Shown: positions 1-64,000 of the stretch, piece by piece
Numbering within the stretch: the stretch's first letter is position 1
Layout of the letters: each line of letters begins with the position of its first letter
NCBI RefSeq assembly: GCF_006517235.1
Contig: NZ_CP041188.1
Location: forward strand, 2,604,001-2,668,000
Length of the DNA: 64,000 bases
Origin: Pseudarthrobacter sp. NIBRBAC000502772
GTDB taxonomy: Bacteria > Actinomycetota > Actinomycetes > Actinomycetales > Micrococcaceae
Direction: 5' to 3'
The notes under the pieces: generated by a model
What the model was told of the DNA's origin: nothing
Seen by the model: only the letters and a program-made list of their open reading frames with translations
Database searches by the model: none
Program-made: the position numbers and the translations under genes

Positions 1-717
1 ATCACCGGCGCGGACGGCGCAGGCTTCTTTATCATCATGGCGCGTACGTCCGGAGAGCCCGGGGCGCGAGGCGGTGCGACAATGTTTCTCGCACCCGCCG
101 ACGCCAAGGGGATCGTGGTCGGCCGTCACGTGCCAACAACGGACCGATCAATGGTCGGCGGCCATTGCGAAGTGGCGTTCGAAGGCCTCACGCTGCCTGA
201 GGACGCCGTGCTCGGAGGAGTCGACGAAGGATTCGCCGGCGCACAGGTACGCCTCGGACCGGCCCGCATGACGCACGTCATGCGCTGGCTGGGGGCTGCC
301 GTACGGGCGCATGAGACCGCCGTCGAGTACGCCTCCGAGCGACGCGCCTTTGGCAGTACTCTTGGCGATCTGGGCCTGGCCCAGCACCTGATCGCCGAGA
401 ACGAAATTGAAATCGCCGCCACGCGGGCACTCTTGGACGTCGCCTGTGCGGCGCTGGACGCCGGGTCGCCGGCTGCGCAGGAAACGTCGATCGCGAAGGT
501 CTTCGGGGCCGAGGCGATTGACCGCATTGTGGACCGGGCGGCCCAGTTGTGTGGAGGGATGGGCGTTTCCGCAGACTTTCCGATTGCCCGGATTGCACGA
601 GAGGTGCGGCCGTTCCGTATCTACGACGGGCCGTCGGAGGTACACCGGTTCGCCATCGCGAAGCGCGCCGTGCGTCAGGGACGCGCTCGGGTCGCGACAC
701 GGGACGGTGTTGCGTGA
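1..717 (+). CDS. Acyl-CoA dehydrogenase, C-terminal part (gene starts before the window)
   Basis: Last 238 residues of an FAD-dependent acyl-CoA dehydrogenase, the enzyme that forms the 2,3-double bond of acyl-CoA in beta-oxidation-like pathways. The frame is open from base 1 (ITGADGAGFFIIMART, a middle beta-domain strand typical of the family), so the N-terminal domain and start lie outside; the first in-frame ATG at 37 is internal. The C-terminal helical domain is complete, with RRAFGSTLGDLG, QLCGGMGVSADFP and the end motif IYDGPSEVHR. The stop overlaps the next gene by four bases (GTGA at 714-717), so the two are probably translationally coupled. Family assignment is firm; the substrate is unknown, and the ligase and P450 downstream suggest a branched or unusual acyl-CoA. 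Confidence 0.93.
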   Translation: MTGADGAGFFIIMARTSGEPGARGGATMFLAPADAKGIVVGRHVPTTDRSMVGGHCEVAFEGLTLPEDAVLGGVDEGFAGAQVRLGPARMTHVMRWLGAAVRAHETAVEYASERRAFGSTLGDLGLAQHLIAENEIEIAATRALLDVACAALDAGSPAAQETSIAKVFGAEAIDRIVDRAAQLCGGMGVSADFPIARIAREVRPFRIYDGPSEVHRFAIAKRAVRQGRARVATRDGVA

Positions 718-1730
718 GCTCGACGCCGCACTTGGACTTGGAGGCCCTGGGCCTTTACTTCGATGCATTCGGGATCCAGCGGCTCGGAGCCCTGCAGGGA
801 GAGCTGATCTCCGGCGGACGCTCGAACCTGACGTATCGCGTCACCGACGGCCTGACGTCATGGGTGGTGCGTCGCCCGCCTGCCGCAGGACAGACAACGT
901 CAGCGCACGACGTCATCCGGGAGGCCCGGGTGGGACGCGCGCTGACGGGCACCGTGGTGCCGGTGCCGCCGGTCGTCGCACTGTGCGAGGACACGGCGGT
1001 GCTCGGGGTCCCATTCACGGTCACCGGGTGGGTCCAGGGCCGGATCGTCCGGGACAGGGATGAATTGGATGCGCTCAGCGATACTCAGGTTGGGGCTGTG
1101 TGCTCTTCCATGATGGACGTCCTCGCGGGACTTCACGATGTCGACCCGGCAGCCGTGGGTCTGGAAGGATTCGGGCGCCCCGAGGGTTTTGTGGCCCGGC
1201 AGGTGGCGCTGTGGCGCAGGCAATGGGACCGGGTGCGCACCCGTGAGCTTCCCGACGTCGAGCGCCTGCATGCACTGCTTTCAGAACGCGTCCCCGACTC
1301 CCAGGCATCGGGCATAGTTCACGGCGACTACCGCATCGACAATCTGATGCTCGACGACGGGAATCCCGCGAAGATTAAGGCCGTCCTTGACTGGGAGCTC
1401 TCCACGCTGGGAGACCCACGAACGGACGTGGCATTGATGTGCATCTACCGGCACCCGGCACTTGACGTTGTTTTGGGACTGCCTGCAGCCTGGGCTAGCC
1501 CGCGCATTCCTTCCGCCGACGATCTGGCACAGGCCTACGCCGACCGCTCTGGGCGGGACCTGGGCGATTGGCCGTTCTACCTCAGTCTCGCCGCGTTCAA
1601 ACTAGCCGTTATCTCTGAGGGCATCGCCCACCGGGCCCACGCCGGTGCTGATGCCAGCCGGAACGCGGCGCAGGCGGCGGAGGCCGTCCCTGACCTGATC
1701 AGCGCAGGGCTTGCCCACTTGCGGGCCTGA
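714..1730 (+). CDS. APH-fold phosphotransferase (ACAD10/11-like kinase family)
   Basis: 338-residue protein of the aminoglycoside-phosphotransferase/choline-kinase fold. GTG at 714 is taken as start because it overlaps the upstream stop as GTGA; an open frame runs back to 549 but lies inside the dehydrogenase gene. Motifs: an N-terminal glycine-rich loop (ISGGRSNLTYRV), the Brenner-type catalytic loop IVHGDYRIDNLML with Asp near residue 205, and DWELSTLGDPRTDVA as the metal-binding DFG equivalent. In bacteria this subfamily is commonly next to acyl-CoA dehydrogenases, and in animal ACAD10/11 the two are fused and process 4-hydroxyacyl-CoAs by phosphorylation. A role in hydroxyacyl-CoA metabolism is therefore likelier than antibiotic resistance. 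The role is inferred from family and neighbour, not shown. Confidence 0.85.
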   Translation: MSSTPHLDLEALGLYFDAFGIQRLGALQGELISGGRSNLTYRVTDGLTSWVVRRPPAAGQTTSAHDVIREARVGRALTGTVVPVPPVVALCEDTAVLGVPFTVTGWVQGRIVRDRDELDALSDTQVGAVCSSMMDVLAGLHDVDPAAVGLEGFGRPEGFVARQVALWRRQWDRVRTRELPDVERLHALLSERVPDSQASGIVHGDYRIDNLMLDDGNPAKIKAVLDWELSTLGDPRTDVALMCIYRHPALDVVLGLPAAWASPRIPSADDLAQAYADRSGRDLGDWPFYLSLAAFKLAVISEGIAHRAHAGADASRNAAQAAEAVPDLISAGLAHLRA

Positions 1731-1750
1731 CGCCAGCACGCAGGATTACG

Positions 1751-1788
1751 ACTAAGAACGGCCCGGCCGCGAGTTTCTTGGATTCTAG
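1751..1788. terminator. Left arm of a palindromic terminator split by IS30
   Basis: Bases 1751-1773 are the reverse complement of 4926-4948 with one mismatch, and the palindrome closes toward the middle with TTCTAG (1783-1788) against CTAGAA (4911-4916). Without the insertion this would be one long hairpin between the convergent phosphotransferase and acyl-CoA ligase genes, the expected place for a bidirectional terminator. The insertion sequence lies exactly between the arms. Confidence 0.75.
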
Positions 1789-1810
1789 GGGTCGTTGCAA
1801 CACCTGTTGG

Positions 1811-2264
1811 TTAGGTGGTTAGTAGTAAATCACGTAGACGCTCGGCTGGAGTATTCCAGCCGAGCGTTTTGCGTGGGCGTCCGTTGAGTTCCTGTGCGAC
1901 GTGTTCGAGGTCCTCAGGCCCGTAGACGGACAGGTCGGTGCCCTTGGGGAAGTACTGGCGCAGCAGCCCGTTGGTGTTCTCGTTCGAGCCGCGTTGCCAG
2001 GGACTGGCGGGATCGCAGAAATAGACGGGCATGTCGGTGGCAAGAGTGAAGGATTTGTGGGTGGCCATTTCCGCGCCCTGGTCCCAGGTCAGGGAGCCTC
2101 GCAGATGCTCCGGGAGGGTGGTCATGGTCTTGATGAGTCCGTCCCGGACAGTTTCGGCGGTGTGGTCATGTGGCAGGTGGACGAGCATCACATAGCGGGT
2201 GGTGCGTTCGACCAGGGTCGCGATCGCTGACTGGTTGTAGGCGCCGGTGATGAGGTCCCCTTCC
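1811..2264 (-). pseudogene. IS30-family transposase, C-terminal half (disrupted)
   Basis: Encodes the rest of the DDE integrase domain, beginning in this copy with [20 protein letters not shown] and continuing through TWDQGAEMA and [20 protein letters not shown] to [10 protein letters not shown]. The N-terminal part at 3720-4868 ends in PGHWE. Joining PGHWE to GDLITG restores the canonical family motif GHWEGDLI, whose Asp is the first catalytic acidic residue. The break lies between those codons, at the IS110 insertion. The apparent start at 2314 is IS110 sequence, not transposase. The rejoined protein would be about 530 residues. Confidence 0.88.
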
Positions 2265-2274
2265 TTACGGTGTT

Positions 2275-2465
2275 GTTGTGGGTGATTTCGGAGCTGTCGT
2301 AGTGTTTCGATCACCCTCGGGTGGTGGGTATGGCACAGATCTCCCTGCCGCTTGGACGGCTCACTGGGAATGGCCGCCCGCTGCCCGCCGATGACTCGAC
2401 CGCTGATTGAGACTTACGACATTGATCGTTGGGTAAGGACGTGCCGGCGTGGTTATCGACAGGGC
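2275..2465 (+). ncRNA. Candidate IS110 bridge RNA with target- and donor-binding loops
   Basis: The non-coding left end folds by eye into the known bridge-RNA layout. A 5' stem-loop forms from GGGTGAT (2280-2286) and ATCACCC (2310-2316). A target loop is closed by 2318-2324 with 2374-2380, and a donor loop by CGATGAC (2389-2395) with GTTATCG (2452-2458). In the target loop, CACTGGGAA (2362-2370) is the exact complement of the right target flank 3720-3728. In the donor loop, ATTGAGA (2406-2412) is identical to the element's right end 3713-3719, and GTAAGGA (2433-2439) is the complement of 2262-2268 across the left end. These are the guide positions and polarities expected for IS110. A left target guide (TCTCCCT, 2340-2346) is only partly matched. 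Confidence 0.78.
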
Positions 2466-2502
2466 CAACGGAAACTGGAGCCGATCGAAGGGACCGAAAG
2501 AC

Positions 2503-3705
2503 ATGACGGCATTTTGGGTAGGAATCGACGCGGGCAAAAGTGCGCATCATTGCGTCCTGATCGACCAGTCAGGGACGGTGCTGCTCTCGAAACGGGTCGA
2601 GAACGACGAAATCGTGCTGCTCGACCTCATAGCCACGATCGCGGAGATCGCGGCCGGTGCTGAGGTCTGCTGGGCCACGGATCTGAACGCCGGCGGCGCA
2701 GCCCTGTTGATTGAGTTGCTGGCCGCGCACGCGCAGCCTCTGATCTATATCCCCGGACGGATCGTGCATCACGCCGCAGCGACCTACCGAGGGGATGGCA
2801 AAACCGACGCGAAAGATGCCCGGATCATCGCGGACCAGGCACGCATGCGCACCGATCTCCAGCCCGTGCGCGATGCGGACCAGATCAGCACGGATCTGCG
2901 GCTGTTGACCGCCCACCGAACCGATCTGGTCTGTGACCGGGTCCGGGCGATCAACCGTCTCCGGGCCACCTTGCTGGAATACTTCCCTGCACTCGAGCGG
3001 GCGTTCGACTACTCCAAGAAGGCCCCCCTGATCCTTCTGGGCGGCTACCAGACCCCCGAGGCCATCCGACGGATAGGTCTGACCCGGCTCGCCGGCTGGC
3101 TCAGAAAACGCGGCGCCCGGAACAGCGCCAAGATGGCAGCGAAAGCCCTTGAGGCAGCGAACTCCCAGCACACGGTCCTGCCCACGCAATCCATGGGCTC
3201 GGCACTCGTCGTCCGCCTGGCCGAGCAGATCAGCGCCATCGATGCAGAGATCGCCGACGTCGATGCCCAGATCACGGACCTCTTCCGGCAGCATGAGAGC
3301 GCCGACGTTCTGCTGAGCATGCCGGGATTCGGCCCCATACTTGCAGCAACTTTCCTCGCGAACATCGGCGGCAACCTGGACGGCTTCGACTCCGTCGACC
3401 GGCTCGCCAGCGTCGCCGGCCTTGCGCCGGTCCCACGCGATTCCGGACGGATCAGCGGCAACCTGCACCGACCCCGGCGGTTCAACCGCAGACTCCTCCG
3501 AACCTGTTACCTCGCCGCCCTCTCCAGCCTGAAAAACAGTCCCGCATCCAGAACCTACTACGACCGGAAACGCGGGGAGGGAAAGTCACACAAACAGGCG
3601 CTCATCGCCCTGGCCCGACGCCGCATCAACGTCCTCTGGGCCATGCTCCGCGACCACGCCGTTTACCGAGAACCAGCCACCGTCAGCGGCGTCCAGGCTG
3701 CTTGA
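2503..3705 (+). CDS. IS110-family recombinase (DEDD transposase)
   Basis: 400-residue recombinase. The start at 2503 is chosen over 2449 because MTAFWVGIDAGKSAHHC matches the family N-terminus, GAAGGGA precedes it, and the upstream codons fall in the guide-RNA region. The N-terminal RuvC-like DEDD domain shows GIDAGK (first Asp), a second acidic residue around VCWATDLN, and DGKTDAKDARIIAD with the paired Asp. The C-terminal transposase_20 domain carries LLSMPGFGPILAATFLANIG and the catalytic serine region near GLAPVPRDSG. It is full length with no frameshift. It acts with the bridge RNA to join element ends to a guided target. Confidence 0.93.
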   Translation: MTAFWVGIDAGKSAHHCVLIDQSGTVLLSKRVENDEIVLLDLIATIAEIAAGAEVCWATDLNAGGAALLIELLAAHAQPLIYIPGRIVHHAAATYRGDGKTDAKDARIIADQARMRTDLQPVRDADQISTDLRLLTAHRTDLVCDRVRAINRLRATLLEYFPALERAFDYSKKAPLILLGGYQTPEAIRRIGLTRLAGWLRKRGARNSAKMAAKALEAANSQHTVLPTQSMGSALVVRLAEQISAIDAEIADVDAQITDLFRQHESADVLLSMPGFGPILAATFLANIGGNLDGFDSVDRLASVAGLAPVPRDSGRISGNLHRPRRFNRRLLRTCYLAALSSLKNSPASRTYYDRKRGEGKSHKQALIALARRRINVLWAMLRDHAVYREPATVSGVQAA

Positions 3706-3719
3706 CAACAGCATTGAGA

Positions 3720-4868
3720 TTCCCAGTGGCCTGGCACGGCGCGATCCTCGATCTCGGGCGGGCGCTCGGAAATCATGATCATCGGGTCCACGAACCTGGG
3801 CGTGCGTTGCTCGCCGGTGCGGTGGGGTTTGCGGCGGGTCCGGCCGGTGCGCAGCGCTGCCTGGATCTCGCGTTTGAGTCCGCCTCTGGCCTGGACATAC
3901 AGGGCTTGATAAATCGTCTCTGGGCTCACACGCATCTCCGGGTTGTCGGGGAACTCTTCGACCAGCGCGTGGCTGATCTGCTCCGGAGACCAGCGTAGGA
4001 GCAGCTTGTCCTTCACGTAGTCACGGAGGTCCGACTCGCCAGCGAGTTTGGCCGTCTTGGGCCGCGCCCGCCGGGCAGCGGCATTCCGATGCGCCCCGTG
4101 CGGCAGGTAGCCCATCCGGGGATCGGTATTTCGGCCCAGCTCGCGGCTGATAGTTGACGGCGAACGGCCCAGGGAGTGGGCGATCGACCTGACCGAGGAA
4201 CCGGCGGTCTGCAGGTCCCGGATCAGCTCCCGTTCCTGCACGGTCAGGAACCGCGGATCGATAGATTTCTCCAACGCTGATACCGGTACGGGGACCAGGG
4301 CCGTTACGGCGGGAGGGGTCATGGTGGTCACACCACGTTTGTAGTCGACGATTCGGCCATCCGGGTAAATGCGTCGGCCGCCGGACTTACGGATTCCCTG
4401 GTCCCACTCTTCGGCGGTCCGGAGATGTATCCCGACCGCTGCGGCAGCTTTCCGCCGACTCACGCCGGTCTTGCGCAGCCGGAAGTACTCATCCCGCCCT
4501 GGGTGAGGACCCACCCCCGTTTTGCCATAACTTTTCAGCCCGGCTTTACGGACCCAACCGGCACACGTTGCCGGATGCAGTCCCAACTCCCGTGCAGCCT
4601 GCGTGGTGCTCTTGACGCGGTCGAACACGACGAAGAACTGAGCCTTCTGTGCAGGCGTGTATTTCCTCTGGTCAGCCTTCCGATCCCGTGGGACCCGCTC
4701 GGCGAGCCGAGACTTATGGACCCACTGGTAGCACGTCATCTGCTTGAAGCCGAGCTCCGATGCGGCCGCGCTCACACTCCCACACCGATCCAACACCGAA
4801 AAGAACTGAGCCTTCTGCTCCGGCGTGTATTTCCTCCGGCCGGCAGCTTCTTTCGTTAAAGACAACAC
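3720..4868 (-). pseudogene. IS30-family transposase, N-terminal half (disrupted)
   Basis: Carries DNA-binding repeats (two related modules RKYTPEQKAQFF and RKYTPAQKAQFF), then the IS30 helix-turn-helix (LTVQERELIRDLQTAG, SVRSIAHSLGRSPSTISREL) and the start of the integrase domain, ending at PGHWE where the IS110 element is inserted. Beyond the junction the frame reads 18 foreign residues to a stop at 3663. The start is uncertain: GTG at 4868 is used; a TTG at 4904 lies inside the terminal repeat. The doubled N-terminal module makes this a long IS30 transposase. Confidence 0.85.
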
Positions 4869-4910
4869 GGTCGTTGCAACTCCCAAAAATTCTGGGTGTT
4901 GCAACGACCG

Positions 4911-4948
4911 CTAGAACCCGCCTTTCTCGCAGCCGGGCCGTTCTTAGT
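4911..4948. terminator. Right arm of the IS30-split palindromic terminator
   Basis: Partner of 1751-1788. Bases 4926-4948 are complementary to 1751-1773 with one mismatch. On this side the arm still lies just downstream of the acyl-CoA ligase stop, but it can no longer pair across 3.1 kb in a short transcript. Confidence 0.7.
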
Positions 4949-4973
4949 CTGCCCACCCGGTCCGGGTGGGCAG
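4949..4973. terminator. Hairpin after the acyl-CoA ligase gene
   Basis: CTGCCCACCCGG (4949-4960) is perfectly complementary to 4962-4973, only a few bases from the ligase stop at 4978. The tight GC-rich palindrome suits a transcription terminator for the minus-strand ligase transcript, and may now be the main one since the neighbouring hairpin was split by IS30. Confidence 0.6.
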
Positions 4974-4977
4974 ATGC

Positions 4978-6585
4978 TCATTCGTGTCGGGCGGACGCCT
5001 GGGCCGTGCGCAGGCTGTTCTTGTCGAGTTTCCCGACGCTGGTGCGGGGGATACTCGTGGTGAACGTCCAGCGTTCCGGAATCCACCACTTGGCGACGCG
5101 GCCGAGGAGGAAGGCGGCCAAGTCCTCCTGATTCACGGACGCGCCCTCTTCCGTAACGACGAACGCGTGCGGACGCTCCTCCCACTTCGGGTCGGGCACG
5201 CCGATCACGGCGACCTCCCGGACCGCAGGGTGCTCGGCGATGGCGCTCTCGAGTTCTACGCTCGAGATCCACTCACCGCCGCTCTTGATGCCGTCTTTCA
5301 GCCGGTCCTTGAGCTCCACCCAACCGCCAGGGTGGATGACCCCCTGGTCTCCGGTGCGCAACCAGCCCTCCCGGAACTTGGTGTCGTCATCCAATGCGAT
5401 GTACGCGCCCGTGATCGTGTTGCCGGAGAGTTCCACCTCGCCGATCGAGGTTCCGTCCCATGGCTGGACGGCGCCGTCGAAGCCGACAACCCGGGCATGG
5501 ACGCCGGGCAGTAGGCGCCCGGTCCGCGTGGCCCAGGCGGAGGCGTCCGCGTCGGCGGAGCCGGCGGGCGGGCGGGAGTAGGTCAGGAGCGGGGAGGTCT
5601 CCGTCATTCCCCAGCCCTGCAGCAGTGTGACGCCGTTGTTCTCGAGGATCTCGCGGGAGAGGGCCTGCGAGAGCTGCGAGCCTCCCGAGACTGCCACCCG
5701 GAGAACCGTCAGGTCGACGCCGTGATCGTGGGCGTAACGGCCAAGCTGGCTCCAGATCGTCGGGACAGCCGCGAGCATGGTGGGACGGGTCCGGTGGATC
5801 ATCGCCGCGAGGTGCGGAGCCTGGAGGAACCGTCCGCTCATGACCAGGCCCGAGCCGGCCCACCATGCGGCGTGCACCCAGCCCCACGCATTGGCATGGA
5901 ACATCGGGACGACAGGGAGAGCCCGGTCCGCGTCAGAGAATCCGTAGACGCTGCCGGTCGAGATCATCAATGTATGGAGCACTGTAGAGCGGTGGCTGTA
6001 CGCCACGCCTTTGGGTTCGCCTGTCGTCCCCGTGGTGTAGCAGAGAACGGCAGCATCGTCCTCGTCGATCTGCGGGAACACGTCAAGAGGCGCTGCGGCC
6101 GCGACCAGCGTCGCATAGTCGTGCACGGCCACACCATAGGTGGCCAGCTCCGCCGGCGCCTCTCCTATGACCACCACGTCGGTGATGCTGGGCACCTGGG
6201 GCAGGAACTCCAAAAGGAGCGGAACCAAATCGGCGTCGACGATGACGGCGCGGTCTCCGCCATGCTGCGCTATGTATGCCAGCTGCGAGGAGTGCAGCCG
6301 GAGATTAAGGGTGTGGAGGACCGCACCCATCGAGGGGATCGCGAAGTATGCCGCCACGTGGTGCGAGGTGTTCCAGCACAGCGTAGCGACTACCTCGCCC
6401 TGGCCGATGCCGAGACCCCTCAGGGCACCAGCCAGACGGCGGCCCTCGGCAGCGACGTCCGCGAACGTGCGGTCACGGTAGACGCCGTCGACGTAATCGG
6501 TGACTGACGCTTCGCCATGGCAGCGTTCGCCATGCTCAAAGATGTCCGCGATGGACAGTGGGTGACGCTGCATCGTTGCACGCAT
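4978..6585 (-). CDS. AMP-forming acyl-CoA ligase (fatty-acid/medium-chain type)
   Basis: 535-residue member of the ANL superfamily. It activates a carboxylic acid as acyl-AMP and transfers it to CoA, releasing AMP and PPi. Start at 6585 (MRATMQRHPLSIADIF) is chosen because AAGGAGG lies six bases upstream; the frame stays open to 6657 without a ribosome site. Motifs: the P-loop YTTGTTGEPKGVAYSHRS, the second core motif QGWGMTETSPLL, GWLRTGDQG, and the C-terminal lid ending in IPRTSVGKLDKNSLR with the catalytic lysine. The N-terminus resembles long-chain ligases of terpene and cyclic-acid pathways. A palindrome matching two others near the TetR gene lies 54 bp upstream, suggesting shared control. 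Substrate unknown. Confidence 0.92.
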   Translation of the reverse strand: MRATMQRHPLSIADIFEHGERCHGEASVTDYVDGVYRDRTFADVAAEGRRLAGALRGLGIGQGEVVATLCWNTSHHVAAYFAIPSMGAVLHTLNLRLHSSQLAYIAQHGGDRAVIVDADLVPLLLEFLPQVPSITDVVVIGEAPAELATYGVAVHDYATLVAAAAPLDVFPQIDEDDAAVLCYTTGTTGEPKGVAYSHRSTVLHTLMISTGSVYGFSDADRALPVVPMFHANAWGWVHAAWWAGSGLVMSGRFLQAPHLAAMIHRTRPTMLAAVPTIWSQLGRYAHDHGVDLTVLRVAVSGGSQLSQALSREILENNGVTLLQGWGMTETSPLLTYSRPPAGSADADASAWATRTGRLLPGVHARVVGFDGAVQPWDGTSIGEVELSGNTITGAYIALDDDTKFREGWLRTGDQGVIHPGGWVELKDRLKDGIKSGGEWISSVELESAIAEHPAVREVAVIGVPDPKWEERPHAFVVTEEGASVNQEDLAAFLLGRVAKWWIPERWTFTTSIPRTSVGKLDKNSLRTAQASARHE

Positions 6586-6632
6586 CTCTTCCTCCTTCGG
6601 ATGGGCTCCGTCACCGGACCCGGATAAATGGA

Positions 6633-6661
6633 ACTCACAGACCGTATGAACGGTCAATCAA
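6633..6661 (-). promoter_or_regulatory. Predicted TetR operator upstream of the acyl-CoA ligase
   Basis: The 18 bp at 6639-6656 read on the minus strand as TGACCGTTCATACGGTCT. It is the third copy of the palindrome TGACCGTACGTACGGTCA found beside the TetR gene and P450 (10346-10363, 10402-10419). On the minus strand TTGATT abuts its left edge, as TTGACT does at the P450 promoter, so the operator would lie in the promoter spacer. The -10 (GTGAGT) is poor. Confidence 0.65.
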
Positions 6662-6740
6662 TATTTCGACGCCGGATCCCTCCCCTTCTGCAGGCAGGAA
6701 ACGCGGCGGGTCCGGCGGCCCTGGTAAGCAGGGGACTTGC

Positions 6741-8195
6741 TCAGGTGGGCAGATATATTGACTTCAGCGAGGTGTAGGAGCTGAGGCCCTCGGGCCCGAG
6801 CTCCCGGCCAATCCCGGAGGACTTCACTCCGCCGAACGGCGCGCCGATGTCGAGGTCGAAGAAGTTGATCCCCACCGAGCCAGTTTCGACGCGTCGGGCA
6901 AGCTCGAGCCCCTGTTCGACGTCCCGGGTCCAGATCGTGCCGCCCAGGCCGTACTCAGAGTCGTTTGCCAGCCTGACGGCTTCGTCGAGGCCGTCGTACG
7001 GGAGTACGACGAGGACAGGGCCGAAGATCTCCTCGCGGACCGGAGTCGCCTGCGGCTTGAGGTCCGCCAGCACAGTCGGCTCGACGTACCATCCCACGGG
7101 GAGACGTTCGGGGCGGCCCCCTCCGGCAACGACTCTGGCTCCCTCCCGACGGCCGGCTTCGATAAGCCCCTCGACCCGCTCACGCTGACTACGGCTGACC
7201 ACCGGACCCATTTGCGTGGCCGGGTCCAATGGATCGCCAAGCCGCATCGAGGATGCGAGCTCAGCGACCGCGTCGACGACCTCGTCGTACCGGCGCCGCG
7301 GCGCAAGGATGCGCGTGCTGAGATAGCACGTCTGTCCGTTGTTGAGCAGGCTTGCCCACGAGAGGCCGCGCGCAACCTGTACTAGGTCAGCGTCGTCGAG
7401 GACGATGGCGGCGCTTTTACCACCCAACTCCAGGGTGACTGGCCGCAGCAACCTGCCGCAGACTTCGCCGATCGCTCGTCCCGCCGCAGTCGAACCCGTG
7501 AAGGCCACCTTGTCGACCCCTGGATGCGCGACAAGGTAAGCACCCACGTCCCGACCCCCAGTGATCACATTGAGAACACCGGGCGGGAATCCGCATGCAT
7601 CGGCAGCGTCAGCAAGGGCAAAGGCGTCCAGGGCAGTCTCGGGTGCGGGCTTGACAACAACCGTGCATCCTGCGGCCAGGGCCGGAGCGACCTTGAACAT
7701 CGTTAGTGATTGTGGAAAGTTCCACGGGACGACCGCAGCAACGACGCCTATTGGTTCTCGTCGCACGACGGTCGTACGTTTGCCGTTGGCAGAGGCACGT
7801 CGTTCCTCGGTCGCGGTGACCTCAGCGAGATCTGCGTAATAGCGCAGCGTAGTTGCGGGCCCTTTGCCCTCTGCAACCTTGGCGACGCTGATGGGCATTC
7901 CGTTGGAGCCGCTGACGAGGGCGGCTGTTCGGTCCCCGATGGCCTCCAGTTCGTCGGCCAGTCTCCGCATCCATTGCGCTCGCTGGGCACCGTCCATGCG
8001 TGCCCACGCCGAGTTCCGCAGGGCTTCGCGTGCCGCATCGACGGCCGCATCGACGTCGGCCGTGCCACCGCTCGGGGCGACGCCGAAAATCTGCTCGGTT
8101 GATGGGGAGATGACACTGGTCATTTCGGAGGAGCTCGAGGCGCGCCATGACCCGCCAATGAACAGCTGTGTCCGCTCGCGTTCGTTGGCTGTCAT
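6741..8195 (-). CDS. NAD(P)-dependent aldehyde dehydrogenase
   Basis: 484-residue aldehyde dehydrogenase that oxidises an aldehyde to the acid. Motifs: cofactor segment VPWNFPQSLTMFKVAPALAAG, catalytic Glu in VTLELGGKSAAIVLDDAD, nucleophile Cys in NNGQTCYLSTRIL, and EEIFGPVL. The start at 8195 overlaps the stop of the upstream alcohol dehydrogenase gene by ATGA, with GGGGAGG just before it. The order (P450 or alcohol source, alcohol dehydrogenase, this enzyme, CoA ligase, acyl-CoA dehydrogenase) suggests stepwise oxidation of a terminal alcohol to an acyl-CoA. Specific substrate unknown. Confidence 0.92.
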   Translation of the reverse strand: MTANERERTQLFIGGSWRASSSSEMTSVISPSTEQIFGVAPSGGTADVDAAVDAAREALRNSAWARMDGAQRAQWMRRLADELEAIGDRTAALVSGSNGMPISVAKVAEGKGPATTLRYYADLAEVTATEERRASANGKRTTVVRREPIGVVAAVVPWNFPQSLTMFKVAPALAAGCTVVVKPAPETALDAFALADAADACGFPPGVLNVITGGRDVGAYLVAHPGVDKVAFTGSTAAGRAIGEVCGRLLRPVTLELGGKSAAIVLDDADLVQVARGLSWASLLNNGQTCYLSTRILAPRRRYDEVVDAVAELASSMRLGDPLDPATQMGPVVSRSQRERVEGLIEAGRREGARVVAGGGRPERLPVGWYVEPTVLADLKPQATPVREEIFGPVLVVLPYDGLDEAVRLANDSEYGLGGTIWTRDVEQGLELARRVETGSVGINFFDLDIGAPFGGVKSSGIGRELGPEGLSSYTSLKSIYLPT

Positions 8196-9310
8196 GCCGC
8201 CTCCCCAGGAATCAGGACGGGCTTGATGGTTGTACCACTCGCCGCGTCAGCTTCGGCGGCGTTGATGTCGGACAGTGGGTAGGTTGTCATCATGCGCTCG
8301 ATCGGGAATCGGCCGGCCCGCCATAGGTCGAGGAGCCGTGGAATGTCAACGCGGGGCACGGCGTCGCCTTCGAGGATACCAACCACGGTTCGTCCGGTGG
8401 CGAGTACATCGCCCGGAAGCACCAGGTCGTCCGCTACGGCCGTGACCAGGCCGAGGACGCCGCGCGGGCGCAGCGATTCAATCGCCCCGGTGATGAGCGC
8501 GGAGACGCCGGTAGTATCAAGTGCCGCGTGTACACCGAGGCCGGTTAGCGACCGGATCTCCCGCCGGATTTCACGGCGGATGTCGGCCTCCGGATCAGGG
8601 TGGATAACGTCGGTCGCGCCCATCTCGAGGGCGAGGTCCAGCCGAGAGCGGTGCCGGTCAACCACGATGATCCTCGTGGCTCCGACAGCGGCTGCGGCCA
8701 TGACCGCGGAGAGTCCGACCGCTCCTGCTCCAAAGATGGCGAAGGTGCTTCCGGGCTCAACGGGCAGGACGTTGAATACGGCGCCCGCCCCTGTCAGGGC
8801 TCCGCAGCCCAAGGCTCCGAGTAGTTCGAGCGGGCAGTCCTCGGGGACTGGCACCACGTTTGAGCTAGCCGTAACCGCATGGGTCGCGAAGGACGATTGG
8901 CCGAACCATTGTGCGCCGATCGGCTCGCCTGCCGCGTCCACCGCGCGCAGGGGGTCAGAATCCGAGCGACCTACAAGGTTCCGTTGCCAGAAGTCACGAC
9001 AATATGCAGGGTGCCCGGCAAGGCACTCGGCACAGTGAGTGCAGTGGTCGAAAGACAGCACCACGTGGGCGCCCACCTCAACATCAGTGACGCCGGGCCC
9101 CAGGGCTTCGACCACACCGGCACCCTCGTGTCCCATCACGAGGGGGAGTACGGAGCGGTAGCCGTTCCGGCGGGGCAGGACGTCCGTGTGGCAGAAGCCG
9201 GCTCCGACGATGCGTACGAGGATTTCTCCGTGTCCGGGTTCGCGAAGCTCCACCTCCTCGATGGTGAATGGGGTATGGCGTTCGCGGAGCACGGCGGCTC
9301 GGATCTTCAT
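8192..9310 (-). CDS. Zinc-dependent alcohol dehydrogenase, AdhC/aryl-alcohol type
   Basis: 372-residue medium-chain dehydrogenase that oxidises an alcohol with NAD. Start at 9310 (MKIRAAVLRE) has AGGAGA five bases upstream; the frame opens at 9331. Catalytic zinc ligands lie in GAGFCHTDVL and VMGHEGAG, and the structural zinc site is the four-cysteine run HCTHCAECLAGHPAYC. The Rossmann motif is IFGAGAVGLSAV, with VVDRH after the second strand (Asp, so NAD preference). A short duplication IRREIRREIR sits near residue 240. It overlaps the aldehyde dehydrogenase gene by four bases, so the two are one transcription and translation unit. It resembles enzymes acting on benzyl, terpene or other bulky primary alcohols. 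Confidence 0.92.
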   Translation of the reverse strand: MKIRAAVLRERHTPFTIEEVELREPGHGEILVRIVGAGFCHTDVLPRRNGYRSVLPLVMGHEGAGVVEALGPGVTDVEVGAHVVLSFDHCTHCAECLAGHPAYCRDFWQRNLVGRSDSDPLRAVDAAGEPIGAQWFGQSSFATHAVTASSNVVPVPEDCPLELLGALGCGALTGAGAVFNVLPVEPGSTFAIFGAGAVGLSAVMAAAAVGATRIIVVDRHRSRLDLALEMGATDVIHPDPEADIRREIRREIRSLTGLGVHAALDTTGVSALITGAIESLRPRGVLGLVTAVADDLVLPGDVLATGRTVVGILEGDAVPRVDIPRLLDLWRAGRFPIERMMTTYPLSDINAAEADAASGTTIKPVLIPGEAA

Positions 9311-9376
9311 GGAGTCTCCTGACATTGTCATGGTTGTGGTAGGCGGAGATTGTCGTCGGCCACTGCTGCAGGGTCG

Positions 9377-10075
9377 TTATGCGGGCACTGCCGCGCCCGT
9401 TCTTTCCTGATGCCGTCCTTCGGCTACGTGGCTTAGGGCGTCGCGCACAATCGCGGCCGGATGACCAGCAGGGTTGCTCAGTTCGGCCAGGCTGCTGCGG
9501 TCGGTCAGCAGGCTCCCCAGGACCAGGTCGACGAAGGCGCTTGCCACGGCCTCCACCGGCTCGGGACCGTCAGGTCGGAACCAGGTCCAGGCCCACTGAG
9601 CCGAGCCGAACATGAGCAAAGTGTCGACGCCGACGTCGACCGGACGGAAAAACCCTGCAGTCAGACCCGCCTCGACGATCTCGCGTACAAGGACGAAGTA
9701 ATCCTGGCGGAGCCGCGCGCCGGTGGCCATCGACTCGTGGTCGGCGAAGCGCACCGCCTCCCGCTGGAATGCGACCGTCGGGGAGCGGTCGTAGTCGTGG
9801 TAGATAATGAAGGCGTGCAAGGCTGCGGCCAGTTGTTCGGGAGGAGTTGCGAGATGCTCGATCATGTACTCCAGCTCCGCGATGCGCTTGTTCATGTAGT
9901 TCTCGTGAAGGGCCGCGAGGAGGCGGTCCTTGGTGCCGAAGTGATGGACAATGGTCCCTTTCGAGATCCCGAGTTCCGCAGCCATCGAGCCGAAGTTGAC
10001 GCCGTCGTACCCCCTCTCGGCGACGTGACGGGTAAAGGTGTCGAGGATGTCGTCATAGCGTCCCGGTCCAGGCAT
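9377..10075 (-). CDS. TetR-family transcriptional regulator
   Basis: 232-residue regulator. Start at 10075 (MPGPGRYDDILDTFTRHVAERGYDG as first residues) has AAGGAG seven bases upstream. The frame runs open to 10339, but that part is a decayed ligase gene. The N-terminal helix-turn-helix contains GSMAAELGISKGTIVHHFGTKDRLL; the rest is a helical ligand and dimer domain. It lies at the head of the alcohol and aldehyde dehydrogenase genes on the same strand and opposite the P450. Three matching palindromes lie at 10346-10363, 10402-10419 and 6639-6656. Inference: it represses its own operon, the P450 operon and the ligase until an acyl-CoA or pathway intermediate is present. Confidence 0.9.
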   Translation of the reverse strand: MPGPGRYDDILDTFTRHVAERGYDGVNFGSMAAELGISKGTIVHHFGTKDRLLAALHENYMNKRIAELEYMIEHLATPPEQLAAALHAFIIYHDYDRSPTVAFQREAVRFADHESMATGARLRQDYFVLVREIVEAGLTAGFFRPVDVGVDTLLMFGSAQWAWTWFRPDGPEPVEAVASAFVDLVLGSLLTDRSSLAELSNPAGHPAAIVRDALSHVAEGRHQERTGAAVPA

Positions 10076-10161
10076 TGTTTGGCTCCTTGGTCGTCCGATT
10101 ACTTGGGTCCCGGCGCAGGTCCGGGACATTTCAAGTCTACGGCGGGTGACCGCACAGCCGG

Positions 10162-10333
10162 TCAAGGCTCGAGCCGTTCTCGAAAGTTGCGCTTGAGCGC
10201 CTTGCCAGTGGCATTGCGCGGCAGTGCTCCCAGGAAGGTGACGCGCGTCGGACACCTGTAGGGCCGCCCGGTCACCGTTCTCGGAAACGCTGCGCTCCAC
10301 GAGCTCGAAAATGCCTGATGTGGGTAAGGCCAT
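10162..10333 (-). pseudogene. Acyl-CoA ligase reduced to its two ends by internal deletion
   Basis: A 172-bp relic. From ATG 10333, with AAGGAGG six bases upstream, it reads MALPTSGIFELVERSVSENG and then DRAAL, an acyl-CoA ligase N-terminus. In the next frame the sequence gives CPTRVTFLGALPRNATGK and ends KALKRNFRERLEP at TGA 10162-10164, the C-terminal ligase lid with its catalytic lysine. About 450-480 internal codons are missing. The relic keeps the promoter, operator and ribosome site of the operon, so it now acts only as the leader of the TetR transcript. Confidence 0.8.
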
Positions 10334-10345
10334 GCTCAACCTCCT

Positions 10346-10363
10346 TGACTGTACGTACGGTCA
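10346..10363 (-). promoter_or_regulatory. Predicted TetR operator before the tetR/adh/aldh transcript
   Basis: TGACTGTACGTACGGTCA, an 18-bp palindrome with one mismatch. It abuts the ribosome site (10339-10345) of the ligase relic that leads the minus-strand operon. It shares its half-sites (TGACYGTAC/GTACGGTCA) with the sites at 10402-10419 and 6639-6656. Confidence 0.7.
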
Positions 10364-10396
10364 GCCTAGAGAATTACCTGAGATTTTGCAAGATAT

Positions 10397-10425
10397 TTGA
10401 CTGACCGTCCGTACGGTCATAGGAT
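10397..10425 (+). promoter_or_regulatory. P450 promoter with TetR operator filling the spacer
   Basis: TTGACT (10397-10402), 17 bases, then TAGGAT (10420-10425) form a good sigma-70-type promoter toward the P450 gene. The palindrome TGACCGTCCGTACGGTCA (10402-10419) fills the spacer, so a bound repressor would block RNA polymerase directly. Confidence 0.72.
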
Positions 10426-10498
10426 TAGTGGTGTCCTTGGCCGCGATCTGATGTTGGGTCGGGTGCTTGATCAACCTCTTCGGTGAAGGAGCCGTCCA

Positions 10499-13400
10499 GT
10501 GTCTGTGATCCCTCGCGATTTTCTGTCGCCCTCGATCTATGCTGATGGGATACCCCACTTCGAGCTCGGTGAGCTCCGGCGTGAGCATCCTGTTGTGTGG
10601 GTGGAGGAGCCCGCTACCGCTACGTTTGCTGGCGGCAAGGGCTTTTGGCTCGTGCTTAACCACGCTGACGTCAGTCACGTTTCCCGTCATCCCGAGGATT
10701 TCTCCTCTTCGCGGGGCACCAGCTTCCTGCGTGATCAACGGCCCCGGGACGTTGCGGTGTTGCGGCGGATGATGCTGAACATGGATCCTCCCGAGCACAG
10801 TTCGTTGCGGAAGATTGTCAACCGTGCGTTCACTCCGCAGGCGATCAGGCGCCAGCTATCGGATGCGATCACGCGGCACGCCAAGGGGGTCGTGGATTCG
10901 GTGGCTGAGGCAGGTTCCGTTGACTTCCTTGCCTCTGTCGCGGCCGAGATGCCGTTGCTCGTCTTGGCCGATGTGCTTGGTATACCGGCCGAGGACCGGT
11001 CGTTGCTTTATAGCTGGACGAACCGGCTGGTCGGCCTTGACGACCCCGAGTACGGTGGTGATCCGCAGGCCTTCCTCTCGGCATTCACGGAGATGTTCGC
11101 CTATGCGCGGAAGGTTACGGAGGAGCGTCGTGCCCGGCCCACCGATGATTTGTGGAGCACCGTGGCCAATGCCGAAGTCGACGGCGAAATGCTGACGCCC
11201 GATGACCTGGACCGCTTCTTCCAGTTGCTTGTGATTGCCGGCAACGACACGACCCGGAACCTGATCGCGAACACCATGCTGACCCTGTCGAGGCATCCGG
11301 ACCAGTTCAACCTTCTGCGCCAGGATCTCTCGCTGCTGCCGGGCGCCATCGAGGAGGTGCTGCGTTTCAGCCCTTCGGTCATCCAGTTCCGGCGTACCGC
11401 GACCCGTGATCTCGTCCTGGGAGGCCAGCAGATCGCCGAGGATGACAAGGTGATCATCAACTACGCCTCCGCGAACCGGGATGAGACTGTCTTCACCGAC
11501 CCCGATCGCTTTGACATCAAACGTGACCCAAACCCGCACATCTCTTTCGGGGACGGGACACATTACTGCCTCGGTGCGAATCTCGCCCGGCTTCAGACCC
11601 GGGTCCTGCTCACCGAACTGTTCGAACGGCTGCCCGACATCGAGGTCACTGGCGAACCGGTGCGCATGCAGTCAAGCTTCATGAACGGCATTAGGCATCT
11701 TCCCGTGGAGTTCACCCCCGTGCGGGCCCACGCGCCCCGGCCTGCGTTGCTGGCGCCTGGGCCCACACCCCCGGCGGGCTGCCCCGCTGCGCCCCAGACC
11801 CCCGCCGCAACAGAGACTCCCGAGGCAACAGAGACTCCCGCGGCGGTTGAGGCGTCCGCCGCCGCCGAGGCGTCGGGCCAAGCCCATGGCACCCCACTAC
11901 TCGTCCTCTTCGGGTCAAACTTCGGAACCGCCGAGGATGTCGCTTTGGACCTCGCTGCGGCGGGACGCGACAGAGGCTTCGACGTCAGTGTCGCATCGCT
12001 CGACGAGGCGGTCGATGCCCTGCCCACGGCTGGTGCCGTGCTGGTGACGACCGCCACGTACAACGGAACGCCACCGGACAACGCCGTCGACTTCGCGCAG
12101 TGGATTGGAGAGAAAACGCCGGATCTTACCGGAGTCCGATTCGCCGTCTTCGGGTGCGGCAACCATGAGTGGGCTGCGACTTTCCAAGACTTTCCCCGCT
12201 TCGTCGATGACCGGCTGCAATCCTTCGGAGCCTCACGGTTCCACCGGCGCGGCGAGGGGGACGCCGCCGAGGACTTCGACGGCGCGATTGCGGCGTGGGA
12301 GCAGGAACTCTGGCCCAGGCTCGCCCAGGAATTCGGCCTCAACCTCGCCGTGGACGCGCCCATATCCGAGGCTGTCCTGCAGATAGAGTTCCTTCCCGCT
12401 GACCGTCCGAGTCCGTTCGTCCGGTCACTGGGAGCCCAGCCGATGCGGGTCCTGGACTCCCGCCTGCTTACGCAGGAACAGAACGCTGTTGACGTCCGGC
12501 CTGTGCGCCACATGGACCTCGAGCTGCCCACCGACGTGACCTACGAGGCCGGAGACCATCTCGGGGTCATTCCACACAACTCGCCGGCGCTGGTGGACCG
12601 GGTGACAAAGCGCTTCGGCTTGGACCCCGGGTCCTGGATCCGGCTCACCGCAACGAATCGGCCCTCATTCCTGCCGGTAGGGGAGCGGCTGACCGTTGGA
12701 CAACTCCTCACGGATTACGTGGAACTACAGGACGTCGCCAGCCGCCGCGACATAGAGCGGCTCCTTCAGCACACCGAGTATCCCTGGAGCAGGGAGCGCC
12801 TGGAGAAACTGCTGGACACGCAGACATACCGCGCCGAAGTGCTCGACCGAAGGCTCTCAGTCATGGACCTCCTTGAGGAGCATCCAACATCCCGGCTACC
12901 GTTCACGGCCTTCCTCGAACTCCTCCGGCCGCTCGCGCCGCGTTACTACTCAATAGCATCATCGTCGGCGGTCCAGCCAGGTGTCTGCTCGATCACCGTC
13001 GGTGCCCTGACCGGGCCAGCCCGCTCCGGGCACGGAACGTTCGCCGGCACCTGTTCGAACTATCTCTTCGAGCAGGGCACGGACCGCGTAATCCACGCGT
13101 TCGTCCGGGACACCGCGAGTCCCTTTCGGCTGCCTGCCGATCCATCAACACCCTTGCTCATGATCGCCTCGGGCACCGGGATCGCACCGTTCCGCGGGTT
13201 CCTCCAGGAACGTGCCGCAGCGAAAGTGGCAGGAACTGACCTCGGTCCCGCCCTCCTAGTTTTCGGCTGCCGCCATCCGCAAGGGGACCTGCTCTACGGC
13301 ACCGAACTTGAGAGGTTGGCGGCGGCCGCCGGCACGGACATCGCTTTTGCATATTCGCGAGTGGAAGGCCTCCCGCGGATCTACGTGCAGGACCGTCTGA

Positions 13401-13609
13401 CCCAGCTCGGCGCGAAAGCGCTCGACCTCATTGACCAGGGAGGGGCTGCATACATCTGCGGTGCGACAGCAATGGCCGACGGCGTCCGCACAAGCATGCT
13501 CGAACTGCGCAGCGGACTTCGGGGCGACAGCGCTGCGGATGCCGAGGCATGGCTGGGCACGCTTGTTGGACAGGGGCGATGGCTCGTCGACGTCTGGGCG
13601 AGCGGCTGA
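10499..13609 (+). CDS. Self-sufficient cytochrome P450 fused to a CYP102-type diflavin reductase
   Basis: 1036-residue NADPH-dependent monooxygenase in one chain. GTG start at 10499 with GAAGGA upstream. Residues 1-about 408 are a P450 domain: [14 protein letters not shown]-helix AGNDTTRN near 247, EEVLR near 284, and heme-ligand loop [10 protein letters not shown] with Cys357. This sequence and the ending [11 protein letters not shown] resemble the CYP124/125/142 group that hydroxylates terminal methyls of sterols and branched chains, not the CYP102 heme domain. A Pro/Ala/Glu/Thr linker (about 409-460) leads to an FMN domain ([26 protein letters not shown]), then FAD (RYYSIASSS) and NADPH ([11 protein letters not shown]) domains, ending in LVDVWASG, closely like the P450-BM3 reductase. 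The unusual pairing is discussed as a finding. Confidence 0.92.
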
Positions 13610-13710
13610 CCAACACGGCAGGAGAACGACCGTGGAGTGCGGCGGGCTTGATGCTCATCAGATACCGACCTTGCCGGCCGGTTAAGTCAGACAAATGGAA
13701 GAGAGTAAAC

Positions 13711-15264
13711 GTGACACGTATCGGGATCGTGGCCGAGTTGGGTCGTGAGACGAGGGTGGCGGCGACGCCTGTCACCGTCAAACAGTTATTGGATTTAGGC
13801 TACGACGTTGTGGTCGAAAAGGGCGCCGGGGAATCTGCGTCTTTCCGTGATGATGCTTATGCCCAAGCGGGTGCCCTTATTGTGGGTGCCGATGAGGCGT
13901 GGGGGTCTGAGGTGGTGTTGCGGATCAATCCGCCCACTGAGGATGAGATCGGCCGTTTGGCCGAGGGGGCGACGCTGATTGGGTCGTTGAGTCCGGGTTT
14001 GCGGCCGGAGTTGGTGGAGGCTTTGGCGGCGCGGCCGATTACGGCGTTGGCGTTGGATGCGGTGCCGCGGATTTCGCGGGCTCAGTCGATGGATGTGCTT
14101 AGTTCGATGGCGAACATTGCCGGGTACCGGGCTGTCATTGAGGCGGCACACGAGTTCGGCCGGTTCTTCACGGGACAGGTGACCGCGGCGGGCAAGGTTC
14201 CGCCGGCGAAGGTGCTGGTAGCCGGTGCCGGTGTCGCGGGTCTGGCGGCGATCGGGGCCGCGAGCAGCCTCGGCGCGATTGTCCGCGCCACGGATCCGCG
14301 GCCTGAGGTCGCTGATCAGGTGAAGTCCATCGGCGGAACCTACCTCAAAGTCGAGGTCGAGGAGGAGATGAAGTCCTCCGACGGGTATGCCAAAGCCACG
14401 TCCGAGGCCTACAACGCCCGTGCTGCGGAGATCTACACGGAGCAGGCAGCGGATGTGGACATCATCATCACCACGGCCCTGATCCCCGGGCGTCCGGCAC
14501 CGAAGCTGCTCACGGCCGGGGACGTGGCCGGCATGAAGTCCGGCAGCGTGATCGTTGACATGGCCGCCGGGCAGGGCGGGAACGTGGAAGGCTCGGTCGC
14601 CGGGGAACGCATCGTCACCGACAACGGCGTCGTCATCCTGGGCTACACGGATCTTCCGGCACGGTTGCCGGCCCAGGCGTCCCAGCTGTACGGCACGAAC
14701 ATGCTGAACCTGCTCAAGCTCCTCACGAAGGACAAGGACGGCCAGCTCAGGATCGATTTTGACGACGTCGTGCAGCGCTCGGTGACGGTGGTCCGGGACG
14801 GGGAGAAAACCTGGCCGCCGCCACCGGTCCAGGTCTCCGCCGCACCGGCAGTGAAGACGGACGCCGGGACAGCCGCCAACAATACGGCGCCGAAGAAACC
14901 GGGCCTCAGCCCTGCCGGTAAGGCCGGGCTCTTTGCCGCGGGGATCGCGGTGCTGTTTGGGATCAACGCGGTGGCTCCGGCGCCGCTGCCGCAGCACTTC
15001 ACGGTGCTGATGCTTTCGATCGTGGTCGGCTTCTATGTGATCGGGAAGGTCCATCACGCGCTGCATACCCCGCTGATGTCCGTCACGAACGCGATCTCCG
15101 GGATCATCGTCGTCGGGGCGCTGCTGCAGGTCACCTCGGACAACATCGTCATGCAGGTGCTCGCCGCGGTCGCGGTCCTGCTGGCCAGCATTAACATCTT
15201 CGGCGGCTTCGCCGTTACCCGGCGCATGCTCGCGATGTTCTCCGCCGGGAAGGCACGTTCATGA
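13711..15264 (+). CDS. pntA: Proton-translocating NAD(P) transhydrogenase, alpha subunit
   Basis: 517-residue alpha subunit of the Re/Si-specific membrane transhydrogenase, which uses the proton gradient to pass hydride from NADH to NADP. GTG 13711 ([20 protein letters not shown]) is the start; the frame opens at 13549 inside the P450 gene but is not homologous there. The NAD-binding domain I shows [22 protein letters not shown] and [12 protein letters not shown]; after a linker there are four membrane helices ([17 protein letters not shown] onward). It overlaps pntB by ATGA. Its position directly behind an NADPH-consuming P450 and beside NADH-producing dehydrogenases suggests local NADPH supply. 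Confidence 0.95.
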
Positions 15265-16736
15265 GCGCCATCACCGAAGCAGCAGCAGGAATCGTTACGA
15301 GGAGCCTTACCGTGTCTGATACCGTCTCCGGTCCGTTGACCGCCGACTCCATTGCCGGCGCCGCCTACATCGTCGCGGCCCTGCTGTTCATCCTCAGCCT
15401 TGCCGGGCTGAGCAAGCACGAGAAAGCCCGGTCAGGGGTCATCTACGGCATCACCGGCATGGTCATCGCCCTCGCAGCCACCATCTGGCTGACCCTCCAG
15501 GGCGCCTGGGGCACCGGCGCGGGCCTGACCGGCCTGGTCCTGCTCATCGCCGCGGTACTCGTCGGCGGCGCCATCGGGCTCTGGCGCGCCCGCGTCGTGG
15601 AAATGACCGGGATGCCCGAGCTCATCGCCCTGCTGCACAGCTTCGTAGGCTTCGCCGCGGTCCTGGTGGGCTGGAACGGCCACCTCGAAGCCCCCGCACT
15701 GTCCCCGGACCTGACCGCCATCCACCACGCCGAGGTGTTCATCGGGGTGTTCATCGGTGCGGTCACCTTCACCGGCTCCATCGTCGCGTTCCTGAAGCTC
15801 TCGGCCCGGATGAAGTCCTCGCCCCTGATGCTGCCGGGCAAGAACGTCATCAACCTCGGCGCCCTCGCCGCGTTCGTCGCGCTTACCGTCTGGTACGTCA
15901 ACGACTCCCAGCTCTGGCTCCTCATCGTCGTCACCGCCCTGGCCCTGGCACTGGGGTGGCACCTGGTGGCCTCCATCGGCGGGGGCGACATGCCCGTGGT
16001 GGTGTCCATGCTCAACAGCTACTCCGGCTGGGCAGCAGCAGCCGCAGGGTTCCTGCTGAACAACGATCTCCTGATCATCACCGGCGCCCTCGTCGGCTCC
16101 TCCGGTGCCTACCTGTCCTACATCATGTGCAAGGCCATGAACCGGTCCTTCATCTCCGTCATCGCCGGCGGCTTCGGCATCGCCGCCCCCGCCGCGGCCG
16201 ACGCAGAGTACGGTGAGCACCGCGAAATCACGGCCCAGGCCACCGCCGAGATGCTGACCAACGCCTCGTCCGTGGTCATCACCCCCGGCTACGGCATGGC
16301 CGTCGCCCAAGCCCAATACCCGGTCGCTGAACTCGCCCACCAGCTGCGCGAACGCGGCGTGAACGTCCGGTTCGGCATCCACCCCGTCGCCGGACGCCTG
16401 CCCGGACACATGAACGTCCTCCTCGCCGAAGCCAAAGTCCCCTACGACATCGTCCTGGAAATGGACGAAATCAACGAAGACCTCGGCGACACCTCCGTAG
16501 TCCTCGTCATCGGCGCCAACGACACCGTCAACCCCTCAGCCGCCGAAGACCCGGGAAGCCCCATCGCCGGCATGCCCGTCCTCCGCGTCTGGGAAGCCGA
16601 AAACGTCATCGTCTTCAAACGATCCATGGCCGCCGGCTACGCCGGCGTCCAAAACCCACTCTTCTACCGCGACAACTCCCAAATGCTCTTCGGCGACGCC
16701 AAACAACGCGTCGAAGACATCCTCCGCGCCTTCTGA
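15261..16736 (+). CDS. pntB: Proton-translocating NAD(P) transhydrogenase, beta subunit
   Basis: 491-residue membrane subunit partnering PntA. ATG 15261 overlaps the pntA stop; a later GTG at 15312 is an alternative. The N-terminal two thirds are membrane helices ([61 protein letters not shown]). The C-terminal NADP-binding domain III contains [52 protein letters not shown] and [17 protein letters not shown], all typical. No obvious terminator follows. Confidence 0.95.
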
Positions 16737-16855
16737 GGGGGCGGCACCGCGGCATTCAGTTCGTTGATCCGGTGCACAACCGCTGATACCCGTTGTGCCC
16801 GATACAACCCACGTGATCAGCTAACAGACGATCAGCTACGAAGCGAGAAAAGACC

Positions 16856-17047
16856 ATGTCCATAAGTCGGATTCCTCACTGCAACGCTCTTCAGAACGCC
16901 GGCCGATCCCTTGTTCGCGACCCTTACTTCCGTTCAGAAACGGCACCAGTTCCGCCCCCGTTCACTATTGACGAACTTACTGCGTCCCCCTGGGTCGGCC
17001 TCTATTTCAGGGACGAATTCGTGCGCCACCAGGATGGCGATGGCTGA
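16856..17047 (+). CDS. Small ORF, 63 residues, unrecognised
   Basis: ATG 16856 is preceded by GCGAGAAAAG. The product begins MSISRIPHCNALQNAGRSL and ends FTIDELTASPWVGLYFRDEF plus seven residues. The second half looks protein-like, but I recognise no family, and it could be a relic of a larger gene. A 9-bp direct repeat GATCAGCTA (16815-16823, 16831-16839) lies just upstream. Otherwise 16737-17308 holds only the inverted repeat listed next. Confidence 0.25.
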   Translation: MSISRIPHCNALQNAGRSLVRDPYFRSETAPVPPPFTIDELTASPWVGLYFRDEFVRHQDGDG

Positions 17048-17170
17048 GGGGCCGGGCATCATTCTCGAACGACTCGAATTGCCGGGCCTCTCCCGAGGCC
17101 TCGAAACCGCCCTGAACGAAACCACTGACATCTACGTGCTTTTCTAACGGGAACAAGCTGCCCCTCAACT

Positions 17171-17236
17171 TGCGGTGGAGCGCCCGACGGTCACCCGGAC
17201 CGTCAATTATCGCAACGCTGATGGTGCTCCACCGCA
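17171..17236. repeat. 11-bp inverted repeat, unassigned
   Basis: TGCGGTGGAGC (17171-17181) is the exact reverse complement of 17226-17236, with 44 bases between, and a smaller CGGTC/GACCG pair lies inside. It sits between the small ORF and the adenylate kinase gene. It may be a terminator or part of the kinase leader. Confidence 0.4.
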
Positions 17237-17308
17237 GCCCACGGCTAGCCCGAGGACTGAGTCGCCCTAGCGATGAACCAACACTTACTACACAAAAGGC
17301 CAGACACT

Positions 17309-17908
17309 ATGAGAATGCTCATTATCGGACCGCCCGGTTCCGGAAAAGGAACGCAGGCGGAGCGCATTTCCATGCGCCTTGGCGTTGTGACGATTTCCAC
17401 CGGCGATACCTTCCGGGCGAACGTGAAGGGCGGGACGCCGCTCGGCGTCGAAGCCAAGAAGTACCTTGATGCCGGGGACTTCGTTCCGGACAGTGTCACC
17501 AACAAGATGGTGCGGGACCGGCTCAGCGAGCCCGACGTCGGGAACGGCTTTTTGCTGGACGGTTACCCCCGCACCACCGCCCAGGTGGACTACCTCGACC
17601 AGATCCTGGCCAAGGCAAACGAACGGCTCGACCTTGTCCTTCAGCTCACAGCCGACGACGACGAACTTGTCCACCGGCTGCTCGGCCGGGCCCAGGATAA
17701 AGGCCGAAGCGACGACAATGATGTCGTCATCCGCCACCGCCTCGACCTGTATCACGAACAGACCGAAGCCGTCGTGGCCAACTACGCCGAACGCGGAATC
17801 CTGACGCGGGTTGAGGGCAGTGGCGCCGTCGACGAAGTCACCGACCGGCTAATGCGTGCCGTTAGCGCCAGCTTTAGTCCCACCACCCTGATGCCCGCTT
17901 TCCCGTAG
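17309..17908 (+). CDS. adk: Adenylate kinase, short form without LID domain
   Basis: 199-residue nucleoside monophosphate kinase (AMP + ATP to 2 ADP). Start 17309 (MRMLIIGPPGSGKGTQAERI), with the P-loop at residues 6-14; the frame opens at 17273. The NMP-binding part shows ISTGDTFRANVKGGTPLG and FLLDGYPRTTAQ; the LID is reduced to GRAQDKGRSDDNDVVIRHRL, as in the short adenylate kinases of actinobacteria. The housekeeping adk normally lies beside secY in the ribosomal protein cluster, so this is probably an extra copy. With an AMP-producing acyl-CoA ligase in the same island, AMP recycling is a reasonable inference. Confidence 0.88.
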   Translation: MRMLIIGPPGSGKGTQAERISMRLGVVTISTGDTFRANVKGGTPLGVEAKKYLDAGDFVPDSVTNKMVRDRLSEPDVGNGFLLDGYPRTTAQVDYLDQILAKANERLDLVLQLTADDDELVHRLLGRAQDKGRSDDNDVVIRHRLDLYHEQTEAVVANYAERGILTRVEGSGAVDEVTDRLMRAVSASFSPTTLMPAFP

Positions 17909-17951
17909 CCTTGACGTCCGCGTATGGACGGACTGTTGAAAGAAGGAACCA

Positions 17952-18415
17952 ATGAGTCTGCCTTCGATTACTCTGACGGGTCACGCCCAAAAGGAAGCGT
18001 GGCAGAACAAGGTTCTTCCGCCCGTGGAGCGGATCAAGGAGGACGTGTGGTCCATCCCCGTCCTGTTCCCTGACAATCCCATGCGCTAACGCTGAGCTAT
18101 TTGCTCTTGGGGGACGGTGACGCGGTTCTGGTCGATCCAGGCTGGGACAGTGATGCCGGTATGGATCATCTGACAATCGGTCTGCGGCATGCCGGCATCG
18201 GTCTCACCGATCTGACGGGCATCGTTGCCACGCACTACCATTCGGACCATTTAGGTATGGCGTGCCGTCTGCGCGCGGCATCGGGAGCATGGATTGCTCT
18301 GGGCGACCGGGAAGTGCGCCGGCTCACCGCGTCCGACGACCTTGACCGTGTCTTGCTCAGCGACCGCGAGGAGTTGACGTCATGGGGAGTGCCCCGGGCA
18401 GGCTTGCCGAGGTAG
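17952..18415 (+). pseudogene. MBL-fold hydrolase, frameshifted and truncated
   Basis: From ATG 17952, behind AGAAGGAACC, the frame encodes VERIKEDVWSIPVLFPDNPM and stops at TAA after PMR. Near 18090 one lost base shifts the family sequence (expected PMRYTLSYLLLGDGD) into another frame. That frame continues LVDPGWDSDAGMDHL and the zinc motif THYHSDHLGM, then ends at 18415 after GVPRAGLPR. A normal family member is about 320 residues, so the C-terminal half is also gone. The normal enzyme would be a zinc hydrolase of thioesters, lactones or similar substrates. Confidence 0.75.
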
Positions 18416-18869
18416 CCATGGACCGTCATGGGAGCCGCGCATCGTGTTGACATGACCGCACGTGTTAGCGGCCATGAAAAACTGCCCATAGGCGGCCAGT
18501 GGAACTGCCCGCCGGTGGCCATGAGATCTGCCCACTTCCTTACTGAACCGTGCTCAAACATAACCGGGACCTCCCAAACCTCACATGTGGCACTACCATT
18601 GCAACGCTCCACGGGCCAACAGTCCACGAGCACCGTCCATGGCAACCCACGGACCCTGTGAAACAGAAGGCCCCGGCCTTCACTTCACCGTCAGAACCCT
18701 TCCCAGCCCGTCCGGACAAAGGCCAATTCCGCCGGGCCACAGGCCCCCGCAGCGCCGCCCTGACACGAGGGATACGTGTCATATCAGGCCGGCGCTGCGC
18801 GGCCGCCCGGCGACAATGGGCCGCTCCGGACGGGCGGGAACTGAACGCCTCACTTCATATCGTCTAGAC
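18416..18869. other. Gene-poor stretch, no supported feature
   Basis: No ORF here has recognisable family motifs. It lies between the truncated MBL gene and a transposase relic, so it is probably insertion-sequence debris. A palindromic bit, ACACGAGGGATACGTGTC (18764-18781), is visible. No element ends could be defined. Confidence 0.4.
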
Positions 18870-19130
18870 GCCACAGCGGCTGAAAACCCACCGTCAGCAC
18901 GTCATCATGAACAGATCAATGCCGACCTCAAAAGAGAGCGTGCTGGCCCATCTGCCCATGGGTATCTTCGCCGCGAACTCGGTCTGGATCGCCGCGCTTG
19001 TGGCACTGGGCTCGAGTTTCGTCGATGGCTCGACAACTCCGCCGGCACCGGCGTCGTCGAGCCAGCCGACGGCGGAACGGCCGAGCGGGACCGCCCCGCC
19101 AAGCGCAATGGTGCTCTTCCCGGCATGTCG
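18870..19130 (+). pseudogene. Transposase C-terminal relic, IS1380-like
   Basis: Two frames together give HHEQINADLK followed by SVLAHLPMGIFAANSVWIAA, closely like the C-terminal signature of IS1380-family transposases (HxQ.I.DLK, ALAHLPSGxFxANxAW). The frame changes between DLK and SVLAHLP near 18930, so the copy is dead. No intact N-terminal part or repeats were found. The assignment rests on remembered motif similarity only. Confidence 0.5.
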
Positions 19131-19248
19131 AGCCAAGGCATTTGCCTCCGTCTGGCGTCATGGTGGTGAGTGTCGCGGTGGCGGGGCTGACGTTTGTTAC
19201 GAGGCGACGGCTACGTCACTGTCCGGGGGTGCCGCTACAGACCGGGTG

Positions 19249-20040
19249 TCAGGATTTGGAGCTGGGTCGACCAGGGATATGGCTAAGAATGGATTTGGTG
19301 AAGCCGCCATCGACGCAGATGTCTTGCCCCGTGACGTAGCCCGATAGCGGGCCTATTAGAAACTCGATCACGTTCGCAATGTCCGTTGGATCTCCAATTC
19401 TTGCCAAGGGGATGATGTTTTCCCTTGCCTTCTTGATCTGGGGATCGGCGTACATTTTTTCGGTCATCCGCGTGTGGGTCATGCCTGGGGAGACCACGTT
19501 GACTCGAATTCCTTCGGGTGCCCATTCCAGCGCGAGTGTTTGGGCCAGCATCGTCAACGCGGCCTTGCTGGGGCTGTAAGCGCCTGATCCAGCGTGTGGT
19601 ATCTGACCAGACATGGAAGAGGTGAAGCAGGCGGATCCGCGGCTCTGCCTCAAATGCGGGTGGCTTGCTTTGGCAAGAAGCCACGCGCCGCGAAGGTTCA
19701 CGGCGAACATCTCGTCCCAGTCTTTAAGGGACACGTCGCAGATGGCGCCAGGGTTTGCGATCCCCGCGTTTGCTACTAGTGCGTCCAACCCACCGAACTC
19801 CGCTACCGCTGCTTCTACCAATTTACCTGGCACTTCTGGGTCACCGATGTTGCCCGCCAAAGCGATAGCGGTCCCGCCCATTGACTGGATTGAACGAACG
19901 ACTTGCTCCTGGTTGCCGTTCGAATCGTGTCCTGCCACTGCAATCATCGGGTGGACGCCACGAGCCAGAGCCGCTTCTGCAATTCTCACGCAGGTAGATG
20001 CTCCTATGCCGCTGCTTCCGCCACTTACCAAAGCTCTCAT
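19249..20040 (-). CDS. SDR-family NAD(P)-dependent oxidoreductase
   Basis: 263-residue classical short-chain dehydrogenase. Start at 20040 with AAAGGAG eight bases upstream. The cofactor motif SGGSSGIGAS is at the N-terminus, LVANAGIANPG follows, and the active site is Ser in FTSSMSG with YSPSK. The C-terminal DICVDGGFTKS is typical. Probably oxidises or reduces a hydroxyl of a sugar-derived intermediate, given the isomerase gene just upstream on the same strand (166-bp gap). GC content drops in this part of the window compared with region 1, a possible sign of separate acquisition. Confidence 0.88.
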   Translation of the reverse strand: MRALVSGGSSGIGASTCVRIAEAALARGVHPMIAVAGHDSNGNQEQVVRSIQSMGGTAIALAGNIGDPEVPGKLVEAAVAEFGGLDALVANAGIANPGAICDVSLKDWDEMFAVNLRGAWLLAKASHPHLRQSRGSACFTSSMSGQIPHAGSGAYSPSKAALTMLAQTLALEWAPEGIRVNVVSPGMTHTRMTEKMYADPQIKKARENIIPLARIGDPTDIANVIEFLIGPLSGYVTGQDICVDGGFTKSILSHIPGRPSSKS

Positions 20041-20206
20041 CGCACATACTCCTTTATCAGCGGTTCACATAAGAAATTTCTGCTGCGAAATTTCATAGAA
20101 TCAGGACCTGCCAGGTTGTTGGGTGGTGCAGATCCATTCCCAATGTGAACTATTACAATTTTTCCTGTAGGTCTTCGACTACCGTGCCGCGATCTCAAAC
20201 TTGGGG

Positions 20207-21028
20207 CTAGTTTGCCAGTTCCCAGCCTTGATCTTTGAGGTCCTGCATCGCTTTCTTGAATTCTTGCACGGGGTTCTCCTCGCGAATGATCTCAAGAACA
20301 ACGTTATTGACTCCGCACGTTTCGTTGACGGCGTTGCCCAGTCCCTTCCAGTCGATCACTCCGGTGCCGATCGGATCGTGACCCCAGGTCTCCGTGCCCG
20401 TATCAGAAATATGCGCTAGTCCAATTGATCCGTGATGGGAGAGCAAGCTCTGTACGGGATCTTCTCCGATGTAGGCAGCGTTGGCGACGTCGTACACAAT
20501 CTTGACTGCGTCGTCGTTGATGGTGTTTACGACGCCTGCCAAGTCCTGGATGGTTGGAGTGAAGCAATAGGGAGTGTTTTCGAAAAGTAGTCGTGTGCCG
20601 GCCTGTTTAGCCAGTGGGATGAGATTCTCCAGGCTCTCGTACATCCACCCGTAAACCCGCTCCAGCGAAGGTGAAATCATTGGGCGTCTTGTGCCAGGGG
20701 AGATGACAACCTCGGGGACATCCCAGGCTGCGGCCAGGTCAATCACCGATTTGATGTGCTCGACGCTTTTGCGACGCATATTGGCGCCGGGGCTGGCCAG
20801 GTTGATGTCATAGCCGCCCGCGTTCAGCGACCTGATTTTGGCGCCGTAGTCATTGAGCCTTGCATAGCTTGCTGAACGCTCCGAACCTGACATTTCATCC
20901 GGCCAGCAATGGGGTGAACTGATGGGAACTTCAAACGTTTTATACCCGTTGGTGACCAATTCAGCTATCGCATCAATTGCCGTCGATGACCATAAATAAG
21001 AAAAGGTGTTAATAATAATTTGGTTCAT
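20207..21028 (-). CDS. TIM-barrel sugar isomerase/epimerase (xylose-isomerase-like, AP endonuclease 2 fold)
   Basis: 273-residue protein of the IolE/IolI/tagatose-epimerase superfamily. Start 21028 (MNQIIINTFSYLW), with AAGGA upstream; the frame opens at 21079. Metal and active-site features lie in LLFENTPYCFTPT (Glu), VKIVYDVANAAYIGED (Asp) and LAHISDTGTETWGHDPIGTG (His), ending with LEIIREENP (Glu), the usual four-ligand divalent metal site. It is AT-richer than neighbours. The substrate is unknown; the family carries out 1,2-hydrogen shifts, epimerisation, dehydration, or keto-glycoside cleavage. Confidence 0.87.
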   Translation of the reverse strand: MNQIIINTFSYLWSSTAIDAIAELVTNGYKTFEVPISSPHCWPDEMSGSERSASYARLNDYGAKIRSLNAGGYDINLASPGANMRRKSVEHIKSVIDLAAAWDVPEVVISPGTRRPMISPSLERVYGWMYESLENLIPLAKQAGTRLLFENTPYCFTPTIQDLAGVVNTINDDAVKIVYDVANAAYIGEDPVQSLLSHHGSIGLAHISDTGTETWGHDPIGTGVIDWKGLGNAVNETCGVNNVVLEIIREENPVQEFKKAMQDLKDQGWELAN

Positions 21029-21200
21029 TTGAAGGTATCCTTTCAGTTCTTCGCCTATGGAGAAGAAGCGTTCATTCATAACGCATTGTCAATCGCGCTC
21101 TGGGGGTCGTCGGCGCGGGCAAGGCGGCTCGACGAGACCTCGCGCAGCCACGCCCCTTCTTGCCCAGGCGGGCCGCCGGACTAGTTGGCAATTAGTGTGC

Positions 21201-22613
21201 CTACCGGGATCGCACAGCCTCGTCTGCGGCCTGCGGAGTGCTCAGGAGCAGGCGTTCGCCTTCGAGTACCTCGGGGTCGGCGGGAGCTACGGTGGCTCGG
21301 GCGGCGCGGCTGCCGGTCTCCGGGAGGGTGAAGTAGACGATGAGGCTGAGGGCGACAATGGCGATCATGTAGACCGCGACGAGCATTGGCTGTCCGGCGC
21401 CGACGAACGCAGCGGCGATCAGCGGCGCGGTGCCACCGAAGACGGCAATCACGATTTGGTGTGCGAAGCCGATGCCCGATACCCGTACCGAAGCTGGGAA
21501 CAGTTCGGCCTGGATGGTTGGATAGACCGACTGCCAGATACCGAGAACAACCCACCCGGACGCCGATACCAGGACGTATACCCAGAAGCCCGGCTGGTTC
21601 AGCAGCAGGAGCATGGGGTAGAAGAGAACGATCATGCCGATGGCGCCGATGATGGGGAAGATTTTGCGTCGGCCGAGTCGATCAGAGAGCGCGGCGCAGG
21701 TCGGAACGATGATTACGAGCAAGGCCAGTCCGATAACACTCCCGGCCAGAGTGGAGGACAGGTCCCGGCCGGTGGTGAGCTTGGCGTAGGTGGGAAGGAA
21801 GGTGGCCCAGGTGTAGTAGGCCACGGCCGGGGCAGAGAGCGCTGCTGCCTGCAGCAGCGCCTTCGGGTGTTCGCGAAGGAGTTCCATCAGGCGGGCCGCG
21901 GCGGACTTGTGATCCACGAGGGACTCTGCCTCAAACTCAGGGGTCTCCTCTGCCCGGGCCCTCAAGATAAGGCCGACGATGCCGAGGATGCCACCCACGA
22001 CGAATGGGATGCGCCAGCCCCAGGCGGCGAGGTCGGCGGGTGAATAGGATGATGTCACCAGTGCCGCGGCGCCAGTCGCTACGAGGGTCGCAAGGCCGCT
22101 CGCCATGTTGGTGAAGGAACCGAACAGGCCCCTCCGGTTCGCTGGAGCGTGCTCAACCATGAACGCGATGGCGCTCTGTCCCTCGCTACCGGCCGAGATG
22201 CCCTGGATGATGCGTGCGACCAGAAAGAGAACGGGCGCAGCGTAGCCGATGGTCGCAAACGACGGCGTGAGGCCGATGATGAGCGAGCCGAGCGCCATGC
22301 CGGAGACGGACAGCGTCAGGATGAGCCTTCGGCCGAAACGGTCGGCCAGTGGAGAGATGATGATGCCGCTGAGCGGGCGTACAACAAACCCGACGGCGTA
22401 GGCGAGCAGTGCCGCGATCAAGGAGGCGAACGGGGAATCACTTGGAAATATTTGTGATGAGAACACCGCTGCCAGGAGCCCGTAAATGTACCAGTCGTAC
22501 CACTCCACGAAGTGGCCGATCGTGCCTGCAACGATGTTGTGGCGGCTGCGGCCGGGCGCTTTGGGATGATCGGAAGGGTCCGGGCTGCGGAGGGCATCTT
22601 GCGAGGTCTTCAT
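21201..22613 (-). CDS. MFS transporter, metabolite:H+ symporter (MHS) family
   Basis: 470-residue 12-helix membrane transporter. Start 22613 (MKTSQDALRS) has GGAGAG four bases upstream; an in-frame ATG at 22625 and open frame to 22811 are less likely. The opening HFVEWYDWYIYGLLA is the MHS signature, followed by LADRFGRRLILTLSVSG and a long central loop before the second six helices (SDRLGRRKIFPIIGAIGMI). This family imports organic acids or polar metabolites (shikimate, citrate, proline/betaine types). The upstream 330 bp contain a tandem/inverted repeat block and a LacI-type promoter-operator, so it likely belongs to the regulon of the LacI gene at 25267. Confidence 0.9.
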   Translation of the reverse strand: MKTSQDALRSPDPSDHPKAPGRSRHNIVAGTIGHFVEWYDWYIYGLLAAVFSSQIFPSDSPFASLIAALLAYAVGFVVRPLSGIIISPLADRFGRRLILTLSVSGMALGSLIIGLTPSFATIGYAAPVLFLVARIIQGISAGSEGQSAIAFMVEHAPANRRGLFGSFTNMASGLATLVATGAAALVTSSYSPADLAAWGWRIPFVVGGILGIVGLILRARAEETPEFEAESLVDHKSAAARLMELLREHPKALLQAAALSAPAVAYYTWATFLPTYAKLTTGRDLSSTLAGSVIGLALLVIIVPTCAALSDRLGRRKIFPIIGAIGMIVLFYPMLLLLNQPGFWVYVLVSASGWVVLGIWQSVYPTIQAELFPASVRVSGIGFAHQIVIAVFGGTAPLIAAAFVGAGQPMLVAVYMIAIVALSLIVYFTLPETGSRAARATVAPADPEVLEGERLLLSTPQAADEAVRSR

Positions 22614-22653
22614 TGAACTCTCCATATTTTCACGTTTGTTGCGGACGGGTATT

Positions 22654-22714
22654 GGACGATTTCCCGGATACCTGATTTCCCGGACACCTGATGGGGGTAT
22701 GCGGGAAATCGTCC
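22654..22714. repeat. Three copies of a 16-bp unit, two direct and one inverted
   Basis: GATTTCCCGGATACCT (22658-22673) is followed directly by GATTTCCCGGACACCT (22674-22689). A third copy lies inverted at about 22694-22710 (reverse complement GATTTCCCGCATACCC). The outer 13 bases (22654-22666 and 22702-22714) form a perfect inverted repeat. The block sits 40-100 bp upstream of the MHS transporter start, in its untranslated leader. It may be an operator cluster for a second regulator or a leader hairpin. Confidence 0.6.
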
Positions 22715-22814
22715 GGCTGTAACTCGGCTCGACGGACAATCGACCGCCAAGACCAACAGCCAGAGCAGCTTGCAGCGGGGCAGAAGCTGATCCAGGCTCC
22801 CCATATTTCATAAA

Positions 22815-22875
22815 TGAGATCGGTTGCTGAGATCGGTTGCAAGCAACGATACGGATGAAAAGTGATCCTTGTCAA
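22815..22875 (-). promoter_or_regulatory. LacI-type promoter/operator A (toward the MHS transporter)
   Basis: On the minus strand TTGACA (22870-22875), 17-18 bases, and a weak -10 (GTATCG or TATCGT, 22846-22852) are followed by two perfect tandem copies of the 13-bp unit TGAGATCGGTTGC (plus-strand orientation, 22815-22827 and 22828-22840). The same arrangement occurs at 24211, 30208 and 37817. Confidence 0.75.
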
Positions 22876-22950
22876 CGTCTCGTGGGCTCGCGGCGCGGAT
22901 ATCGAAGACAGGCCTCCGACTCAGTGCCTAATCGCCTGACGGGGTTCACG

Positions 22951-23496
22951 TCAATCGACCGGAAGGGGCGCCTCATTGTTGAAGTCCTGGAAATGCACTC
23001 CTGACCAGGCGCACTCCAGGCTGCCGTATACCGACCAGTAGTCATCCCAGTGGGCAAGTTTCCACTGGTCTCGCTCCAGTCCGCGGCGGGTGAGCCGCGT
23101 ACGTAGAAGGTCTTGAGGTACCCGGACCCGTATTACGGTGATCGCCGGCGACGGCCATTGGAATTTCTCTGCCATGCGTCTCAGATAGTCTGGGTCTCCG
23201 AAATAGGCTCCAAAGGGAGCGTCAAGGACCACTGACCGGCCGAGACGCAGGTTTATCCCCGCCACGTCCATCAGAGTCTGGTACTCGAGGGGCAGCAAAT
23301 TTCGGCGATAGTAGTCGTTGGACTCGCGGTCGCTGGGATCATGCCCGGTAGCGGTCAGCGCGAATTCGACGAAGCGGCCACTGACCCGGTCCTTGTCCAG
23401 GTACGCAGCCCCGTGCTCTTGTGCTGTTTGCTGGGCAATCGTTGTTTTCCCTGAGCCGGCAGGACCGATGACAATGAAGACTTTGGGGGCGGTCAT
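22951..23496 (-). CDS. P-loop kinase of the AAA_33/gluconokinase-like type
   Basis: 181-residue P-loop protein. Start 23496 (MTAPKVFIVIGPAGSGKTTI) overlaps the aldolase stop as ATGA; the open frame to 23628 is inside the aldolase gene. Walker A is GPAGSGKT at residues 11-18, followed by GAAYLDKDRVSGRF and a VVLDAPFGAYF Walker-B-like strand. Arg residues in RTRLTRRGLERDQWKL suit the nucleotide-binding lid. It probably phosphorylates a sugar acid or small metabolite before aldol cleavage. This is inferred from its coupling to a KDPG-type aldolase. Confidence 0.78.
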   Translation of the reverse strand: MTAPKVFIVIGPAGSGKTTIAQQTAQEHGAAYLDKDRVSGRFVEFALTATGHDPSDRESNDYYRRNLLPLEYQTLMDVAGINLRLGRSVVLDAPFGAYFGDPDYLRRMAEKFQWPSPAITVIRVRVPQDLLRTRLTRRGLERDQWKLAHWDDYWSVYGSLECAWSGVHFQDFNNEAPLPVD

Positions 23497-24140
23497 TGGC
23501 GGGCCTCTGCTACAGCTGACAGGAACTCCTTGGCGGCCTCGGTGACGCGGGAGAAGTCGCCATCGGGTTGCCATGCTTTCGTCACGTAGCTGCCCACGCC
23601 GACGCCGGCCACGCCTGCCGCGAACCATTCGCCCACGTTCTCTACGGTTACGCCGCCAGCCGGCATGATCGGCAGATGCGCCAGCGGAGCCAGCACGGAC
23701 TTCGCGTAGGAGACTCCGCCGGCCTCTGTCGGGAAGAGCTTGATGATGTCGGCGCCTGCTTCGGCGGACTCAAGGAGCTCGGTTGGTGTATAGGCGCCGC
23801 TGATTGTCGGCACCTGGTACCGGTTTGCGGTACGGATCATCGCGGGGTTCAGCTGAGGACTGACGAGGAACTGAGCGCCGGCCCGAATGCATTCATACGC
23901 TGAGTGCTCGTCCAGCACTGTTCCGGCACCGATTGCCACTCCGGTGGAGCCGTGTTTGGCCGCGAGCCGACGGATCACGTCGACAGCGCCTGGAATTGAA
24001 AGCGTGATCTCGAGTGCCCGGAAACCTCCTTCGATAGCAGCTTCCGCAACGCGCTCGGCAACCTCCGCGTTCTCCAGCCGCACGATGAGGACGGCCCCTG
24101 ACTCGTGGATGGTTTGCAGGGTGCGGAGTTTCTTGTGCAT
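23493..24140 (-). CDS. 2-keto-3-deoxy-phosphogluconate-type aldolase (KDPG/KHG aldolase)
   Basis: 215-residue class I aldolase of the Eda/DgoA family, cleaving a 2-keto-3-deoxy(-phospho) sugar acid to pyruvate and an aldehyde. The Schiff-base lysine is in ADIIKLFPTEAGG. GFRALEITLSIPGAVDVIRRL carries the general base Glu, and IGAGTVLDEHSA and PIMPAGGVTVENVGEWFAAG complete the family signature. It overlaps the kinase gene by four bases and diverges from the oxidoreductase at 24288, with a LacI-type operator between them. Confidence 0.93.
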   Translation of the reverse strand: MHKKLRTLQTIHESGAVLIVRLENAEVAERVAEAAIEGGFRALEITLSIPGAVDVIRRLAAKHGSTGVAIGAGTVLDEHSAYECIRAGAQFLVSPQLNPAMIRTANRYQVPTISGAYTPTELLESAEAGADIIKLFPTEAGGVSYAKSVLAPLAHLPIMPAGGVTVENVGEWFAAGVAGVGVGSYVTKAWQPDGDFSRVTEAAKEFLSAVAEARQ

Positions 24141-24210
24141 GTTGGCCTCTCTCTGGCCGGGTATCTCTTACTTCTTGAGCGACCCGACCCCTTGTTGGTG
24201 TTTAGTTCCG

Positions 24211-24269
24211 TTGACAAACTCTCCCACCATCCATAGTGTTATTGCAACCGATCTCAGCAACCGATCTCA
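24211..24269 (+). promoter_or_regulatory. LacI-type promoter/operator B (toward the oxidoreductase-LacI operon)
   Basis: TTGACA (24211-24216), 17 bases, TAGTGT (24234-24239), then two perfect tandem units GCAACCGATCTCA at 24244-24256 and 24257-24269, placed over the expected transcription start. TGCAACCGATCTCA fits the general LacI-family operator TGNAANCGNTTNCA with one mismatch. The site may also influence the divergent aldolase-kinase genes. Confidence 0.8.
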
Positions 24270-24287
24270 TGCAAGGAGGTATTGCGG

Positions 24288-25274
24288 TTGACTTACGTAC
24301 GCACAATCATTCTTGGTGCTTCCCATTGGCATGTTCCGCTCTGCGCGCCGGCCATTGCCGAAGTGCACGAGGTGATCGGAGTCAGTGACGAGGATGTATC
24401 CCGCGTGCAGGTGCAGGACCTGGCCGAAGGCTGGGGGGCGCCGGTTGAAGCCGACTGGCAGAAGCTGGTTGATCTCCCTGATGTCGGACTTGCATATGTC
24501 TTTGGTCCCCATGAGGGTATGGCTGAAAAGTGTTTCGCCTTGATCGAGCGCAGTATTCCGTTCGTCGTGGAAAAGCCATTGGGCACTTCCCTTGACGAGC
24601 TTTCTGCCGTACGTCAGGCCGCCGAGGCTGCTGGCGTGCCTGTCACTGTCCCCCTGGTCCAGCGCGGCGGACCCACAGATCAGTGGCTTGCCAAGGCAGG
24701 ACGGCCCGCTTACCAGCGAACCTCATTTATTGCTGGTCCACCATCCCGGTATCTCGATAATGCCAATCCCTGGATGCTCGACCCGGTCAAGGCGGGCGGG
24801 GGGTGTCTGGCGAACCTGGGTCCACATTTTGTTGAGCTGTTCCTCAGGGGCAGCGGCGAGACTGCAGCACATGTGGACTCCCGGCTCTCATCGTTTCTTC
24901 ACAGCCAGGCTGTCGAGGATCATGCCACCCTCATCATCACGACGCCGGAGGGACGCGAAGCCATAGTGGAAGTTGGCTATGCATTCCCTGGCTCGCCGCT
25001 TAAGCGCTACTGCAGCTTCACCTCGGTCGGTGAGGCAGGATTCGCCTCAGTTGATTCGGACGGTACAGCTACGTTCACGGCATTGGATGGCAGCACGGAG
25101 GTCGACAAGATCAATGTGGATAGCGACCCTCTTTACGATCCGTTTGTGCGGAGCGTCGCCCGGACGCTGGATGATGGATTCCGGGGTCTGCCGACGCTGG
25201 CCCAGCTCGAAGACGTTATGCGCCCGATTTGGCAGGCCTATGACGACCAGCACGGAGGAAGAGAACATGCCTGA
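24288..25274 (+). CDS. Gfo/Idh/MocA-family oxidoreductase (atypical Rossmann loop)
   Basis: 328-residue NAD(P)-dependent sugar oxidoreductase. TTG 24288 is chosen as start because AAGGAGG (24273-24279) lies eight bases upstream; TTG 24282 would be only two bases from it. The N-terminal nucleotide strand reads IILGASHWHVPLC, so the usual GxGxxG is replaced by a GASHWH loop. The EKP catalytic motif is intact (VVEKPLGTSLDEL), and FSGG-type C-terminal sheet sequence follows (NPWMLDPVKAGGGCLANLGPHFVEL with the family His). It probably oxidises a ring hydroxyl of a sugar or cyclitol. It overlaps the LacI gene by eight bases. Confidence 0.88.
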   Translation: MTYVRTIILGASHWHVPLCAPAIAEVHEVIGVSDEDVSRVQVQDLAEGWGAPVEADWQKLVDLPDVGLAYVFGPHEGMAEKCFALIERSIPFVVEKPLGTSLDELSAVRQAAEAAGVPVTVPLVQRGGPTDQWLAKAGRPAYQRTSFIAGPPSRYLDNANPWMLDPVKAGGGCLANLGPHFVELFLRGSGETAAHVDSRLSSFLHSQAVEDHATLIITTPEGREAIVEVGYAFPGSPLKRYCSFTSVGEAGFASVDSDGTATFTALDGSTEVDKINVDSDPLYDPFVRSVARTLDDGFRGLPTLAQLEDVMRPIWQAYDDQHGGREHA

Positions 25275-26262
25275 TCTGAGTATCGACGTCGTCGCGAAGG
25301 CTGCCGGTGTCCACCGGTCCACCGTTTCCCGGGCATTCTCCCGGCCGGAAGCCGTGAAAAGGGAAACGCGTGAACACATCCTCAAAGTTGCCGAAGGGCT
25401 CGGCTACACGATGAGTCCACTCGCCCAGGCTCTTCGGACCAAGACCAGCACATTCATCCCGCTGATCGTTCCTGACATCACCAACCCCTTCTTTGCAGAA
25501 CTTGCCAAGACGATGACGCAGGCAGCTGACGAGCGCGGATACCAGCTGCTGCTCTGCGTCACCAACGGGGACCCGGCCAAAACCGACGGATACTTCACCG
25601 CCATGCAGGCCATGTATGCCCCCTTCGGCATCGTCGCGCCCTCCACGAAAGTCGACACCGAGGCCATGAAACGCTTCGACTTCGGCCACAAGGTCGTGGT
25701 GATCGACCGGGTTGAAGGGGACGATGCCGTCCCAACGGTCACCGTCGACAGCCGCCGCGGAATCATGATCGCCCTTGAGCACCTGCACTCTCTGGGGCAC
25801 ACCTCGATCGGCTACGTATCCGGCATCGCCGGAACGCACACCGCCCAGGACCGGATGGACGCTTATCTGGAGCTGTCCGCCGAGAGCGGCAGCGCACCTG
25901 TCGTGCTGGACAGCGGGTCGGATCTGGATGCGGGCACGCGCGGGGCAGAACATTACCTCGAGATGGACAATCCTCCAACGGCAATCATCGCGGCCAACGA
26001 CATGGTGGCCTTTGCGGTCATCTCGGCACTCGGCCAACGTGGTGTACGGGTACCGGAGGACGTGTCGGTCATCGGCTTCGACGGTCTCGCTCTCGGCGCC
26101 CGGTTCAACCCTCCTCTGACCACGGTTCGCCAGCCGATCGCCGACATGGGACACATCGCCATCGAACTGGCTGAGAAGCAGAACATTGACGGCTCCGTGG
26201 ACCACATCGTCCTCGAACCTCAGCTTCTGGTCCGCGGTTCCACCTCTGGACCACGCAAATGA
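25267..26262 (+). CDS. LacI-family transcriptional regulator of the sugar regulon
   Basis: 331-residue repressor. ATG 25267 with GGAGGAAGAG upstream. The helix-turn-helix and hinge are classical (SIDVVAKAAGVHRSTVSRAF, MSPLAQALRT), followed by a periplasmic-binding-protein-like effector domain (IPLIVPDITNPFFAELA, AIIAANDMVAFAVISALGQ, VSVIGFDGLALGARFNPPLT). It is the only LacI gene in the window. Four promoters carry tandem 13-bp sites fitting LacI-family operators (22815, 24244, 30241, 37734), so it most likely controls the whole region, including its own operon. The effector is unknown. It overlaps the VOC gene by ATGA. Confidence 0.92.
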   Translation: MPDLSIDVVAKAAGVHRSTVSRAFSRPEAVKRETREHILKVAEGLGYTMSPLAQALRTKTSTFIPLIVPDITNPFFAELAKTMTQAADERGYQLLLCVTNGDPAKTDGYFTAMQAMYAPFGIVAPSTKVDTEAMKRFDFGHKVVVIDRVEGDDAVPTVTVDSRRGIMIALEHLHSLGHTSIGYVSGIAGTHTAQDRMDAYLELSAESGSAPVVLDSGSDLDAGTRGAEHYLEMDNPPTAIIAANDMVAFAVISALGQRGVRVPEDVSVIGFDGLALGARFNPPLTTVRQPIADMGHIAIELAEKQNIDGSVDHIVLEPQLLVRGSTSGPRK

Positions 26263-26825
26263 CCAGGGGACAGGAGTCAACGCTCCGGCGTCTGCCAGGG
26301 CTCCAGCACACAGACCACGTCGGCCTGACAGTGCCAAACCTGGAGGAAGGCATCCGCTTCTTCGTCGAAGTCCTCGGAGCTGAGGAGCTCTACCGCTCCG
26401 AACGCGGGCCCGACGAAAAATTCATGCCCACAAACTTCGAAGTCCCGGCAGATGCCAAGCTCACGCTCGCAATGTTGCGCCTGCCACCAAACCTGAACAT
26501 CGAGCTTTTCGAATGGAGCAGCGCTGAGCGGCGTGATACCCCGCCGCGGCACTGCGACGCCGGCGGCCACCACCTGTGCTTCGTCGTGGACGACGTCGAC
26601 GAAGCGATCGCAGTGCTGCAGGCAACACCTGGAGTACGCGTGCTCGGTGAGCGCAAAGAAGTCGCCGGTGACAGCCCCCGAGTAGCCGGCAATCGCTGGA
26701 CCTACTTCATCACGCCTTGGGGATTGCTGATGGAAATCGTGGATCGATCCCGCGTCGCAGCCCCGCCCCGGCTGGTCGGTCCCACGGACTGGGCATCACC
26801 TCCAAACATTTCAGAAAGGACATAA
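26259..26825 (+). CDS. VOC-superfamily protein (glyoxalase/dioxygenase fold)
   Basis: 188-residue metal-dependent enzyme of the vicinal-oxygen-chelate fold. The first half shows LQHTDHVGLTVPNLEEGIRF with the metal His; later GGHHLCFVVDDVDEAI and the end WGLLMEIVDRS carry the other His and Glu ligands. It overlaps the LacI stop by ATGA and lies four bases from the isomerase gene, so it is part of the operon. In sugar pathways such proteins may act as epimerases or isomerases of keto-sugars; the reaction here is not deducible. Confidence 0.85.
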   Translation: MTRGQESTLRRLPGLQHTDHVGLTVPNLEEGIRFFVEVLGAEELYRSERGPDEKFMPTNFEVPADAKLTLAMLRLPPNLNIELFEWSSAERRDTPPRHCDAGGHHLCFVVDDVDEAIAVLQATPGVRVLGERKEVAGDSPRVAGNRWTYFITPWGLLMEIVDRSRVAAPPRLVGPTDWASPPNISERT

Positions 26826-26828
26826 ACA

Positions 26829-27728
26829 ATGCGGTTAGCCGGTCACACACTGGGCACCCCGGACCACACGGTTCCCCAAGCACTTGATCTTTTCCGAGCC
26901 GCAGGGCTCGATGCCGCCGAAGTCATCTACCAGAATGACTACAAATCAGGATTGCCGCTAGGTGACCGGCGGGCCGCCACGGAGGCTCTCAAAGCGGCCG
27001 AAAGCGCGGGGGTACCCATCGTGGGTCTGACGCCTTACACAACGGCCATCAACTCACTGGTCGATGCGGAATGGCGCACAGCAGTCGATGAATTCCGTGG
27101 CGCCATAGAGACCGCGCACCTGCTCGGCGCTGACCGGGTCCGTGTCTATGCTGGTTCGTGGCACCCTGGGGACAACGACCACGCGGCGCGTTGGGTAAAA
27201 CTGCGTGAAGCATTGGAGGCCCTCGCGCCCGAAGCAGACCAGGCCGGGGTTCGCCTTTGCGTGGAAAACCACTTCGGCACCATGACCCAGACCGCCGCAG
27301 ACACCGCTGCCCTAGTCCGGGAAATTGCCCATCCGGCCGTCCGCGTTCTCTATGACCAGGCGAACCTGACATTCACCCACGACGAGACGTTCGAACAGGC
27401 CCTCGCTGTTCAAGGTGACCTGATCGGTCACGTTCACGTGAAGGACCTCGTCTTCACGGATCCTAACGCGGCTTTCCGCGCAACTGAAACGGCCCGGGTC
27501 AACGCTTCCGAGCGGGCCGTCCGATCCCGCGTCGTCGGAAGCGGCGTCGTTCCATGGTCTCAAATCCTCGCGGGGTTGCTGCGGCATGGCTACGACGACG
27601 TGCTGAGCATCGAACTCGAGTACCGTTGGCACCCGCAAGACCTCCCCGCGCCCGCGGATGGATTCCGCGAGTCCGCCGCCGTCCTGCGCTCAATGCTTTC
27701 CGGTCTCGCTGAAGTGAGGAACGCCTGA
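26829..27728 (+). CDS. TIM-barrel sugar isomerase/epimerase (second copy type)
   Basis: 299-residue member of the same superfamily as the product at 20207-21028, but clearly different in sequence. AAAGGACATAAACA precedes the ATG. Metal-site residues lie in RLCVENHFGTMTQT (Glu), RVLYDQANLTFTHDE (Asp), IGHVHVKDLVFTD (His) and DDVLSIELEYRWHPQD (Glu). The gene overlaps the following oxidoreductase start by one base (TGATG). Pairing of such an isomerase with Gfo/Idh/MocA dehydrogenases is typical of inositol-like and keto-glycoside pathways. Confidence 0.88.
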   Translation: MRLAGHTLGTPDHTVPQALDLFRAAGLDAAEVIYQNDYKSGLPLGDRRAATEALKAAESAGVPIVGLTPYTTAINSLVDAEWRTAVDEFRGAIETAHLLGADRVRVYAGSWHPGDNDHAARWVKLREALEALAPEADQAGVRLCVENHFGTMTQTAADTAALVREIAHPAVRVLYDQANLTFTHDETFEQALAVQGDLIGHVHVKDLVFTDPNAAFRATETARVNASERAVRSRVVGSGVVPWSQILAGLLRHGYDDVLSIELEYRWHPQDLPAPADGFRESAAVLRSMLSGLAEVRNA

Positions 27729-28723
27729 TGAACACCACCACCCGTCTGCGCGTCGGAGTTGTCGGCGCGGGAAATATCGCCACCATTGCCCAACTGCCCA
27801 CCCTCGTCCAACGCCATGATGTCGAGTTGGCCGCGTTGGTGTCCCGGCGTGAGGACCCGGGCAGCCTGGTCCGGCGCTGGGGCTTCAACGCCGCCTACAA
27901 AACGGTGGAGGACATGCTGGCCTCCCAGGAGCTGGATGCAGTTTTCGTCCTGACGCCACGCTCCGAGCACGCCCACGCCGTCCAACTGTGCCTGGACCGC
28001 GACGTCGACGTATTTTGCGAAAAGCCCCTGGCTCCGGCAACCGAGGAGGCAGAACGTCTGGCGGACCTCGCCGATGAGAGAGGTCGCATCCTGATGGTCG
28101 ACTTCAACCGCCGCTATGCGCCCGTCTATACCGCCGGTCGGGAAGTCTTTGGCGCCAAGGGCGCCACCTTCTGCGTCGCCCAGAAAAACCGCCCCGGATC
28201 GGAATACCGTGCGACATTCGAGAACGCCATTCACATGGTTGATCTCCTCCGCTGGTACTGCGGCGGCGAGCCGGTGGACGTGGCCGCGCACGCCGCCGGT
28301 GACGACCCTTGGGAAGAAGACGGCGTCGCAGCGACTATCCGCTTCAGTACCGGGAACACAGGCGTCCTGATGGCAGCCCGTACGGCGGGTGCATGGAACG
28401 AAAAACTGGACGCCTATGGGGACGGAAAGACCGTCGAAGTCAGGGCACCGGAGACGGTTTCGACCACTGTCAAGGGTGTCACCACATCGCGGGAACTTAG
28501 CGCCGAGGCCTATGGCTGGGCTACTGCGACAGACACTCTGGGATTTTCGGCCGCCGTTCATCATTTCCTGGACCGGGTTGCTGACAGGGCGCAGCCGCTT
28601 ACCTCAGGCCGGGAAGCTGTCCATACCCAACGCTTGCTTGATCGGATTCTCGCTGCCGCCGGTTTGCCGACAGAAGAGCAAGCCGGTCGGGAATGGGCCA
28701 GCCACGCAGTAAACGGAAGCTAA
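27728..28723 (+). CDS. Gfo/Idh/MocA-family oxidoreductase
   Basis: 331-residue NAD(P)-dependent oxidoreductase with a canonical N-terminus (VGVVGAGNIATIAQLP) and catalytic VFCEKPLAPATEEAE. The second domain begins around MVDFNRRYAPVY and holds NAIHMVDLLRWY with the family His. It is tightly coupled behind the isomerase gene (TGATG). It is distinct from the two other Gfo/Idh/MocA proteins in this regulon, so three different oxidoreduction steps, or a combined oxidation and later reduction, are likely. Confidence 0.9.
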   Translation: MNTTTRLRVGVVGAGNIATIAQLPTLVQRHDVELAALVSRREDPGSLVRRWGFNAAYKTVEDMLASQELDAVFVLTPRSEHAHAVQLCLDRDVDVFCEKPLAPATEEAERLADLADERGRILMVDFNRRYAPVYTAGREVFGAKGATFCVAQKNRPGSEYRATFENAIHMVDLLRWYCGGEPVDVAAHAAGDDPWEEDGVAATIRFSTGNTGVLMAARTAGAWNEKLDAYGDGKTVEVRAPETVSTTVKGVTTSRELSAEAYGWATATDTLGFSAAVHHFLDRVADRAQPLTSGREAVHTQRLLDRILAAAGLPTEEQAGREWASHAVNGS

Positions 28724-28826
28724 CAACCAAACGAGCTCGCCCATTCTCCACTGCACGTCCAGTCCTTGATGCGGGCACTGTGAACCGTGGCTTGAACAAA
28801 CCTGCTGAAAATACGGAGGTGCAAAC

Positions 28827-30113
28827 ATAGCTCCATTTCGCCTGCGTCAGGGCAGACCATACATCGGGGGAGCGGGGAGACAGCCGTTACGGGGCCGGCT
28901 CACCGCGCTTGCCGGCGTCCTGCTGGTTGCGTTCAGCGCCAGGGAAGCGGTTTCGGCGGTGTCCCCGCTCCTTGGGCCAATAAGCGAGGACCTTCCCCTC
29001 GATGCGGTGACGACAGGGATTCTTGGGATGCTGCCGACCGCCGGCTTCGCAGTGATGGGCTTCCTGGCTCCGCCGCTCCTCCGGCGTATCCAGCTGGAAC
29101 ACCTGCTACTGGCCTCGATCCTGCTGACAACACTTGGTCAGGTCGGGCGCGCACTGGGATGGAACATCCTGGCATTCTTGGTGTTCACCTGGATCGCCAT
29201 GCTCGGGATCGGGGTGGTCAATGTGGTGATTCCGCCTCTGCTGATGAAGTACTTTCCCGACAAAACCGGGATCCTCGCAACGCTCCACATAACTCTGTTG
29301 GGCGCCGGCACGGCTGTTGCCGCCCAATCTGCCATACCCCTGGGCAATCTTTATGGCTGGCGGTTCTCCATCGGCATTTGGGCGGCCGTCAGCGCGGTCG
29401 CTGCGATGCCTTGGCTGATTCTTCTTGCAGGCCAGCGGAGTGTTGCCCGCTCCAAGACACCACCAGCCCACGATGGGCCGTCTCCTCCTGCGAACGCGAT
29501 CAAACCCTGGCGATCATCAATTGGCTGGGGTGCAGCACTGATCTTCGCTGGTTGCTCGAGCAATACTTTTGCGGCGCTCAGTTGGCTTCCGGCTGTTCTT
29601 GTCGACAGAGGAATGAGTCAGGAAACCGCTGGATCCATGTTGGCGCTCTATTCAATCCTCGCCGTGCCTGTCGCCCTGATTGTGCCTCTGGTTGTGGTGA
29701 GAATGCCTCGGCCGCTACCCGTCGCAATCCTGTTTGTCCTCGCATTCGCCATCGGTTACGGAGGCATCATCTTTGCTCCACCAGCCTCTGCAGTGGCCTG
29801 GGTCGTCATAGCTGGACTTGGCCAAGGCGTGTACTCCTTCGCGTTCACGATGATCAATAAGCGAACACGAACACAATCCGGCTCGGGGATCCTATCCGGG
29901 TTCGCCCAGGGAGTCGGCTACGCCCTCGCGAGCGTTGGCCCGTTCCTTTTTGGGCTCCTGCATCATCCAGGGGACGGCTGGCTGCCCTCGTTTGGCATGC
30001 TCGGAGCCTGGCTCGCGGTGCTTTCGGTAGGAGCCGTGATGGTCAACAAGCCACGCCTGCTCGAAGACGCCTTCCGGGTGGCACACCCAGGCGCCAACGA
30101 AGCAAGAAACTGA
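28827..30113 (+). CDS. MFS transporter, CynX/NimT-like, apparent ATA start
   Basis: Twelve-helix transporter. The sequence is membrane-transporter-like well upstream of the first standard start (GTG 28959): the frame gives LTALAGVLLVAFSAREAVSA before SPLLGPISEDLPLDAVTTGI, which is the first helix of the family. The reading frame begins at 28827 with ATA (then gct cca ttt) exactly six bases after GGAGGT (28815-28820). Either ATA is a rare start or an ATG has mutated. From 28959 the protein would lack helix 1. Family marks: AVSPLLGPI, GNLYGWRFSIGIWA, SSNTFAALSWLPAVLVDRG. Probably takes up the regulon's substrate or a relative. Confidence 0.78.
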   Translation: MAPFRLRQGRPYIGGAGRQPLRGRLTALAGVLLVAFSAREAVSAVSPLLGPISEDLPLDAVTTGILGMLPTAGFAVMGFLAPPLLRRIQLEHLLLASILLTTLGQVGRALGWNILAFLVFTWIAMLGIGVVNVVIPPLLMKYFPDKTGILATLHITLLGAGTAVAAQSAIPLGNLYGWRFSIGIWAAVSAVAAMPWLILLAGQRSVARSKTPPAHDGPSPPANAIKPWRSSIGWGAALIFAGCSSNTFAALSWLPAVLVDRGMSQETAGSMLALYSILAVPVALIVPLVVVRMPRPLPVAILFVLAFAIGYGGIIFAPPASAVAWVVIAGLGQGVYSFAFTMINKRTRTQSGSGILSGFAQGVGYALASVGPFLFGLLHHPGDGWLPSFGMLGAWLAVLSVGAVMVNKPRLLEDAFRVAHPGANEARN

Positions 30114-30207
30114 TGCATAGCCCGACTGCAGCAAAATCATAAAACCAAAATGACCTGCGCCGACAACCGAGAACGCCTGGCCCCCGAAACCCGAACCACG
30201 TAGATCC

Positions 30208-30295
30208 TTGACAGACCCTTCTTGGGACCCTAGGTTTATTGCAACCGATCTCAGCAATCGATCTCACTGACACTAAAAGAACGTAACCGATCTCA
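30208..30295 (+). promoter_or_regulatory. LacI-type promoter/operator C
   Basis: TTGACA (30208-30213), 17 bases, TAGGTT (30231-30236), then 13-bp units GCAACCGATCTCA (30241-30253), GCAATCGATCTCA (30254-30266, one change) and GTAACCGATCTCA (30283-30295, one change). The third copy lies 16 bases beyond the tandem pair, near the ribosome site of the leader ORF, and could add a roadblock. Confidence 0.8.
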
Positions 30296-30308
30296 AGGGA
30301 GAGACTTT

Positions 30309-30359
30309 ATGGTCACCTGCTTCGTCCCCGGCAGCATCTTTGGCGGCCCGACATCATGA
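30309..30359 (+). CDS. 16-codon leader ORF overlapping the next gene
   Basis: ATG 30309, preceded at five bases by AAGGGAGAG, reads MVTCFVPGSIFGGPTS and stops at TGA 30357-30359 within the ATGA that starts the oxidoreductase gene. The oxidoreductase has no good ribosome site of its own, so its translation is probably coupled to this ORF. Same pattern as 31396-31470 and 32375-32431. Confidence 0.5.
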   Translation: MVTCFVPGSIFGGPTS

Positions 30360-31360
30360 CGGCGACGGCACATGCCCCGCGCATCGCCGTCGTGGGAGCG
30401 GCCGGCTGGGCCGGATCACGGCATGCGCGGGCATTCGCCGCGGCAGGTGCCAATGTCACCATCCTTGTGGAGATGAACGAGCGCGGCGTCGCCCTCGCTC
30501 AGGAGCTCGGCGCACAGCTGGTGCCCACAACCGCGGAACTCCACCCCGAACATCTGGACTTGGTAGTCGTAGCATTGCCCACCACCATGCAACCGGCCAT
30601 ATGCGCAGATCTGCTGAATAGGGGATTCCGAGTGTTGACTGAAAAGCCGGTGGCCGCAGATGCCCAGGGTGCTGCCGTCCTGGCTGCCGCTTCCGGCGTG
30701 AACGAGCGGCTCATGGTCGGGTATACGCTCCACCAACATCCCGCCGCGGCACTGGTCTCTCAATGGATCAGGAGCAAGAACGTGATCGCCGTTTCTGTTC
30801 GTTCCGTCGCCCATAAACAGAACGTCCACTCATGGCGCGCTGACCCGAAGGAGGGCGGCGTCGCTGTAGTGAATGGCATTCACGCCATCGAATTAGTCTC
30901 ATCATGGTTCGACGGCGACCCAAAAGTACTGGCCAGCAGCGCCAGCAGCAGCCTCTATGGGTCGCAGGTGCCGGAGCACGTCGTCTCCACCCTCGAATTT
31001 CCTGATGGCGTCATATTCACCATGCAGAGCTACTGGTCTCCCTGGCAGGAGCCTCAAGGACTCAATCAGGGCGACTGGAGCCTCACCATCGACGTCCTGG
31101 CCACTGAGGGCCGGATGTTATGGTCCAACGACTCCCTTCACGTGTGGGAGCGTGACGGCGGCCAGTACGTAAAGACCTTTGACCCCTCCGACCTCTTCCT
31201 TCGCCAAGCAGAGGCGGCGCTGAAGTTTTGCACGGGTGGAACCCCTGCAGTCACCTTCGCCCAGGCACGCCGCGCGACAGAAATCGCCGATGCAGTCCTG
31301 GCAGCGGCACCTTCCCGCGCTGAGGATGCGGTCTCTCCCCGGAACATCTCAAAAACCTGA
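30356..31360 (+). CDS. Gfo/Idh/MocA-family oxidoreductase
   Basis: 334-residue oxidoreductase. N-terminal cofactor strand IAVVGAAGWAGSRHARAFAAAG, catalytic VLTEKPVAADAQGA, then WRADPKEGGVAVVNGIHAIE with the family His. The ATG overlaps the stop of a 16-codon ORF. First main gene behind LacI-type promoter C; an SDR and a VOC protein follow on the same strand. Substrate unknown. Confidence 0.88.
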   Translation: MTATAHAPRIAVVGAAGWAGSRHARAFAAAGANVTILVEMNERGVALAQELGAQLVPTTAELHPEHLDLVVVALPTTMQPAICADLLNRGFRVLTEKPVAADAQGAAVLAAASGVNERLMVGYTLHQHPAAALVSQWIRSKNVIAVSVRSVAHKQNVHSWRADPKEGGVAVVNGIHAIELVSSWFDGDPKVLASSASSSLYGSQVPEHVVSTLEFPDGVIFTMQSYWSPWQEPQGLNQGDWSLTIDVLATEGRMLWSNDSLHVWERDGGQYVKTFDPSDLFLRQAEAALKFCTGGTPAVTFAQARRATEIADAVLAAAPSRAEDAVSPRNISKT

Positions 31361-31395
31361 CCGTCGACCGAACAACCATAACTAAGGAAATAGAC

Positions 31396-31470
31396 ATGAA
31401 GCGAGCAACCCACGGCCGGACCGCAGGAGAACCGCGGCGCAGCCGCATCCTGAGTGGGGAGAACCGATGA
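31396..31470 (+). CDS. 24-codon ORF overlapping the SDR gene
   Basis: ATG 31396 with AAGGA upstream; the product begins MKRATHGRTAGEPRRSRILS and is Arg-rich. TGA 31468-31470 overlaps the SDR start at 31467 (ATGA). Likely a coupling ORF; it has no recognisable family. Confidence 0.4.
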   Translation: MKRATHGRTAGEPRRSRILSGENR

Positions 31471-32216
31471 GCCTCAAAGACCAGGTGGTTCTGGTAACCG
31501 GATCGAGCGGGGGAATCGGCGATGCTGCTGTCAGCGCATTCGTAGCCGCAGGCGCCCTCGTCGTCGGCGCTGACCGTTCCCCCAAGGAGGACCAGGCGCT
31601 GGGGGCCTTCTATCCTCTCGACATCACGTCCGAGCAACAATGCGCAACGGTTATCCAGGACATCAAAGCCAGATTCGGCCGCATCGACGTCCTCGTCCAT
31701 GTAGCAGGCGTGCTCGGCACCACGCCGGACATTATGGAGACAACCACAGAAGAGTTCGACTCCATTCTGAGGATCAATGCCTCTGCAACGTTCTCGATGG
31801 TACGAGAGACAGCAAAGTCAATGCTTGAGTCCGGCACGGCCGGCGCCATCGTGGTCTTATCCTCCGTCGCGGCCAAAGAAGCACGCCTGAACTACCTGCC
31901 TTATAACGCGAGCAAGCTTGCAGTCCTACACATCATGTGGTCATTCGCAGAATTACTCGGGCCTCAGGGCATCTCCGTCAACGCCGTCGCACCAGGCCCG
32001 GTGAACACACCCATGTGGGCACAGTTTGCCAAAGATTCAGGCCCGGATGCGGCTGCCAACCGGGCGAAGAGGGCAGCGCAACTGCCGATGCGCCGGTTTG
32101 CCGAACCCGACGAAGTCGCCCGCGCCATCCTTTTTCTGACCGATCCCGACAACCGCTACATCACCGGAGTGTCTCTCGATGTGGCTGGCGGAGCACACCT
32201 GGGAATAGGAACCTGA
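31467..32216 (+). CDS. SDR-family oxidoreductase
   Basis: 249-residue classical short-chain dehydrogenase. Cofactor motif VTGSSGGIGDAA, HVAGVLGTTPDI (an NAG variant), active-site Ser in VVLSSVAA and YNASK, C-terminal TGVSLDVAGGAHLG. GTGGGGAGAACCG before the ATG gives a possible ribosome site, which lies inside the 24-codon ORF. Probably an alcohol/ketone step in the sugar pathway. It is in line with the oxidoreductase upstream and the VOC gene downstream. Confidence 0.9.
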   Translation: MSLKDQVVLVTGSSGGIGDAAVSAFVAAGALVVGADRSPKEDQALGAFYPLDITSEQQCATVIQDIKARFGRIDVLVHVAGVLGTTPDIMETTTEEFDSILRINASATFSMVRETAKSMLESGTAGAIVVLSSVAAKEARLNYLPYNASKLAVLHIMWSFAELLGPQGISVNAVAPGPVNTPMWAQFAKDSGPDAAANRAKRAAQLPMRRFAEPDEVARAILFLTDPDNRYITGVSLDVAGGAHLGIGT

Positions 32217-32374
32217 ACCCCCTGTACCGTGCCTCGCAGTCGAGAGGCCATCACGCGCCTTTTGCGGGTGGCAACCCAGCGTACACATACGCCAGGCAAA
32301 CCCAGCGCCGACCCCTCAAGCTGTGTCTGAGCAACCCCAGCGAAATTTCAGTCCAAAACTATGAGGAGAAGCCT

Positions 32375-32431
32375 ATGTCCGTTCTTTGGTCCCAGTTCAA
32401 GCCTTCGGGGATGTTTAGGCGGGAGAAATGA
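32375..32431 (+). CDS. 18-codon ORF overlapping the VOC gene
   Basis: ATG 32375 with a strong GAGGAGA five bases upstream reads MSVLWSQFKPSGMFRREK and ends at TGA 32429-32431, overlapping the VOC ATG (32428) as ATGA. It is the third short ORF in a row placed this way in this operon. Confidence 0.45.
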   Translation: MSVLWSQFKPSGMFRREK

Positions 32432-32892
32432 AAACTGCGATTCGACATCATCACACTGCCCTGCACGTTGCGGACATGGAGCGCAGCGCACGGTTCTACG
32501 TGGAAGGGCTTGGCCTTGTCCGCTTGAAAGAATGGACATCGGGCCCATACGTCGGCGAACTTTACGGCCGTCCGGACGTTAAGGTCAAAGCACTAATGCT
32601 CTCAACGGGTGACGGTACCTTCAACTTGGAGCTGGTCCAGGTTGAAGATCCGCCACCGGCCGTTAACCCATCAGAGGCGCAGCCGGGGACTGCACATCTT
32701 GCTTTTACCGATATTGACCTGCGCAAGGTTTACGCCAGAATGACAGCGCTCGGGTACAGCGCTTTGTCCGAACCGGTCGCACCCACGTCGGGCCCGGTTG
32801 CAGGAGGCTTGCTGATCTACCTGCTCGATCCAGACGGAAATCGTGTGGAGCTAATTCAGCCGCCAGACTGGCCGCCAAGCGACAACTCTTGA
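32428..32892 (+). CDS. VOC-superfamily protein (glyoxalase I-like)
   Basis: 154-residue protein. It opens MKTAIRHHHTALHVADMERS with the first metal His, continues through GLGLVRLKEW and PGTAHLAFTDIDL, and ends YLLDPDGNRVELIQPP with the terminal Glu ligand, the canonical VOC layout (methylmalonyl-CoA epimerase/lactoylglutathione-lyase-like). It is last in the operon. Function could be isomerisation of a keto-sugar or detoxification of a reactive carbonyl. Confidence 0.87.
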   Translation: MKTAIRHHHTALHVADMERSARFYVEGLGLVRLKEWTSGPYVGELYGRPDVKVKALMLSTGDGTFNLELVQVEDPPPAVNPSEAQPGTAHLAFTDIDLRKVYARMTALGYSALSEPVAPTSGPVAGGLLIYLLDPDGNRVELIQPPDWPPSDNS

Positions 32893-33772
32893 GCTATCCG
32901 CACCCGGGTAAAGATGCTCGGAGTGCCTAGCGCCAGCTAACCAGACTGGGCAAACCAGGGGAAACAGCGCATGGAACGAGGAGCGCGGCTTTAAGATTCC
33001 GGAAGGGGTCCTCCACTCATCAACCGAGCCTTGAGTCTTTTCGATAGCAATGACACCTTTGCCGAGAAGGCCGATATATTGGCAAGTCCGTGGCACGGAC
33101 TTGCTGCGACACCTGATGGTTTGGCTCGCGTGAGGACAGAAGGCGTCCCCCGTGCGTGCTATCCCAAGAGCAGCCGACCTTCAGCGGCTGGCACGGCAAC
33201 ATGACTCAAACTCTGTCCTTTCGCAAAAAACGGTACACGGACGCGGACTGCAGTCTGGTCCTCGCCCTCTTAAACGGTGAGCACGTTTTAAGAGGGCGAG
33301 GTAGTGGTACCTGTTCGGGAGCCGCTTGTGGTGGGCGAGCAGTAGGCTGGGCCTGTGTTCGGCATATCGACTGTTTGGTTCATGATTCAGCGCTTCGTGG
33401 GTGAGGGGATCTCCCCGACGCGTCGCAAGGTTGCTGCGACACATGCAGGAATGGTCTAGGGAGCGCTGCCAGGCTTCGCGCAAGATGTGGCTACCCCCTG
33501 CATCCCTGAAGCTCCTGCTATTCGGCCCGCGGCATCACGCGGATGGCAGTTGGATCCCATCGTGTGGGGGGTGAGATCTGGTTGCTCGTGGGACCGTAGG
33601 AGCACTTTGAGAAGCCATGCCCGTATGCTCGGGTCCCTAATGAACTCTGCCGTTTCGTAGGGGTTCATCGATTGAGTTACGGGTTGCAGATGATCCTAAC
33701 CTCAGCAGTGCGGGTGAGGTAAGGCCTGCCGAAATAGCCGAACAGGGTTCATAGCTGGAGTGGATGCCTGCC
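32893..33772. other. 880-bp stretch without an intact gene; two hairpins and possible transposon debris
   Basis: GCAAGTCCG (33082-33090) pairs with 33096-33104, a possible terminator for the upstream operon. At 33261-33275 CTCGCCCTCTTAAAC pairs with 33285-33300 with one bulge. TTGCTGCGACAC occurs at 33101-33112 and again at 33431-33442. The plus-strand segment around 33360-33410 (GISTVWFMIQRFVGEGISP) weakly resembles a transposase helix-turn-helix. No complete element is evident. Confidence 0.45.
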
Positions 33773-34102
33773 TTAAAGGTCCAGGACCTTTTTGAACTGC
33801 TTTTTTGTTTCGCTTGGCAGCAACCTACCCAGATTCTCAAGTTCGAGCCCAGCGCCGACCCTCAGAGGGGACTTTGCAATTGCCGGTCCGCCACTCAAGG
33901 CGACGAGACACCCCTTGTTTCCGCAAATACACGGAAAATCTACGCCGCGTTGAATGGGGATGTGTCCAATGGCGCCAGCAGTGCCCTTGATTCCGCGAAG
34001 CGGAGTACCACGGTCAATCAGCCCTGCGCCAATGCCGGTGGAAGATTCAACAGCGATCATTTTCGTCGCGGCAGGCCTCAACAGGTGTTCGCCGTCCCCC
34101 AA
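33773..34102 (-). pseudogene. ROK-family sugar kinase/regulator fragment
   Basis: 109 codons containing IAVESSTGIGAGLIDRGTPL and GTAGAIGHIPI, then CICGNKGCLVALSGGPA, the ROK signature including the zinc-type Cys cluster (CxCGxxGCL). Both the N-terminal ATP/DNA-binding part and the C-terminus are absent, so this is a fragment. It probably came from a regulator or kinase once belonging to this sugar region. Confidence 0.75.
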
Positions 34103-34179
34103 GAGCGGGAGGCGACGCTGGCTTCGTGGCGGAATTCGAGCTCATTTCCAGCGCCAGGTCTCAAGACGGTCTCCGGAGA

Positions 34180-34284
34180 CGGCGATTTAAGGCCGTCGTA
34201 GCCCCATCCTGAGGCGAGCTTGCCGTCTTCGTCGAGGGGAAGATTGGCCCACTGGCCGGTGGGCAGGGCGTTCGGGCGGTGCAT
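34180..34284 (-). pseudogene. N-terminal stub of a TIM-barrel sugar isomerase
   Basis: ATG 34284, behind AAGGAGC, begins MHRPNALPTGQWANLPLDED and continues KLASGWGYDGLKSP, the first strand and helix of a sugar phosphate isomerase/epimerase. After about 35 codons homology stops and the sequence passes into the ROK fragment region. A deletion has apparently joined the isomerase start to the inside of the ROK gene. Confidence 0.6.
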
Positions 34285-34299
34285 TGGTCAGGCTCCTTC

Positions 34300-34333
34300 G
34301 TTGGCGTTGGCGTTGGCGTTGGTGTTGGTGTTG
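34300..34333. repeat. Hexanucleotide tandem repeat (GTTGGC/GTTGGT)
   Basis: About 5.7 units of six bases: three GTTGGC, two GTTGGT and a partial. It lies directly upstream of the ribosome site of the isomerase stub, where slippage would change leader length. With the gene now broken, no function is expected. Confidence 0.7.
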
Positions 34334-34424
34334 AACGAGCGCATTCGGCCCCCGCGGGTACTTAAGACGCGGGCTGAGGGGCTTGTCAGAGTTTAGGGAT
34401 TGCAGTTCCGGTGAGTTGGTCGCG

Positions 34425-34473
34425 AAAGGGCACGCCACATGACCGCTTGGAAGCGGCCATGTGGCGTGCCTTT
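34425..34473. terminator. Strong bidirectional terminator after the ABC transporter operon
   Basis: Left arm 34425-34447 and right arm 34451-34473 pair over about 22 bases with one bulge and one mismatch (core GCACGCCACATG/CATGTGGCGTGC), flanked by AAAG and CTTT. It lies 37 bp after the permease stop on the minus strand. Confidence 0.8.
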
Positions 34474-34509
34474 CTGGGTTGGGCCTGGGCAGCAGAACTT
34501 TTGCTGTAG

Positions 34510-35370
34510 TTATCCCTTGACACCACCGGACGTCATGCCGGCAACAAACCAGCGCTGGAAGGCCAGGAAGATTGAGAGAACGGGGATGAAAGCAACGACG
34601 ATGAATGCAGCGAAGAGTCCCCAGAAGCTACCGAAGCCCGTGGTTATATACCGCACGATGCCGTTCTGGACGGTCTTCATGTCTTCTGTGGTGGCGAGGA
34701 CGGTGCCTACAAGGAAGTCGTTCCAAACGAATACGAAGATGAAGATGGCTACAGCAGCGATACCGGGACGGATGAGTGGGAGGATGATTCGCCACAAGAT
34801 CTGTATCCGGGAGCAGCCATCGATTGCGGCCGCTTCCTCAATCTCGACGGGTATGTTTTCGATGAAGTTGCGAAGAAACAGGATGGTCTGTCCACAAATG
34901 ATGGCCGTGTAGACGACGATCAGCATCGGGTACGTGTTGATTAAGGCGGTTTTGACGAACATGGAGTACAGCGCGATAAAGACCACGATTGCCGGAACCA
35001 TCGATAGCACCAGGATCCCGGTCATGAGAGTTTCCATGCGGCGGCTTCGGTATCTGGTGGCAACGTATGCTGCCGGAATGGAAATCGCCAACGCGAGGGC
35101 GATGGAACCGCCAGCGTAGATGAGGGAGTTAATGAAAAACCGGATGTTCGTTGAAGTCAGCAGGCCCGCATAGCCCTCGAATGAGATCGGGTCCGGAATC
35201 CATCTCGGCGGGAACTCAAGGGTATCCGAGGCCGTTTTCAGCGAGGTGGATACGATCCATGCGACAGGCGGCAGAACGATCGCAGCTGAGAGGGTGACGT
35301 ATGCCCAGGCCGGAACCGCCCGAAGGACCGCGCCGACGCGGCCTTGGCGTCGTGAAGTTGTGGTGCTCAC
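34510..35370 (-). CDS. Sugar ABC transporter permease, MalG type
   Basis: 286-residue inner-membrane permease. GTG 35370 overlaps the stop of the first permease (GTGA); the frame opens at 35748. Six helices start with AYVTLSAAIVLPPVAWIVST, and the ATPase-contact EAA loop reads EIEEAAAIDGCSRIQILWRI. It ends with FLAFQRWFVAGMTSGGVKG, the usual family C-terminus. No ATPase gene is present in the window, so a shared MsiK-type ATPase elsewhere must energise it. Confidence 0.92.
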   Translation of the reverse strand: MSTTTSRRQGRVGAVLRAVPAWAYVTLSAAIVLPPVAWIVSTSLKTASDTLEFPPRWIPDPISFEGYAGLLTSTNIRFFINSLIYAGGSIALALAISIPAAYVATRYRSRRMETLMTGILVLSMVPAIVVFIALYSMFVKTALINTYPMLIVVYTAIICGQTILFLRNFIENIPVEIEEAAAIDGCSRIQILWRIILPLIRPGIAAVAIFIFVFVWNDFLVGTVLATTEDMKTVQNGIVRYITTGFGSFWGLFAAFIVVAFIPVLSIFLAFQRWFVAGMTSGGVKG

Positions 35371-36299
35371 AGGCTTTCCTTCCGTCGGAAGCGAATCGCG
35401 ACAAGAGTGAGGACAATATTTACGGCAAAAAGGAGGATAGCCGTTGCTGATGCCCCGGAGAGATCGAACTTGTCGAACATCTGGTTGTATACCCGCATTG
35501 ACAGCGTCTCGGTCGATCCGATGGGACCACCTCGTGTCGTCACCAGGATGATGGTGACCATCTGTACATAGAGCATGAGTAGAACGATCACCACGGAGAC
35601 GATGGTGTTGCGCAGGTGAGGCAAAGTGATGTTGACAAATGCGTGCCGGATCCCCCCGCCGTCCACTTTGAGGCTTTCGTACAATTCCTCTGGAATGGTT
35701 TGAAGGGCGCCGAGAAAGAGAAGCATGGCTTGCGGGTAGGACCACCACGCTGTCATCAGAGTCACGGCAACGAGCGCACTATTCGGGGACGAGAAGACAT
35801 CAGTAGGACCGAACCCTAGGGATTTGGTGATAGCTGAGGCCGGCCCGTAATTGGGGTTGAGAAACCAAAGCCAGATTGTTCCTGCTGTGGCCTGGGACAT
35901 AAGCCACGGCAACAGGAAGAGGCTGCGGACGGAGCGCTTGAATCGGTGCAGGTTGTTCAGCACAAGTGCAGACAAGAGTCCCGCGGGCAATGCAATGACC
36001 AGCGCCCCGAGCGAAAATACAAGGGTTGTCCAGATGCGGGCGGGCAGATCGGAGTCGGAGAACAGCTTGGTAAAAGAGTTCAGACCGGAGAATTTTCCGA
36101 TCTGGTAATACGAAGTCTCGTGAAGGGCTGTCCATGCCGTGTAGATGAGCGGTCCAACAAATACAAAGAGGAACACGGCAGTGACGGGGACGACGTACAA
36201 CCAGACCATGCGGTCCTTACGAGCCCGGCGGAGAGCCTGGATGCCTGTGGGTGGAGTGGCCGTCTGAGATGAAGTGCGGGTTGGGCTGTTTGTTGACAT
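35367..36299 (-). CDS. Sugar ABC transporter permease, MalF type
   Basis: 310-residue permease of the carbohydrate uptake-1 family. N-terminal helix VWLYVVPVTAVFLFVFVGPL, EAA loop EELYESLKVDGGGIRHAFVN, and STETLSMRVYNQMFDKF near the end. It overlaps the second permease gene by four bases. It is separated from the binding-protein gene by a 57-bp gap holding a hairpin, which would lower permease transcription relative to the binding protein. Confidence 0.92.
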   Translation of the reverse strand: MSTNSPTRTSSQTATPPTGIQALRRARKDRMVWLYVVPVTAVFLFVFVGPLIYTAWTALHETSYYQIGKFSGLNSFTKLFSDSDLPARIWTTLVFSLGALVIALPAGLLSALVLNNLHRFKRSVRSLFLLPWLMSQATAGTIWLWFLNPNYGPASAITKSLGFGPTDVFSSPNSALVAVTLMTAWWSYPQAMLLFLGALQTIPEELYESLKVDGGGIRHAFVNITLPHLRNTIVSVVIVLLMLYVQMVTIILVTTRGGPIGSTETLSMRVYNQMFDKFDLSGASATAILLFAVNIVLTLVAIRFRRKESL

Positions 36300-36311
36300 T
36301 ATCTCTCCCTT

Positions 36312-36345
36312 CCGGAGGGAGCCTGATTTTTCAGGCTCCCCTCGG
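36312..36345 (-). terminator. Intercistronic hairpin between binding protein and permease genes
   Basis: GGGAGCCTGA (36317-36326) and TCAGGCTCCC (36331-36340) form a perfect 10-bp stem with a four-base loop, extendable to about 15 pairs. Such hairpins in ABC operons partly terminate or stabilise the upstream message. Confidence 0.75.
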
Positions 36346-36356
36346 AATGTTGGGGG

Positions 36357-37613
36357 CTATTTCTTGTTGGCCGCATCCTGGGCGGAACGGATAAATTCGC
36401 TGCCCGATGTACCGTTGAGGGTCAGTTTCTGTCCGGCCTGGGAGAGCCCGGTGGACAGCGAGGTCCAGTTATTGGAGTATGTGCGGGGTTTGCTGTTGCT
36501 CTTGACGTAGGCGGCAATGTCGTTCACCGTTTTCGCTTCGGGCGTGGAGAAGAATGGCTGCTCATAAGTGGCAGCGCGTGTGGGGACCTCGCCGCCGGTG
36601 GCCATCTTTGCGCCGGCTTCGGGACCGGTCATGTACTCGATGAACTTCCAGGCCGCCTCTGTGTGCTTGCTTCCCGAGCCTATTCCCAGAGTCCACCCGA
36701 TGGTGGTGCCGGTGGTGTCGCCAGTAGACGCCTTTGGCAGGGAGGTCCACTTGAGGTCCGGGTTCTGCGAGGCGAAGGAAACGGCTCGTTCCGTGCCGAG
36801 GACTGCCATTGCGACAGTGCCGCTGGCCATGCCGTCTGCTACGGTGCCGTACGTATCGGAAACGACATTGCTACCCAGAGCCTTTGCGTCACGGAGTTTG
36901 CTCAGGAAGTTGCCAAACTCCTCGCCCTTCTTTGTCGCAAAATCTGCCTGTCCGTCCCCAGTCCATATTTCCTGATCAACCTGCGTCATGAAGCAGTTGA
37001 AGAAAGTGCTGATGATGGCTGAATTGTCAGTGTCCGAGAACCCGGTTCCGAACCCGGTGAACCCAGCTGCGACAGCTTTTCGTGCAACGTCGACGACTTC
37101 CTCGTAGGTGGTTGGAGTGGCCGCACCGATCTGAGAAAGAATTTTCTGGTTGTAGTACAGCGCGCAGGTGCGGTATTCATAGGGCACCGCGACCTGCTTG
37201 CCGTCAGGTCCAGCGAGAGTGTCGGTGGGGCGAAGCCAGTCAGTGACCTTGGACGCAGCATCAGGCAGCGGCGAGTAGACGCCGGCGCCGGCCATTTGGG
37301 GGACGAGCGGGGTGAACATCTTAAATACATCCGGCGCCTGACCGGCCGCTGCTGACTGCGGCAGCCTGTTCAGCATATCGCCCAGAGAAACCACCGAGAG
37401 ATTGATCTTAATGTCAGGGTTTGCCGCCTCGAAATTGGCAATGTTCTCCTTCAGGGCTTTTGAGCGCGGATTAGCCTGGCTGGGATCGAGGAAGTCCCAG
37501 TAATTGATCGTCACCGGCCCTCCAGATTCCGGAGTTGAGGGGGAGCAGCCGCTGAGGGCAAGGCTAGCTACGACTGCTGTGACGAGCGCCAAGCCCCATC
37601 GCTTCTTTATCAT
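36357..37613 (-). CDS. Extracellular sugar-binding lipoprotein of the ABC transporter
   Basis: 418-residue solute-binding protein. ATG 37613 with AGGAGAG five bases upstream; the frame opens at 37865 through promoter DNA. The signal peptide is MIKKRWGLALVTAVVASLAL with lipobox LSGC, so it is lipid-anchored outside the membrane. VTINYWDFLDPSQANP and the C-terminal GWTLGIGSGSKHTEAAWKF are typical of the carbohydrate-binding family 1 (MalE-like). Preceded by LacI-type promoter D, so induced with the sugar genes. Ligand unknown. Confidence 0.92.
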   Translation of the reverse strand: MIKKRWGLALVTAVVASLALSGCSPSTPESGGPVTINYWDFLDPSQANPRSKALKENIANFEAANPDIKINLSVVSLGDMLNRLPQSAAAGQAPDVFKMFTPLVPQMAGAGVYSPLPDAASKVTDWLRPTDTLAGPDGKQVAVPYEYRTCALYYNQKILSQIGAATPTTYEEVVDVARKAVAAGFTGFGTGFSDTDNSAIISTFFNCFMTQVDQEIWTGDGQADFATKKGEEFGNFLSKLRDAKALGSNVVSDTYGTVADGMASGTVAMAVLGTERAVSFASQNPDLKWTSLPKASTGDTTGTTIGWTLGIGSGSKHTEAAWKFIEYMTGPEAGAKMATGGEVPTRAATYEQPFFSTPEAKTVNDIAAYVKSNSKPRTYSNNWTSLSTGLSQAGQKLTLNGTSGSEFIRSAQDAANKK

Positions 37614-37733
37614 GAATCTCTCCTGTGTGCTGGGTTGCTGATGCGGGAGCATGCCGTACTCAAAACGACGCCTGCTGAATGTGGGGCTACCGAAGGTCCG
37701 GGGATGAGCCAGTTGATCATCGAGTCTCTCCTT

Positions 37734-37817
37734 TGAGATCGGTTGCATTGACGAACAGTGAGATCGGTTGCTGAGATCGGTTGCAATAAACATAGGACTG
37801 CAGGAAGGCTCTGTCAA
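37734..37817 (-). promoter_or_regulatory. LacI-type promoter/operator D (ABC transporter)
   Basis: On the minus strand TTGACA (37812-37817), 17 bases, TATGTT (37789-37794), then the 13-bp unit at 37772-37784 and 37759-37771 in tandem and a third copy at 37734-37746, all three perfect TGAGATCGGTTGC in plus orientation. Same layout as sites A-C. The rest of 37614-38026 shows no gene. Confidence 0.82.
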
Positions 37818-38026
37818 GGATTCTTTTAGTGCGGATCTAGGGGGCCCGGAGTTCTCGATCGTCATCGAATATCGTGTTTGTGTTCTGCTGCGATCGGGCT
37901 CTATCCGCTTCTTGCTTCCTTAGAGGGCGTGCCAGCTCCCGTGTCGGTGTGCGGATCTAGGAAATCCCTTTAGTCACGTGCGCGGCTGCAACCTGGACGA
38001 CGTAGCCAGCGAACTCATGGCCGAGG

Positions 38027-38305
38027 CTATGAGGCCCTGTTTCTCCCATGATCGGGTTCGCGTAATCCTGAGGTACGGGTGCGTCTTGTTGAAGCGCCAG
38101 GTCCTACTGGCTCTACCTCATCGCCATCGAGTTTCTCGATTATCATTCCCGACTCGACGCCTTCCTGCGCGATTCATAGCAGCTCCGAAGTTGCTTCTAC
38201 CACGCGGCCAGTTCTGAAGTATGTTCCATTTCGGCGGACTTCCACAGTTGCTCCCCGCAGGTCGGACCAGTCATGGAGACGGTGTGTATACGTTGTTCGT
38301 GCCAT
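38027..38305 (-). pseudogene. Small hypothetical protein gene with an in-frame TGA
   Basis: From ATG 38305 the frame reads MARTTYTHRLHDWSDLRGAT then VEVRRNGTYFRTGRVVEATS and stops after ELL at TGA (38174-38176). It continues coding-like as IAQEGVESGMIIEKLDGDEV to TAG at 38027. A TGG-to-TGA change is the simplest explanation. I do not recognise a functional family. Confidence 0.4.
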
Positions 38306-38608
38306 GAAAATCCTGTGGTCGACGTTGGCCGTCCATGCGGTTGGATGTCCTGCTGGTGAACTCATGTGGGTCCTTGGCTGTGCTGGTTACTTCGAATCAG
38401 TGGGATTGGTGGCGACCGCGGGCGGGATATCCTGCGGCGGCACGGCTGACAGTTGGTTGCAAGAGCCGAAGAGTGGCTTGGTATGTTGTGCCGCTGGCTG
38501 TGTGCTTGCCAACCGGATAGGTATCACTACTCGCAAGCGGTTACTATGCGGCAGCCCAGGGAAGCGCCGCTAAACAATGCAACTGAGAGGTATGTGTTCG
38601 CAGGAGCT
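38306..38608. other. Non-coding stretch, nothing supported
   Basis: Only short overlapping open frames without motifs are visible here. I see no clear hairpin or promoter. It lies between two decayed genes. Confidence 0.4.
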
Positions 38609-39495
38609 TCAGCGCACTTCTGTGCTCTGTGCTGTGGCGCGTCTCGCCGATTTTGGGGCGATGGCTGTTGGGACGGTGCGGGCGGCGACGGCCAGGGTGA
38701 GGGCTGTTGCGAGGCTAAGAATCGTCCAGGAGCAAATTCCCCTGCCGGGGAGGTCGGTGATTGCAAGCCAGCGGATGGAATAGTTCGCGGTTGCAGCAAC
38801 GGGAAGGTGAACACTCAAAACATTTGCGTGAAGGGAAGCTTGCGGTACTCGGCGAGGAGCATGAGCTGCATCAGCGCCATGATCAACAGCACGCCCGTTA
38901 GACCAAGCTGGACGAGCCCCACGGGTTCTGGATGTGACAGCATCCAGGCAATGTTGCCCGTTGCGGGCGCGGCGAGATAGGCGGACAGTCCGGTTGTAGC
39001 GGCTGGTGACAGCTCGCCGCCGGTCATCAGGCGGACGGTGACCCCAGTGAGCGAGGAGCTGCGCGGCGACGATGGCAAGGGCGGTAATGAAATCTATACA
39101 CAGCCAGGCGCCCCATGGCGGCAGATACTGGCTGTAGTGGGACGAAAGCAGGATCCCCACGAGCGGGATGAAGGAGGTGAAGGGCCACGGCGGGGTCACC
39201 CCGCCACTTCGTGTCGCAGGTCTGCCCGGAATGCTCCTTTCCGGCGGAGGCCCCGAAACACGTAGACGGCGCTCAGGATCATCCACAGAGAGCCGGCTGC
39301 CCCGTAGAGGATTTCCTCCGGCCACATCGGGGATCCGAGAGAGCTCCTCGCGGCGGACCAGCCGCCGCCAAGACCGGCAAGCCCCAAGGGAATGCCGAAG
39401 CGGCTCAACGCCTGCATTCCCGAAAGGGGTGCCGGGGGCAAGGCGCGATCCTGAGCGGCTGGCGTCAGGGCAAGGGCGGTGCCGGTACCAGTCAT
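38609..39495 (-). pseudogene. TDT-family (TehA/SLAC1-like) transporter pseudogene
   Basis: ATG 39495 overlaps the thioesterase stop as ATGA. The first part (GIPLGLAGLGGGWSAARSSL to LRHEVAG) ends at a stop. A second frame resumes FTSFIPLVGILLSSHYSQYL; after LLAHW about 55 residues are missing before GVTVRLMTGG. A further TGA replaces the Trp in the helix ending FTQMF*VFTFPV (SLTFWIFTFPV in the intact paralogue at 45344-46351). So there are at least a frameshift, an internal deletion and a nonsense change. The intact family exports or takes up small anions. Confidence 0.82.
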
Positions 39496-40016
39496 GTTGT
39501 CAGAGCGCCCGGTTGGTGGGGGAAGATGAGCAGCGTGCTCGTGGCCGTAGCGAGGAGTTCTCCGTTGGCGGTGCTGAGGCGGCCTTCGGTGAAGATCACC
39601 CGCGAGCCGGTTTTTACGACTGACCCCTCTGCGCGAAGAGCACCCTTCTGGAGCGTGATGGGTCGCAGGTACTTGACCGCCAGATCGATAGAGGTGTAGC
39701 CGATCCCTGCTTCCAAGGTGCTGTGTGCTGCGCAGCCGAGCACTGTGTCGAGGAGCGTGCAGGCCAGGCCGCCGTGCACCATTCCGAGGGGGTTGTAGTG
39801 CGCTTCTCCCGGCCAGCACTGGAACTCGACGTGTCCGTACTTCGCATCGACGAGATCGAAATTCATGAGGGAAGCGATCGGCGGCGGCGCAATGCTGCCG
39901 TCGCGGAGGCCGGAAAAGTAGTCCAGACCCGACAGCCGTGGCAGCTGTTCGAGGGCGATTGCCGGATCAATCCAGGTGAATGTTTCCGTGCGTTGCGCCG
40001 AGGTGTTGGTTGACAC
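39492..40016 (-). CDS. PaaI-type hotdog-fold thioesterase
   Basis: 174-residue acyl-CoA thioesterase. GTG 40016 follows AGGGAGGAAAC. The hotdog signature is GEAHYNPLGMVHGGLACTLL, with the catalytic Asp in the following helix (LLDTVLGCAAH), then DLAVKYLRPI and GSRVIFTEGRLSTANGELLA. It hydrolyses aromatic or medium acyl-CoA esters. It lies between the SDR gene and the decayed transporter on the same strand. Confidence 0.88.
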   Translation of the reverse strand: MSTNTSAQRTETFTWIDPAIALEQLPRLSGLDYFSGLRDGSIAPPPIASLMNFDLVDAKYGHVEFQCWPGEAHYNPLGMVHGGLACTLLDTVLGCAAHSTLEAGIGYTSIDLAVKYLRPITLQKGALRAEGSVVKTGSRVIFTEGRLSTANGELLATATSTLLIFPHQPGALTT

Positions 40017-40064
40017 CGGGGTTTCCTCCCTAAGTTATCTGCAGGTCTTCAGGGTTTGTCGCGG

Positions 40065-40781
40065 TCATGCCGGGGCCTGGGTTGCCAAGGCAGGGTACAG
40101 ATCCGAGATCGAACCGGACAGGCCGAGCTTCACTCCGGCGCTGATCTCGTCCACGATGACCTCGTACTCACCCTGCTCGAGCCCATCGAACGACTTCCGC
40201 GCGACTTCCTCGGGGGAGATCTTCGGGGCATTCACGCCCTCGGCCATGGCTGTGTCCATGTAGCCGAGGTGAACACCAGTGACTTGCGTGCCTTGGGGGG
40301 CCAGCTCCACGCGGAAGGAGTTGGTCGCCGACCACAGCGCGGCCTTTGACGCACTGTAGGCGCCGGTGAGCGCGATCCAGCTGAGCACCGAGTGGATATT
40401 GAGGACCGCGGAAGTCCCGCTGGCGGCGAGCACCGGTGCGAATGCCCTCGTCAGGGCGACCGGTCCGAAGAAGTTGGTCTCCATGACCTCACGGATCTTC
40501 TCGTCAGGGAGTGCCAAGAACGTGTCCGATTCGACGCCTATGCCGGCGTTATTGATCAGAACGCTGACGTCCTGGCCCTGGGTAACGGCGGCCCGGATCG
40601 AGTCAGGGCTGGTGACATCGAGGGCGAGGGGGACCACCCGGGAGTCGTTCCACTCTTGCGGGCGGCGGGCCGTCGCATACACCTTCGCAGCACCTCGGGC
40701 GAGGGCCTGTTCGACGAGCTCGCGGCCCAGGCCCCCATTTGCACCGGTAACGAGGACGACGGCGCCAGATAGCAGTGGCAT
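40065..40781 (-). CDS. SDR-family oxidoreductase
   Basis: 238-residue short-chain dehydrogenase with VTGANGGLGRELVEQAL, LINNAGIGVESD, Ser in NIHSVLSW and YSASK. It transcribes away from the HxlR regulator gene across a 126-bp promoter region, the usual arrangement of an HxlR-controlled reductase. Carbonyl-stress or quinone-type substrates are common for such pairs, but the substrate here is unknown. Confidence 0.9.
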   Translation of the reverse strand: MPLLSGAVVLVTGANGGLGRELVEQALARGAAKVYATARRPQEWNDSRVVPLALDVTSPDSIRAAVTQGQDVSVLINNAGIGVESDTFLALPDEKIREVMETNFFGPVALTRAFAPVLAASGTSAVLNIHSVLSWIALTGAYSASKAALWSATNSFRVELAPQGTQVTGVHLGYMDTAMAEGVNAPKISPEEVARKSFDGLEQGEYEVIVDEISAGVKLGLSGSISDLYPALATQAPA

Positions 40782-40850
40782 GGATTCTCCTGATCCCAGA
40801 TAGGCGGCGACGCGGTTGTCGCGACCTCAGAACATCAGAGTAGACGAGTG

Positions 40851-40867
40851 AGTTGGATTTTCCAACT
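40851..40867. promoter_or_regulatory. Palindromic operator between SDR and HxlR genes
   Basis: AGTTGGA (40851-40857), three bases, TCCAACT (40861-40867): a perfect 17-bp palindrome in the divergent promoter region, followed by TTGTATACTT. A natural binding site for the HxlR regulator encoded at 40908. Confidence 0.7.
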
Positions 40868-40907
40868 GACTTGTATACTTGAAGAAAGTACCGAAAGCAG
40901 GTGAACG

Positions 40908-41390
40908 ATGAAACGGCCGACCGACAAGGCAGTAGATGCGCCCAGGGCGTGTTTCATCGCGGCGGGGCTCGACGTGCTCGGGGAGCGGTGGGCGCTGCTG
41001 GCGCTTCGCGAGATGTCCTTGGGCGTTCACCGGTTCGATCAGATCGCGCGAAATACCGGCGCGTCCCGCGACATCCTGGTGGGCCGACTCCGCACACTTG
41101 AAAGCCAAGGCGTGATCGAGCGCGTCCAGTACTCCGAGCGCCCCCCGCGCTACGAGTACCACCTCACAACCTCCGGGGCCGAAGTCGCGCCCATCCTCAT
41201 TTCACTCGCAGCGTGGAGCAGTACATGGATGCGCGACGAGACACCCCGTGCCTCTTACCGGCACAGTTGCGGGGCCGACCTGAAGCCGGTGGTGTCTTGT
41301 GCGGAATGCGGTGAGGAGTTCACCTCAGGAAGTCTGATGCTGGGACCGCTTGTGTCGGCGGCCGGTACGGACCCGGCATCTGACCAGTAA
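40908..41390 (+). CDS. HxlR-family winged-helix regulator
   Basis: 160-residue regulator with the family core: CFIAAGLDVLGERWALLALR, HRFDQIARNTGASRDIL, LVGRLRTLESQGVIERVQY, PPRYEYHLTTSGAEV. The C-terminal tail adds four cysteines in a CGADLKPVVSCAECGEEF segment, a possible metal-binding extension. AGCAGGTGAACG precedes the ATG. Probably controls the divergent SDR gene. Such regulators often sense reactive carbonyls or redox state through cysteines. Confidence 0.9.
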   Translation: MKRPTDKAVDAPRACFIAAGLDVLGERWALLALREMSLGVHRFDQIARNTGASRDILVGRLRTLESQGVIERVQYSERPPRYEYHLTTSGAEVAPILISLAAWSSTWMRDETPRASYRHSCGADLKPVVSCAECGEEFTSGSLMLGPLVSAAGTDPASDQ

Positions 41391-41402
41391 GAACAAGAAC
41401 CA

Positions 41403-41444
41403 GCCAGCGGACGACGCCGGTACCTCCCGCCATCGTCCGCTGGC
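41403..41444 (+). terminator. Terminator after the HxlR gene
   Basis: GCCAGCGGACGA (41403-41414) is complementary to TCGTCCGCTGGC (41433-41444), 12 bp, starting 13 bases after the stop. A smaller palindrome GATTCCTTGGAATC follows at 41474-41487. Confidence 0.7.
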
Positions 41445-41647
41445 CATCGTTGCGCCCGGCGTTCCGCCGGTCTGATTCCTTGGAATCAAAGCCTTAGATT
41501 CCTTCTCGAAGCAGACTGACGACGGTATCGCGGTGTCGTAGGGCGAAAGTATGTAAGGAGCATATTGCGTTTGAATGTGACAGCAAGCGCAATTTCAGAA
41601 TAGAGGCCGACACATGCAAATCATTGTTACCTCTTTCTACTTCTGAT

Positions 41648-42490
41648 ATGTTCATCGCTGTGAAAACGATGATGTTTGGCACTGGTAACGATGTTCAACT
41701 CGAAATGCTTGCCGCGGTTCCTGCTGGCGCGGCCGGGCCTCGTACTGCACTGCTCTTTGTGCATGGCCTCGGTCATGACGCCGCATGCTGGCACAACTGG
41801 ATGCGCACAGCTTCCGAGGAGGGCTATGCGACGTACGCGATCTCGCTCAGGGGTCACGGTGGCAGTGGAGGAAGCCTCCGTTCGGCGCGGCTGAAGGATT
41901 ATGTTGAAGACGTCCTTCGCGCGGTCGAGGCTGTCGATGCTGATGAGCTCGTCTTGGTTGGGCACTCACTGGGTGGCCTGGTCGTGCAGCGGGTGTTGGC
42001 ACTGGAGCCGGCGAAGGTGAGCGCGGGCGTGCTTGTTGGCTCAATCACTTCCGGTCCGGCCTTCGGGACGGTTATCTCGGTGCTGAGAAGCCATCCCTGG
42101 CAGGCGATGCGGTTTCTCGCGGGTCGAAGCCTTCGGCTGCCGCCGGACATGCTGTTCGAGCGGATGGGCACTGAAGAGGCGGCGGCGATTTCCCGATCCC
42201 TTTGTGGTGAGTCACCCCGGGTCCAGTACCAGTTGCTTTTCCATCTCCCGTCGAGGCTGAAGTCTGAATATCCGCTTCTGTCCGTCTACAGCAAGCACGA
42301 CCGCATGGTGCCCGTGCGGTCAGCGCGCTCAACCGCACGACGCTATGGCGCCGATGTGCGGGAGCTCGCCGGGATTGGGCATGACATGATGCTCGACGGC
42401 GGCTGGGAACAGCCCTGGGGCGTGATCAGTGACTGGTTGAAGACGCTGCGGGTCGAGGCGGTCTCCGATGAAGGGAGGCAAGGTGGTTGA
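41648..42490 (+). CDS. Alpha/beta hydrolase
   Basis: About 280 residues. ATG 41648 is used; TTG 41624 is an alternative, and neither has a clear ribosome site. The oxyanion region LLFVHGLGHDAACWHNWM, nucleophile elbow GHSLGG, later Asp in SKHDRMVPV and His in GIGHDMMLDGGW give a complete Ser-Asp-His triad. Esterase or lysophospholipase-like lipase; substrate unknown. It lies between HxlR and the MFS gene; no operon partner is certain. Confidence 0.88.
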   Translation: MFIAVKTMMFGTGNDVQLEMLAAVPAGAAGPRTALLFVHGLGHDAACWHNWMRTASEEGYATYAISLRGHGGSGGSLRSARLKDYVEDVLRAVEAVDADELVLVGHSLGGLVVQRVLALEPAKVSAGVLVGSITSGPAFGTVISVLRSHPWQAMRFLAGRSLRLPPDMLFERMGTEEAAAISRSLCGESPRVQYQLLFHLPSRLKSEYPLLSVYSKHDRMVPVRSARSTARRYGADVRELAGIGHDMMLDGGWEQPWGVISDWLKTLRVEAVSDEGRQGG

Positions 42491-42782
42491 GTGCAAAGAC
42501 ATCGGATTCGAGGCCTACGGGGGAGTGCTTGTAGCGGGGAATAATTGGATACTCCGAAAACCATTGCTTGAAAGAGCTGTATGGCCTAAGCTTCTTTCAA
42601 TCACAGAGTTCACCTTGTGTCCCCGAACACACTTGAAGGTTCGGTTGCCATGAGCAAGGCGCAGGGGAACAACCTAGACGGCAACCGCTCCCAGAAGGCT
42701 GCGTGCCCCGATCCACGAGCACTACGAGCTTCGCATCAGCTCACGCACGCCAACGACGGCGTGCATTAGAAAGGCGAACAAC
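42491..42782. other. Intergenic region upstream of the MFS gene
   Basis: Contains no recognisable gene. A hyphenated ACGCCAACGACGGCGT palindrome lies at about 42747-42762, just before the MFS ribosome site (GAAAGGCG), and may be an operator. No further feature seen. Confidence 0.4.
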
Positions 42783-44168
42783 ATGGCAATAGCCAACGAG
42801 GCGTCAAAGACGACCGGCCTCCGGACCTCGGCGTCCTCCCGCTTGACCGTTCAGGAGTTACTCAATCAAGCGCCGCTGGGCAACAGGCGGCGCGTGATCA
42901 TCCTTCTCGGGTTCCTGACCATGACCCTGGAGGGAGTTGAAATCGGCCTGTGGGGATTTATCTACCCCCAAATAGTCACCCAGTGGGGTACCTCGCTGGC
43001 AACGGTGACAACCATGGTGACACTGGGAGTTGTGGGGCTCACCGTCGGTTCGATGGTTGCCGGCCCGCTGTCCGACCAGATCGGCCGAAGGCTCCCGATT
43101 ATCGTAGGCACGGCAGGATTCGGGCTCGCCACCTTAGGTGGCGCACTGGCACAAAACGACCTGACGCTAGGAATCTTCCGGGTGGTGGCGTGCCTGTTCC
43201 TCGGAGCTGTGATGCCCCTGGTCATCACGCTCGTGGCCGAGTTCGCGCCTGAAAAGCGGAAGGCCGCCATTGTGGCCATCACGTTCACCGGTTTCCCACT
43301 GGGAACAGTAATCACCGGCTTCCTGGCATCAACCATCATTCCCACCCTGGGCTGGCATTGGCTGCTCGGGACCGGAACACTCCTTGCCTTGATCCTTCTG
43401 CCAGCACTGCTGTGGGGCCTGCCGGAATCCACCGTATTCATGATTCGACGGGGAGGCCGGACAGAAAACGTGACGAAGGTGCTGAGTGCCATCATTCCCG
43501 GTTTCGACATGAAGACGGTGGATCTGACAGGTGCGGTCCCCAGCGGCGGTGCCAAGCCGGTTGGCGGCGTCAGGGCGGTACTGTCCAAGAAACTTGTGGT
43601 TGTATCGCTGCTGATCTGGCTTTGCTACTTCATCTGCGCCGCAGTGGTTTATATGTTCCTGAACTACCTGCCGCTCATCGTCAAGCAACTTAATATCGAC
43701 GCCGCTGGGACAGGCAATGTGGTGTCGATGTTCGGCCTCGGCGGTGTGATCGGGGCTTTGGCCATCGGTTTTGCCATGGAGAAGCTGGGCAAATATGTAT
43801 CCCTCGGTGCGGCCTTCACGCTGGCCGCCGGAGCCGCCTGGATCCTGGCGTCAGTCAACCTGACCCTGCCCCTTCTGCTTGTTCTGGGCTTCACCATCGG
43901 CGTTGTGCTGGTGGGTGCCAACAGCGGCATGAACGCACTGAGTACATCGGTTTTCCCCACCGAAGCCCGCGCAACCGGTGTGTCATGGATGCACAGCTTC
44001 GGCAAGGCCGGTTCCATCGTCAGCGGTATGCTGGGTGGCGTGATGCTGGGCGCAGGATGGGGCGTGGACCAGATCTTCTTCGCCCTGGCCATTCCGCTCC
44101 TGGCGGGAGCTGCGGCCGTGGGTGCAGTCAGGGCGATGACCATACGCCGTTCACGTGCCGACTCATAA
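42783..44168 (+). CDS. MFS transporter, aromatic-acid:H+ symporter (AAHS) type
   Basis: 461-residue 12-helix transporter. Marks: FLTMTLEGVEIGLWGFIYP in helix 1, MVAGPLSDQIGRRLPIIVG after helix 2, central loop with LVVVSLLIWLCYFICAAVVY beginning the second half, and GANSGMNALSTSVFPTEARA-like helix 10-11 sequence. Closest in look to aromatic or organic acid importers. A strong terminator follows. Possible supply of the acid processed by nearby hydrolase, thiolase or hydratase genes. Confidence 0.9.
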   Translation: MAIANEASKTTGLRTSASSRLTVQELLNQAPLGNRRRVIILLGFLTMTLEGVEIGLWGFIYPQIVTQWGTSLATVTTMVTLGVVGLTVGSMVAGPLSDQIGRRLPIIVGTAGFGLATLGGALAQNDLTLGIFRVVACLFLGAVMPLVITLVAEFAPEKRKAAIVAITFTGFPLGTVITGFLASTIIPTLGWHWLLGTGTLLALILLPALLWGLPESTVFMIRRGGRTENVTKVLSAIIPGFDMKTVDLTGAVPSGGAKPVGGVRAVLSKKLVVVSLLIWLCYFICAAVVYMFLNYLPLIVKQLNIDAAGTGNVVSMFGLGGVIGALAIGFAMEKLGKYVSLGAAFTLAAGAAWILASVNLTLPLLLVLGFTIGVVLVGANSGMNALSTSVFPTEARATGVSWMHSFGKAGSIVSGMLGGVMLGAGWGVDQIFFALAIPLLAGAAAVGAVRAMTIRRSRADS

Positions 44169-44235
44169 GGCGGCTTGCATTTACCGACCCTGATCGTCGC
44201 ATGGTCACTGGACCGCAGCGATACAGAGTCCAATT

Positions 44236-44273
44236 CGAGCCACCTTGCTCCTGCTCCAGAGCAAGGTGGCTCG
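44236..44273 (+). terminator. Terminator after the MFS gene
   Basis: CGAGCCACCTTGCTC (44236-44250) pairs perfectly with 44259-44273 (15 bp, 8-base loop), followed by GCTGTTTGC. Confidence 0.82.
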
Positions 44274-44673
44274 GCTGTTTGCGGAGCCAGCCGGAGAACA
44301 GTTTCGGTGAACACAAACTTCCGGACCGGATACCGGCGGTCATGCAAGCTGAGTTTTAGGGCCGGTGAACCGTCTGGGGACCCTACTTCTCCTACCTCAT
44401 CTTGTTTGCCTCAGGCTGCCGTGATGGGCACGAGGATGTGGGCGGTGAGCCTTTCGGGGGATGAAGGCGGCCAGGGGCAAAGGTCCTTCGGGAGCCAGGG
44501 GCAAGGTCCTTCGGCAGCCAGGTAGTGGCTGCAGGAAGGGGTTCACGGATGTCCACCATTCCGGCCGCTCGGGCAGCCCCAGCCATTTTCCGGGACTGGT
44601 CCCTTGGTAATAAGCGGTCCCAGGAACGCTTGGGCGATACTTTTGCCTTTCGGCCGTTCCATACGTAGCCGTC
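44274..44673. other. Gene-free stretch with a short tandem repeat
   Basis: No supported ORF. A 23-24 bp unit beginning CCAGGGGCAA and containing GGTCCTTCGG is repeated at 44471-44494 and 44495-44517 with small differences. The rest shows no motif. Confidence 0.45.
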
Positions 44674-45025
44674 TTAGTCCTTTGCCTCGGCGTTGAAGGA
44701 GTTAGTCTCTGTCTCGAGGTCGATGAAGAAGCGGCGGAACGTTTCGCGCTGGACAGGATCGATAGGGAGCTGCTCGGATGCTGACCGACAGTGTCTGAAC
44801 GTCTCCTTCTCGGCCACGCGAGGTGTCATGGATCATCAGGTGCCGGCGGAAGAAGCGAGTCGCGTCCCGCACAGATGCTTCCGTAGTCTCATGAACGAGG
44901 ACCTGGAACAAGTACCCGGGCTGGAGTTCGCAGCCCAGACCTCGTGGGGACATCCTCCGGAATAACAGGCGCGGACCCTCCACGGTAAAGCTGCTCCGGG
45001 CTCGCTTACCGCGTGCCACAGTCAT
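44674..45025 (-). pseudogene. Degenerate gene, family not recognised
   Basis: From ATG 45025 the frame encodes FTVEGPRLLFRRMSPRGLGC, then ELQPGYLFQVLVHETTEASV and RFFRRHLMIHDTSR. Near 44770 it slips; the next frame gives LPIDPVQRETFRRFFIDLET and TNSFNAEAKD to TAA 44674-44676. Codon pattern and amino-acid composition look like real protein, but I cannot name the family. Confidence 0.4.
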
Positions 45026-45182
45026 GCCACACTGGCCAGCGCTCTGAATACCCGCCATCGCTTCCGGGGGCTCCATCCAGAGCCCGCCCAGGAACAGCAG
45101 CCACGAGAGCAGCCACCTCATCGCTGGACAAAGGTTTGGCCGCTTGCTCGCTCGGCGAGAACAGCATAAGGGAGACACAAAG

Positions 45183-45226
45183 CCTCCGGGTGGAGCAGAA
45201 CTCACAAGTCCCGCTCCACCCGGAGG
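45183..45226. terminator. Hairpin between the degenerate gene and the TDT transporter
   Basis: CCTCCGGGTGGAGC (45183-45196) is the exact reverse complement of 45213-45226, 14 bp with a 16-base loop, followed by TCTTCTTT. Other parts of 45026-45343 show no gene. Confidence 0.65.
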
Positions 45227-45343
45227 TCTTCTTTATGTCTCCCCAGCACGCCGCAACCATTTCCCACAACCCAAGCCCCGGCGTCGGGCATTGAGTTAGA
45301 CGCGTCCGCGCCGGATTTGCTGAGGTCGCGGTGTGCCGAAGCG

Positions 45344-46351
45344 TCAGCGCCGTCTCTTGGCCGGCGAACCATGGACGAGCGTCCGTATTCCGATGCCAAG
45401 GACAAAAGCCGTGGCAAGGCCTAAGAGGGTCCAGGAGATGAGTTCCGAGCCGGCGACGCCGAGGGTTCCGAGCCATCTGATGCCGTAGTTCGCCGACGTT
45501 GACACCGGGAAGGTGAAGATCCAGAACGTCAGCGAGAACGGCAGGCTGGCGTACTGGGGAATCAGAACCACCTGCATCAGAATCATCATGAGGAGGATTC
45601 CCATGAGTCCTAACTGGATGATTCCGGAACCGTCCGGGCGGATGACTATCCAGGCAACGCAGGCCGTTGCGGGGGCGGCCAGGTACCCGGCCAAGACGGG
45701 CTTCAAGTCGTCCGGCATTTCAATCCCCGCCATGAAGCGCACCGTCACCACAGTCCCGATCATCAGCCAGAAAAAACCACCGGTTCCCCACGCAGCGATC
45801 GCCGCTTGAGGCCATCCCATGGTGGAGAAGCCGATGCTGGCGATGAAGGGACCTGCAGCAACGGGAAGCAGGTAACCCGGGTGAACCCATTCCAGGGTCA
45901 CTCCGCCGGTCACCCAATGGACCAGAAGCCTGGCTCCAAGGAGCGTGAGAGCGAGGATGAAGAACAGGCACAGGGCAGACCAAAACAGCTTGTTGTATTC
46001 GATGTAGTGACTGCTCAGGAGGATGCCCACCAGGGGAATAAAGGACGCCGACGGCCCGGTTCCGGGGTGTCCCAGTTCCTTATTGAAGTGTCCCTTGGTC
46101 ATGGACCGGAAACTTTTCGCCAGGTACCAGACAAGCAGGACGGACCAGACAGCCGCACTGATCGCGTAGAAGACTTCCGCCGGCCAGGCAGGGGCCTGAA
46201 GCGTCAGGCGGGCCGCCTGCCAGGCACCCCCCAACCCGGTGAAGCCGAGGGGAATGGCAAACAGGTTGAAGGGGTGCGTTGGAGGCTTTGGCGGAGGTTC
46301 AGTGAGGAGATCGGGCTCGTTTGCTTCCGAAGCCGTGGCAACGGGCCCCAT
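45344..46351 (-). CDS. TDT-family transporter (TehA/SLAC1-like)
   Basis: About 335-residue membrane protein of the tellurite-resistance/dicarboxylate transporter family, which includes anion channels and sulfite exporters. ATG 46351 is preferred because the decayed paralogue has a similar N-terminal length. TTG 46375, overlapping the upstream stop as TTGA, is an alternative. Ten helices are visible, including FNLFAIPLGFTGLGGAWQAA, PSASFIPLVGILLSSHYIEY, GYLLPVAAGPFIASIGFSTM and GGFFWLMIGTVVTVRFMAG. It follows the MBL hydrolase on the same strand. Substrate unknown. Confidence 0.87.
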   Translation of the reverse strand: MGPVATASEANEPDLLTEPPPKPPTHPFNLFAIPLGFTGLGGAWQAARLTLQAPAWPAEVFYAISAAVWSVLLVWYLAKSFRSMTKGHFNKELGHPGTGPSASFIPLVGILLSSHYIEYNKLFWSALCLFFILALTLLGARLLVHWVTGGVTLEWVHPGYLLPVAAGPFIASIGFSTMGWPQAAIAAWGTGGFFWLMIGTVVTVRFMAGIEMPDDLKPVLAGYLAAPATACVAWIVIRPDGSGIIQLGLMGILLMMILMQVVLIPQYASLPFSLTFWIFTFPVSTSANYGIRWLGTLGVAGSELISWTLLGLATAFVLGIGIRTLVHGSPAKRRR

Positions 46352-46371
46352 CGTGGGCGCCTGGCTGCTGG

Positions 46372-47223
46372 TCAACTGAGCAGTTTCAGGGCCGCACCCC
46401 ACAGCGCACCGGGGTTTATCCGGTCAGGATGAAGCGCAAGCATTGCCGAGAAGAACTCCTCCGGCGTTGGTTCCTCGGCCAGGAGCTTTGACGCGTCCAA
46501 AAGGTACCCGCGGGTCTCTTGGATCTGTCCGGGCAAATCGGGCAATGCGGGGTTCTTGTGCCCGGCCACCACGAACTTTGGCTCGAGGCTCTCCGCGATA
46601 TCAAGCGCTCGCAGCCAGGCTTCGAGACCCCCGTCCTGCGACTCGGTCAGGTAGGGGTGGACCCCGTTATAGACGGCGTCCCCGGCTACCAGGAGCCCGA
46701 TGGAGGGAACGAACAGCATGGTGGTGTTGTCGGTGTCAGTATGGCCCACTTCAACAATCCGCAGTTCATGACCCTCAAGTTCAAAGGACCCACTGTCGAT
46801 TTGCTGGGTGACGGTGGTTGTGGGCGGAATCTGGTCCGGGAAAATCGAGTCCCAAAAGGAGGAGCGGAACCCAGGGGACCCGTGCGTCTCCATTTCCTGG
46901 AGCGTGCCCGGGGTTGCCAGTACTGTGACGCCCGGAAACCGCTCCGCGAGGGGACCTGCGCCGAACCAGTGGTCACCGTGGCCGTGGGTGATGTAAATGT
47001 GGCTAAGTGTCTTTCCCGATGCCTCGATCCAGTCCCCGACCCTTTGTGTCTGTTCCACCGTCATGGGCGGGTCAACCAGCACCGCGTTCTCATGTCCGGA
47101 GATCAGCGTGGAGGACAGCGGGGACCAGATGCGCGGGTCCCCGTTCGGGAGTGTCCCTCGTCCTGTTTGAGGCAGGGTGCCGGAGACGAAGACGTCGTAA
47201 GTCAGCTCGGTTGTGGGTGCCAT
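46372..47223 (-). CDS. MBL-fold metallohydrolase
   Basis: 283-residue zinc hydrolase. ATG 47223 (MAPTTELTYDVFVSGTLPQT); the frame opens at 47307. The zinc motif is THGHGDHWFGAG, then GHTDTDNTTML (His/Asp), LVAGDAVYNG (Asp) and VVAGHKNPALPD (His), complete for a di-zinc site. Hydrolyses an ester, lactone or thioester. It lies between an alpha/beta hydrolase and a TDT transporter in one minus-strand run. Confidence 0.9.
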   Translation of the reverse strand: MAPTTELTYDVFVSGTLPQTGRGTLPNGDPRIWSPLSSTLISGHENAVLVDPPMTVEQTQRVGDWIEASGKTLSHIYITHGHGDHWFGAGPLAERFPGVTVLATPGTLQEMETHGSPGFRSSFWDSIFPDQIPPTTTVTQQIDSGSFELEGHELRIVEVGHTDTDNTTMLFVPSIGLLVAGDAVYNGVHPYLTESQDGGLEAWLRALDIAESLEPKFVVAGHKNPALPDLPGQIQETRGYLLDASKLLAEEPTPEEFFSAMLALHPDRINPGALWGAALKLLS

Positions 47224-47257
47224 AGTATGTGTCACTTTCCCTGAAGTTCGTGGTGGC

Positions 47258-48151
47258 TTAGAGATGCTGCAAAAACCAGCTGAGGGCGGCGGAACTTGAG
47301 TCTTCAAAGTTTTCGACGTAGGGCTCGAAGTGGCCCCCTGGCAGCATCACCAGGGATTTGGGCTCCTGGGCCTGTTCGTAGGCTTCGAGGGCCAGGTCCG
47401 TGCCGGTCAGTTCATCGTCAGCGGCCACGATGAAGAGCAGCGGCTTCGGCGACACCCTTGAGGCCCAGACCCCGGGTTCGTAGAGGCGCGCCGCCCGGGT
47501 GGACTGCAAGGTGACGGTGTTGTCCCAGCCGTATTCTTCCGGGCCGGGTTGCGTGTAGAAGCGCAGGGCGGAGGGTAGCCGGTATGCGGCAGGCTGGCTT
47601 GGATCACTGCTCACCACTGCGATCATTCTGGGTGCCTTGCCGGCGGCCTGGTCCCGTTCGTCGTCGATGAAGGACTGTTCCAGCGCCGTCTTGGCATCCC
47701 CAACCGCGCGCCTGGATCCGGCCACATGGCCGTTGATGGCGGGCACCTGGGAGACCACTGCTTTCAGCCGCTGTTCCGTGGCTCCCAGAACCAGGGCGTG
47801 CCCGCCGGAGTAGCTTGAGCCCCACAGGCCTATCCGGGAGGCGTCTACCTCGGGCCTGTTCTCCAGATAGGTCACCGCGCGGCGCCAATCCTTGATCTGC
47901 TGCCAGGGATTGATGTCGTGGCGGAGTTCCCCCTCGCTGGCGCCGAAATTCCGGTGGTCATGAACCAGGACCACAAATCCGTTGTCGGCAAAGCGGGAGG
48001 CATACGCAGCGAGTCCGTGGGCGCGTGTGCCGGCATAGCCGTGGGCCATGGTGATGGCGGGATGCGGCCCTGGCCCATCCGGGAGGTAGAGCCAAGCGCG
48101 AAGCTTGATGCCACCCTCGGCCATAAATTCAACATCCAGTCGTTCTGCCAT
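47258..48151 (-). CDS. Alpha/beta hydrolase of the dienelactone/polyketide-hydrolase type
   Basis: 297 residues. Oxyanion region ITMAHGYAGTRAHGLAAYA, RNFGASEGELRHDINP, nucleophile in GLWGSSYSGGHAL, Asp in VAADDELTGTDLAL, His in PGGHFEPYVENF. Similar to hydrolases annotated as X-Pro-peptidase-like or dienelactone hydrolases. It diverges from the thiolase gene across a 283-bp region. Confidence 0.87.
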   Translation of the reverse strand: MAERLDVEFMAEGGIKLRAWLYLPDGPGPHPAITMAHGYAGTRAHGLAAYASRFADNGFVVLVHDHRNFGASEGELRHDINPWQQIKDWRRAVTYLENRPEVDASRIGLWGSSYSGGHALVLGATEQRLKAVVSQVPAINGHVAGSRRAVGDAKTALEQSFIDDERDQAAGKAPRMIAVVSSDPSQPAAYRLPSALRFYTQPGPEEYGWDNTVTLQSTRAARLYEPGVWASRVSPKPLLFIVAADDELTGTDLALEAYEQAQEPKSLVMLPGGHFEPYVENFEDSSSAALSWFLQHL

Positions 48152-48434
48152 GAGTCTCTCTTTTCTCTCCAGCGCTCGCGGCCGGGTAGGTGTGAAACCG
48201 CGGGAGCCACGCCGCGCGCCGCGGGGAATCTTGTGACGAATCAGTTGCGTGGTGGTTAAGGGCCTGAGCCTTGGCTTTCCAAGGGGAGCCCCGAACTTTG
48301 CCGGTGCAAGATGTGAAATAAGCGTACACGTTTAGACTATGTCCTGCAACGATTTTTGGGCGTATGCTCCTTTCACGGCCCCAGGCCGACCCCATTCCCA
48401 GATTTCTCACCTATGCACGGCGAAAGGCAAAACG

Positions 48435-49604
48435 ATGGCAGGCAGTTTCATCTATGACGGGATCCGCACCCCCTTCGGAAAATTCGGGAAGTCATTGGCG
48501 GGCATCCGCCCCGACGATCTGGCCTCCCATATCATCCGGGAGGTAGTCGACAGGCAGCCGGGGCTGGAAGCGCACAGGATTGATGAGGTGATTCTGGGCA
48601 ACGCCAACGGTGCGGGAGAAGATAACCGCAATGTGGCGCGAATGTCTGCGCTGCTCGCCGGGCTTCCGACGTCGGTGCCTGGCGTTACGGTCAATCGGCT
48701 GTGCGGTTCCGGCCTCGAGGCTGCCATCCAGGCGAGCCGTGCTGTGGAAATTGGAGATGCCGACCTGGTTGTCGCTGGCGGGGTTGAATCCATGAGCAGG
48801 GCGCCCTGGATCCTCGCAAAACCCGAGCGGGCCTTTCCTGCCGGCCCGGAAACCCTCCACAGTTCGACCCTGGGCTGGCGCATGGTCAACCCCAGGATGA
48901 ACGAGGCCTGGACCATCTCCAACGGCGAAACGGCAGAAAACCTCGCCGACAAGTTCGACATCTCAAGGACAGAGCAAGACCAGTTTGCCGTTCGCAGCCA
49001 CCGGCTGGCCGCGAAGGCCTGGTCCGAAGGCATCTACGACGACGAGGTGGTGCCCCATCCGGATTCACAGCTCCTCACCGACGAGGGTGTCCGGCCCACC
49101 ACCTCGGGGGAGGCCTTGGCCGGTCTGGCTCCGGCATTCCGTCACGGGGGTTCAGTCACTGCAGGCAATTCATCTCCGCTCAATGACGGCGCAGCAGCCA
49201 TGCTCATCGGCCGGGAGGGCGCCCTGGAAACGGAACCCCTGGCGCGCATCGTTTCACGCGGGGTGGCTGGCAATGATCCAGACATCTTCGGCATTGCGCC
49301 CGTCGAGGCGGCCAACCAGGCCCTGGCCCGGGCAGGGAAGACCTGGGCCGACGTCGATGTTGTGGAGCTCAATGAAGCCTTCGCGGCCCAAAGCCTGGCA
49401 TGCCTGCGGCTGTGGCCTGACCTGGATCCGGAGAAGGTGAACATTCACGGTGGCGCGCTGGCTGTGGGACACCCGCTGGGCGCGTCCGGCTCCCGCGTCC
49501 TGATCCACCTGGCACGGGAACTGAAGCGCCGCGGGGGAGGGGTTGGAGTGGCCGCCATTTGCATCGGGGTGGGGCAAGGCCTCGCTGTTGTGCTGGAGCG
49601 CTAG
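48435..49604 (+). CDS. Thiolase (acetyl-CoA acetyltransferase family, beta-ketoadipyl-CoA-thiolase-like)
   Basis: 389 residues. ATG 48435 with GAAAGGCAA upstream; the frame opens at 48339. Nucleophilic Cys in VNRLCGSGLEAAIQAS, ESMSRAPW as in PcaF-type enzymes, NEAFAAQSLA, GGALAVGHPLGASGSR (His), and the second Cys in VAAICIGVGQGLA. Cleaves a 3-ketoacyl-CoA to acetyl-CoA plus a shorter acyl-CoA. It begins a plus-strand run with flavin reductase, hydrolase and enoyl-CoA hydratase genes. Confidence 0.93.
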   Translation: MAGSFIYDGIRTPFGKFGKSLAGIRPDDLASHIIREVVDRQPGLEAHRIDEVILGNANGAGEDNRNVARMSALLAGLPTSVPGVTVNRLCGSGLEAAIQASRAVEIGDADLVVAGGVESMSRAPWILAKPERAFPAGPETLHSSTLGWRMVNPRMNEAWTISNGETAENLADKFDISRTEQDQFAVRSHRLAAKAWSEGIYDDEVVPHPDSQLLTDEGVRPTTSGEALAGLAPAFRHGGSVTAGNSSPLNDGAAAMLIGREGALETEPLARIVSRGVAGNDPDIFGIAPVEAANQALARAGKTWADVDVVELNEAFAAQSLACLRLWPDLDPEKVNIHGGALAVGHPLGASGSRVLIHLARELKRRGGGVGVAAICIGVGQGLAVVLER

Positions 49605-49823
49605 TTGCCGTCCCTGATCCGGGGCGTGACCGCCATCTTGAGGCATTTTCAAATTCTGGATCAATACTCTTGAATGAAATAGGTAAGATGGGTACGCTTA
49701 CTTCAGCTGATTCTACAAAGCTCTAACACTTCCTCCCCCGAAGGCCGCACCGATGCAGCCTCAGGTCGCGTTTTCCTCTTGGGAACGCCCCCACACACTG
49801 ACAGGGAAAGATACAGGCCCTCC

Positions 49824-50546
49824 ATGATCATCAATAGCGCGGATCTCGACGCCACAGACTCCTACAAACTCCTCATCGGGAGCATCATTCCCCGGGCCAT
49901 CGCTTGGGTGAGCACCATCTCCGAAGAGGGTGTGGCCAATCTTGCGCCAATCTCCTTCTTCACAGCGGTGGGACGAAAGCCGCCCATGGTGTCCATCTCG
50001 CTGCAGCCTCGCTCAGACGGCACGACACTCAAGGACACGTTCGTCAACATTCGCGAAACGGGCAACTTTGTTGTCAACGTGGCCACACTTCCGCAGGCTC
50101 ACGCCCTGCACTCCTCCGCCTTCGAATTCCCTTCGGGAATCGACGAGTTTGAGGCGGTGGGGCTCGAAAAAGAGGCTTCGGAGGCCGTCACGGCACCCAG
50201 GATCAAAGACGCCCCTATCGCGATGGAATGCATCGTTAACCGCATCATTCCCGTGGGCGACATGAACGACCACGTCGTCTGGGGCGAAGTGGTCCGCTTC
50301 CACGTCAAGGACGAGCTGTACCTGGAACGGGGCCGGATTGACACTGCGGCGGTCACGGCTGTGGGCCGGCTGGCGGCTGAATACACCCTGGTGGAAAACG
50401 TGTTCACCACCCCCCTTGAGGACGACCTTCTCAAGTCCAAACACAAGCAGCGCATGGCACGCCTGGACGGTCAGCCGGATGATTGGTCGCCAATTAATAC
50501 AGCAGCCTGGTCGCCGTCCGGGTCCACCCTCACCAAGGAGCAGTAA
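49824..50546 (+). CDS. Flavin reductase-like FMN-binding protein
   Basis: 240 residues. Start 49824 (MIINSADLDATDSYKLLIGS); the frame opens at 49779. Split-barrel flavin-binding signature: IIPRAIAWVSTISEEGVANL, APISFFTAVGRKPPMVSISL, TGNFVVNVATL. Such proteins either supply reduced flavin to a two-component monooxygenase or act alone as flavin-dependent enzymes. No partner oxygenase is adjacent. The next gene begins immediately after the stop. Confidence 0.88.
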   Translation: MIINSADLDATDSYKLLIGSIIPRAIAWVSTISEEGVANLAPISFFTAVGRKPPMVSISLQPRSDGTTLKDTFVNIRETGNFVVNVATLPQAHALHSSAFEFPSGIDEFEAVGLEKEASEAVTAPRIKDAPIAMECIVNRIIPVGDMNDHVVWGEVVRFHVKDELYLERGRIDTAAVTAVGRLAAEYTLVENVFTTPLEDDLLKSKHKQRMARLDGQPDDWSPINTAAWSPSGSTLTKEQ

Positions 50547-51761
50547 GTGACTACCGTAATTGAGCAGTTGCAGGAGCAGGATCCCTCCCTGACAACCACT
50601 GGCAGCGGCGATGTGGCCGTGCTTTTCATCCACGGTTTCCTGGACGATCAGACTGTTTGGGACGACGTCGTCTCCGAACTCGCCACCGCGGACGCCCAAC
50701 TGCTGAGGCTGGACCTGGCAGGGATGGGCGACCGGAGCGGGGATGAGGGCCCCTACAGCCTGCAGCGGTACGCCGACGACGTCGCTCGCGTCGTGGCTGG
50801 GCTGGACAAGCCCGTAGTACTCGTCGCGCAAAGCATGGGAACGCTCGTGGCCGAGCTCGTGGGTGTCCGCCACCCGGACAAGGTGCTGGGCGCAGTATTC
50901 GTTACGCCCGTTCCCTTGGCAGGGACGCACCTTCCCGAGGAAGCTGTCAGCTCGTTCCGGCAGCTCGGTGGCGACGTAGAAGCACAGCGCGGGGTTCGGA
51001 TGTACCTGGGCGGCGGGCTGAACGAATTCGGGCTGGACAAGCTCACCTACATAGGCAGCCGCATCCGCCCGGAGGTGGTGACCCACCTCGTTGACTGCTG
51101 GAACGAGGGGATCCCGGACGCCCCTGAGAAGAGTGAATTTATCTCACCCGTATTAATAATCCGCGGTGAAGCCGACGGTTTCGCCACCGCTGAACTGGTA
51201 TCTTCGGCGGTCGCCCCACGATTCCAGCACGTGAAGGAGGAAGTACTCAGCGGGGCGGGCCACTGGCCCCACGTCCAGCAGCCCCAGAACGTGGCCGGAC
51301 TCATCGGCCGGTTCCTCCAAGAAATTTCTGAAGGATCTGCCGCTGCACCCGGCGGGGCCGGCGCTCAAGGCTGGATCAACGCCTTTGCCAGCAAGTCCGC
51401 GGACGACTTTGGTGAGGCCTTCCACCGCGACGTTGTCCTTGAGGCTTCTGTCATTCGGTCTCCGATCACCGGCCGGGAAAACGTCAAAACGGTGATGAGC
51501 GCAGCCAGCTCCATTTACGAGTCCCTCGAGTTTACGCAGCAAACCATTAATGGTCCGCGCACCTATCTTGAGTGGCAGGCGACGGCGTTCGGCGGACTCA
51601 AGCTCTACGGGGTCACCATCCTCACCAAGGACGAGAACGGTCAGATCGTCTCAGCCGCCATCCACCACCGCCCCCTTGACGCAGCGCTCCGCTTCTCGGC
51701 TGAACTCGGTAAGCGGATCGGGAAGGCCGTGGGTGAATCCCGTTTCTACTCCGCCGACTGA
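50547..51761 (+). CDS. Alpha/beta hydrolase fused to a C-terminal NTF2-like domain
   Basis: 404 residues, GTG start directly after the previous stop. Residues 1-about 258 are an alpha/beta hydrolase (VLFIHGFLDDQTVWDDVV, nucleophile in VAQSMGTLVAEL, Asp in IRGEADGFATAEL, His in GAGHWPHVQQPQN). After an Ala/Gly-rich linker, residues about 272-404 form an NTF2/SnoaL-like cone domain (WINAFASKSADDFGEAFHRD, YLEWQATAFGGLKLYG). The NTF2-like part could bind or isomerise the product. It is co-transcribed with the flavin reductase and probably the hydratase. Confidence 0.85.
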   Translation: MTTVIEQLQEQDPSLTTTGSGDVAVLFIHGFLDDQTVWDDVVSELATADAQLLRLDLAGMGDRSGDEGPYSLQRYADDVARVVAGLDKPVVLVAQSMGTLVAELVGVRHPDKVLGAVFVTPVPLAGTHLPEEAVSSFRQLGGDVEAQRGVRMYLGGGLNEFGLDKLTYIGSRIRPEVVTHLVDCWNEGIPDAPEKSEFISPVLIIRGEADGFATAELVSSAVAPRFQHVKEEVLSGAGHWPHVQQPQNVAGLIGRFLQEISEGSAAAPGGAGAQGWINAFASKSADDFGEAFHRDVVLEASVIRSPITGRENVKTVMSAASSIYESLEFTQQTINGPRTYLEWQATAFGGLKLYGVTILTKDENGQIVSAAIHHRPLDAALRFSAELGKRIGKAVGESRFYSAD

Positions 51762-51815
51762 AAACTGCGGCACTCAGCCGATTCCAACTACTTCCTCAAC
51801 GAAGGGCCTAAGCCA

Positions 51816-52604
51816 ATGACCCACCTGACGTTCACTGTCCAGGATCAGATTGCCACCATCGTCCTGGACAATCCGCCCCAGAACCGAATCGACCTTCAGA
51901 TGGCGGATGAACTTTCCGAAGCTATAACCGCCATCGGCAGCAGTGACGCCCGCGTGGTTATCATTCGGTCTGAAGGCGCGGACTTCAGCTTCGGAGGTGA
52001 CATCATGACGTGGCCGGGCGCCGAAACGCGGGAACTGCGTGCCTTGTTTGAGCGCTACATGTCAGTCTTCAACCAGCTCGAATTGCTGCCGATGCCGGTC
52101 ATTGCCGAAGTTCAAGGTCTTTGCTTCGGAGGTGGATTTGAACTCGCTCTCCGTGCCGACCTCATCTTTGCCGCAGAGTCAGCGGAGTTCGGGCATCCAG
52201 AGCAAACTCTTGGCATCGTTACCCTCCTGGGCGGCATCTACCGGGTGGCAGAAAGGGCAGGCAAGGCGCGGGCAGCAGAATGGGCCATGACCTCGGAAAA
52301 AGTGCCGTCGTCGGAAATGAGCCGCGCCGGAGTAGTGAACCGCGTCATTTCCGAGGACAAGCTCCGGGAGGAAGTCTTGGCGTTTGCGCAGCGAATCGCT
52401 ACCGGTGCCACGCGGGCATACGCTGCGCACAAGGCGCTGCTGAGGACCTGGTCGCTGGGCGGCGTCGCTGCGGCAGACCAGGCCATGTTTGATATCGCCA
52501 TGCCCTTGTTTGAACGCGAAGACACCCAAGTAGGGCTGAATTCGGCAGTGGAAGCCCTTAAGACGGGACGGCCGCGGCCCGTGTTGGAATTTCAAGGCCG
52601 CTGA
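51816..52604 (+). CDS. Enoyl-CoA hydratase/isomerase family protein
   Basis: 262 residues. Crotonase-fold signature: ATIVLDNPPQNRIDLQMADE, oxyanion GADFSFGGDIMTWPGAE, and AEVQGLCFGGGFELALRADL. The catalytic region GHPEQTLGIVTLLGGIYRVA keeps a Glu at the first position. The conserved HFSAGAD variant reads DFSFGGD. Acts on an enoyl-CoA or related thioester in the same run as the thiolase. Confidence 0.9.
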   Translation: MTHLTFTVQDQIATIVLDNPPQNRIDLQMADELSEAITAIGSSDARVVIIRSEGADFSFGGDIMTWPGAETRELRALFERYMSVFNQLELLPMPVIAEVQGLCFGGGFELALRADLIFAAESAEFGHPEQTLGIVTLLGGIYRVAERAGKARAAEWAMTSEKVPSSEMSRAGVVNRVISEDKLREEVLAFAQRIATGATRAYAAHKALLRTWSLGGVAAADQAMFDIAMPLFEREDTQVGLNSAVEALKTGRPRPVLEFQGR

Positions 52605-52659
52605 GGCCTTTAAGCTAGTGGTTGGCCAGATGCCCTGGAAGTTGGCGGAAGAGGATGCA

Positions 52660-53277
52660 GTGAGCGACTGGAACGCGACGCAGCGCTATGACATGGAAAG
52701 TGCTCCTGGGGGGCTCGGTTTTGTGCATGACCTGCTCAACACGAAATCCGCTGGAAAGCCCCGAAGAACCGACTTATTGCTTGACCTTGGACTCGCCCAG
52801 GGCTGGGTGGATGCGGGGCTGAAACAGTGGGCGCTGGCAACCGGCAGGCGCTATGTCGAAGTCAAACTTACGGAACGCGACCTGGAACATCTGCGGTACT
52901 TTCGTGATGAACTTGCAGGCACGCTCAACGCCGAAGGGGACCCCGCTTCCGTCGTCAGTTCCGACGTCGACGCCCTGCCCACAGTCTGGACAACCGCCAC
53001 GTCCCTGAAGCTCAAATCCAATGGAATGGTCCAGGCAGAACCGCAGGGAGCGGGAGCCGGGCACATTGAATCCCTGGCCATGACAGAGATTTTCCAGGCC
53101 CAGCTCGCGGGAACCTGGCACCGGCTCAAACTATGCCGCAGCGAAAAATGCAGGGTTGCGTTCTTTGACCGTTCACGCAACAACAGCGGCGTTTGGCATG
53201 ACGTGAAGATCTGCGGCAACCCGGCGAATCTCCGAGCGCACCGGGCGCGAAAACATGAATCAAAGCTCGTGAATTGA
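52660..53277 (+). CDS. CGNR zinc-finger protein (stress-response-domain regulator)
   Basis: 205 residues; GTG 52660 is chosen with GGAAGAGG upstream, though GTG 52618 and ATG 52630 are in frame. The N-terminal ABATE-type domain starts GFVHDLLNTKSAGKPRRTDL. The C-terminal zinc finger reads LKLCRSEKCRVAFFDRSRNN then VWHDVKICGNPANLRAHRAR, matching the CGNR motif (here CGNP). A probable transcriptional regulator of the neighbouring genes. Confidence 0.85.
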   Translation: MSDWNATQRYDMESAPGGLGFVHDLLNTKSAGKPRRTDLLLDLGLAQGWVDAGLKQWALATGRRYVEVKLTERDLEHLRYFRDELAGTLNAEGDPASVVSSDVDALPTVWTTATSLKLKSNGMVQAEPQGAGAGHIESLAMTEIFQAQLAGTWHRLKLCRSEKCRVAFFDRSRNNSGVWHDVKICGNPANLRAHRARKHESKLVN

Positions 53278-53360
53278 CCCCATCCCTGTTCGTGGATGAG
53301 CAAGCTGGCAGGGGGAGGTCTATTCGCTGACCGGGCTATCAATCCCATCAAAGGACCTCA

Positions 53361-54248
53361 ATGCAAGCCTTACCTCCGGACAATTCTGACCGAATCACCG
53401 AGTACGCACATTCCGATAGGTTGGTCACCGCCGAATGGCTTGTGCAGCACATGGCTGATGACAGGCTGGTCATCGTGGAGTCTGACGAGGACCCGCTGCT
53501 CTATGAAGTGGGCCATATACCGTCGGCAGTGAAAATTGATTGGCATACGGACCTGAACGACCAGGTGATGCGCGACTATTTGACGGGCCAGGAATTTGCC
53601 AATCTGATGACGTCCCGCGGTATTTCACGGGACAGCACCGTTGTCATTTATGGTGACAAGCACAACTGGTGGGCCGCCTATACCCTCTGGGTATTCAGTC
53701 TCTTTGGCCACCCTGACGTCCGATTGCTCGACGGCGGGCGTGAAAAGTGGATCTCCGAAGGACGTCCTCTCGAGACCGCGCCTGCGCCCGCGCCCGCTCG
53801 GACCGCAATGCCGTATCCGGTGGTCACGCGCGACGACGCGTCCATCCGGGCGTTTAAGAATGACGTCCAGGAACACATCGGGCTACCCCTGATAGACATC
53901 CGCAGCCCTGAGGAATACACGGGTGAGCGCACGTCAATTCCCGATTACCCGCAGGAGGGCGTCCTTCGCGGCGGGCATATCCCGGGGGCGCGCAATGTCC
54001 CGTGGGCGCGGGCTGTTTCCGACGACGGGACGTTCCGGCCCCGAAGGGAACTCGAGGAGATCTACTTCAGCGAAGTAGGCCTGCGAGCCGACGATGAAGT
54101 CATCACCTACTGCCGCATTGGCGAGCGTTCAAGCCACTCGTGGTTCGCCCTGACTTTCCTGCTCGGCATGGACAGCGTGAGAAACTACGACGGCTCATGG
54201 ACCGAATGGGGCAACGCTGTACGGGCTCCCATAGCGGTAGGTAATTGA
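53361..54248 (+). CDS. Thiosulfate/3-mercaptopyruvate sulfurtransferase, two rhodanese domains
   Basis: 295 residues. AAAGGACCTCA precedes ATG 53361. The first rhodanese domain ([20 protein letters not shown]) is non-catalytic. The second carries [17 protein letters not shown] and the active-site loop [13 protein letters not shown], with the nucleophilic Cys. Transfers a sulfane sulfur to cyanide or a thiol. Its link to the neighbouring CoA genes is unclear. Confidence 0.92.
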
Positions 54249-54616
54249 AGTTCCTGTTTGAGTGAGTAGTCCGGCTACTGTCTCTCCCGAATCCATAGCT
54301 GGCCGGTCTACGCCCACACCTCCAGCCTCGGCCACCGTAGCTGACTAGGCTTGGTGCCAGGAGTCACCAGCAGCCCGCGCCGTTACCTTTGTTCGTAGCC
54401 GGATCCTGTGTGCACGATAAGGGTGTGTTGGCCGGTCGGTTCCCGGCATGGTTTCTGCCCCCAGTCGTTCATGAGCCGGGGGTGTTGTCACCGGACCGGC
54501 TAGGCAGGAGGCAAAGTGGAACCGTAGGTGTGGCGTGAAGCCGAACCTACGGCAGGAAATAGCCGCCTTTCGGGGACACCCGCGCCTATCGTAGAAGGCC
54601 GATATCGAACGTTTTG
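54249..54616. other. Structured non-coding region, possible insertion-sequence RNA
   Basis: No supported gene. Several strong pairings: GCCGGTC (54431-54437) with GACCGGC (54494-54500), CCGTAGGT (54522-54529) with ACCTACGG (54545-54552), and a C-rich/G-rich pair around 54467-54483. This density of stems is more like an encoded RNA or an insertion-sequence end than a promoter region. The sequence lies next to a truncated gene. No transposase remains. Confidence 0.45.
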
Positions 54617-55068
54617 TCACAATGGGGAAGCCCACCTGGGGTGGGTGGCAGTTCTTGTGGCCGGGTTCTCCTCTCTTTGGGCGGGTAACTGTGAGTCAAA
54701 GCGACCGCCGTCGATCCCCGGAATAATGGTGTCGAAACTGGTGTTCTCGAACCTCAGCTTCAGGCCGAGTTTCTTCGCCACCAGGCGTGCGATGTCAGGG
54801 TTACGCCGATTGGGGTCACATTGTCCTCGGCGAGGAAGGTCGTTGGCGGAAAGTGCAGATCCATGGCCACCGTCAGTTCGCCCTTGTCCTTGTAGGACTG
54901 CGGCAAAAGCGCAACGGCAGCCTGGTCAGGCTGGACACCCTCGGAAATGTCGGCGGTAGAAGACGTGGTGGAGCCTCCACTGGTGTCAATGCCGCCGCCG
55001 CATGCGCTCAGTGCTAACAGGACTGCCAACCCGGCAACTGCAATCTGGACTCTGTTCCTGGCCTTCAT
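54617..55068 (-). pseudogene. Amino-acid ABC substrate-binding protein, frameshifted and truncated
   Basis: ATG 55068 with AAGGAAG five bases upstream encodes a lipoprotein signal (VQIAVAGLAVLLALSACGGG) and GELTVAMDLHFPPTTFLAED. At about 54806 one base is lost: the frame runs into LTSHAWWRRNSA and a stop at 54760, while the shifted frame continues NPDIARLVAKKLGLKLRFEN and IIPGIDGGRFDS. Homology ends near 54700, about half of a normal protein. The full-length protein would deliver amino acids to an ABC permease. Confidence 0.8.
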
Positions 55069-55439
55069 GACCGCTTCCTTTGGAGAGACGAGCCAATTGA
55101 CACTCGTGGTTTGAGGCGGCTGGACCCCAAAACAGTTGTACTTTAATGCAACCACTTTCACCGTCCGTCGACAGAGTGTTTTCGGAGTATTCCGTCCTGC
55201 CATCGCTTGCTCAGACATGTAAGGACAACTGACCGCTTAGTGTCAGGAATTTGCGCCTTTTTCTGCCTTTTGGTCCTTACGCGGTTACTTCACCCAGCCG
55301 GCGGTCCTTCTGCGGACCAGACAGCAGCTTTCGTGACCTGGGACGATAACGCTGAATTGACACCTCCACGCGTCACGCCGGAAAACCGTCCCGTTTCCTC
55401 CGACGACGCAGGCGGGGCAAGTGCCCATGCTGAAAAAGG
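55069..55439. other. Non-coding stretch between two decayed genes
   Basis: No ORF with family motifs. It includes the leader of the binding-protein relic (CCTTTGGAG reversed gives its ribosome site). No clear operator was found. Confidence 0.35.
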
Positions 55440-55762
55440 GGCTTGCACCGGCCGTCGTTGCGAAGCGCACCTAGCGCGGCGTCCCGGCTGTCGCTGTAAT
55501 TGCCTCGACCATCGGCGGCCTCGTTGCAACGCTCGTGAACTTCATTGCGCCGGGTTCGGGAATTTACGACTTCATCATGAATTCAACCGGGCTGGTCGCC
55601 CTGTTTGTGTACGTATTTATCGCAGTCACCCAGTGGCGCCTGAGAAGCAGGATGACCGCTGAGGAGTGTTCGAACTTCAAGCTCAAAGTGGCGATCATGA
55701 TGGTCAGCGACGCCGGCGGCACGCAGGTGTTGACGAGCTTCACCGCGGCCGGCCCCTGCTAG
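55440..55762 (+). pseudogene. Amino-acid permease (APC type) C-terminal relic
   Basis: The frame encodes GVPAVAVIASTIGGLVATLV, NFIAPGSGIYDFIMNSTGLV and ALFVYVFIAVTQWRLRSRMT, the late helices of GabP/AroP-like permeases. Upstream a TAG stands where the pattern expects Ser (KRT*RGVPAV), and the end is lost after LTSFTAAGPC. All earlier helices are missing. Confidence 0.7.
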
Positions 55763-55883
55763 CGTTCCTGCCGCTCACGACGGCGGCGCGGGACTTCCGC
55801 TGCTGCGGCAACATTGGCGAGGTGGCCAGTTGGGTGCGCGCCGGCGTCGGACTTTCAGTTCCAGCCAACCGTCACTGCACATG

Positions 55884-55919
55884 GTTGAGACCGGCGCCAA
55901 TACTGGCGCCGGTCTCAAC
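55884..55919. terminator. Terminator hairpin downstream of the dehydrogenase operon
   Basis: GTTGAGACCGGCGCCA (55884-55899) is the exact reverse complement of 55904-55919, a 16-bp stem with a four-base loop. It lies 68 bp beyond the minus-strand aldehyde dehydrogenase stop. Confidence 0.82.
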
Positions 55920-55986
55920 GATGGTGTGATCCGGACCGGCCCGGCCTGCCCCGCTGGGTCAGGCCGGCGCGCTCCCGGAGTGAATA

Positions 55987-57474
55987 CTAGGCAGTGGTGC
56001 GCCGCGCCACGTTGTAGAAGCGGATGTTTTCGTATTCTTCCAGGCCTTCGGAGCTTCCCTCGCGTCCGAGGCCGGACTGCTTGATGCCTCCGAAGGGGGC
56101 GGAAGCATTGGACGGTACGCCTTGGTTGATACCCACGATGCCGGTCTCTAGACGATCGGCGACATTGAGGGCACGGTCGAGGTTCTCGGTGAAGACATAG
56201 CCGGCGAGGCCAAACTCTGTCGCGTTGGCCCGGGTGATTGCCTCGGCTTCTGAGCTGAACCGCTGAATGGCCGCGATGGGGCCGAAAATCTCGGACCGGG
56301 CAACGTCGGAATCTTCCGTGACGCGGTCCAGGACGGTCGGGGCGAAGAAGTTGCCTGCCGAGTCGTAGCCGTGGCCACCGGTCAGCAGTGTGGCGCCCAG
56401 GCTCACGGCGTTCTCGGTGTACGCCTGCATCTGAGCGACTGCACGGTCATCGATCAGTGCACCGAGTCCGGTCTGCTGTCCGAGGCCGCTACCGACGGCG
56501 ACCTGGGCGAAGCGTTCGGTGAGCGCGGCGACGAAGTCATCGGCTATCCCGTCCTGGACGTAGATGCGGTTGGCTCCAATGCAGGACTGTCCGCCGTTGC
56601 GCAGCTTCGCGGCAAACGTTCCCTCCACGGCCCGCTGAAGGTCAGCGTCGTTGAAGACGATGAGCGGTGCGTTACCGCCGAGCTCCATCGAGCTGCGGAG
56701 CACATTCTGGGAGGCAAGCTTCAGGAGCTGACGGCCCACCGGCGTTGACCCGGTGAATGAAACCTTCCGGACCCTTGGGTCCAGCAGGACGGCTTCGCTG
56801 AACGCCCCTGACTTTGAGGTGGTGATGACCTGGATCAGTGCTTCAGGCACCCCGGCCTCGATGGCGAGCTGGACCGCAAAGTATGTCGTCAGGGGAGTAA
56901 GGGTCGCAGGCTTGATGACGACGGGGCATCCTGCTGCCAGCGCCGGTGCGATTTTTCGGGTTGCCATGGCCAGCGGGAAGTTCCATGGCGTGATCAGCAC
57001 CGCCAGGCCCACGGGGGAGCGGCGGGTCAGGAGGCTCGCGCCGCCGTCCGGGGTTTCCCGGAAGTTTCCTGCGGGGCGCACGGCCTCCTCGGCGTACCAG
57101 CGCACGAAGTCGGTGCCGTACTTGACCTCGCCGCGGGCCTCTGCGAGTGGCTTGCCCATTTCGCGTGAGATCAGGTGTGCGAGGTCTTCGGTGTGGGCAA
57201 CGAGCTTGTCGTACCAGGCGTGCAGCACGTCGGCGCGCTGACGAAGGGTGCTGTTTGACCAATCAGCTCCCGCGCCGTCGGCCTTCCCCACAGCTTCCAG
57301 TGCAGCCTCGACATCAGCGTCAGGGACGTGGGCTATGGTCTCGGCGGTGGCGGGGTCCTGGACAGCGATGCCCTGGCTGGGCAGGTTGATGGACTGGATA
57401 ACGGCATCCGCGTGCCGGAGGCTGTCGGCGTCCGCCGTAATCAGCGGCATAGCGACGTTGGTTGTAAGGCTCAT
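55987..57474 (-). CDS. Succinate-semialdehyde-type aldehyde dehydrogenase
   Basis: 495 residues. Start 57474 (MSLTTNVAMPLITADADSLR) with AAAGAGAG upstream; the frame opens at 57606. GabD-type signature: PVGLAVLITPWNFPLAMATR, catalytic Glu in SSMELGGNAPLIVFNDADL, Cys in RNGGQSCIGANRIYV, SEIFGPIAAI, and the end GGIKQSGLGREGSSEGLEEY. Oxidises succinate semialdehyde or a related omega-semialdehyde. It follows the D-2-hydroxyacid dehydrogenase by 28 bp in one operon. Confidence 0.9.
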   Translation of the reverse strand: MSLTTNVAMPLITADADSLRHADAVIQSINLPSQGIAVQDPATAETIAHVPDADVEAALEAVGKADGAGADWSNSTLRQRADVLHAWYDKLVAHTEDLAHLISREMGKPLAEARGEVKYGTDFVRWYAEEAVRPAGNFRETPDGGASLLTRRSPVGLAVLITPWNFPLAMATRKIAPALAAGCPVVIKPATLTPLTTYFAVQLAIEAGVPEALIQVITTSKSGAFSEAVLLDPRVRKVSFTGSTPVGRQLLKLASQNVLRSSMELGGNAPLIVFNDADLQRAVEGTFAAKLRNGGQSCIGANRIYVQDGIADDFVAALTERFAQVAVGSGLGQQTGLGALIDDRAVAQMQAYTENAVSLGATLLTGGHGYDSAGNFFAPTVLDRVTEDSDVARSEIFGPIAAIQRFSSEAEAITRANATEFGLAGYVFTENLDRALNVADRLETGIVGINQGVPSNASAPFGGIKQSGLGREGSSEGLEEYENIRFYNVARRTTA

Positions 57475-57502
57475 TGGTTCTCTCTTTCGGTTAGGGCTTC
57501 CT

Positions 57503-60403
57503 CTAAGGGACGTTGTTCCGGGGATCAAGGAGTTCGGCAAGGTGGAGGCTCTTGCGCTCGGGTTCCAATTGCTTGACCTGCATCGCACAGCTGAAGCCGT
57601 CTGCAAGGACAGGTGTGTCCTGGGAGGTTCGGGCGAGGGCCGGAGCCAGTGCCTGTTCCGCTACCTTCATGGCGATGTCATAGTGGGTGGCTTCGAAGCC
57701 GAAGTTCCCGGCGACCCCGCAGCAGCCGGTTGCCTCGGTGACATTGGCGACGCCGAGGGCGGCCAGTGCCTTGCGCTGGACTGTAGCCCCGAAGGTCGAG
57801 TACTCGTGGCAGTGGGTCTGCACAGTCACGTCCGTGGGTACGGCCGGTGGCGCCCAACCTGCGTCAACCCATTCCTTCACGGCTTCGGCGAAGCTGCGGA
57901 TCCTGTGGGATACGCGTTCGGCGGCCTCGGTGCCGAGCAGTTCCGGCGCGTCCTTCTTCAATGCGGCGGCGCAGCTTGGTTCGATGACGACGATCGGTGC
58001 ATCGGTGCCGTCATCGAGCTTCGCCACGGCCTTGCTCATGAGCTTCTTCGCGGTGCCGAGTTGACCGGTGGAAATCCAGGTCAGGCCGCAGCAGGCATCC
58101 GATTCGCAGCCGACTTGCCTTCCCGTGCTTTCCATGACCCGGGCTGCTGCCCCGGCCACTTCGGGCCTGAAACCCTTGGTGAACGAGTCAACGAACAGTA
58201 CTGCGTCGGCTGTCTTGGCGGGGGCGCTGTACGGGGCGAGGGCGTCGCGAAGCATCTTCCGGGACGCGAACACCGGCATATTCCTCTTGGTGGTGAGGCC
58301 ACCCGCAGCGGCCACGACCTTCCCAAACGGGCTTGCCAGGACGGCATTGACCAGCGGGCTAATGCGGGACGTTAGCTTCAGCCACCTGGGCAGCCACCCG
58401 AGGGAGAAGTGCGACATGGGCCGAAGCCTCCCCTCGTAGTAGTGCGAGAAGAACTCCGATTTGTAACTGGCCATGTCCACGCCTGCGGGACAGTCGTTGG
58501 AGCAGGCCTTGCAGGCCAGGCACAGGTCCAAAGCCTCGCGGACATCTTCAGACTTCCAGCCTTCGTCGACGGTCCGGGCACCCCGGACCATGTCCTGGAG
58601 CACCCTGGACCGTCCCCGCGTTGAGTCCTTCTCGTCCCCTGTGGCGCGGAAGCTGGGGCACATCACCCCGCCGGAGTCTGAACGGCATCTGCCGACGCCG
58701 ATGCAAGCCTGGACGGCATGTACCCAGGGGTCGGCCCCTGCCGCGGCTGCCTCGACGGGCCGGAGCTCGAAGTGCGTTCTCCACTCACGCTCGGGGACGC
58801 CCTCGAGTGCCAGGTTGGCGTCAAACGGATCCGGATCGGTGATGGAACCCGGATTCAGGATCCCTGCCTCATCCCAAAGCCTGCGGTATTCCTCGAACGC
58901 GGTGAGCATACCGGGGGAGTACATCTGCGAAAGCAGTGCCGAGCGGGCACGTCCGTCGCCGTGTTCTCCGGACAGGGAACCTCCGTGGCGGACCACAAGT
59001 TCGGCGGCGGCCTGCGTGAACTTGCGGAACACGCTGCGGCCTTCTTCCGTGCGCAGGTCGTAGGTGATGCGGATGTGCATGCATCCCGCCCCAAAGTGTC
59101 CGTACATGATCCCGGTCAGCTCATACTCGTCCAGGAGCGTCCGGAAATCGGCCAGGTAGGCTGCAAGGTTCTGTGGGGCAACGGCGGAGTCCTCCCAGCC
59201 GGCCAGGGATTCCCCGCCGCTGGCGGGCCTTGACGACAGCCCTGCGCCGTCTTCCCGCACCCGCCATAACGTAGCGCGTTCGGTAGAGTCCGGAACGGCG
59301 CATCCGTCCACCAGGCGGCCGTTCCCGGCCAGCCTTTCCAGCAGCAGAGCGGCCAGACGGGCCACTTCGTCGGGGTCGTCGCCGTCGAGGTCCACGTACA
59401 GGAACGCCTTGCCCCGGGGAAGCGCCAGGACGGAGTCGTCTCCGCGGCGCAGCCGCATGGTATCCACGATGGCCTCATCGATGCCCTCGACAGCTGCCGG
59501 CGAGAAGTCAAGGATGGTCTCGATGTCCTTTGCGGCATCGACGACGTCGGCATAGCCTAGGCAGACCAGCAGCGCACTGGATGGCTTGGGGACGAGTTTC
59601 ATGCGGGCGCGGACGACGACGGCACAGGTTCCTTCGGTGCCGACCAGTGCCCTGGCAACGTTCAGGCCGTTCTCCGGCAGCAGATTGGCAAGGTGGTAGC
59701 CGGAAACCTGGCGCTGGATGCGGCCAAGTTCACGGCGGAAAGCAGCCAGGTTGTCCTGGGCGAGCCTTTTGAGGTCTTCGCCCAACTGGAACGCTCGAGA
59801 TACGGAGTAAGCGTCGGACGAATTGGTGGCCCGGACGCCCTTATCTGATGCGGTGAGTAGGGCGCCGTCGGAGGTGACGACGTCGATCTCGTGGACGTGA
59901 TCGGAAGTCCGTCCATAGCGGACCGAGTGGTTGCCGCAGGCGTCGTTGCCGATGGTGCCACCGATGGTGGCACGGTTTTTTGAGGACGGGTCGGGGGCGA
60001 ACGTGAGGCTCTCGCCCGTTGCGCGTTCGGTTTCGCGGGTGAGCTGGGCAAGCACAACGCCGGCTTCGACGTCTGCCGTTCCTGTCTTCTCATCGATGGT
60101 GATGATCCGGTTCATGTGCCGCGAGAAGTCCAGCACGATTCCCGGGCCGATGGCGTTTCCAGCCATGGACGTCCCGCCGCCGCGGCTTATCAGCGCAGTA
60201 TCGGTTTCCCCGCACGCCGCCATGACGGCCACGACGTCGTCGACGCTGCGCGGAAACACAACACCAACAGGCGGGATCCGGTAATTGGACGCGTCGTAGG
60301 AGTATGCGGCCAACCGGTGTCCCGAGGCTTCCATGGGCACACCCGCGGCCTTAAGCCTTTCCAGGATCGGTGCATGTTCCGGGGGGGTGAACTTTGAATG
60401 CAT
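57503..60403 (-). CDS. FAD/Fe-S D-2-hydroxyacid dehydrogenase (YdiJ/D-2-hydroxyglutarate type)
   Basis: 966-residue fusion. Start 60403 (MHSKFTPPEHAPILERLKAA) with GGAAAG six bases upstream; the frame opens at 60490. The N-terminal PCMH FAD domain shows GGGTSMAGNAIGPGIVLDFS and GNDACGNHSVRYGRTSDHV. A FAD-oxidase C-terminal domain follows (MYGHFGAGCMHIRI, SGEHGDGRARSALLSQMYSP). The last third is an Fe-S module: C-rich LDLCLACKACSNDCPAGVDM (one 4Fe-4S motif), then CCG-type motifs around SDACCGLTWISTGQ and EATGCCGVAGNFGFE. Oxidises a D-2-hydroxyacid, giving electrons to a carrier. With the semialdehyde dehydrogenase it suits a C4-C5 dicarboxylate route. Confidence 0.9.
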   Translation of the reverse strand: MHSKFTPPEHAPILERLKAAGVPMEASGHRLAAYSYDASNYRIPPVGVVFPRSVDDVVAVMAACGETDTALISRGGGTSMAGNAIGPGIVLDFSRHMNRIITIDEKTGTADVEAGVVLAQLTRETERATGESLTFAPDPSSKNRATIGGTIGNDACGNHSVRYGRTSDHVHEIDVVTSDGALLTASDKGVRATNSSDAYSVSRAFQLGEDLKRLAQDNLAAFRRELGRIQRQVSGYHLANLLPENGLNVARALVGTEGTCAVVVRARMKLVPKPSSALLVCLGYADVVDAAKDIETILDFSPAAVEGIDEAIVDTMRLRRGDDSVLALPRGKAFLYVDLDGDDPDEVARLAALLLERLAGNGRLVDGCAVPDSTERATLWRVREDGAGLSSRPASGGESLAGWEDSAVAPQNLAAYLADFRTLLDEYELTGIMYGHFGAGCMHIRITYDLRTEEGRSVFRKFTQAAAELVVRHGGSLSGEHGDGRARSALLSQMYSPGMLTAFEEYRRLWDEAGILNPGSITDPDPFDANLALEGVPEREWRTHFELRPVEAAAAGADPWVHAVQACIGVGRCRSDSGGVMCPSFRATGDEKDSTRGRSRVLQDMVRGARTVDEGWKSEDVREALDLCLACKACSNDCPAGVDMASYKSEFFSHYYEGRLRPMSHFSLGWLPRWLKLTSRISPLVNAVLASPFGKVVAAAGGLTTKRNMPVFASRKMLRDALAPYSAPAKTADAVLFVDSFTKGFRPEVAGAAARVMESTGRQVGCESDACCGLTWISTGQLGTAKKLMSKAVAKLDDGTDAPIVVIEPSCAAALKKDAPELLGTEAAERVSHRIRSFAEAVKEWVDAGWAPPAVPTDVTVQTHCHEYSTFGATVQRKALAALGVANVTEATGCCGVAGNFGFEATHYDIAMKVAEQALAPALARTSQDTPVLADGFSCAMQVKQLEPERKSLHLAELLDPRNNVP

Positions 60404-60515
60404 GATGCGCTTTCCACTTGGTCTTTCATGGAACGGTCTTGATGAATCGAGATGCCACCGAGGGGGAGTGCCGGCGGGAAGTCCACCCATGATCGGTAGC
60501 GGGTGCTGTGCCGAC

Positions 60516-61175
60516 CTAGTGATCTCGGGAGGGTTCTTCCGAGATTCTGGTGCTCAGGAACGCTTCGGCGTCGTTCAAATGGGCCGCCCAAAGCTGCAAT
60601 GCTTCTTCCGGGATGCCGGCGATCAGGGCATTCAGAAGAACGGTATGTTCATCGTGCAGCGTGGACACTTGGGGGTACCGGGGGCGAAGAAGTGCCATCA
60701 GGAGGCGGATCTCTGTGGAAATCGTTTGAAAGAGCCTGCTCAGCCTTGGCGAGTCCGCAGCTGCCACGACTGCCGCATGAAAGCCCATGTCAGCTTGTGC
60801 CGCTGTTTCCCAATCCTGGTCATCCCTGACTTCGGAAAACCTCGCCAAGGATTCCCGGATCGGCTTCGTATCGGCGCCTTGGCAGACCGACCGGACCGCC
60901 TCAAATTCGATGAGTCGGCGCACGCGAAATATGTCGGCGACGTCCTGGACGGAGAAACGACGGACCCTTGCACTTTGCCCGGTTTCGCGTTCCAGGAAGC
61001 CATCAGCGATGAGGCTCTGTACCGCAACGCGGGCAGTGGGCCTCGCAACGCCCAACTTCTGGGCAACGTGGCTGTCCTTAACTCGTGCTCCCGCTGAGTA
61101 GTCTCCGGCCAGGAGGCTGCGTTCAAGCCGGACACGGACGGCGTCGGCAACTGTCACCACTTCATTGATCGTCAC
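60516..61175 (-). CDS. GntR-family regulator, FCD type (first of three)
   Basis: 219 residues. Winged helix: LLAGDYSAGARVKDSHVAQK then GVARPTARVAVQSLIADGFL. The FCD effector domain shows FRVRRLIEFEAVRSVCQGAD, DMGFHAAVVAAADSPRLSRL and LHDEHTVLLNALIAGIPEEA, with the His/Asp residues that bind a metal and organic acid in this family. It is placed upstream of and in line with the dehydrogenase operon. The palindrome at 61184 is the likely site. Confidence 0.9.
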   Translation of the reverse strand: MTINEVVTVADAVRVRLERSLLAGDYSAGARVKDSHVAQKLGVARPTARVAVQSLIADGFLERETGQSARVRRFSVQDVADIFRVRRLIEFEAVRSVCQGADTKPIRESLARFSEVRDDQDWETAAQADMGFHAAVVAAADSPRLSRLFQTISTEIRLLMALLRPRYPQVSTLHDEHTVLLNALIAGIPEEALQLWAAHLNDAEAFLSTRISEEPSRDH

Positions 61176-61183
61176 CCTAAAAC

Positions 61184-61200
61184 TGTATAACAGCTATACA
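61184..61200 (-). promoter_or_regulatory. Palindrome upstream of the first GntR gene
   Basis: TGTATA (61184-61189), five bases, TATACA (61195-61200): a perfect palindrome starting eight bases before the GntR ATG. It resembles FCD-type operators and is probably an autoregulatory site. Confidence 0.65.
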
Positions 61201-61333
61201 CTTTTTCCGAAGACTTGGCGACACTCAAGGTAACCCTGACCACGACGCGAGAAGCGCAATGTTAGGCCACAAGTCGGGGATTTGGGACAGAACCGTTACT
61301 CGGCAAGGCCTGTAGGAGGGCAGAACAAAGAGC

Positions 61334-61363
61334 TGCCGCGCCCCTGTCAAGGGAAGCGCGGCA
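61334..61363 (-). terminator. Hairpin after the second GntR gene
   Basis: TGCCGCG (61334-61340) pairs with CGCGGCA (61357-61363), with an inner CCCT/AGGG pair. It lies 17 bp past the minus-strand stop at 61380. Confidence 0.6.
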
Positions 61364-61379
61364 TTGGTTTGGCGTTGGT

Positions 61380-62030
61380 TTAACTTTCGGCGCGGAGCGC
61401 GTTTTGGAACTGACGGACCGTCTCCTGACGGAAGCCCTCGATGTCACCTTCCAAAGCAAGTGCAGCCAGTCTCTCGTGCTCAACGGCGATTTCATGGAGG
61501 TCGCTGTAAGTCCGATGGTCGACCGAGAAGTAGAGACGCAGCTTGTTCTCCCAACCGTTCCACAGGGCGTGCAGGGCGGCGTTCCCCGAATATTCGTAGA
61601 AGAGCCTGTGAAAGCGAAGGTGAGCGTCAATACTGGCCGGGATGTCGTTTGTGTCCGTGGCCCGGTAAAGTTCCTCGATGGTTTGCTTCAACCGAAGCCG
61701 CTCAGGACCGCGCAACGTTGCGGCCGAGAGCTCAGCAGCGTATGGCTCAACAAGCAAACGGATAGATGCGATCTCGGCGACATCGCGAGCACTGACCTCC
61801 ACTACGAAGGATCCCCGGAAGGGGATCTTTACGACCAGCCCCTCCTCTTCAAGCCGGGTCAAGGCCTCACGCAGGGGGGACCGACTGATTCCGAGATCGG
61901 CAGCAATGTGCGTCTCGCGCAGTTGCCCGCCTGGAGGCACAGTTCCGTCCAGGATGGCTGTACGCAGCACGCTGTAGACGCCGTCCGGCGTCGTCGTCCG
62001 CTGTTCTTGCCACTTGAACTTGCGGTCCAT
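61380..62030 (-). CDS. GntR-family regulator, FCD type (second)
   Basis: 216 residues. Winged helix: GTVPPGGQLRETHIAADLGI, SRSPLREALTRLEEEGLVVK. FCD part: EIASIRLLVEPYAAELSAAT, SIDAHLRFHRLFYEYSGNAA, EIAVEHERLAALALEGDIEG. Distinct from its two neighbours. On the minus strand TATAAT (62057-62062) lies 27 bases upstream, followed by two CGACAA repeats at 62043-62056, a possible promoter and operator. Confidence 0.9.
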   Translation of the reverse strand: MDRKFKWQEQRTTTPDGVYSVLRTAILDGTVPPGGQLRETHIAADLGISRSPLREALTRLEEEGLVVKIPFRGSFVVEVSARDVAEIASIRLLVEPYAAELSAATLRGPERLRLKQTIEELYRATDTNDIPASIDAHLRFHRLFYEYSGNAALHALWNGWENKLRLYFSVDHRTYSDLHEIAVEHERLAALALEGDIEGFRQETVRQFQNALRAES

Positions 62031-62042
62031 CGTGCCGCCTCT

Positions 62043-62062
62043 CTTGTCGATTGTCGATTATA
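62043..62062 (-). promoter_or_regulatory. Probable -10 and repeat upstream of the second GntR gene
   Basis: Read on the minus strand: TATAAT (62057-62062) followed by CGACAATCGACAA (about 62044-62056), a direct repeat just before the GAGAGG ribosome site. A likely start-site operator. Confidence 0.45.
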
Positions 62063-62093
62063 CAGGGCGCCCGTCGTGGCCCTGCGGCCAGGG

Positions 62094-62798
62094 CTAGACG
62101 TCAGACGCTGATGGTTTTTCCTGCTGAGTTGCAGTGAGGTCCTCAACGGCTTTTTGCATATGCCGCTTGATGGCCATGAGGAGGCCATGCCTGTCGCCTG
62201 CCTTCAAGAGATCCAGGATGCTTTGGTGTTCCTGTACCAGAACGTCCATCCTTGGGTAGAAGACTTCCAAGTCGAAGATACACATTCTTGATTCAGCCGC
62301 GAGTGTCTTGTAGATACGGATGAAACGGGAATTTCCCATGCCGGCAACAAGGGCTGAATGGAACTGCATGTCCAGCCCTGCCATGGTCTGCCAGTCGGAA
62401 CCGGCCACTTGCTTTGCCATTTCGCCTACAATTTCCTTCAGCACTCCGCAGGTGTCTTTGATCTGCTTCGGGCTGCTGTCCAACAGCCTGGTGGCGGCGG
62501 CGCATTCGATGGACTCACGAACCGCGTAGATCTCCCTAAGGTCATGCGTTTCGACCTCTTTGACGAACACTCCGTAGTTGCGCCGACTGATCAGGATCCC
62601 TTCCTGGCTCAAACGCTGTAGTGCTTCCCGGAGAGGACCTCTGGATGTGTTGAGCTGGTTCGCCAGGAGGGATTCGTTGAGCTGTTGCCCGGGGCGGATG
62701 GACCCCTGGACGATTTGTTCCCGCAAGTGGTCAGCGATCACCTGCGCCGTGGGTCTTCCCTCGAGTGCAAGCAGTCCTTCTGGTGCCGCCATTGGCAT
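62094..62798 (-). CDS. GntR-family regulator, FCD type (third)
   Basis: 234 residues. Winged helix: GSIRPGQQLNESLLANQLNT, SRGPLREALQRLSQEGILIS. FCD: EIYAVRESIECAAATRLLDS, GLDMQFHSALVAGMGNSRFI, VLVQEHQSILDLLKAGDRHG. It lies 35 bp after the oxidase gene on the same strand, so the two are probably co-transcribed and it may control the oxidase. Confidence 0.9.
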   Translation of the reverse strand: MPMAAPEGLLALEGRPTAQVIADHLREQIVQGSIRPGQQLNESLLANQLNTSRGPLREALQRLSQEGILISRRNYGVFVKEVETHDLREIYAVRESIECAAATRLLDSSPKQIKDTCGVLKEIVGEMAKQVAGSDWQTMAGLDMQFHSALVAGMGNSRFIRIYKTLAAESRMCIFDLEVFYPRMDVLVQEHQSILDLLKAGDRHGLLMAIKRHMQKAVEDLTATQQEKPSASDV

Positions 62799-62833
62799 CC
62801 ACTCATCTCACGTTTCGGCATACTACGGGTTGT

Positions 62834-64000
62834 CTAGATTGCTGTTGCGGTGCTGGCTGACGGATTGGCCCAGCTCGTCTCAAACCTGTCCGGGCGTACG
62901 AATTCCAGGCCTCCGAGTGACTGTTTGCCGAGCACTTCGTACGCGGCAATGTGGCCGTACCCGGTGGCATTCTTGAATCCGCCCCCTGAGAAGCCTGTGG
63001 CGCAATAGATCTTGCTTGACTCGCTGAGCCATCCCAACAGCGGGTTCCGATCCCCGGTGTAGAGGTCCGGGAAGGCGTCTGAGCGAACGATGTTTGGGAT
63101 CAGGCCGGGGAAGAACTCCTGAACCGTCTCGGTGGTTTCGGCCATCTCAAAGTCCGTCAGGTCCCTTGGCACCGAGTCAGCGGCGGGGGTTGGTGCCCCA
63201 CGCCCGTCAAGGGTGGCCTTGACCGTGACCCCGTCGACGGAGGGTGCCCCATACATGGAGCGGCCTTCGTAGATCCTGCTGAAAATGGGGAACCTGTCGG
63301 GGGTGAACTGGGCTGCGTCGCGGGCAACGAACCAGGACAGAAAAATCCTGCGTGTTTCCGTGTGCGCCTTCAGATAGTCAGGCATAAGCCGCTGCGACCA
63401 GCCCCCTGAGGAAACAATGACCCGCTCGAAGGTCCACGAGTTTTCTCCGGACGTGACAACAACGCCGTCGTCAGTTTCCCGGATGCTGCTGACAGGCGTA
63501 TTGCTGAGGACGGTTGCGCCATTGGCCTGTGCTGCGGCGACGGCCGCGGTGACGGCACGGTCGGTGCGCAGAGCACCGGCGTTCGGGTCGTAGACGGCGC
63601 AGTCATCGGCCCGGAGGTTGTGCTGGGGGTAGCGTTCGGCCATGGCGTCCCTGTTCAGGATTTCGTGGGCAGCCCGGTTGGTTCGGGTGGTTTCGAGGAG
63701 GTTGCGGATGTATGGGCCGTCGGCGGTGCCGATGGAGAGTCCGCCGCAACGGATGAGGATGTCCTGTCCGGTTTCCGCTTCCAGTTCGGCCCAGAGATCC
63801 CGGGAACGCTGCAGGATGGGGTAGTAGTCGGGGAGACCGCGGTAGATCATGCGGAACAGGCGGGTGTCGCCACCTACCGCGCTTCTGGCGTGACCAGGTG
63901 ACTGCGCCTCGAATCCGACCACGGAATCGGTCAGGCGCGATGCCTGCCAGAGGGCCATGCTGCCGATGCTGCCCAGGCCAATGACGGCGAGCTTTCCGTC
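62834..64000 (-). CDS. FAD-dependent oxidase, sarcosine/N-methyl-amino-acid oxidase type (runs off the window)
   Basis: At least 388 residues; the frame is still open at base 64000 (DGKLAVIGLGSIGSMALWQA), and ATG 63958 is internal. The dinucleotide motif GLGSIGSMAL is near the start, followed by SPGHARSAVGGDTRLFR, the flavin attachment region of monomeric sarcosine oxidases. The C-terminal IYCATGFSGGGFKNATGYGH fits the same family. It oxidatively removes a methyl or amino group from a small amine acid, making peroxide. Only a few N-terminal residues appear to be missing. Confidence 0.9.
   Translation of the reverse strand, partial: DGKLAVIGLGSIGSMALWQASRLTDSVVGFEAQSPGHARSAVGGDTRLFRMIYRGLPDYYPILQRSRDLWAELEAETGQDILIRCGGLSIGTADGPYIRNLLETTRTNRAAHEILNRDAMAERYPQHNLRADDCAVYDPNAGALRTDRAVTAAVAAAQANGATVLSNTPVSSIRETDDGVVVTSGENSWTFERVIVSSGGWSQRLMPDYLKAHTETRRIFLSWFVARDAAQFTPDRFPIFSRIYEGRSMYGAPSVDGVTVKATLDGRGAPTPAADSVPRDLTDFEMAETTETVQEFFPGLIPNIVRSDAFPDLYTGDRNPLLGWLSESSKIYCATGFSGGGFKNATGYGHIAAYEVLGKQSLGGLEFVRPDRFETSWANPSASTATAI

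What the first reader, a model, noticed from the sequence alone, without database searches (positions are those of the whole stretch)
2265..3728. A readable IS110 bridge RNA whose guide matches the catalytic-motif codons of the IS30 transposase it interrupts
Seen: the element's non-coding left end contains CACTGGGAA (2362-2370), the exact complement of the right target flank 3720-3728, inside a stem-closed loop. A second loop contains ATTGAGA (2406-2412), identical to the right end 3713-3719, and GTAAGGA (2433-2439), complementary to 2262-2268. Known: IS110-group recombinases use a bridge RNA with target and donor loops in this order. Inference: CACTGGGAA encodes the His-Trp-Glu that precedes the first catalytic Asp in IS30 transposases (GHWEGD), so this element may specialise in invading IS30 genes through a conserved coding motif: one mobile element steering itself by RNA into the active-site codons of another.
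Basis: partly seen in the sequence, partly recalled or inferred. Interest (0 to 1): 0.8.

Follow-up and report, generated by a model that had tools for sequence, protein, structure and literature searches.

The report
RNA-guided element invading IS30 catalytic codons
A small mobile DNA element carries a predicted guide RNA whose two target stretches match the codons for the catalytic centre of a different transposon's enzyme, and its relatives in many bacteria sit at that same spot inside that transposon.

Summary
An IS110-group element (2264-3722; recombinase 2503-3705) splits an IS30 transposase between GHWE and GD. Its left end encodes a bridge-RNA scaffold with base-pair covariation. All 32 clade loci in hand (recombinase at least 67% identical) have at least one end on this motif; 24 match IS30 on both sides. 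The interrupted IS30s are diverse (16 groups at 80% identity among 20 without gross frame breaks) and only weakly correlated with the elements. The clade is one branch (29 rows, SH-aLRT 100) from nine actinobacterial families. Outside it, relatives with the same scaffold carry other guides that match other sites: 55 of 56 gave no IS30 match; the other sits at a second IS30 motif. The clade's 17-nt target consensus lies in IS30 genes at 27 of 30 genomic sites inspected. The mechanism is known (bridge RNA); a clade aimed at another transposon's catalytic codons was not found in the papers searched. No RNA or transposition was measured.

The parts
2264..3722 (+). IS110-group element, 1459 bp (equivalently 2262-3720; core TC at 2262-2263 and 3721-3722)
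   Evidence: Junction comparison over relatives: the base before TC varies on the left and is fixed on the right within the clade; single full copy in own genome
2503..3705 (+). IS110 recombinase, 400 aa
   Evidence: PF01548 E 3.5e-46 and PF02371 E 5.9e-19; PDB sequence matches ISCro4 and IS621 transposases
2318..2464 (+). predicted bridge RNA core: target-loop stem 2318-2334/2373-2387, donor-loop stem 2390-2403/2443-2457
   Evidence: alignments A1 and A2, covariation
2337..2346 (+). left target guide AGATCTCCCT (antisense to Gly-Asp-Leu codons)
   Evidence: resembles the left target AG[AG]TCNCC[CT]T of relatives
2362..2370 (+). right target guide CACTGGGAA (reads His-Trp-Glu)
   Evidence: exact complement of 3720-3728
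2406..2412 (+). left donor guide ATTGAGA
   Evidence: identical to 3713-3719
2433..2439 (+). right donor guide GTAAGGA
   Evidence: complement of 2262-2268
2253..2263 (.). left target half AGGTCCCCT plus core TC (Leu-Asp-Gly codons of IS30 read from the other strand)
3721..3728 (.). core TC plus right target half CCAGTG (Glu-Trp-His codons of IS30 read from the other strand)
3723..4901 (-). IS30 transposase, N-terminal part up to GHW
   Evidence: open frame to the junction; HTH_38, HTH_Tnp_1
1814..2263 (-). IS30 transposase, C-terminal part from E-GDL (D of GD presumed first catalytic Asp; role recalled)
   Evidence: open frame; rve E 1.3e-8
1790..4909 (.). whole IS30::IS110 composite between GGTCGTTGCAACACC inverted repeats
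   Evidence: positions, sequence
3702..3707 (+). TTGACA, -35 half of a promoter-like pair formed when the ends abut; -10 half TACGGT at 2266-2271, spacing 17 across the junction
   Evidence: TTGACA-17-TANNNT in 21 of the 25 clade rows given to (25 of 32 clade loci)

Best explanation
This is a member of a clade of IS110-group elements whose bridge RNA target loop is set to the nucleotides encoding G-H-W-E-G-D-L, one of the two most conserved stretches of IS30-family transposase genes, around the presumed first catalytic Asp. Shown by sequence: the element sits exactly there; guides resemble their targets; the RNA scaffold covaries; all held clade copies have an end on that motif, in diverse IS30s. 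Inferred from known IS110 biology: the excised circle makes a promoter at its joined ends, the recombinase-bridge RNA complex pairs with both strands of the IS30 codons, and strand exchange at the TC core inserts the element in one orientation without loss of target bases. Consequence, inferred: the IS30 gene is split, its ends stay intact, and precise excision would restore its frame. Aiming at protein-conserved codons would let one guide reach many IS30s across hosts while mostly sparing host genes.
For: Domains and PDB relatives ISCro4/IS621. Position: 32 of 32 distinct clade loci have a GHWEGD junction, 24 of 32 match IS30 on both sides, same orientation. Of 56 non-clade loci among the 80, 55 gave no tblastn match to the window's IS30 at E 1e-5. 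Clade: 29 rows one branch, SH-aLRT 100, quick tree. Interrupted IS30s: 22 C-halves, median identity 52%, 18 groups at 80%; without the two grossly frame-broken rows, 20 rows, 54%, 16 groups; L013/L014 have identical recombinases in IS30s 49% identical. Guides predict flanks across the family: right 86 of 126 positions vs 40.2 +/- 6.0 permuted (0 of 10,000 as high), left 157 of 198 vs 105.9 +/- 5.1 (0 of 2000). Covariation. Target specificity: consensus AGRTCNCCYTCCCARTG in 44 of 396 genomes; 27 of the 30 fetched sites are IS30. In 16 IS30 genes taken by profile, GHWEGD is the second most conserved separate region after NEN[AT]NG, just ahead of a third (0.783 vs 0.780).
Against: No RNA was measured; no Rfam match at gathering score; the window's RNA does not fold better than shuffles (z -0.77). 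The window's own left guide matches only 6 of 9 positions plus one G-U. Several members mismatch at the His third base (e.g. L003, L005, L013) and L011's right target departs further. L016, L022 and L069 have no IS30 match on the right; L025 has none by tblastn on either side. Element and IS30 relatedness correlate weakly: r 0.16, p 0.14 with all 22 rows, but r 0.26, p 0.034 without two frame-broken rows, so some composites may have spread together. Three of 30 pattern sites (L123, L136, L139) are not IS30. The own genome has a single IS30 and a single full copy of the element, so recent movement there is not seen.
Confidence: 0.89

Rival explanations
1. One old insertion: the element entered IS30 once and the IS30::IS110 composite spread as a unit.
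For: Clade is monophyletic. A weak correlation of element and IS30 relatedness appears when two frame-broken rows are left out (r 0.26, p 0.034). L187 and L188, chromosome and second replicon of G819, share a 2768-bp identical composite, so joint spread happens locally.
Against: IS30 hosts are far more diverse than the elements (median identity 52-54% against 73%); identical elements L013/L014 sit in IS30s 49% identical; L001 and L007 share 89% of the recombinase but 57% of the IS30 half.
Confidence: 0.05
2. Protein-driven preference: the recombinase reads the motif itself and the RNA match is incidental.
For: All clade members share both recombinase and target.
Against: Across relatives with one scaffold, guide loops follow the flanks, beating every permutation tried; IS110 targeting by RNA is established for IS621 and ISEc21 (PMC11208160, PMC11187229).
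Confidence: 0.03
3. General preference of IS110 elements for mobile DNA, or ascertainment: IS30 is simply a common harmless landing place.
For: Known IS110/IS1111 members target REP and attC sites (PMC11187229, PMC11208160) and transposon ends (recalled).
Against: Insertion is at one position in all 24 two-sided cases; 55 of 56 relatives outside the clade gave no IS30 match (some of those loci are cut by contig ends).
Confidence: 0.03

Closest known systems
IS621 and the IS110-group bridge recombinases (Durrant 2024, PMC11208160; Hiraizumi 2024, PMC11208158)
   Same: DEDD/Transposase_20 recombinase, bridge RNA in the long left end, target then donor loop, guides to opposite strands including a core dinucleotide
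   Different: IS621 aims at REP repeats with core CT; here the core appears to be TC and the target is codons of another transposase's catalytic motif
ISEc21 seekRNA element (Siddiquee 2024, PMC11187229)
   Same: IS110-group guide from the upstream non-coding region, natural retargeting between relatives
   Different: in the passages I saw its target is not described as a coding catalytic motif
IS4321/IS5075 (target Tn21-type terminal repeats: recalled; IS4321's target logo is mentioned in PMC11187229)
   Same: same broad family, target is part of another transposon
   Different: hits terminal repeats, not transposase active-site codons (recalled)
attC-targeting elements ISKpn4, ISPst6 (PMC11187229, introduction read)
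   Same: specific to a repeated mobile-DNA feature
   Different: target is a recombination site, not a protein-coding motif

Membership tests
IS110 group (bridge RNA recombinases) | DEDD_Tnp_IS110 and Transposase_20 domains | tested here: met
IS110 group (bridge RNA recombinases) | long non-coding left end with bridge RNA, target loop then donor loop | tested here: met
   (prediction and covariation only; no RNA data)
IS110 group (bridge RNA recombinases) | guides match target and own ends on opposite strands around a shared core | tested here: met
   core TC inferred from junctions; opposite the core the left guide of the window has TG, not TC
IS110 group (bridge RNA recombinases) | circular intermediate with joined ends | not testable with these tools
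   only a promoter-like TTGACA-17-TANNNT at the virtual junction
IS110 group (bridge RNA recombinases) | catalytic Asp/Glu set and catalytic Ser | tested here: inconclusive
   KTDA.DAR and an SG pair align with ISCro4; residue roles recalled, not checked one by one
IS1111 group | bridge/seek RNA region downstream of tnp | tested here: not met
   scaffold and guides lie upstream of tnp
IS1111 group | subterminal inverted repeats | not tested
   not searched for
IS30 family (the interrupted gene) | IS30 transposase profile NF033563 on both halves | tested here: met
   G000 C-half 178.6 bits, N-half 101.1 bits, cut-off 80
Rfam RNA families | match above gathering score | tested here: not met
   0 matches in the window

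The most novel reading that the evidence does not exclude
A lineage of RNA-guided elements that lives by homing on the active-site codons of a whole family of rival transposons. Because protein conservation holds those codons fixed, targets cannot easily mutate away without losing activity, so one guide follows IS30 across hosts; and since IS110 excision is precise, each insertion acts as a reversible off-switch of IS30 transposition. Relatives (L049 at the NENTNG catalytic-Glu codons; others at Shine-Dalgarno/start codons) suggest that the family repeatedly reprograms its guides to functionally constrained sequence.
Probability: 0.45. Interest if true: 0.85.

Novelty: new variant of a known kind. 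Interest (0 to 1): 0.74.

Why it matters
It shows what looks like bridge-RNA targeting in nature solving a general problem: how to recognise a whole gene family by its unavoidable codons. It offers natural guides that live with synonymous variation (useful for bridge-recombinase design rules), a direct way to test how bridge RNAs are retargeted in evolution, and an example of one transposon splitting another at its active site.

Tried and rejected
Viral contigs: 0 relatives. Rfam: no family at gathering score. Single-sequence folding alone: uninformative; covariation was needed. A second example of the L049 type (IS30 NENTNG) by a left-junction pattern: 0 of 394 genomes, so L049 is one case with only 10 nt of right flank. 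Promoter scan of window 2200-3800: none; the joined-end junction has a promoter-like pair. Off-target test in the own genome: the guide-derived 17-mer with up to 3 mismatches gives 21 sites, 2 of them at 2 mismatches, none with an IS30 match; the only relative of this IS30 found there is the interrupted one. Sole descent of one IS30::IS110 composite considered and rejected, though a weak correlation remains. Literature: the listings showed no paper on IS110 insertion at IS30 catalytic codons. ISAar29 (an Arthrobacter-type name, recalled) occurs once in PMC11208160, with its target only in a figure that I could not see, so overlap with it is not excluded. The library is open-licence PMC only, no bioRxiv; ISfinder was not available.

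Rows dropped: one search's permutation sets were de-replicated to 18 (right) and 22 (left) elements with one clade representative each; loci without detectable junctions or guides were left out, and L047 (0 of 7) and probably L061 were misparsed but kept in, which lowers the score. Alignment A1 used 16 of the 23 clade left ends; A2 used 31 of the 48 sequences listed. In one search, 16 of 18 profile-found IS30 loci gave a usable frame and 3 of those 16 had no HWEGD match. L190 (G812) shows only the first 25 bases or so of an element at a contig end and is not among the 32.

Full report
What is there. Window 2264-3722 is a 1459-bp IS110-group element with a 400-aa recombinase at 2503-3705 (PF01548 3.5e-46, PF02371 5.9e-19; sequence relatives in the PDB are ISCro4 and IS621). 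It splits an IS30 transposase on the minus strand: N part 3723-4901 (HTH_38), C part 1814-2263 (rve); IS30 profile NF033563 scores 101.1 and 178.6 bits on the halves. Inverted repeats GGTCGTTGCAACACC frame the composite, 1790-4909. The own genome (one 4.8-Mb contig) has one full copy of the element (plus a 99-bp stretch 74% alike elsewhere) and one relative of this IS30.

Observation.

Relatives sit at the same place. A scan of one genome per species gave 126 relatives, of which the tool kept the best 80. tblastn with the two IS30 halves and inspection of junctions show that the 24 loci of the window element's clade (recombinase at least 67% identical) have a junction at the GHWEGD codons. Of the other 56, 55 gave no IS30 match at E 1e-5 and L049 lies at a different IS30 motif. 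With the window's own copy, two loci of the order search (L084, L088), two plasmid loci (L110, L111) and three of the genus search (L187-L189) there are 32 distinct clade loci: 24 match IS30 on both sides at the same position and orientation, 8 on one side (L004, L016, L022, L025, L052, L069, L072, L088). L025 is counted on its right junction sequence and an IS30-like translation read by eye; tblastn gave it no match. L016, L022 and L069 have no IS30 match to the right. Repeats of one locus were not counted twice (L083/L001, L085/L012, L086/L052, L087/L072, L186 and L191/L003, judged by coordinates, identity or contig length). In the genus search, 5 of 42 listed IS30 matches (19 of 81 genomes) carry the element, a sixth (G812) shows its first bases at a contig end; nine further loci that I read (L177-L185) are uninterrupted there.

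Independent insertions. The 22 interrupted IS30 C-halves compared have median identity 52% and fall into 18 groups at 80% and 15 at 70%; without the two grossly frame-shifted rows L010 and L018, 20 rows, median 54%, 16 and 13 groups. Element and IS30 relatedness correlate weakly: r 0.16, p 0.14 with all rows, r 0.26, p 0.034 without those two, r 0.23, p 0.065 without L005 too. Identical elements L013 and L014, in one species, sit in IS30s 49% identical. So insertion has happened many times, with some joint spread. The clade is one branch, 29 rows, SH-aLRT 100, from nine named families including Micrococcaceae, Nocardiaceae, Pseudonocardiaceae, Microbacteriaceae and Acidimicrobiaceae (quick tree).

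Guides. In the junctions printed the left target mostly reads AG[AG]TCNCC[CT]TC and the right one TCCCA[AG]TG (L011 TCCCAAAG; L007 and L015 depart on the left); the left guides mostly read AG[AG]TC[GT]CC[CT]T and the right guides [CT]ACTGGGA. At the guide position facing the third base of the Gly codon, all 23 left ends have T or G, the two RNA bases able to wobble, while targets there show all four bases; this is suggestive only, since the rows are related. The left guide spans the codon of the Asp that follows GHWEG, presumed to be the first catalytic Asp (role recalled). TC is taken as the core because the base before it varies on the left and is fixed on the right within the clade, and varies A/T on the element side among relatives.

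RNA-guided relation across the family. Relatives outside the clade keep the scaffold but carry other guides, and those guides match their own flanks. Right guides match 86 of 126 positions against 40.2 +/- 6.0 for permuted pairs (0 of 10,000 as high); left guides 157 of 198 against 105.9 +/- 5.1 (0 of 2000) (de-replicated sets of 18 and 22). By eye, 10 of the 27 relatives printed (L021, L026, L027, L029-L032, L034, L048, L053; four of them copies in one genome) sit between a Shine-Dalgarno-like stretch and an ATG or TTG.

Structure. In 16 clade sequences 18 of 50 pairs have two-sided changes against 7.4 in shuffles. In 31 sequences including relatives, 17 of 32 pairs against 9.1 and 91 compensated cells against 28.7, with 0 of 500 shuffles as high on both; sliding partners by 1-3 columns drops pairing from 97% to 25-55%. 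The outer stems of the target loop and of the donor loop both covary. The structure was derived from the same alignment, which favours it over the slid versions. Single-sequence stability is not unusual (z -0.77).

Why IS30. The 17-nt consensus AGRTCNCCYTCCCARTG occurs in 44 of 396 genomes drawn from the phylum; the reversed pattern was found in 2 of the rows; of 30 sites fetched, 27 have IS30 transposase matches at GHWEGDL (the other three, L123, L136 and L139, do not). In 16 IS30 genes taken by profile and not by the pattern, the most conserved 17-nt windows are NEN[AT]NG, then GHWEGD (best register 0.783; the guide's own register 0.767, rank 15 of 693; median 0.54), closely followed by VYVCDP (0.780). 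L049, a relative outside the clade, carries a guide for the NENTNG codons and lies there, though its contig ends 10 nt after the element; no second case was found in 394 genomes.

Mechanism. Shown: position, guides, scaffold, specificity. Inferred from published IS110 biology (PMC11208160: passages and sections 11-13 read; PMC11187229: passages, introduction and target section read; PMC11208158: two passages seen): a circle forms, its joined ends make a promoter (TTGACA-17-TANNNT in 21 of 25 rows; L007 and L011 have CTGACA, L017 and L022 were misparsed), and the bridge complex inserts at TC. The IS30 gene is split, but both frames stay open to the junction, so precise excision should restore it.

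Novelty. The kind is known. What I did not find in the listings searched (see Tried and rejected) is a clade devoted to the catalytic codons of another transposase family. PMC12500396 (four passages seen) names an IS110 and IS30 elements in one Kocuria genome but, in those passages, no insertion of one in the other. A figure in PMC11208160 shows the target of ISAar29, which I could not see, so prior depiction of one member cannot be excluded.

Noticed in passing
L012 2305-3688; L084 2710-4093: A second, distant IS110-family element (359 aa, about 30% identical) is inserted inside the right end of the IS30-targeting IS110 at the same point, TTGACAA|...|CTTCATTGAG, in two genomes: IS110 in IS110 in IS30.
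   Followed up: partly
L021, L026, L027, L029-L032, L034, L048, L053: Relatives with the same scaffold appear aimed at Shine-Dalgarno plus start codon and sit between them; the element's left end read backwards (GGTAAGGA) would resupply a ribosome-binding-like sequence (by eye).
   Followed up: partly
L049 2593-2748 and 4193-4202: An element outside the clade sits at the NENTNG catalytic-Glu codons of an IS30 gene with a matching guide; a search for a second case found none.
   Followed up: partly
L047, L064 left flanks: Left flank reads like the C-terminal end of another DDE transposase (LTLE..R*), hinting at a further transposase-end target (by eye).
   Followed up: no
window 1750-1767 and 4932-4949: The IS30 composite lies in the middle of a long inverted repeat (GACTAAGAACGGCCCGGC and GCCGGGCCGTTCTTAGTC), like a terminator; IS30's liking for palindromes is recalled.
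   Followed up: no
L187 177-2944 and L188: A 2768-bp identical IS30::IS110 composite on two replicons of one genome is framed by a longer inverted repeat (GACGGTCGAAAACTGAGCCAT), perhaps a further mobile element carrying it.
   Followed up: partly
L016 4225, L069 4209: The right end is followed by TTCCTTA-, resembling an element left end, so perhaps a tandem or rearranged junction.
   Followed up: no
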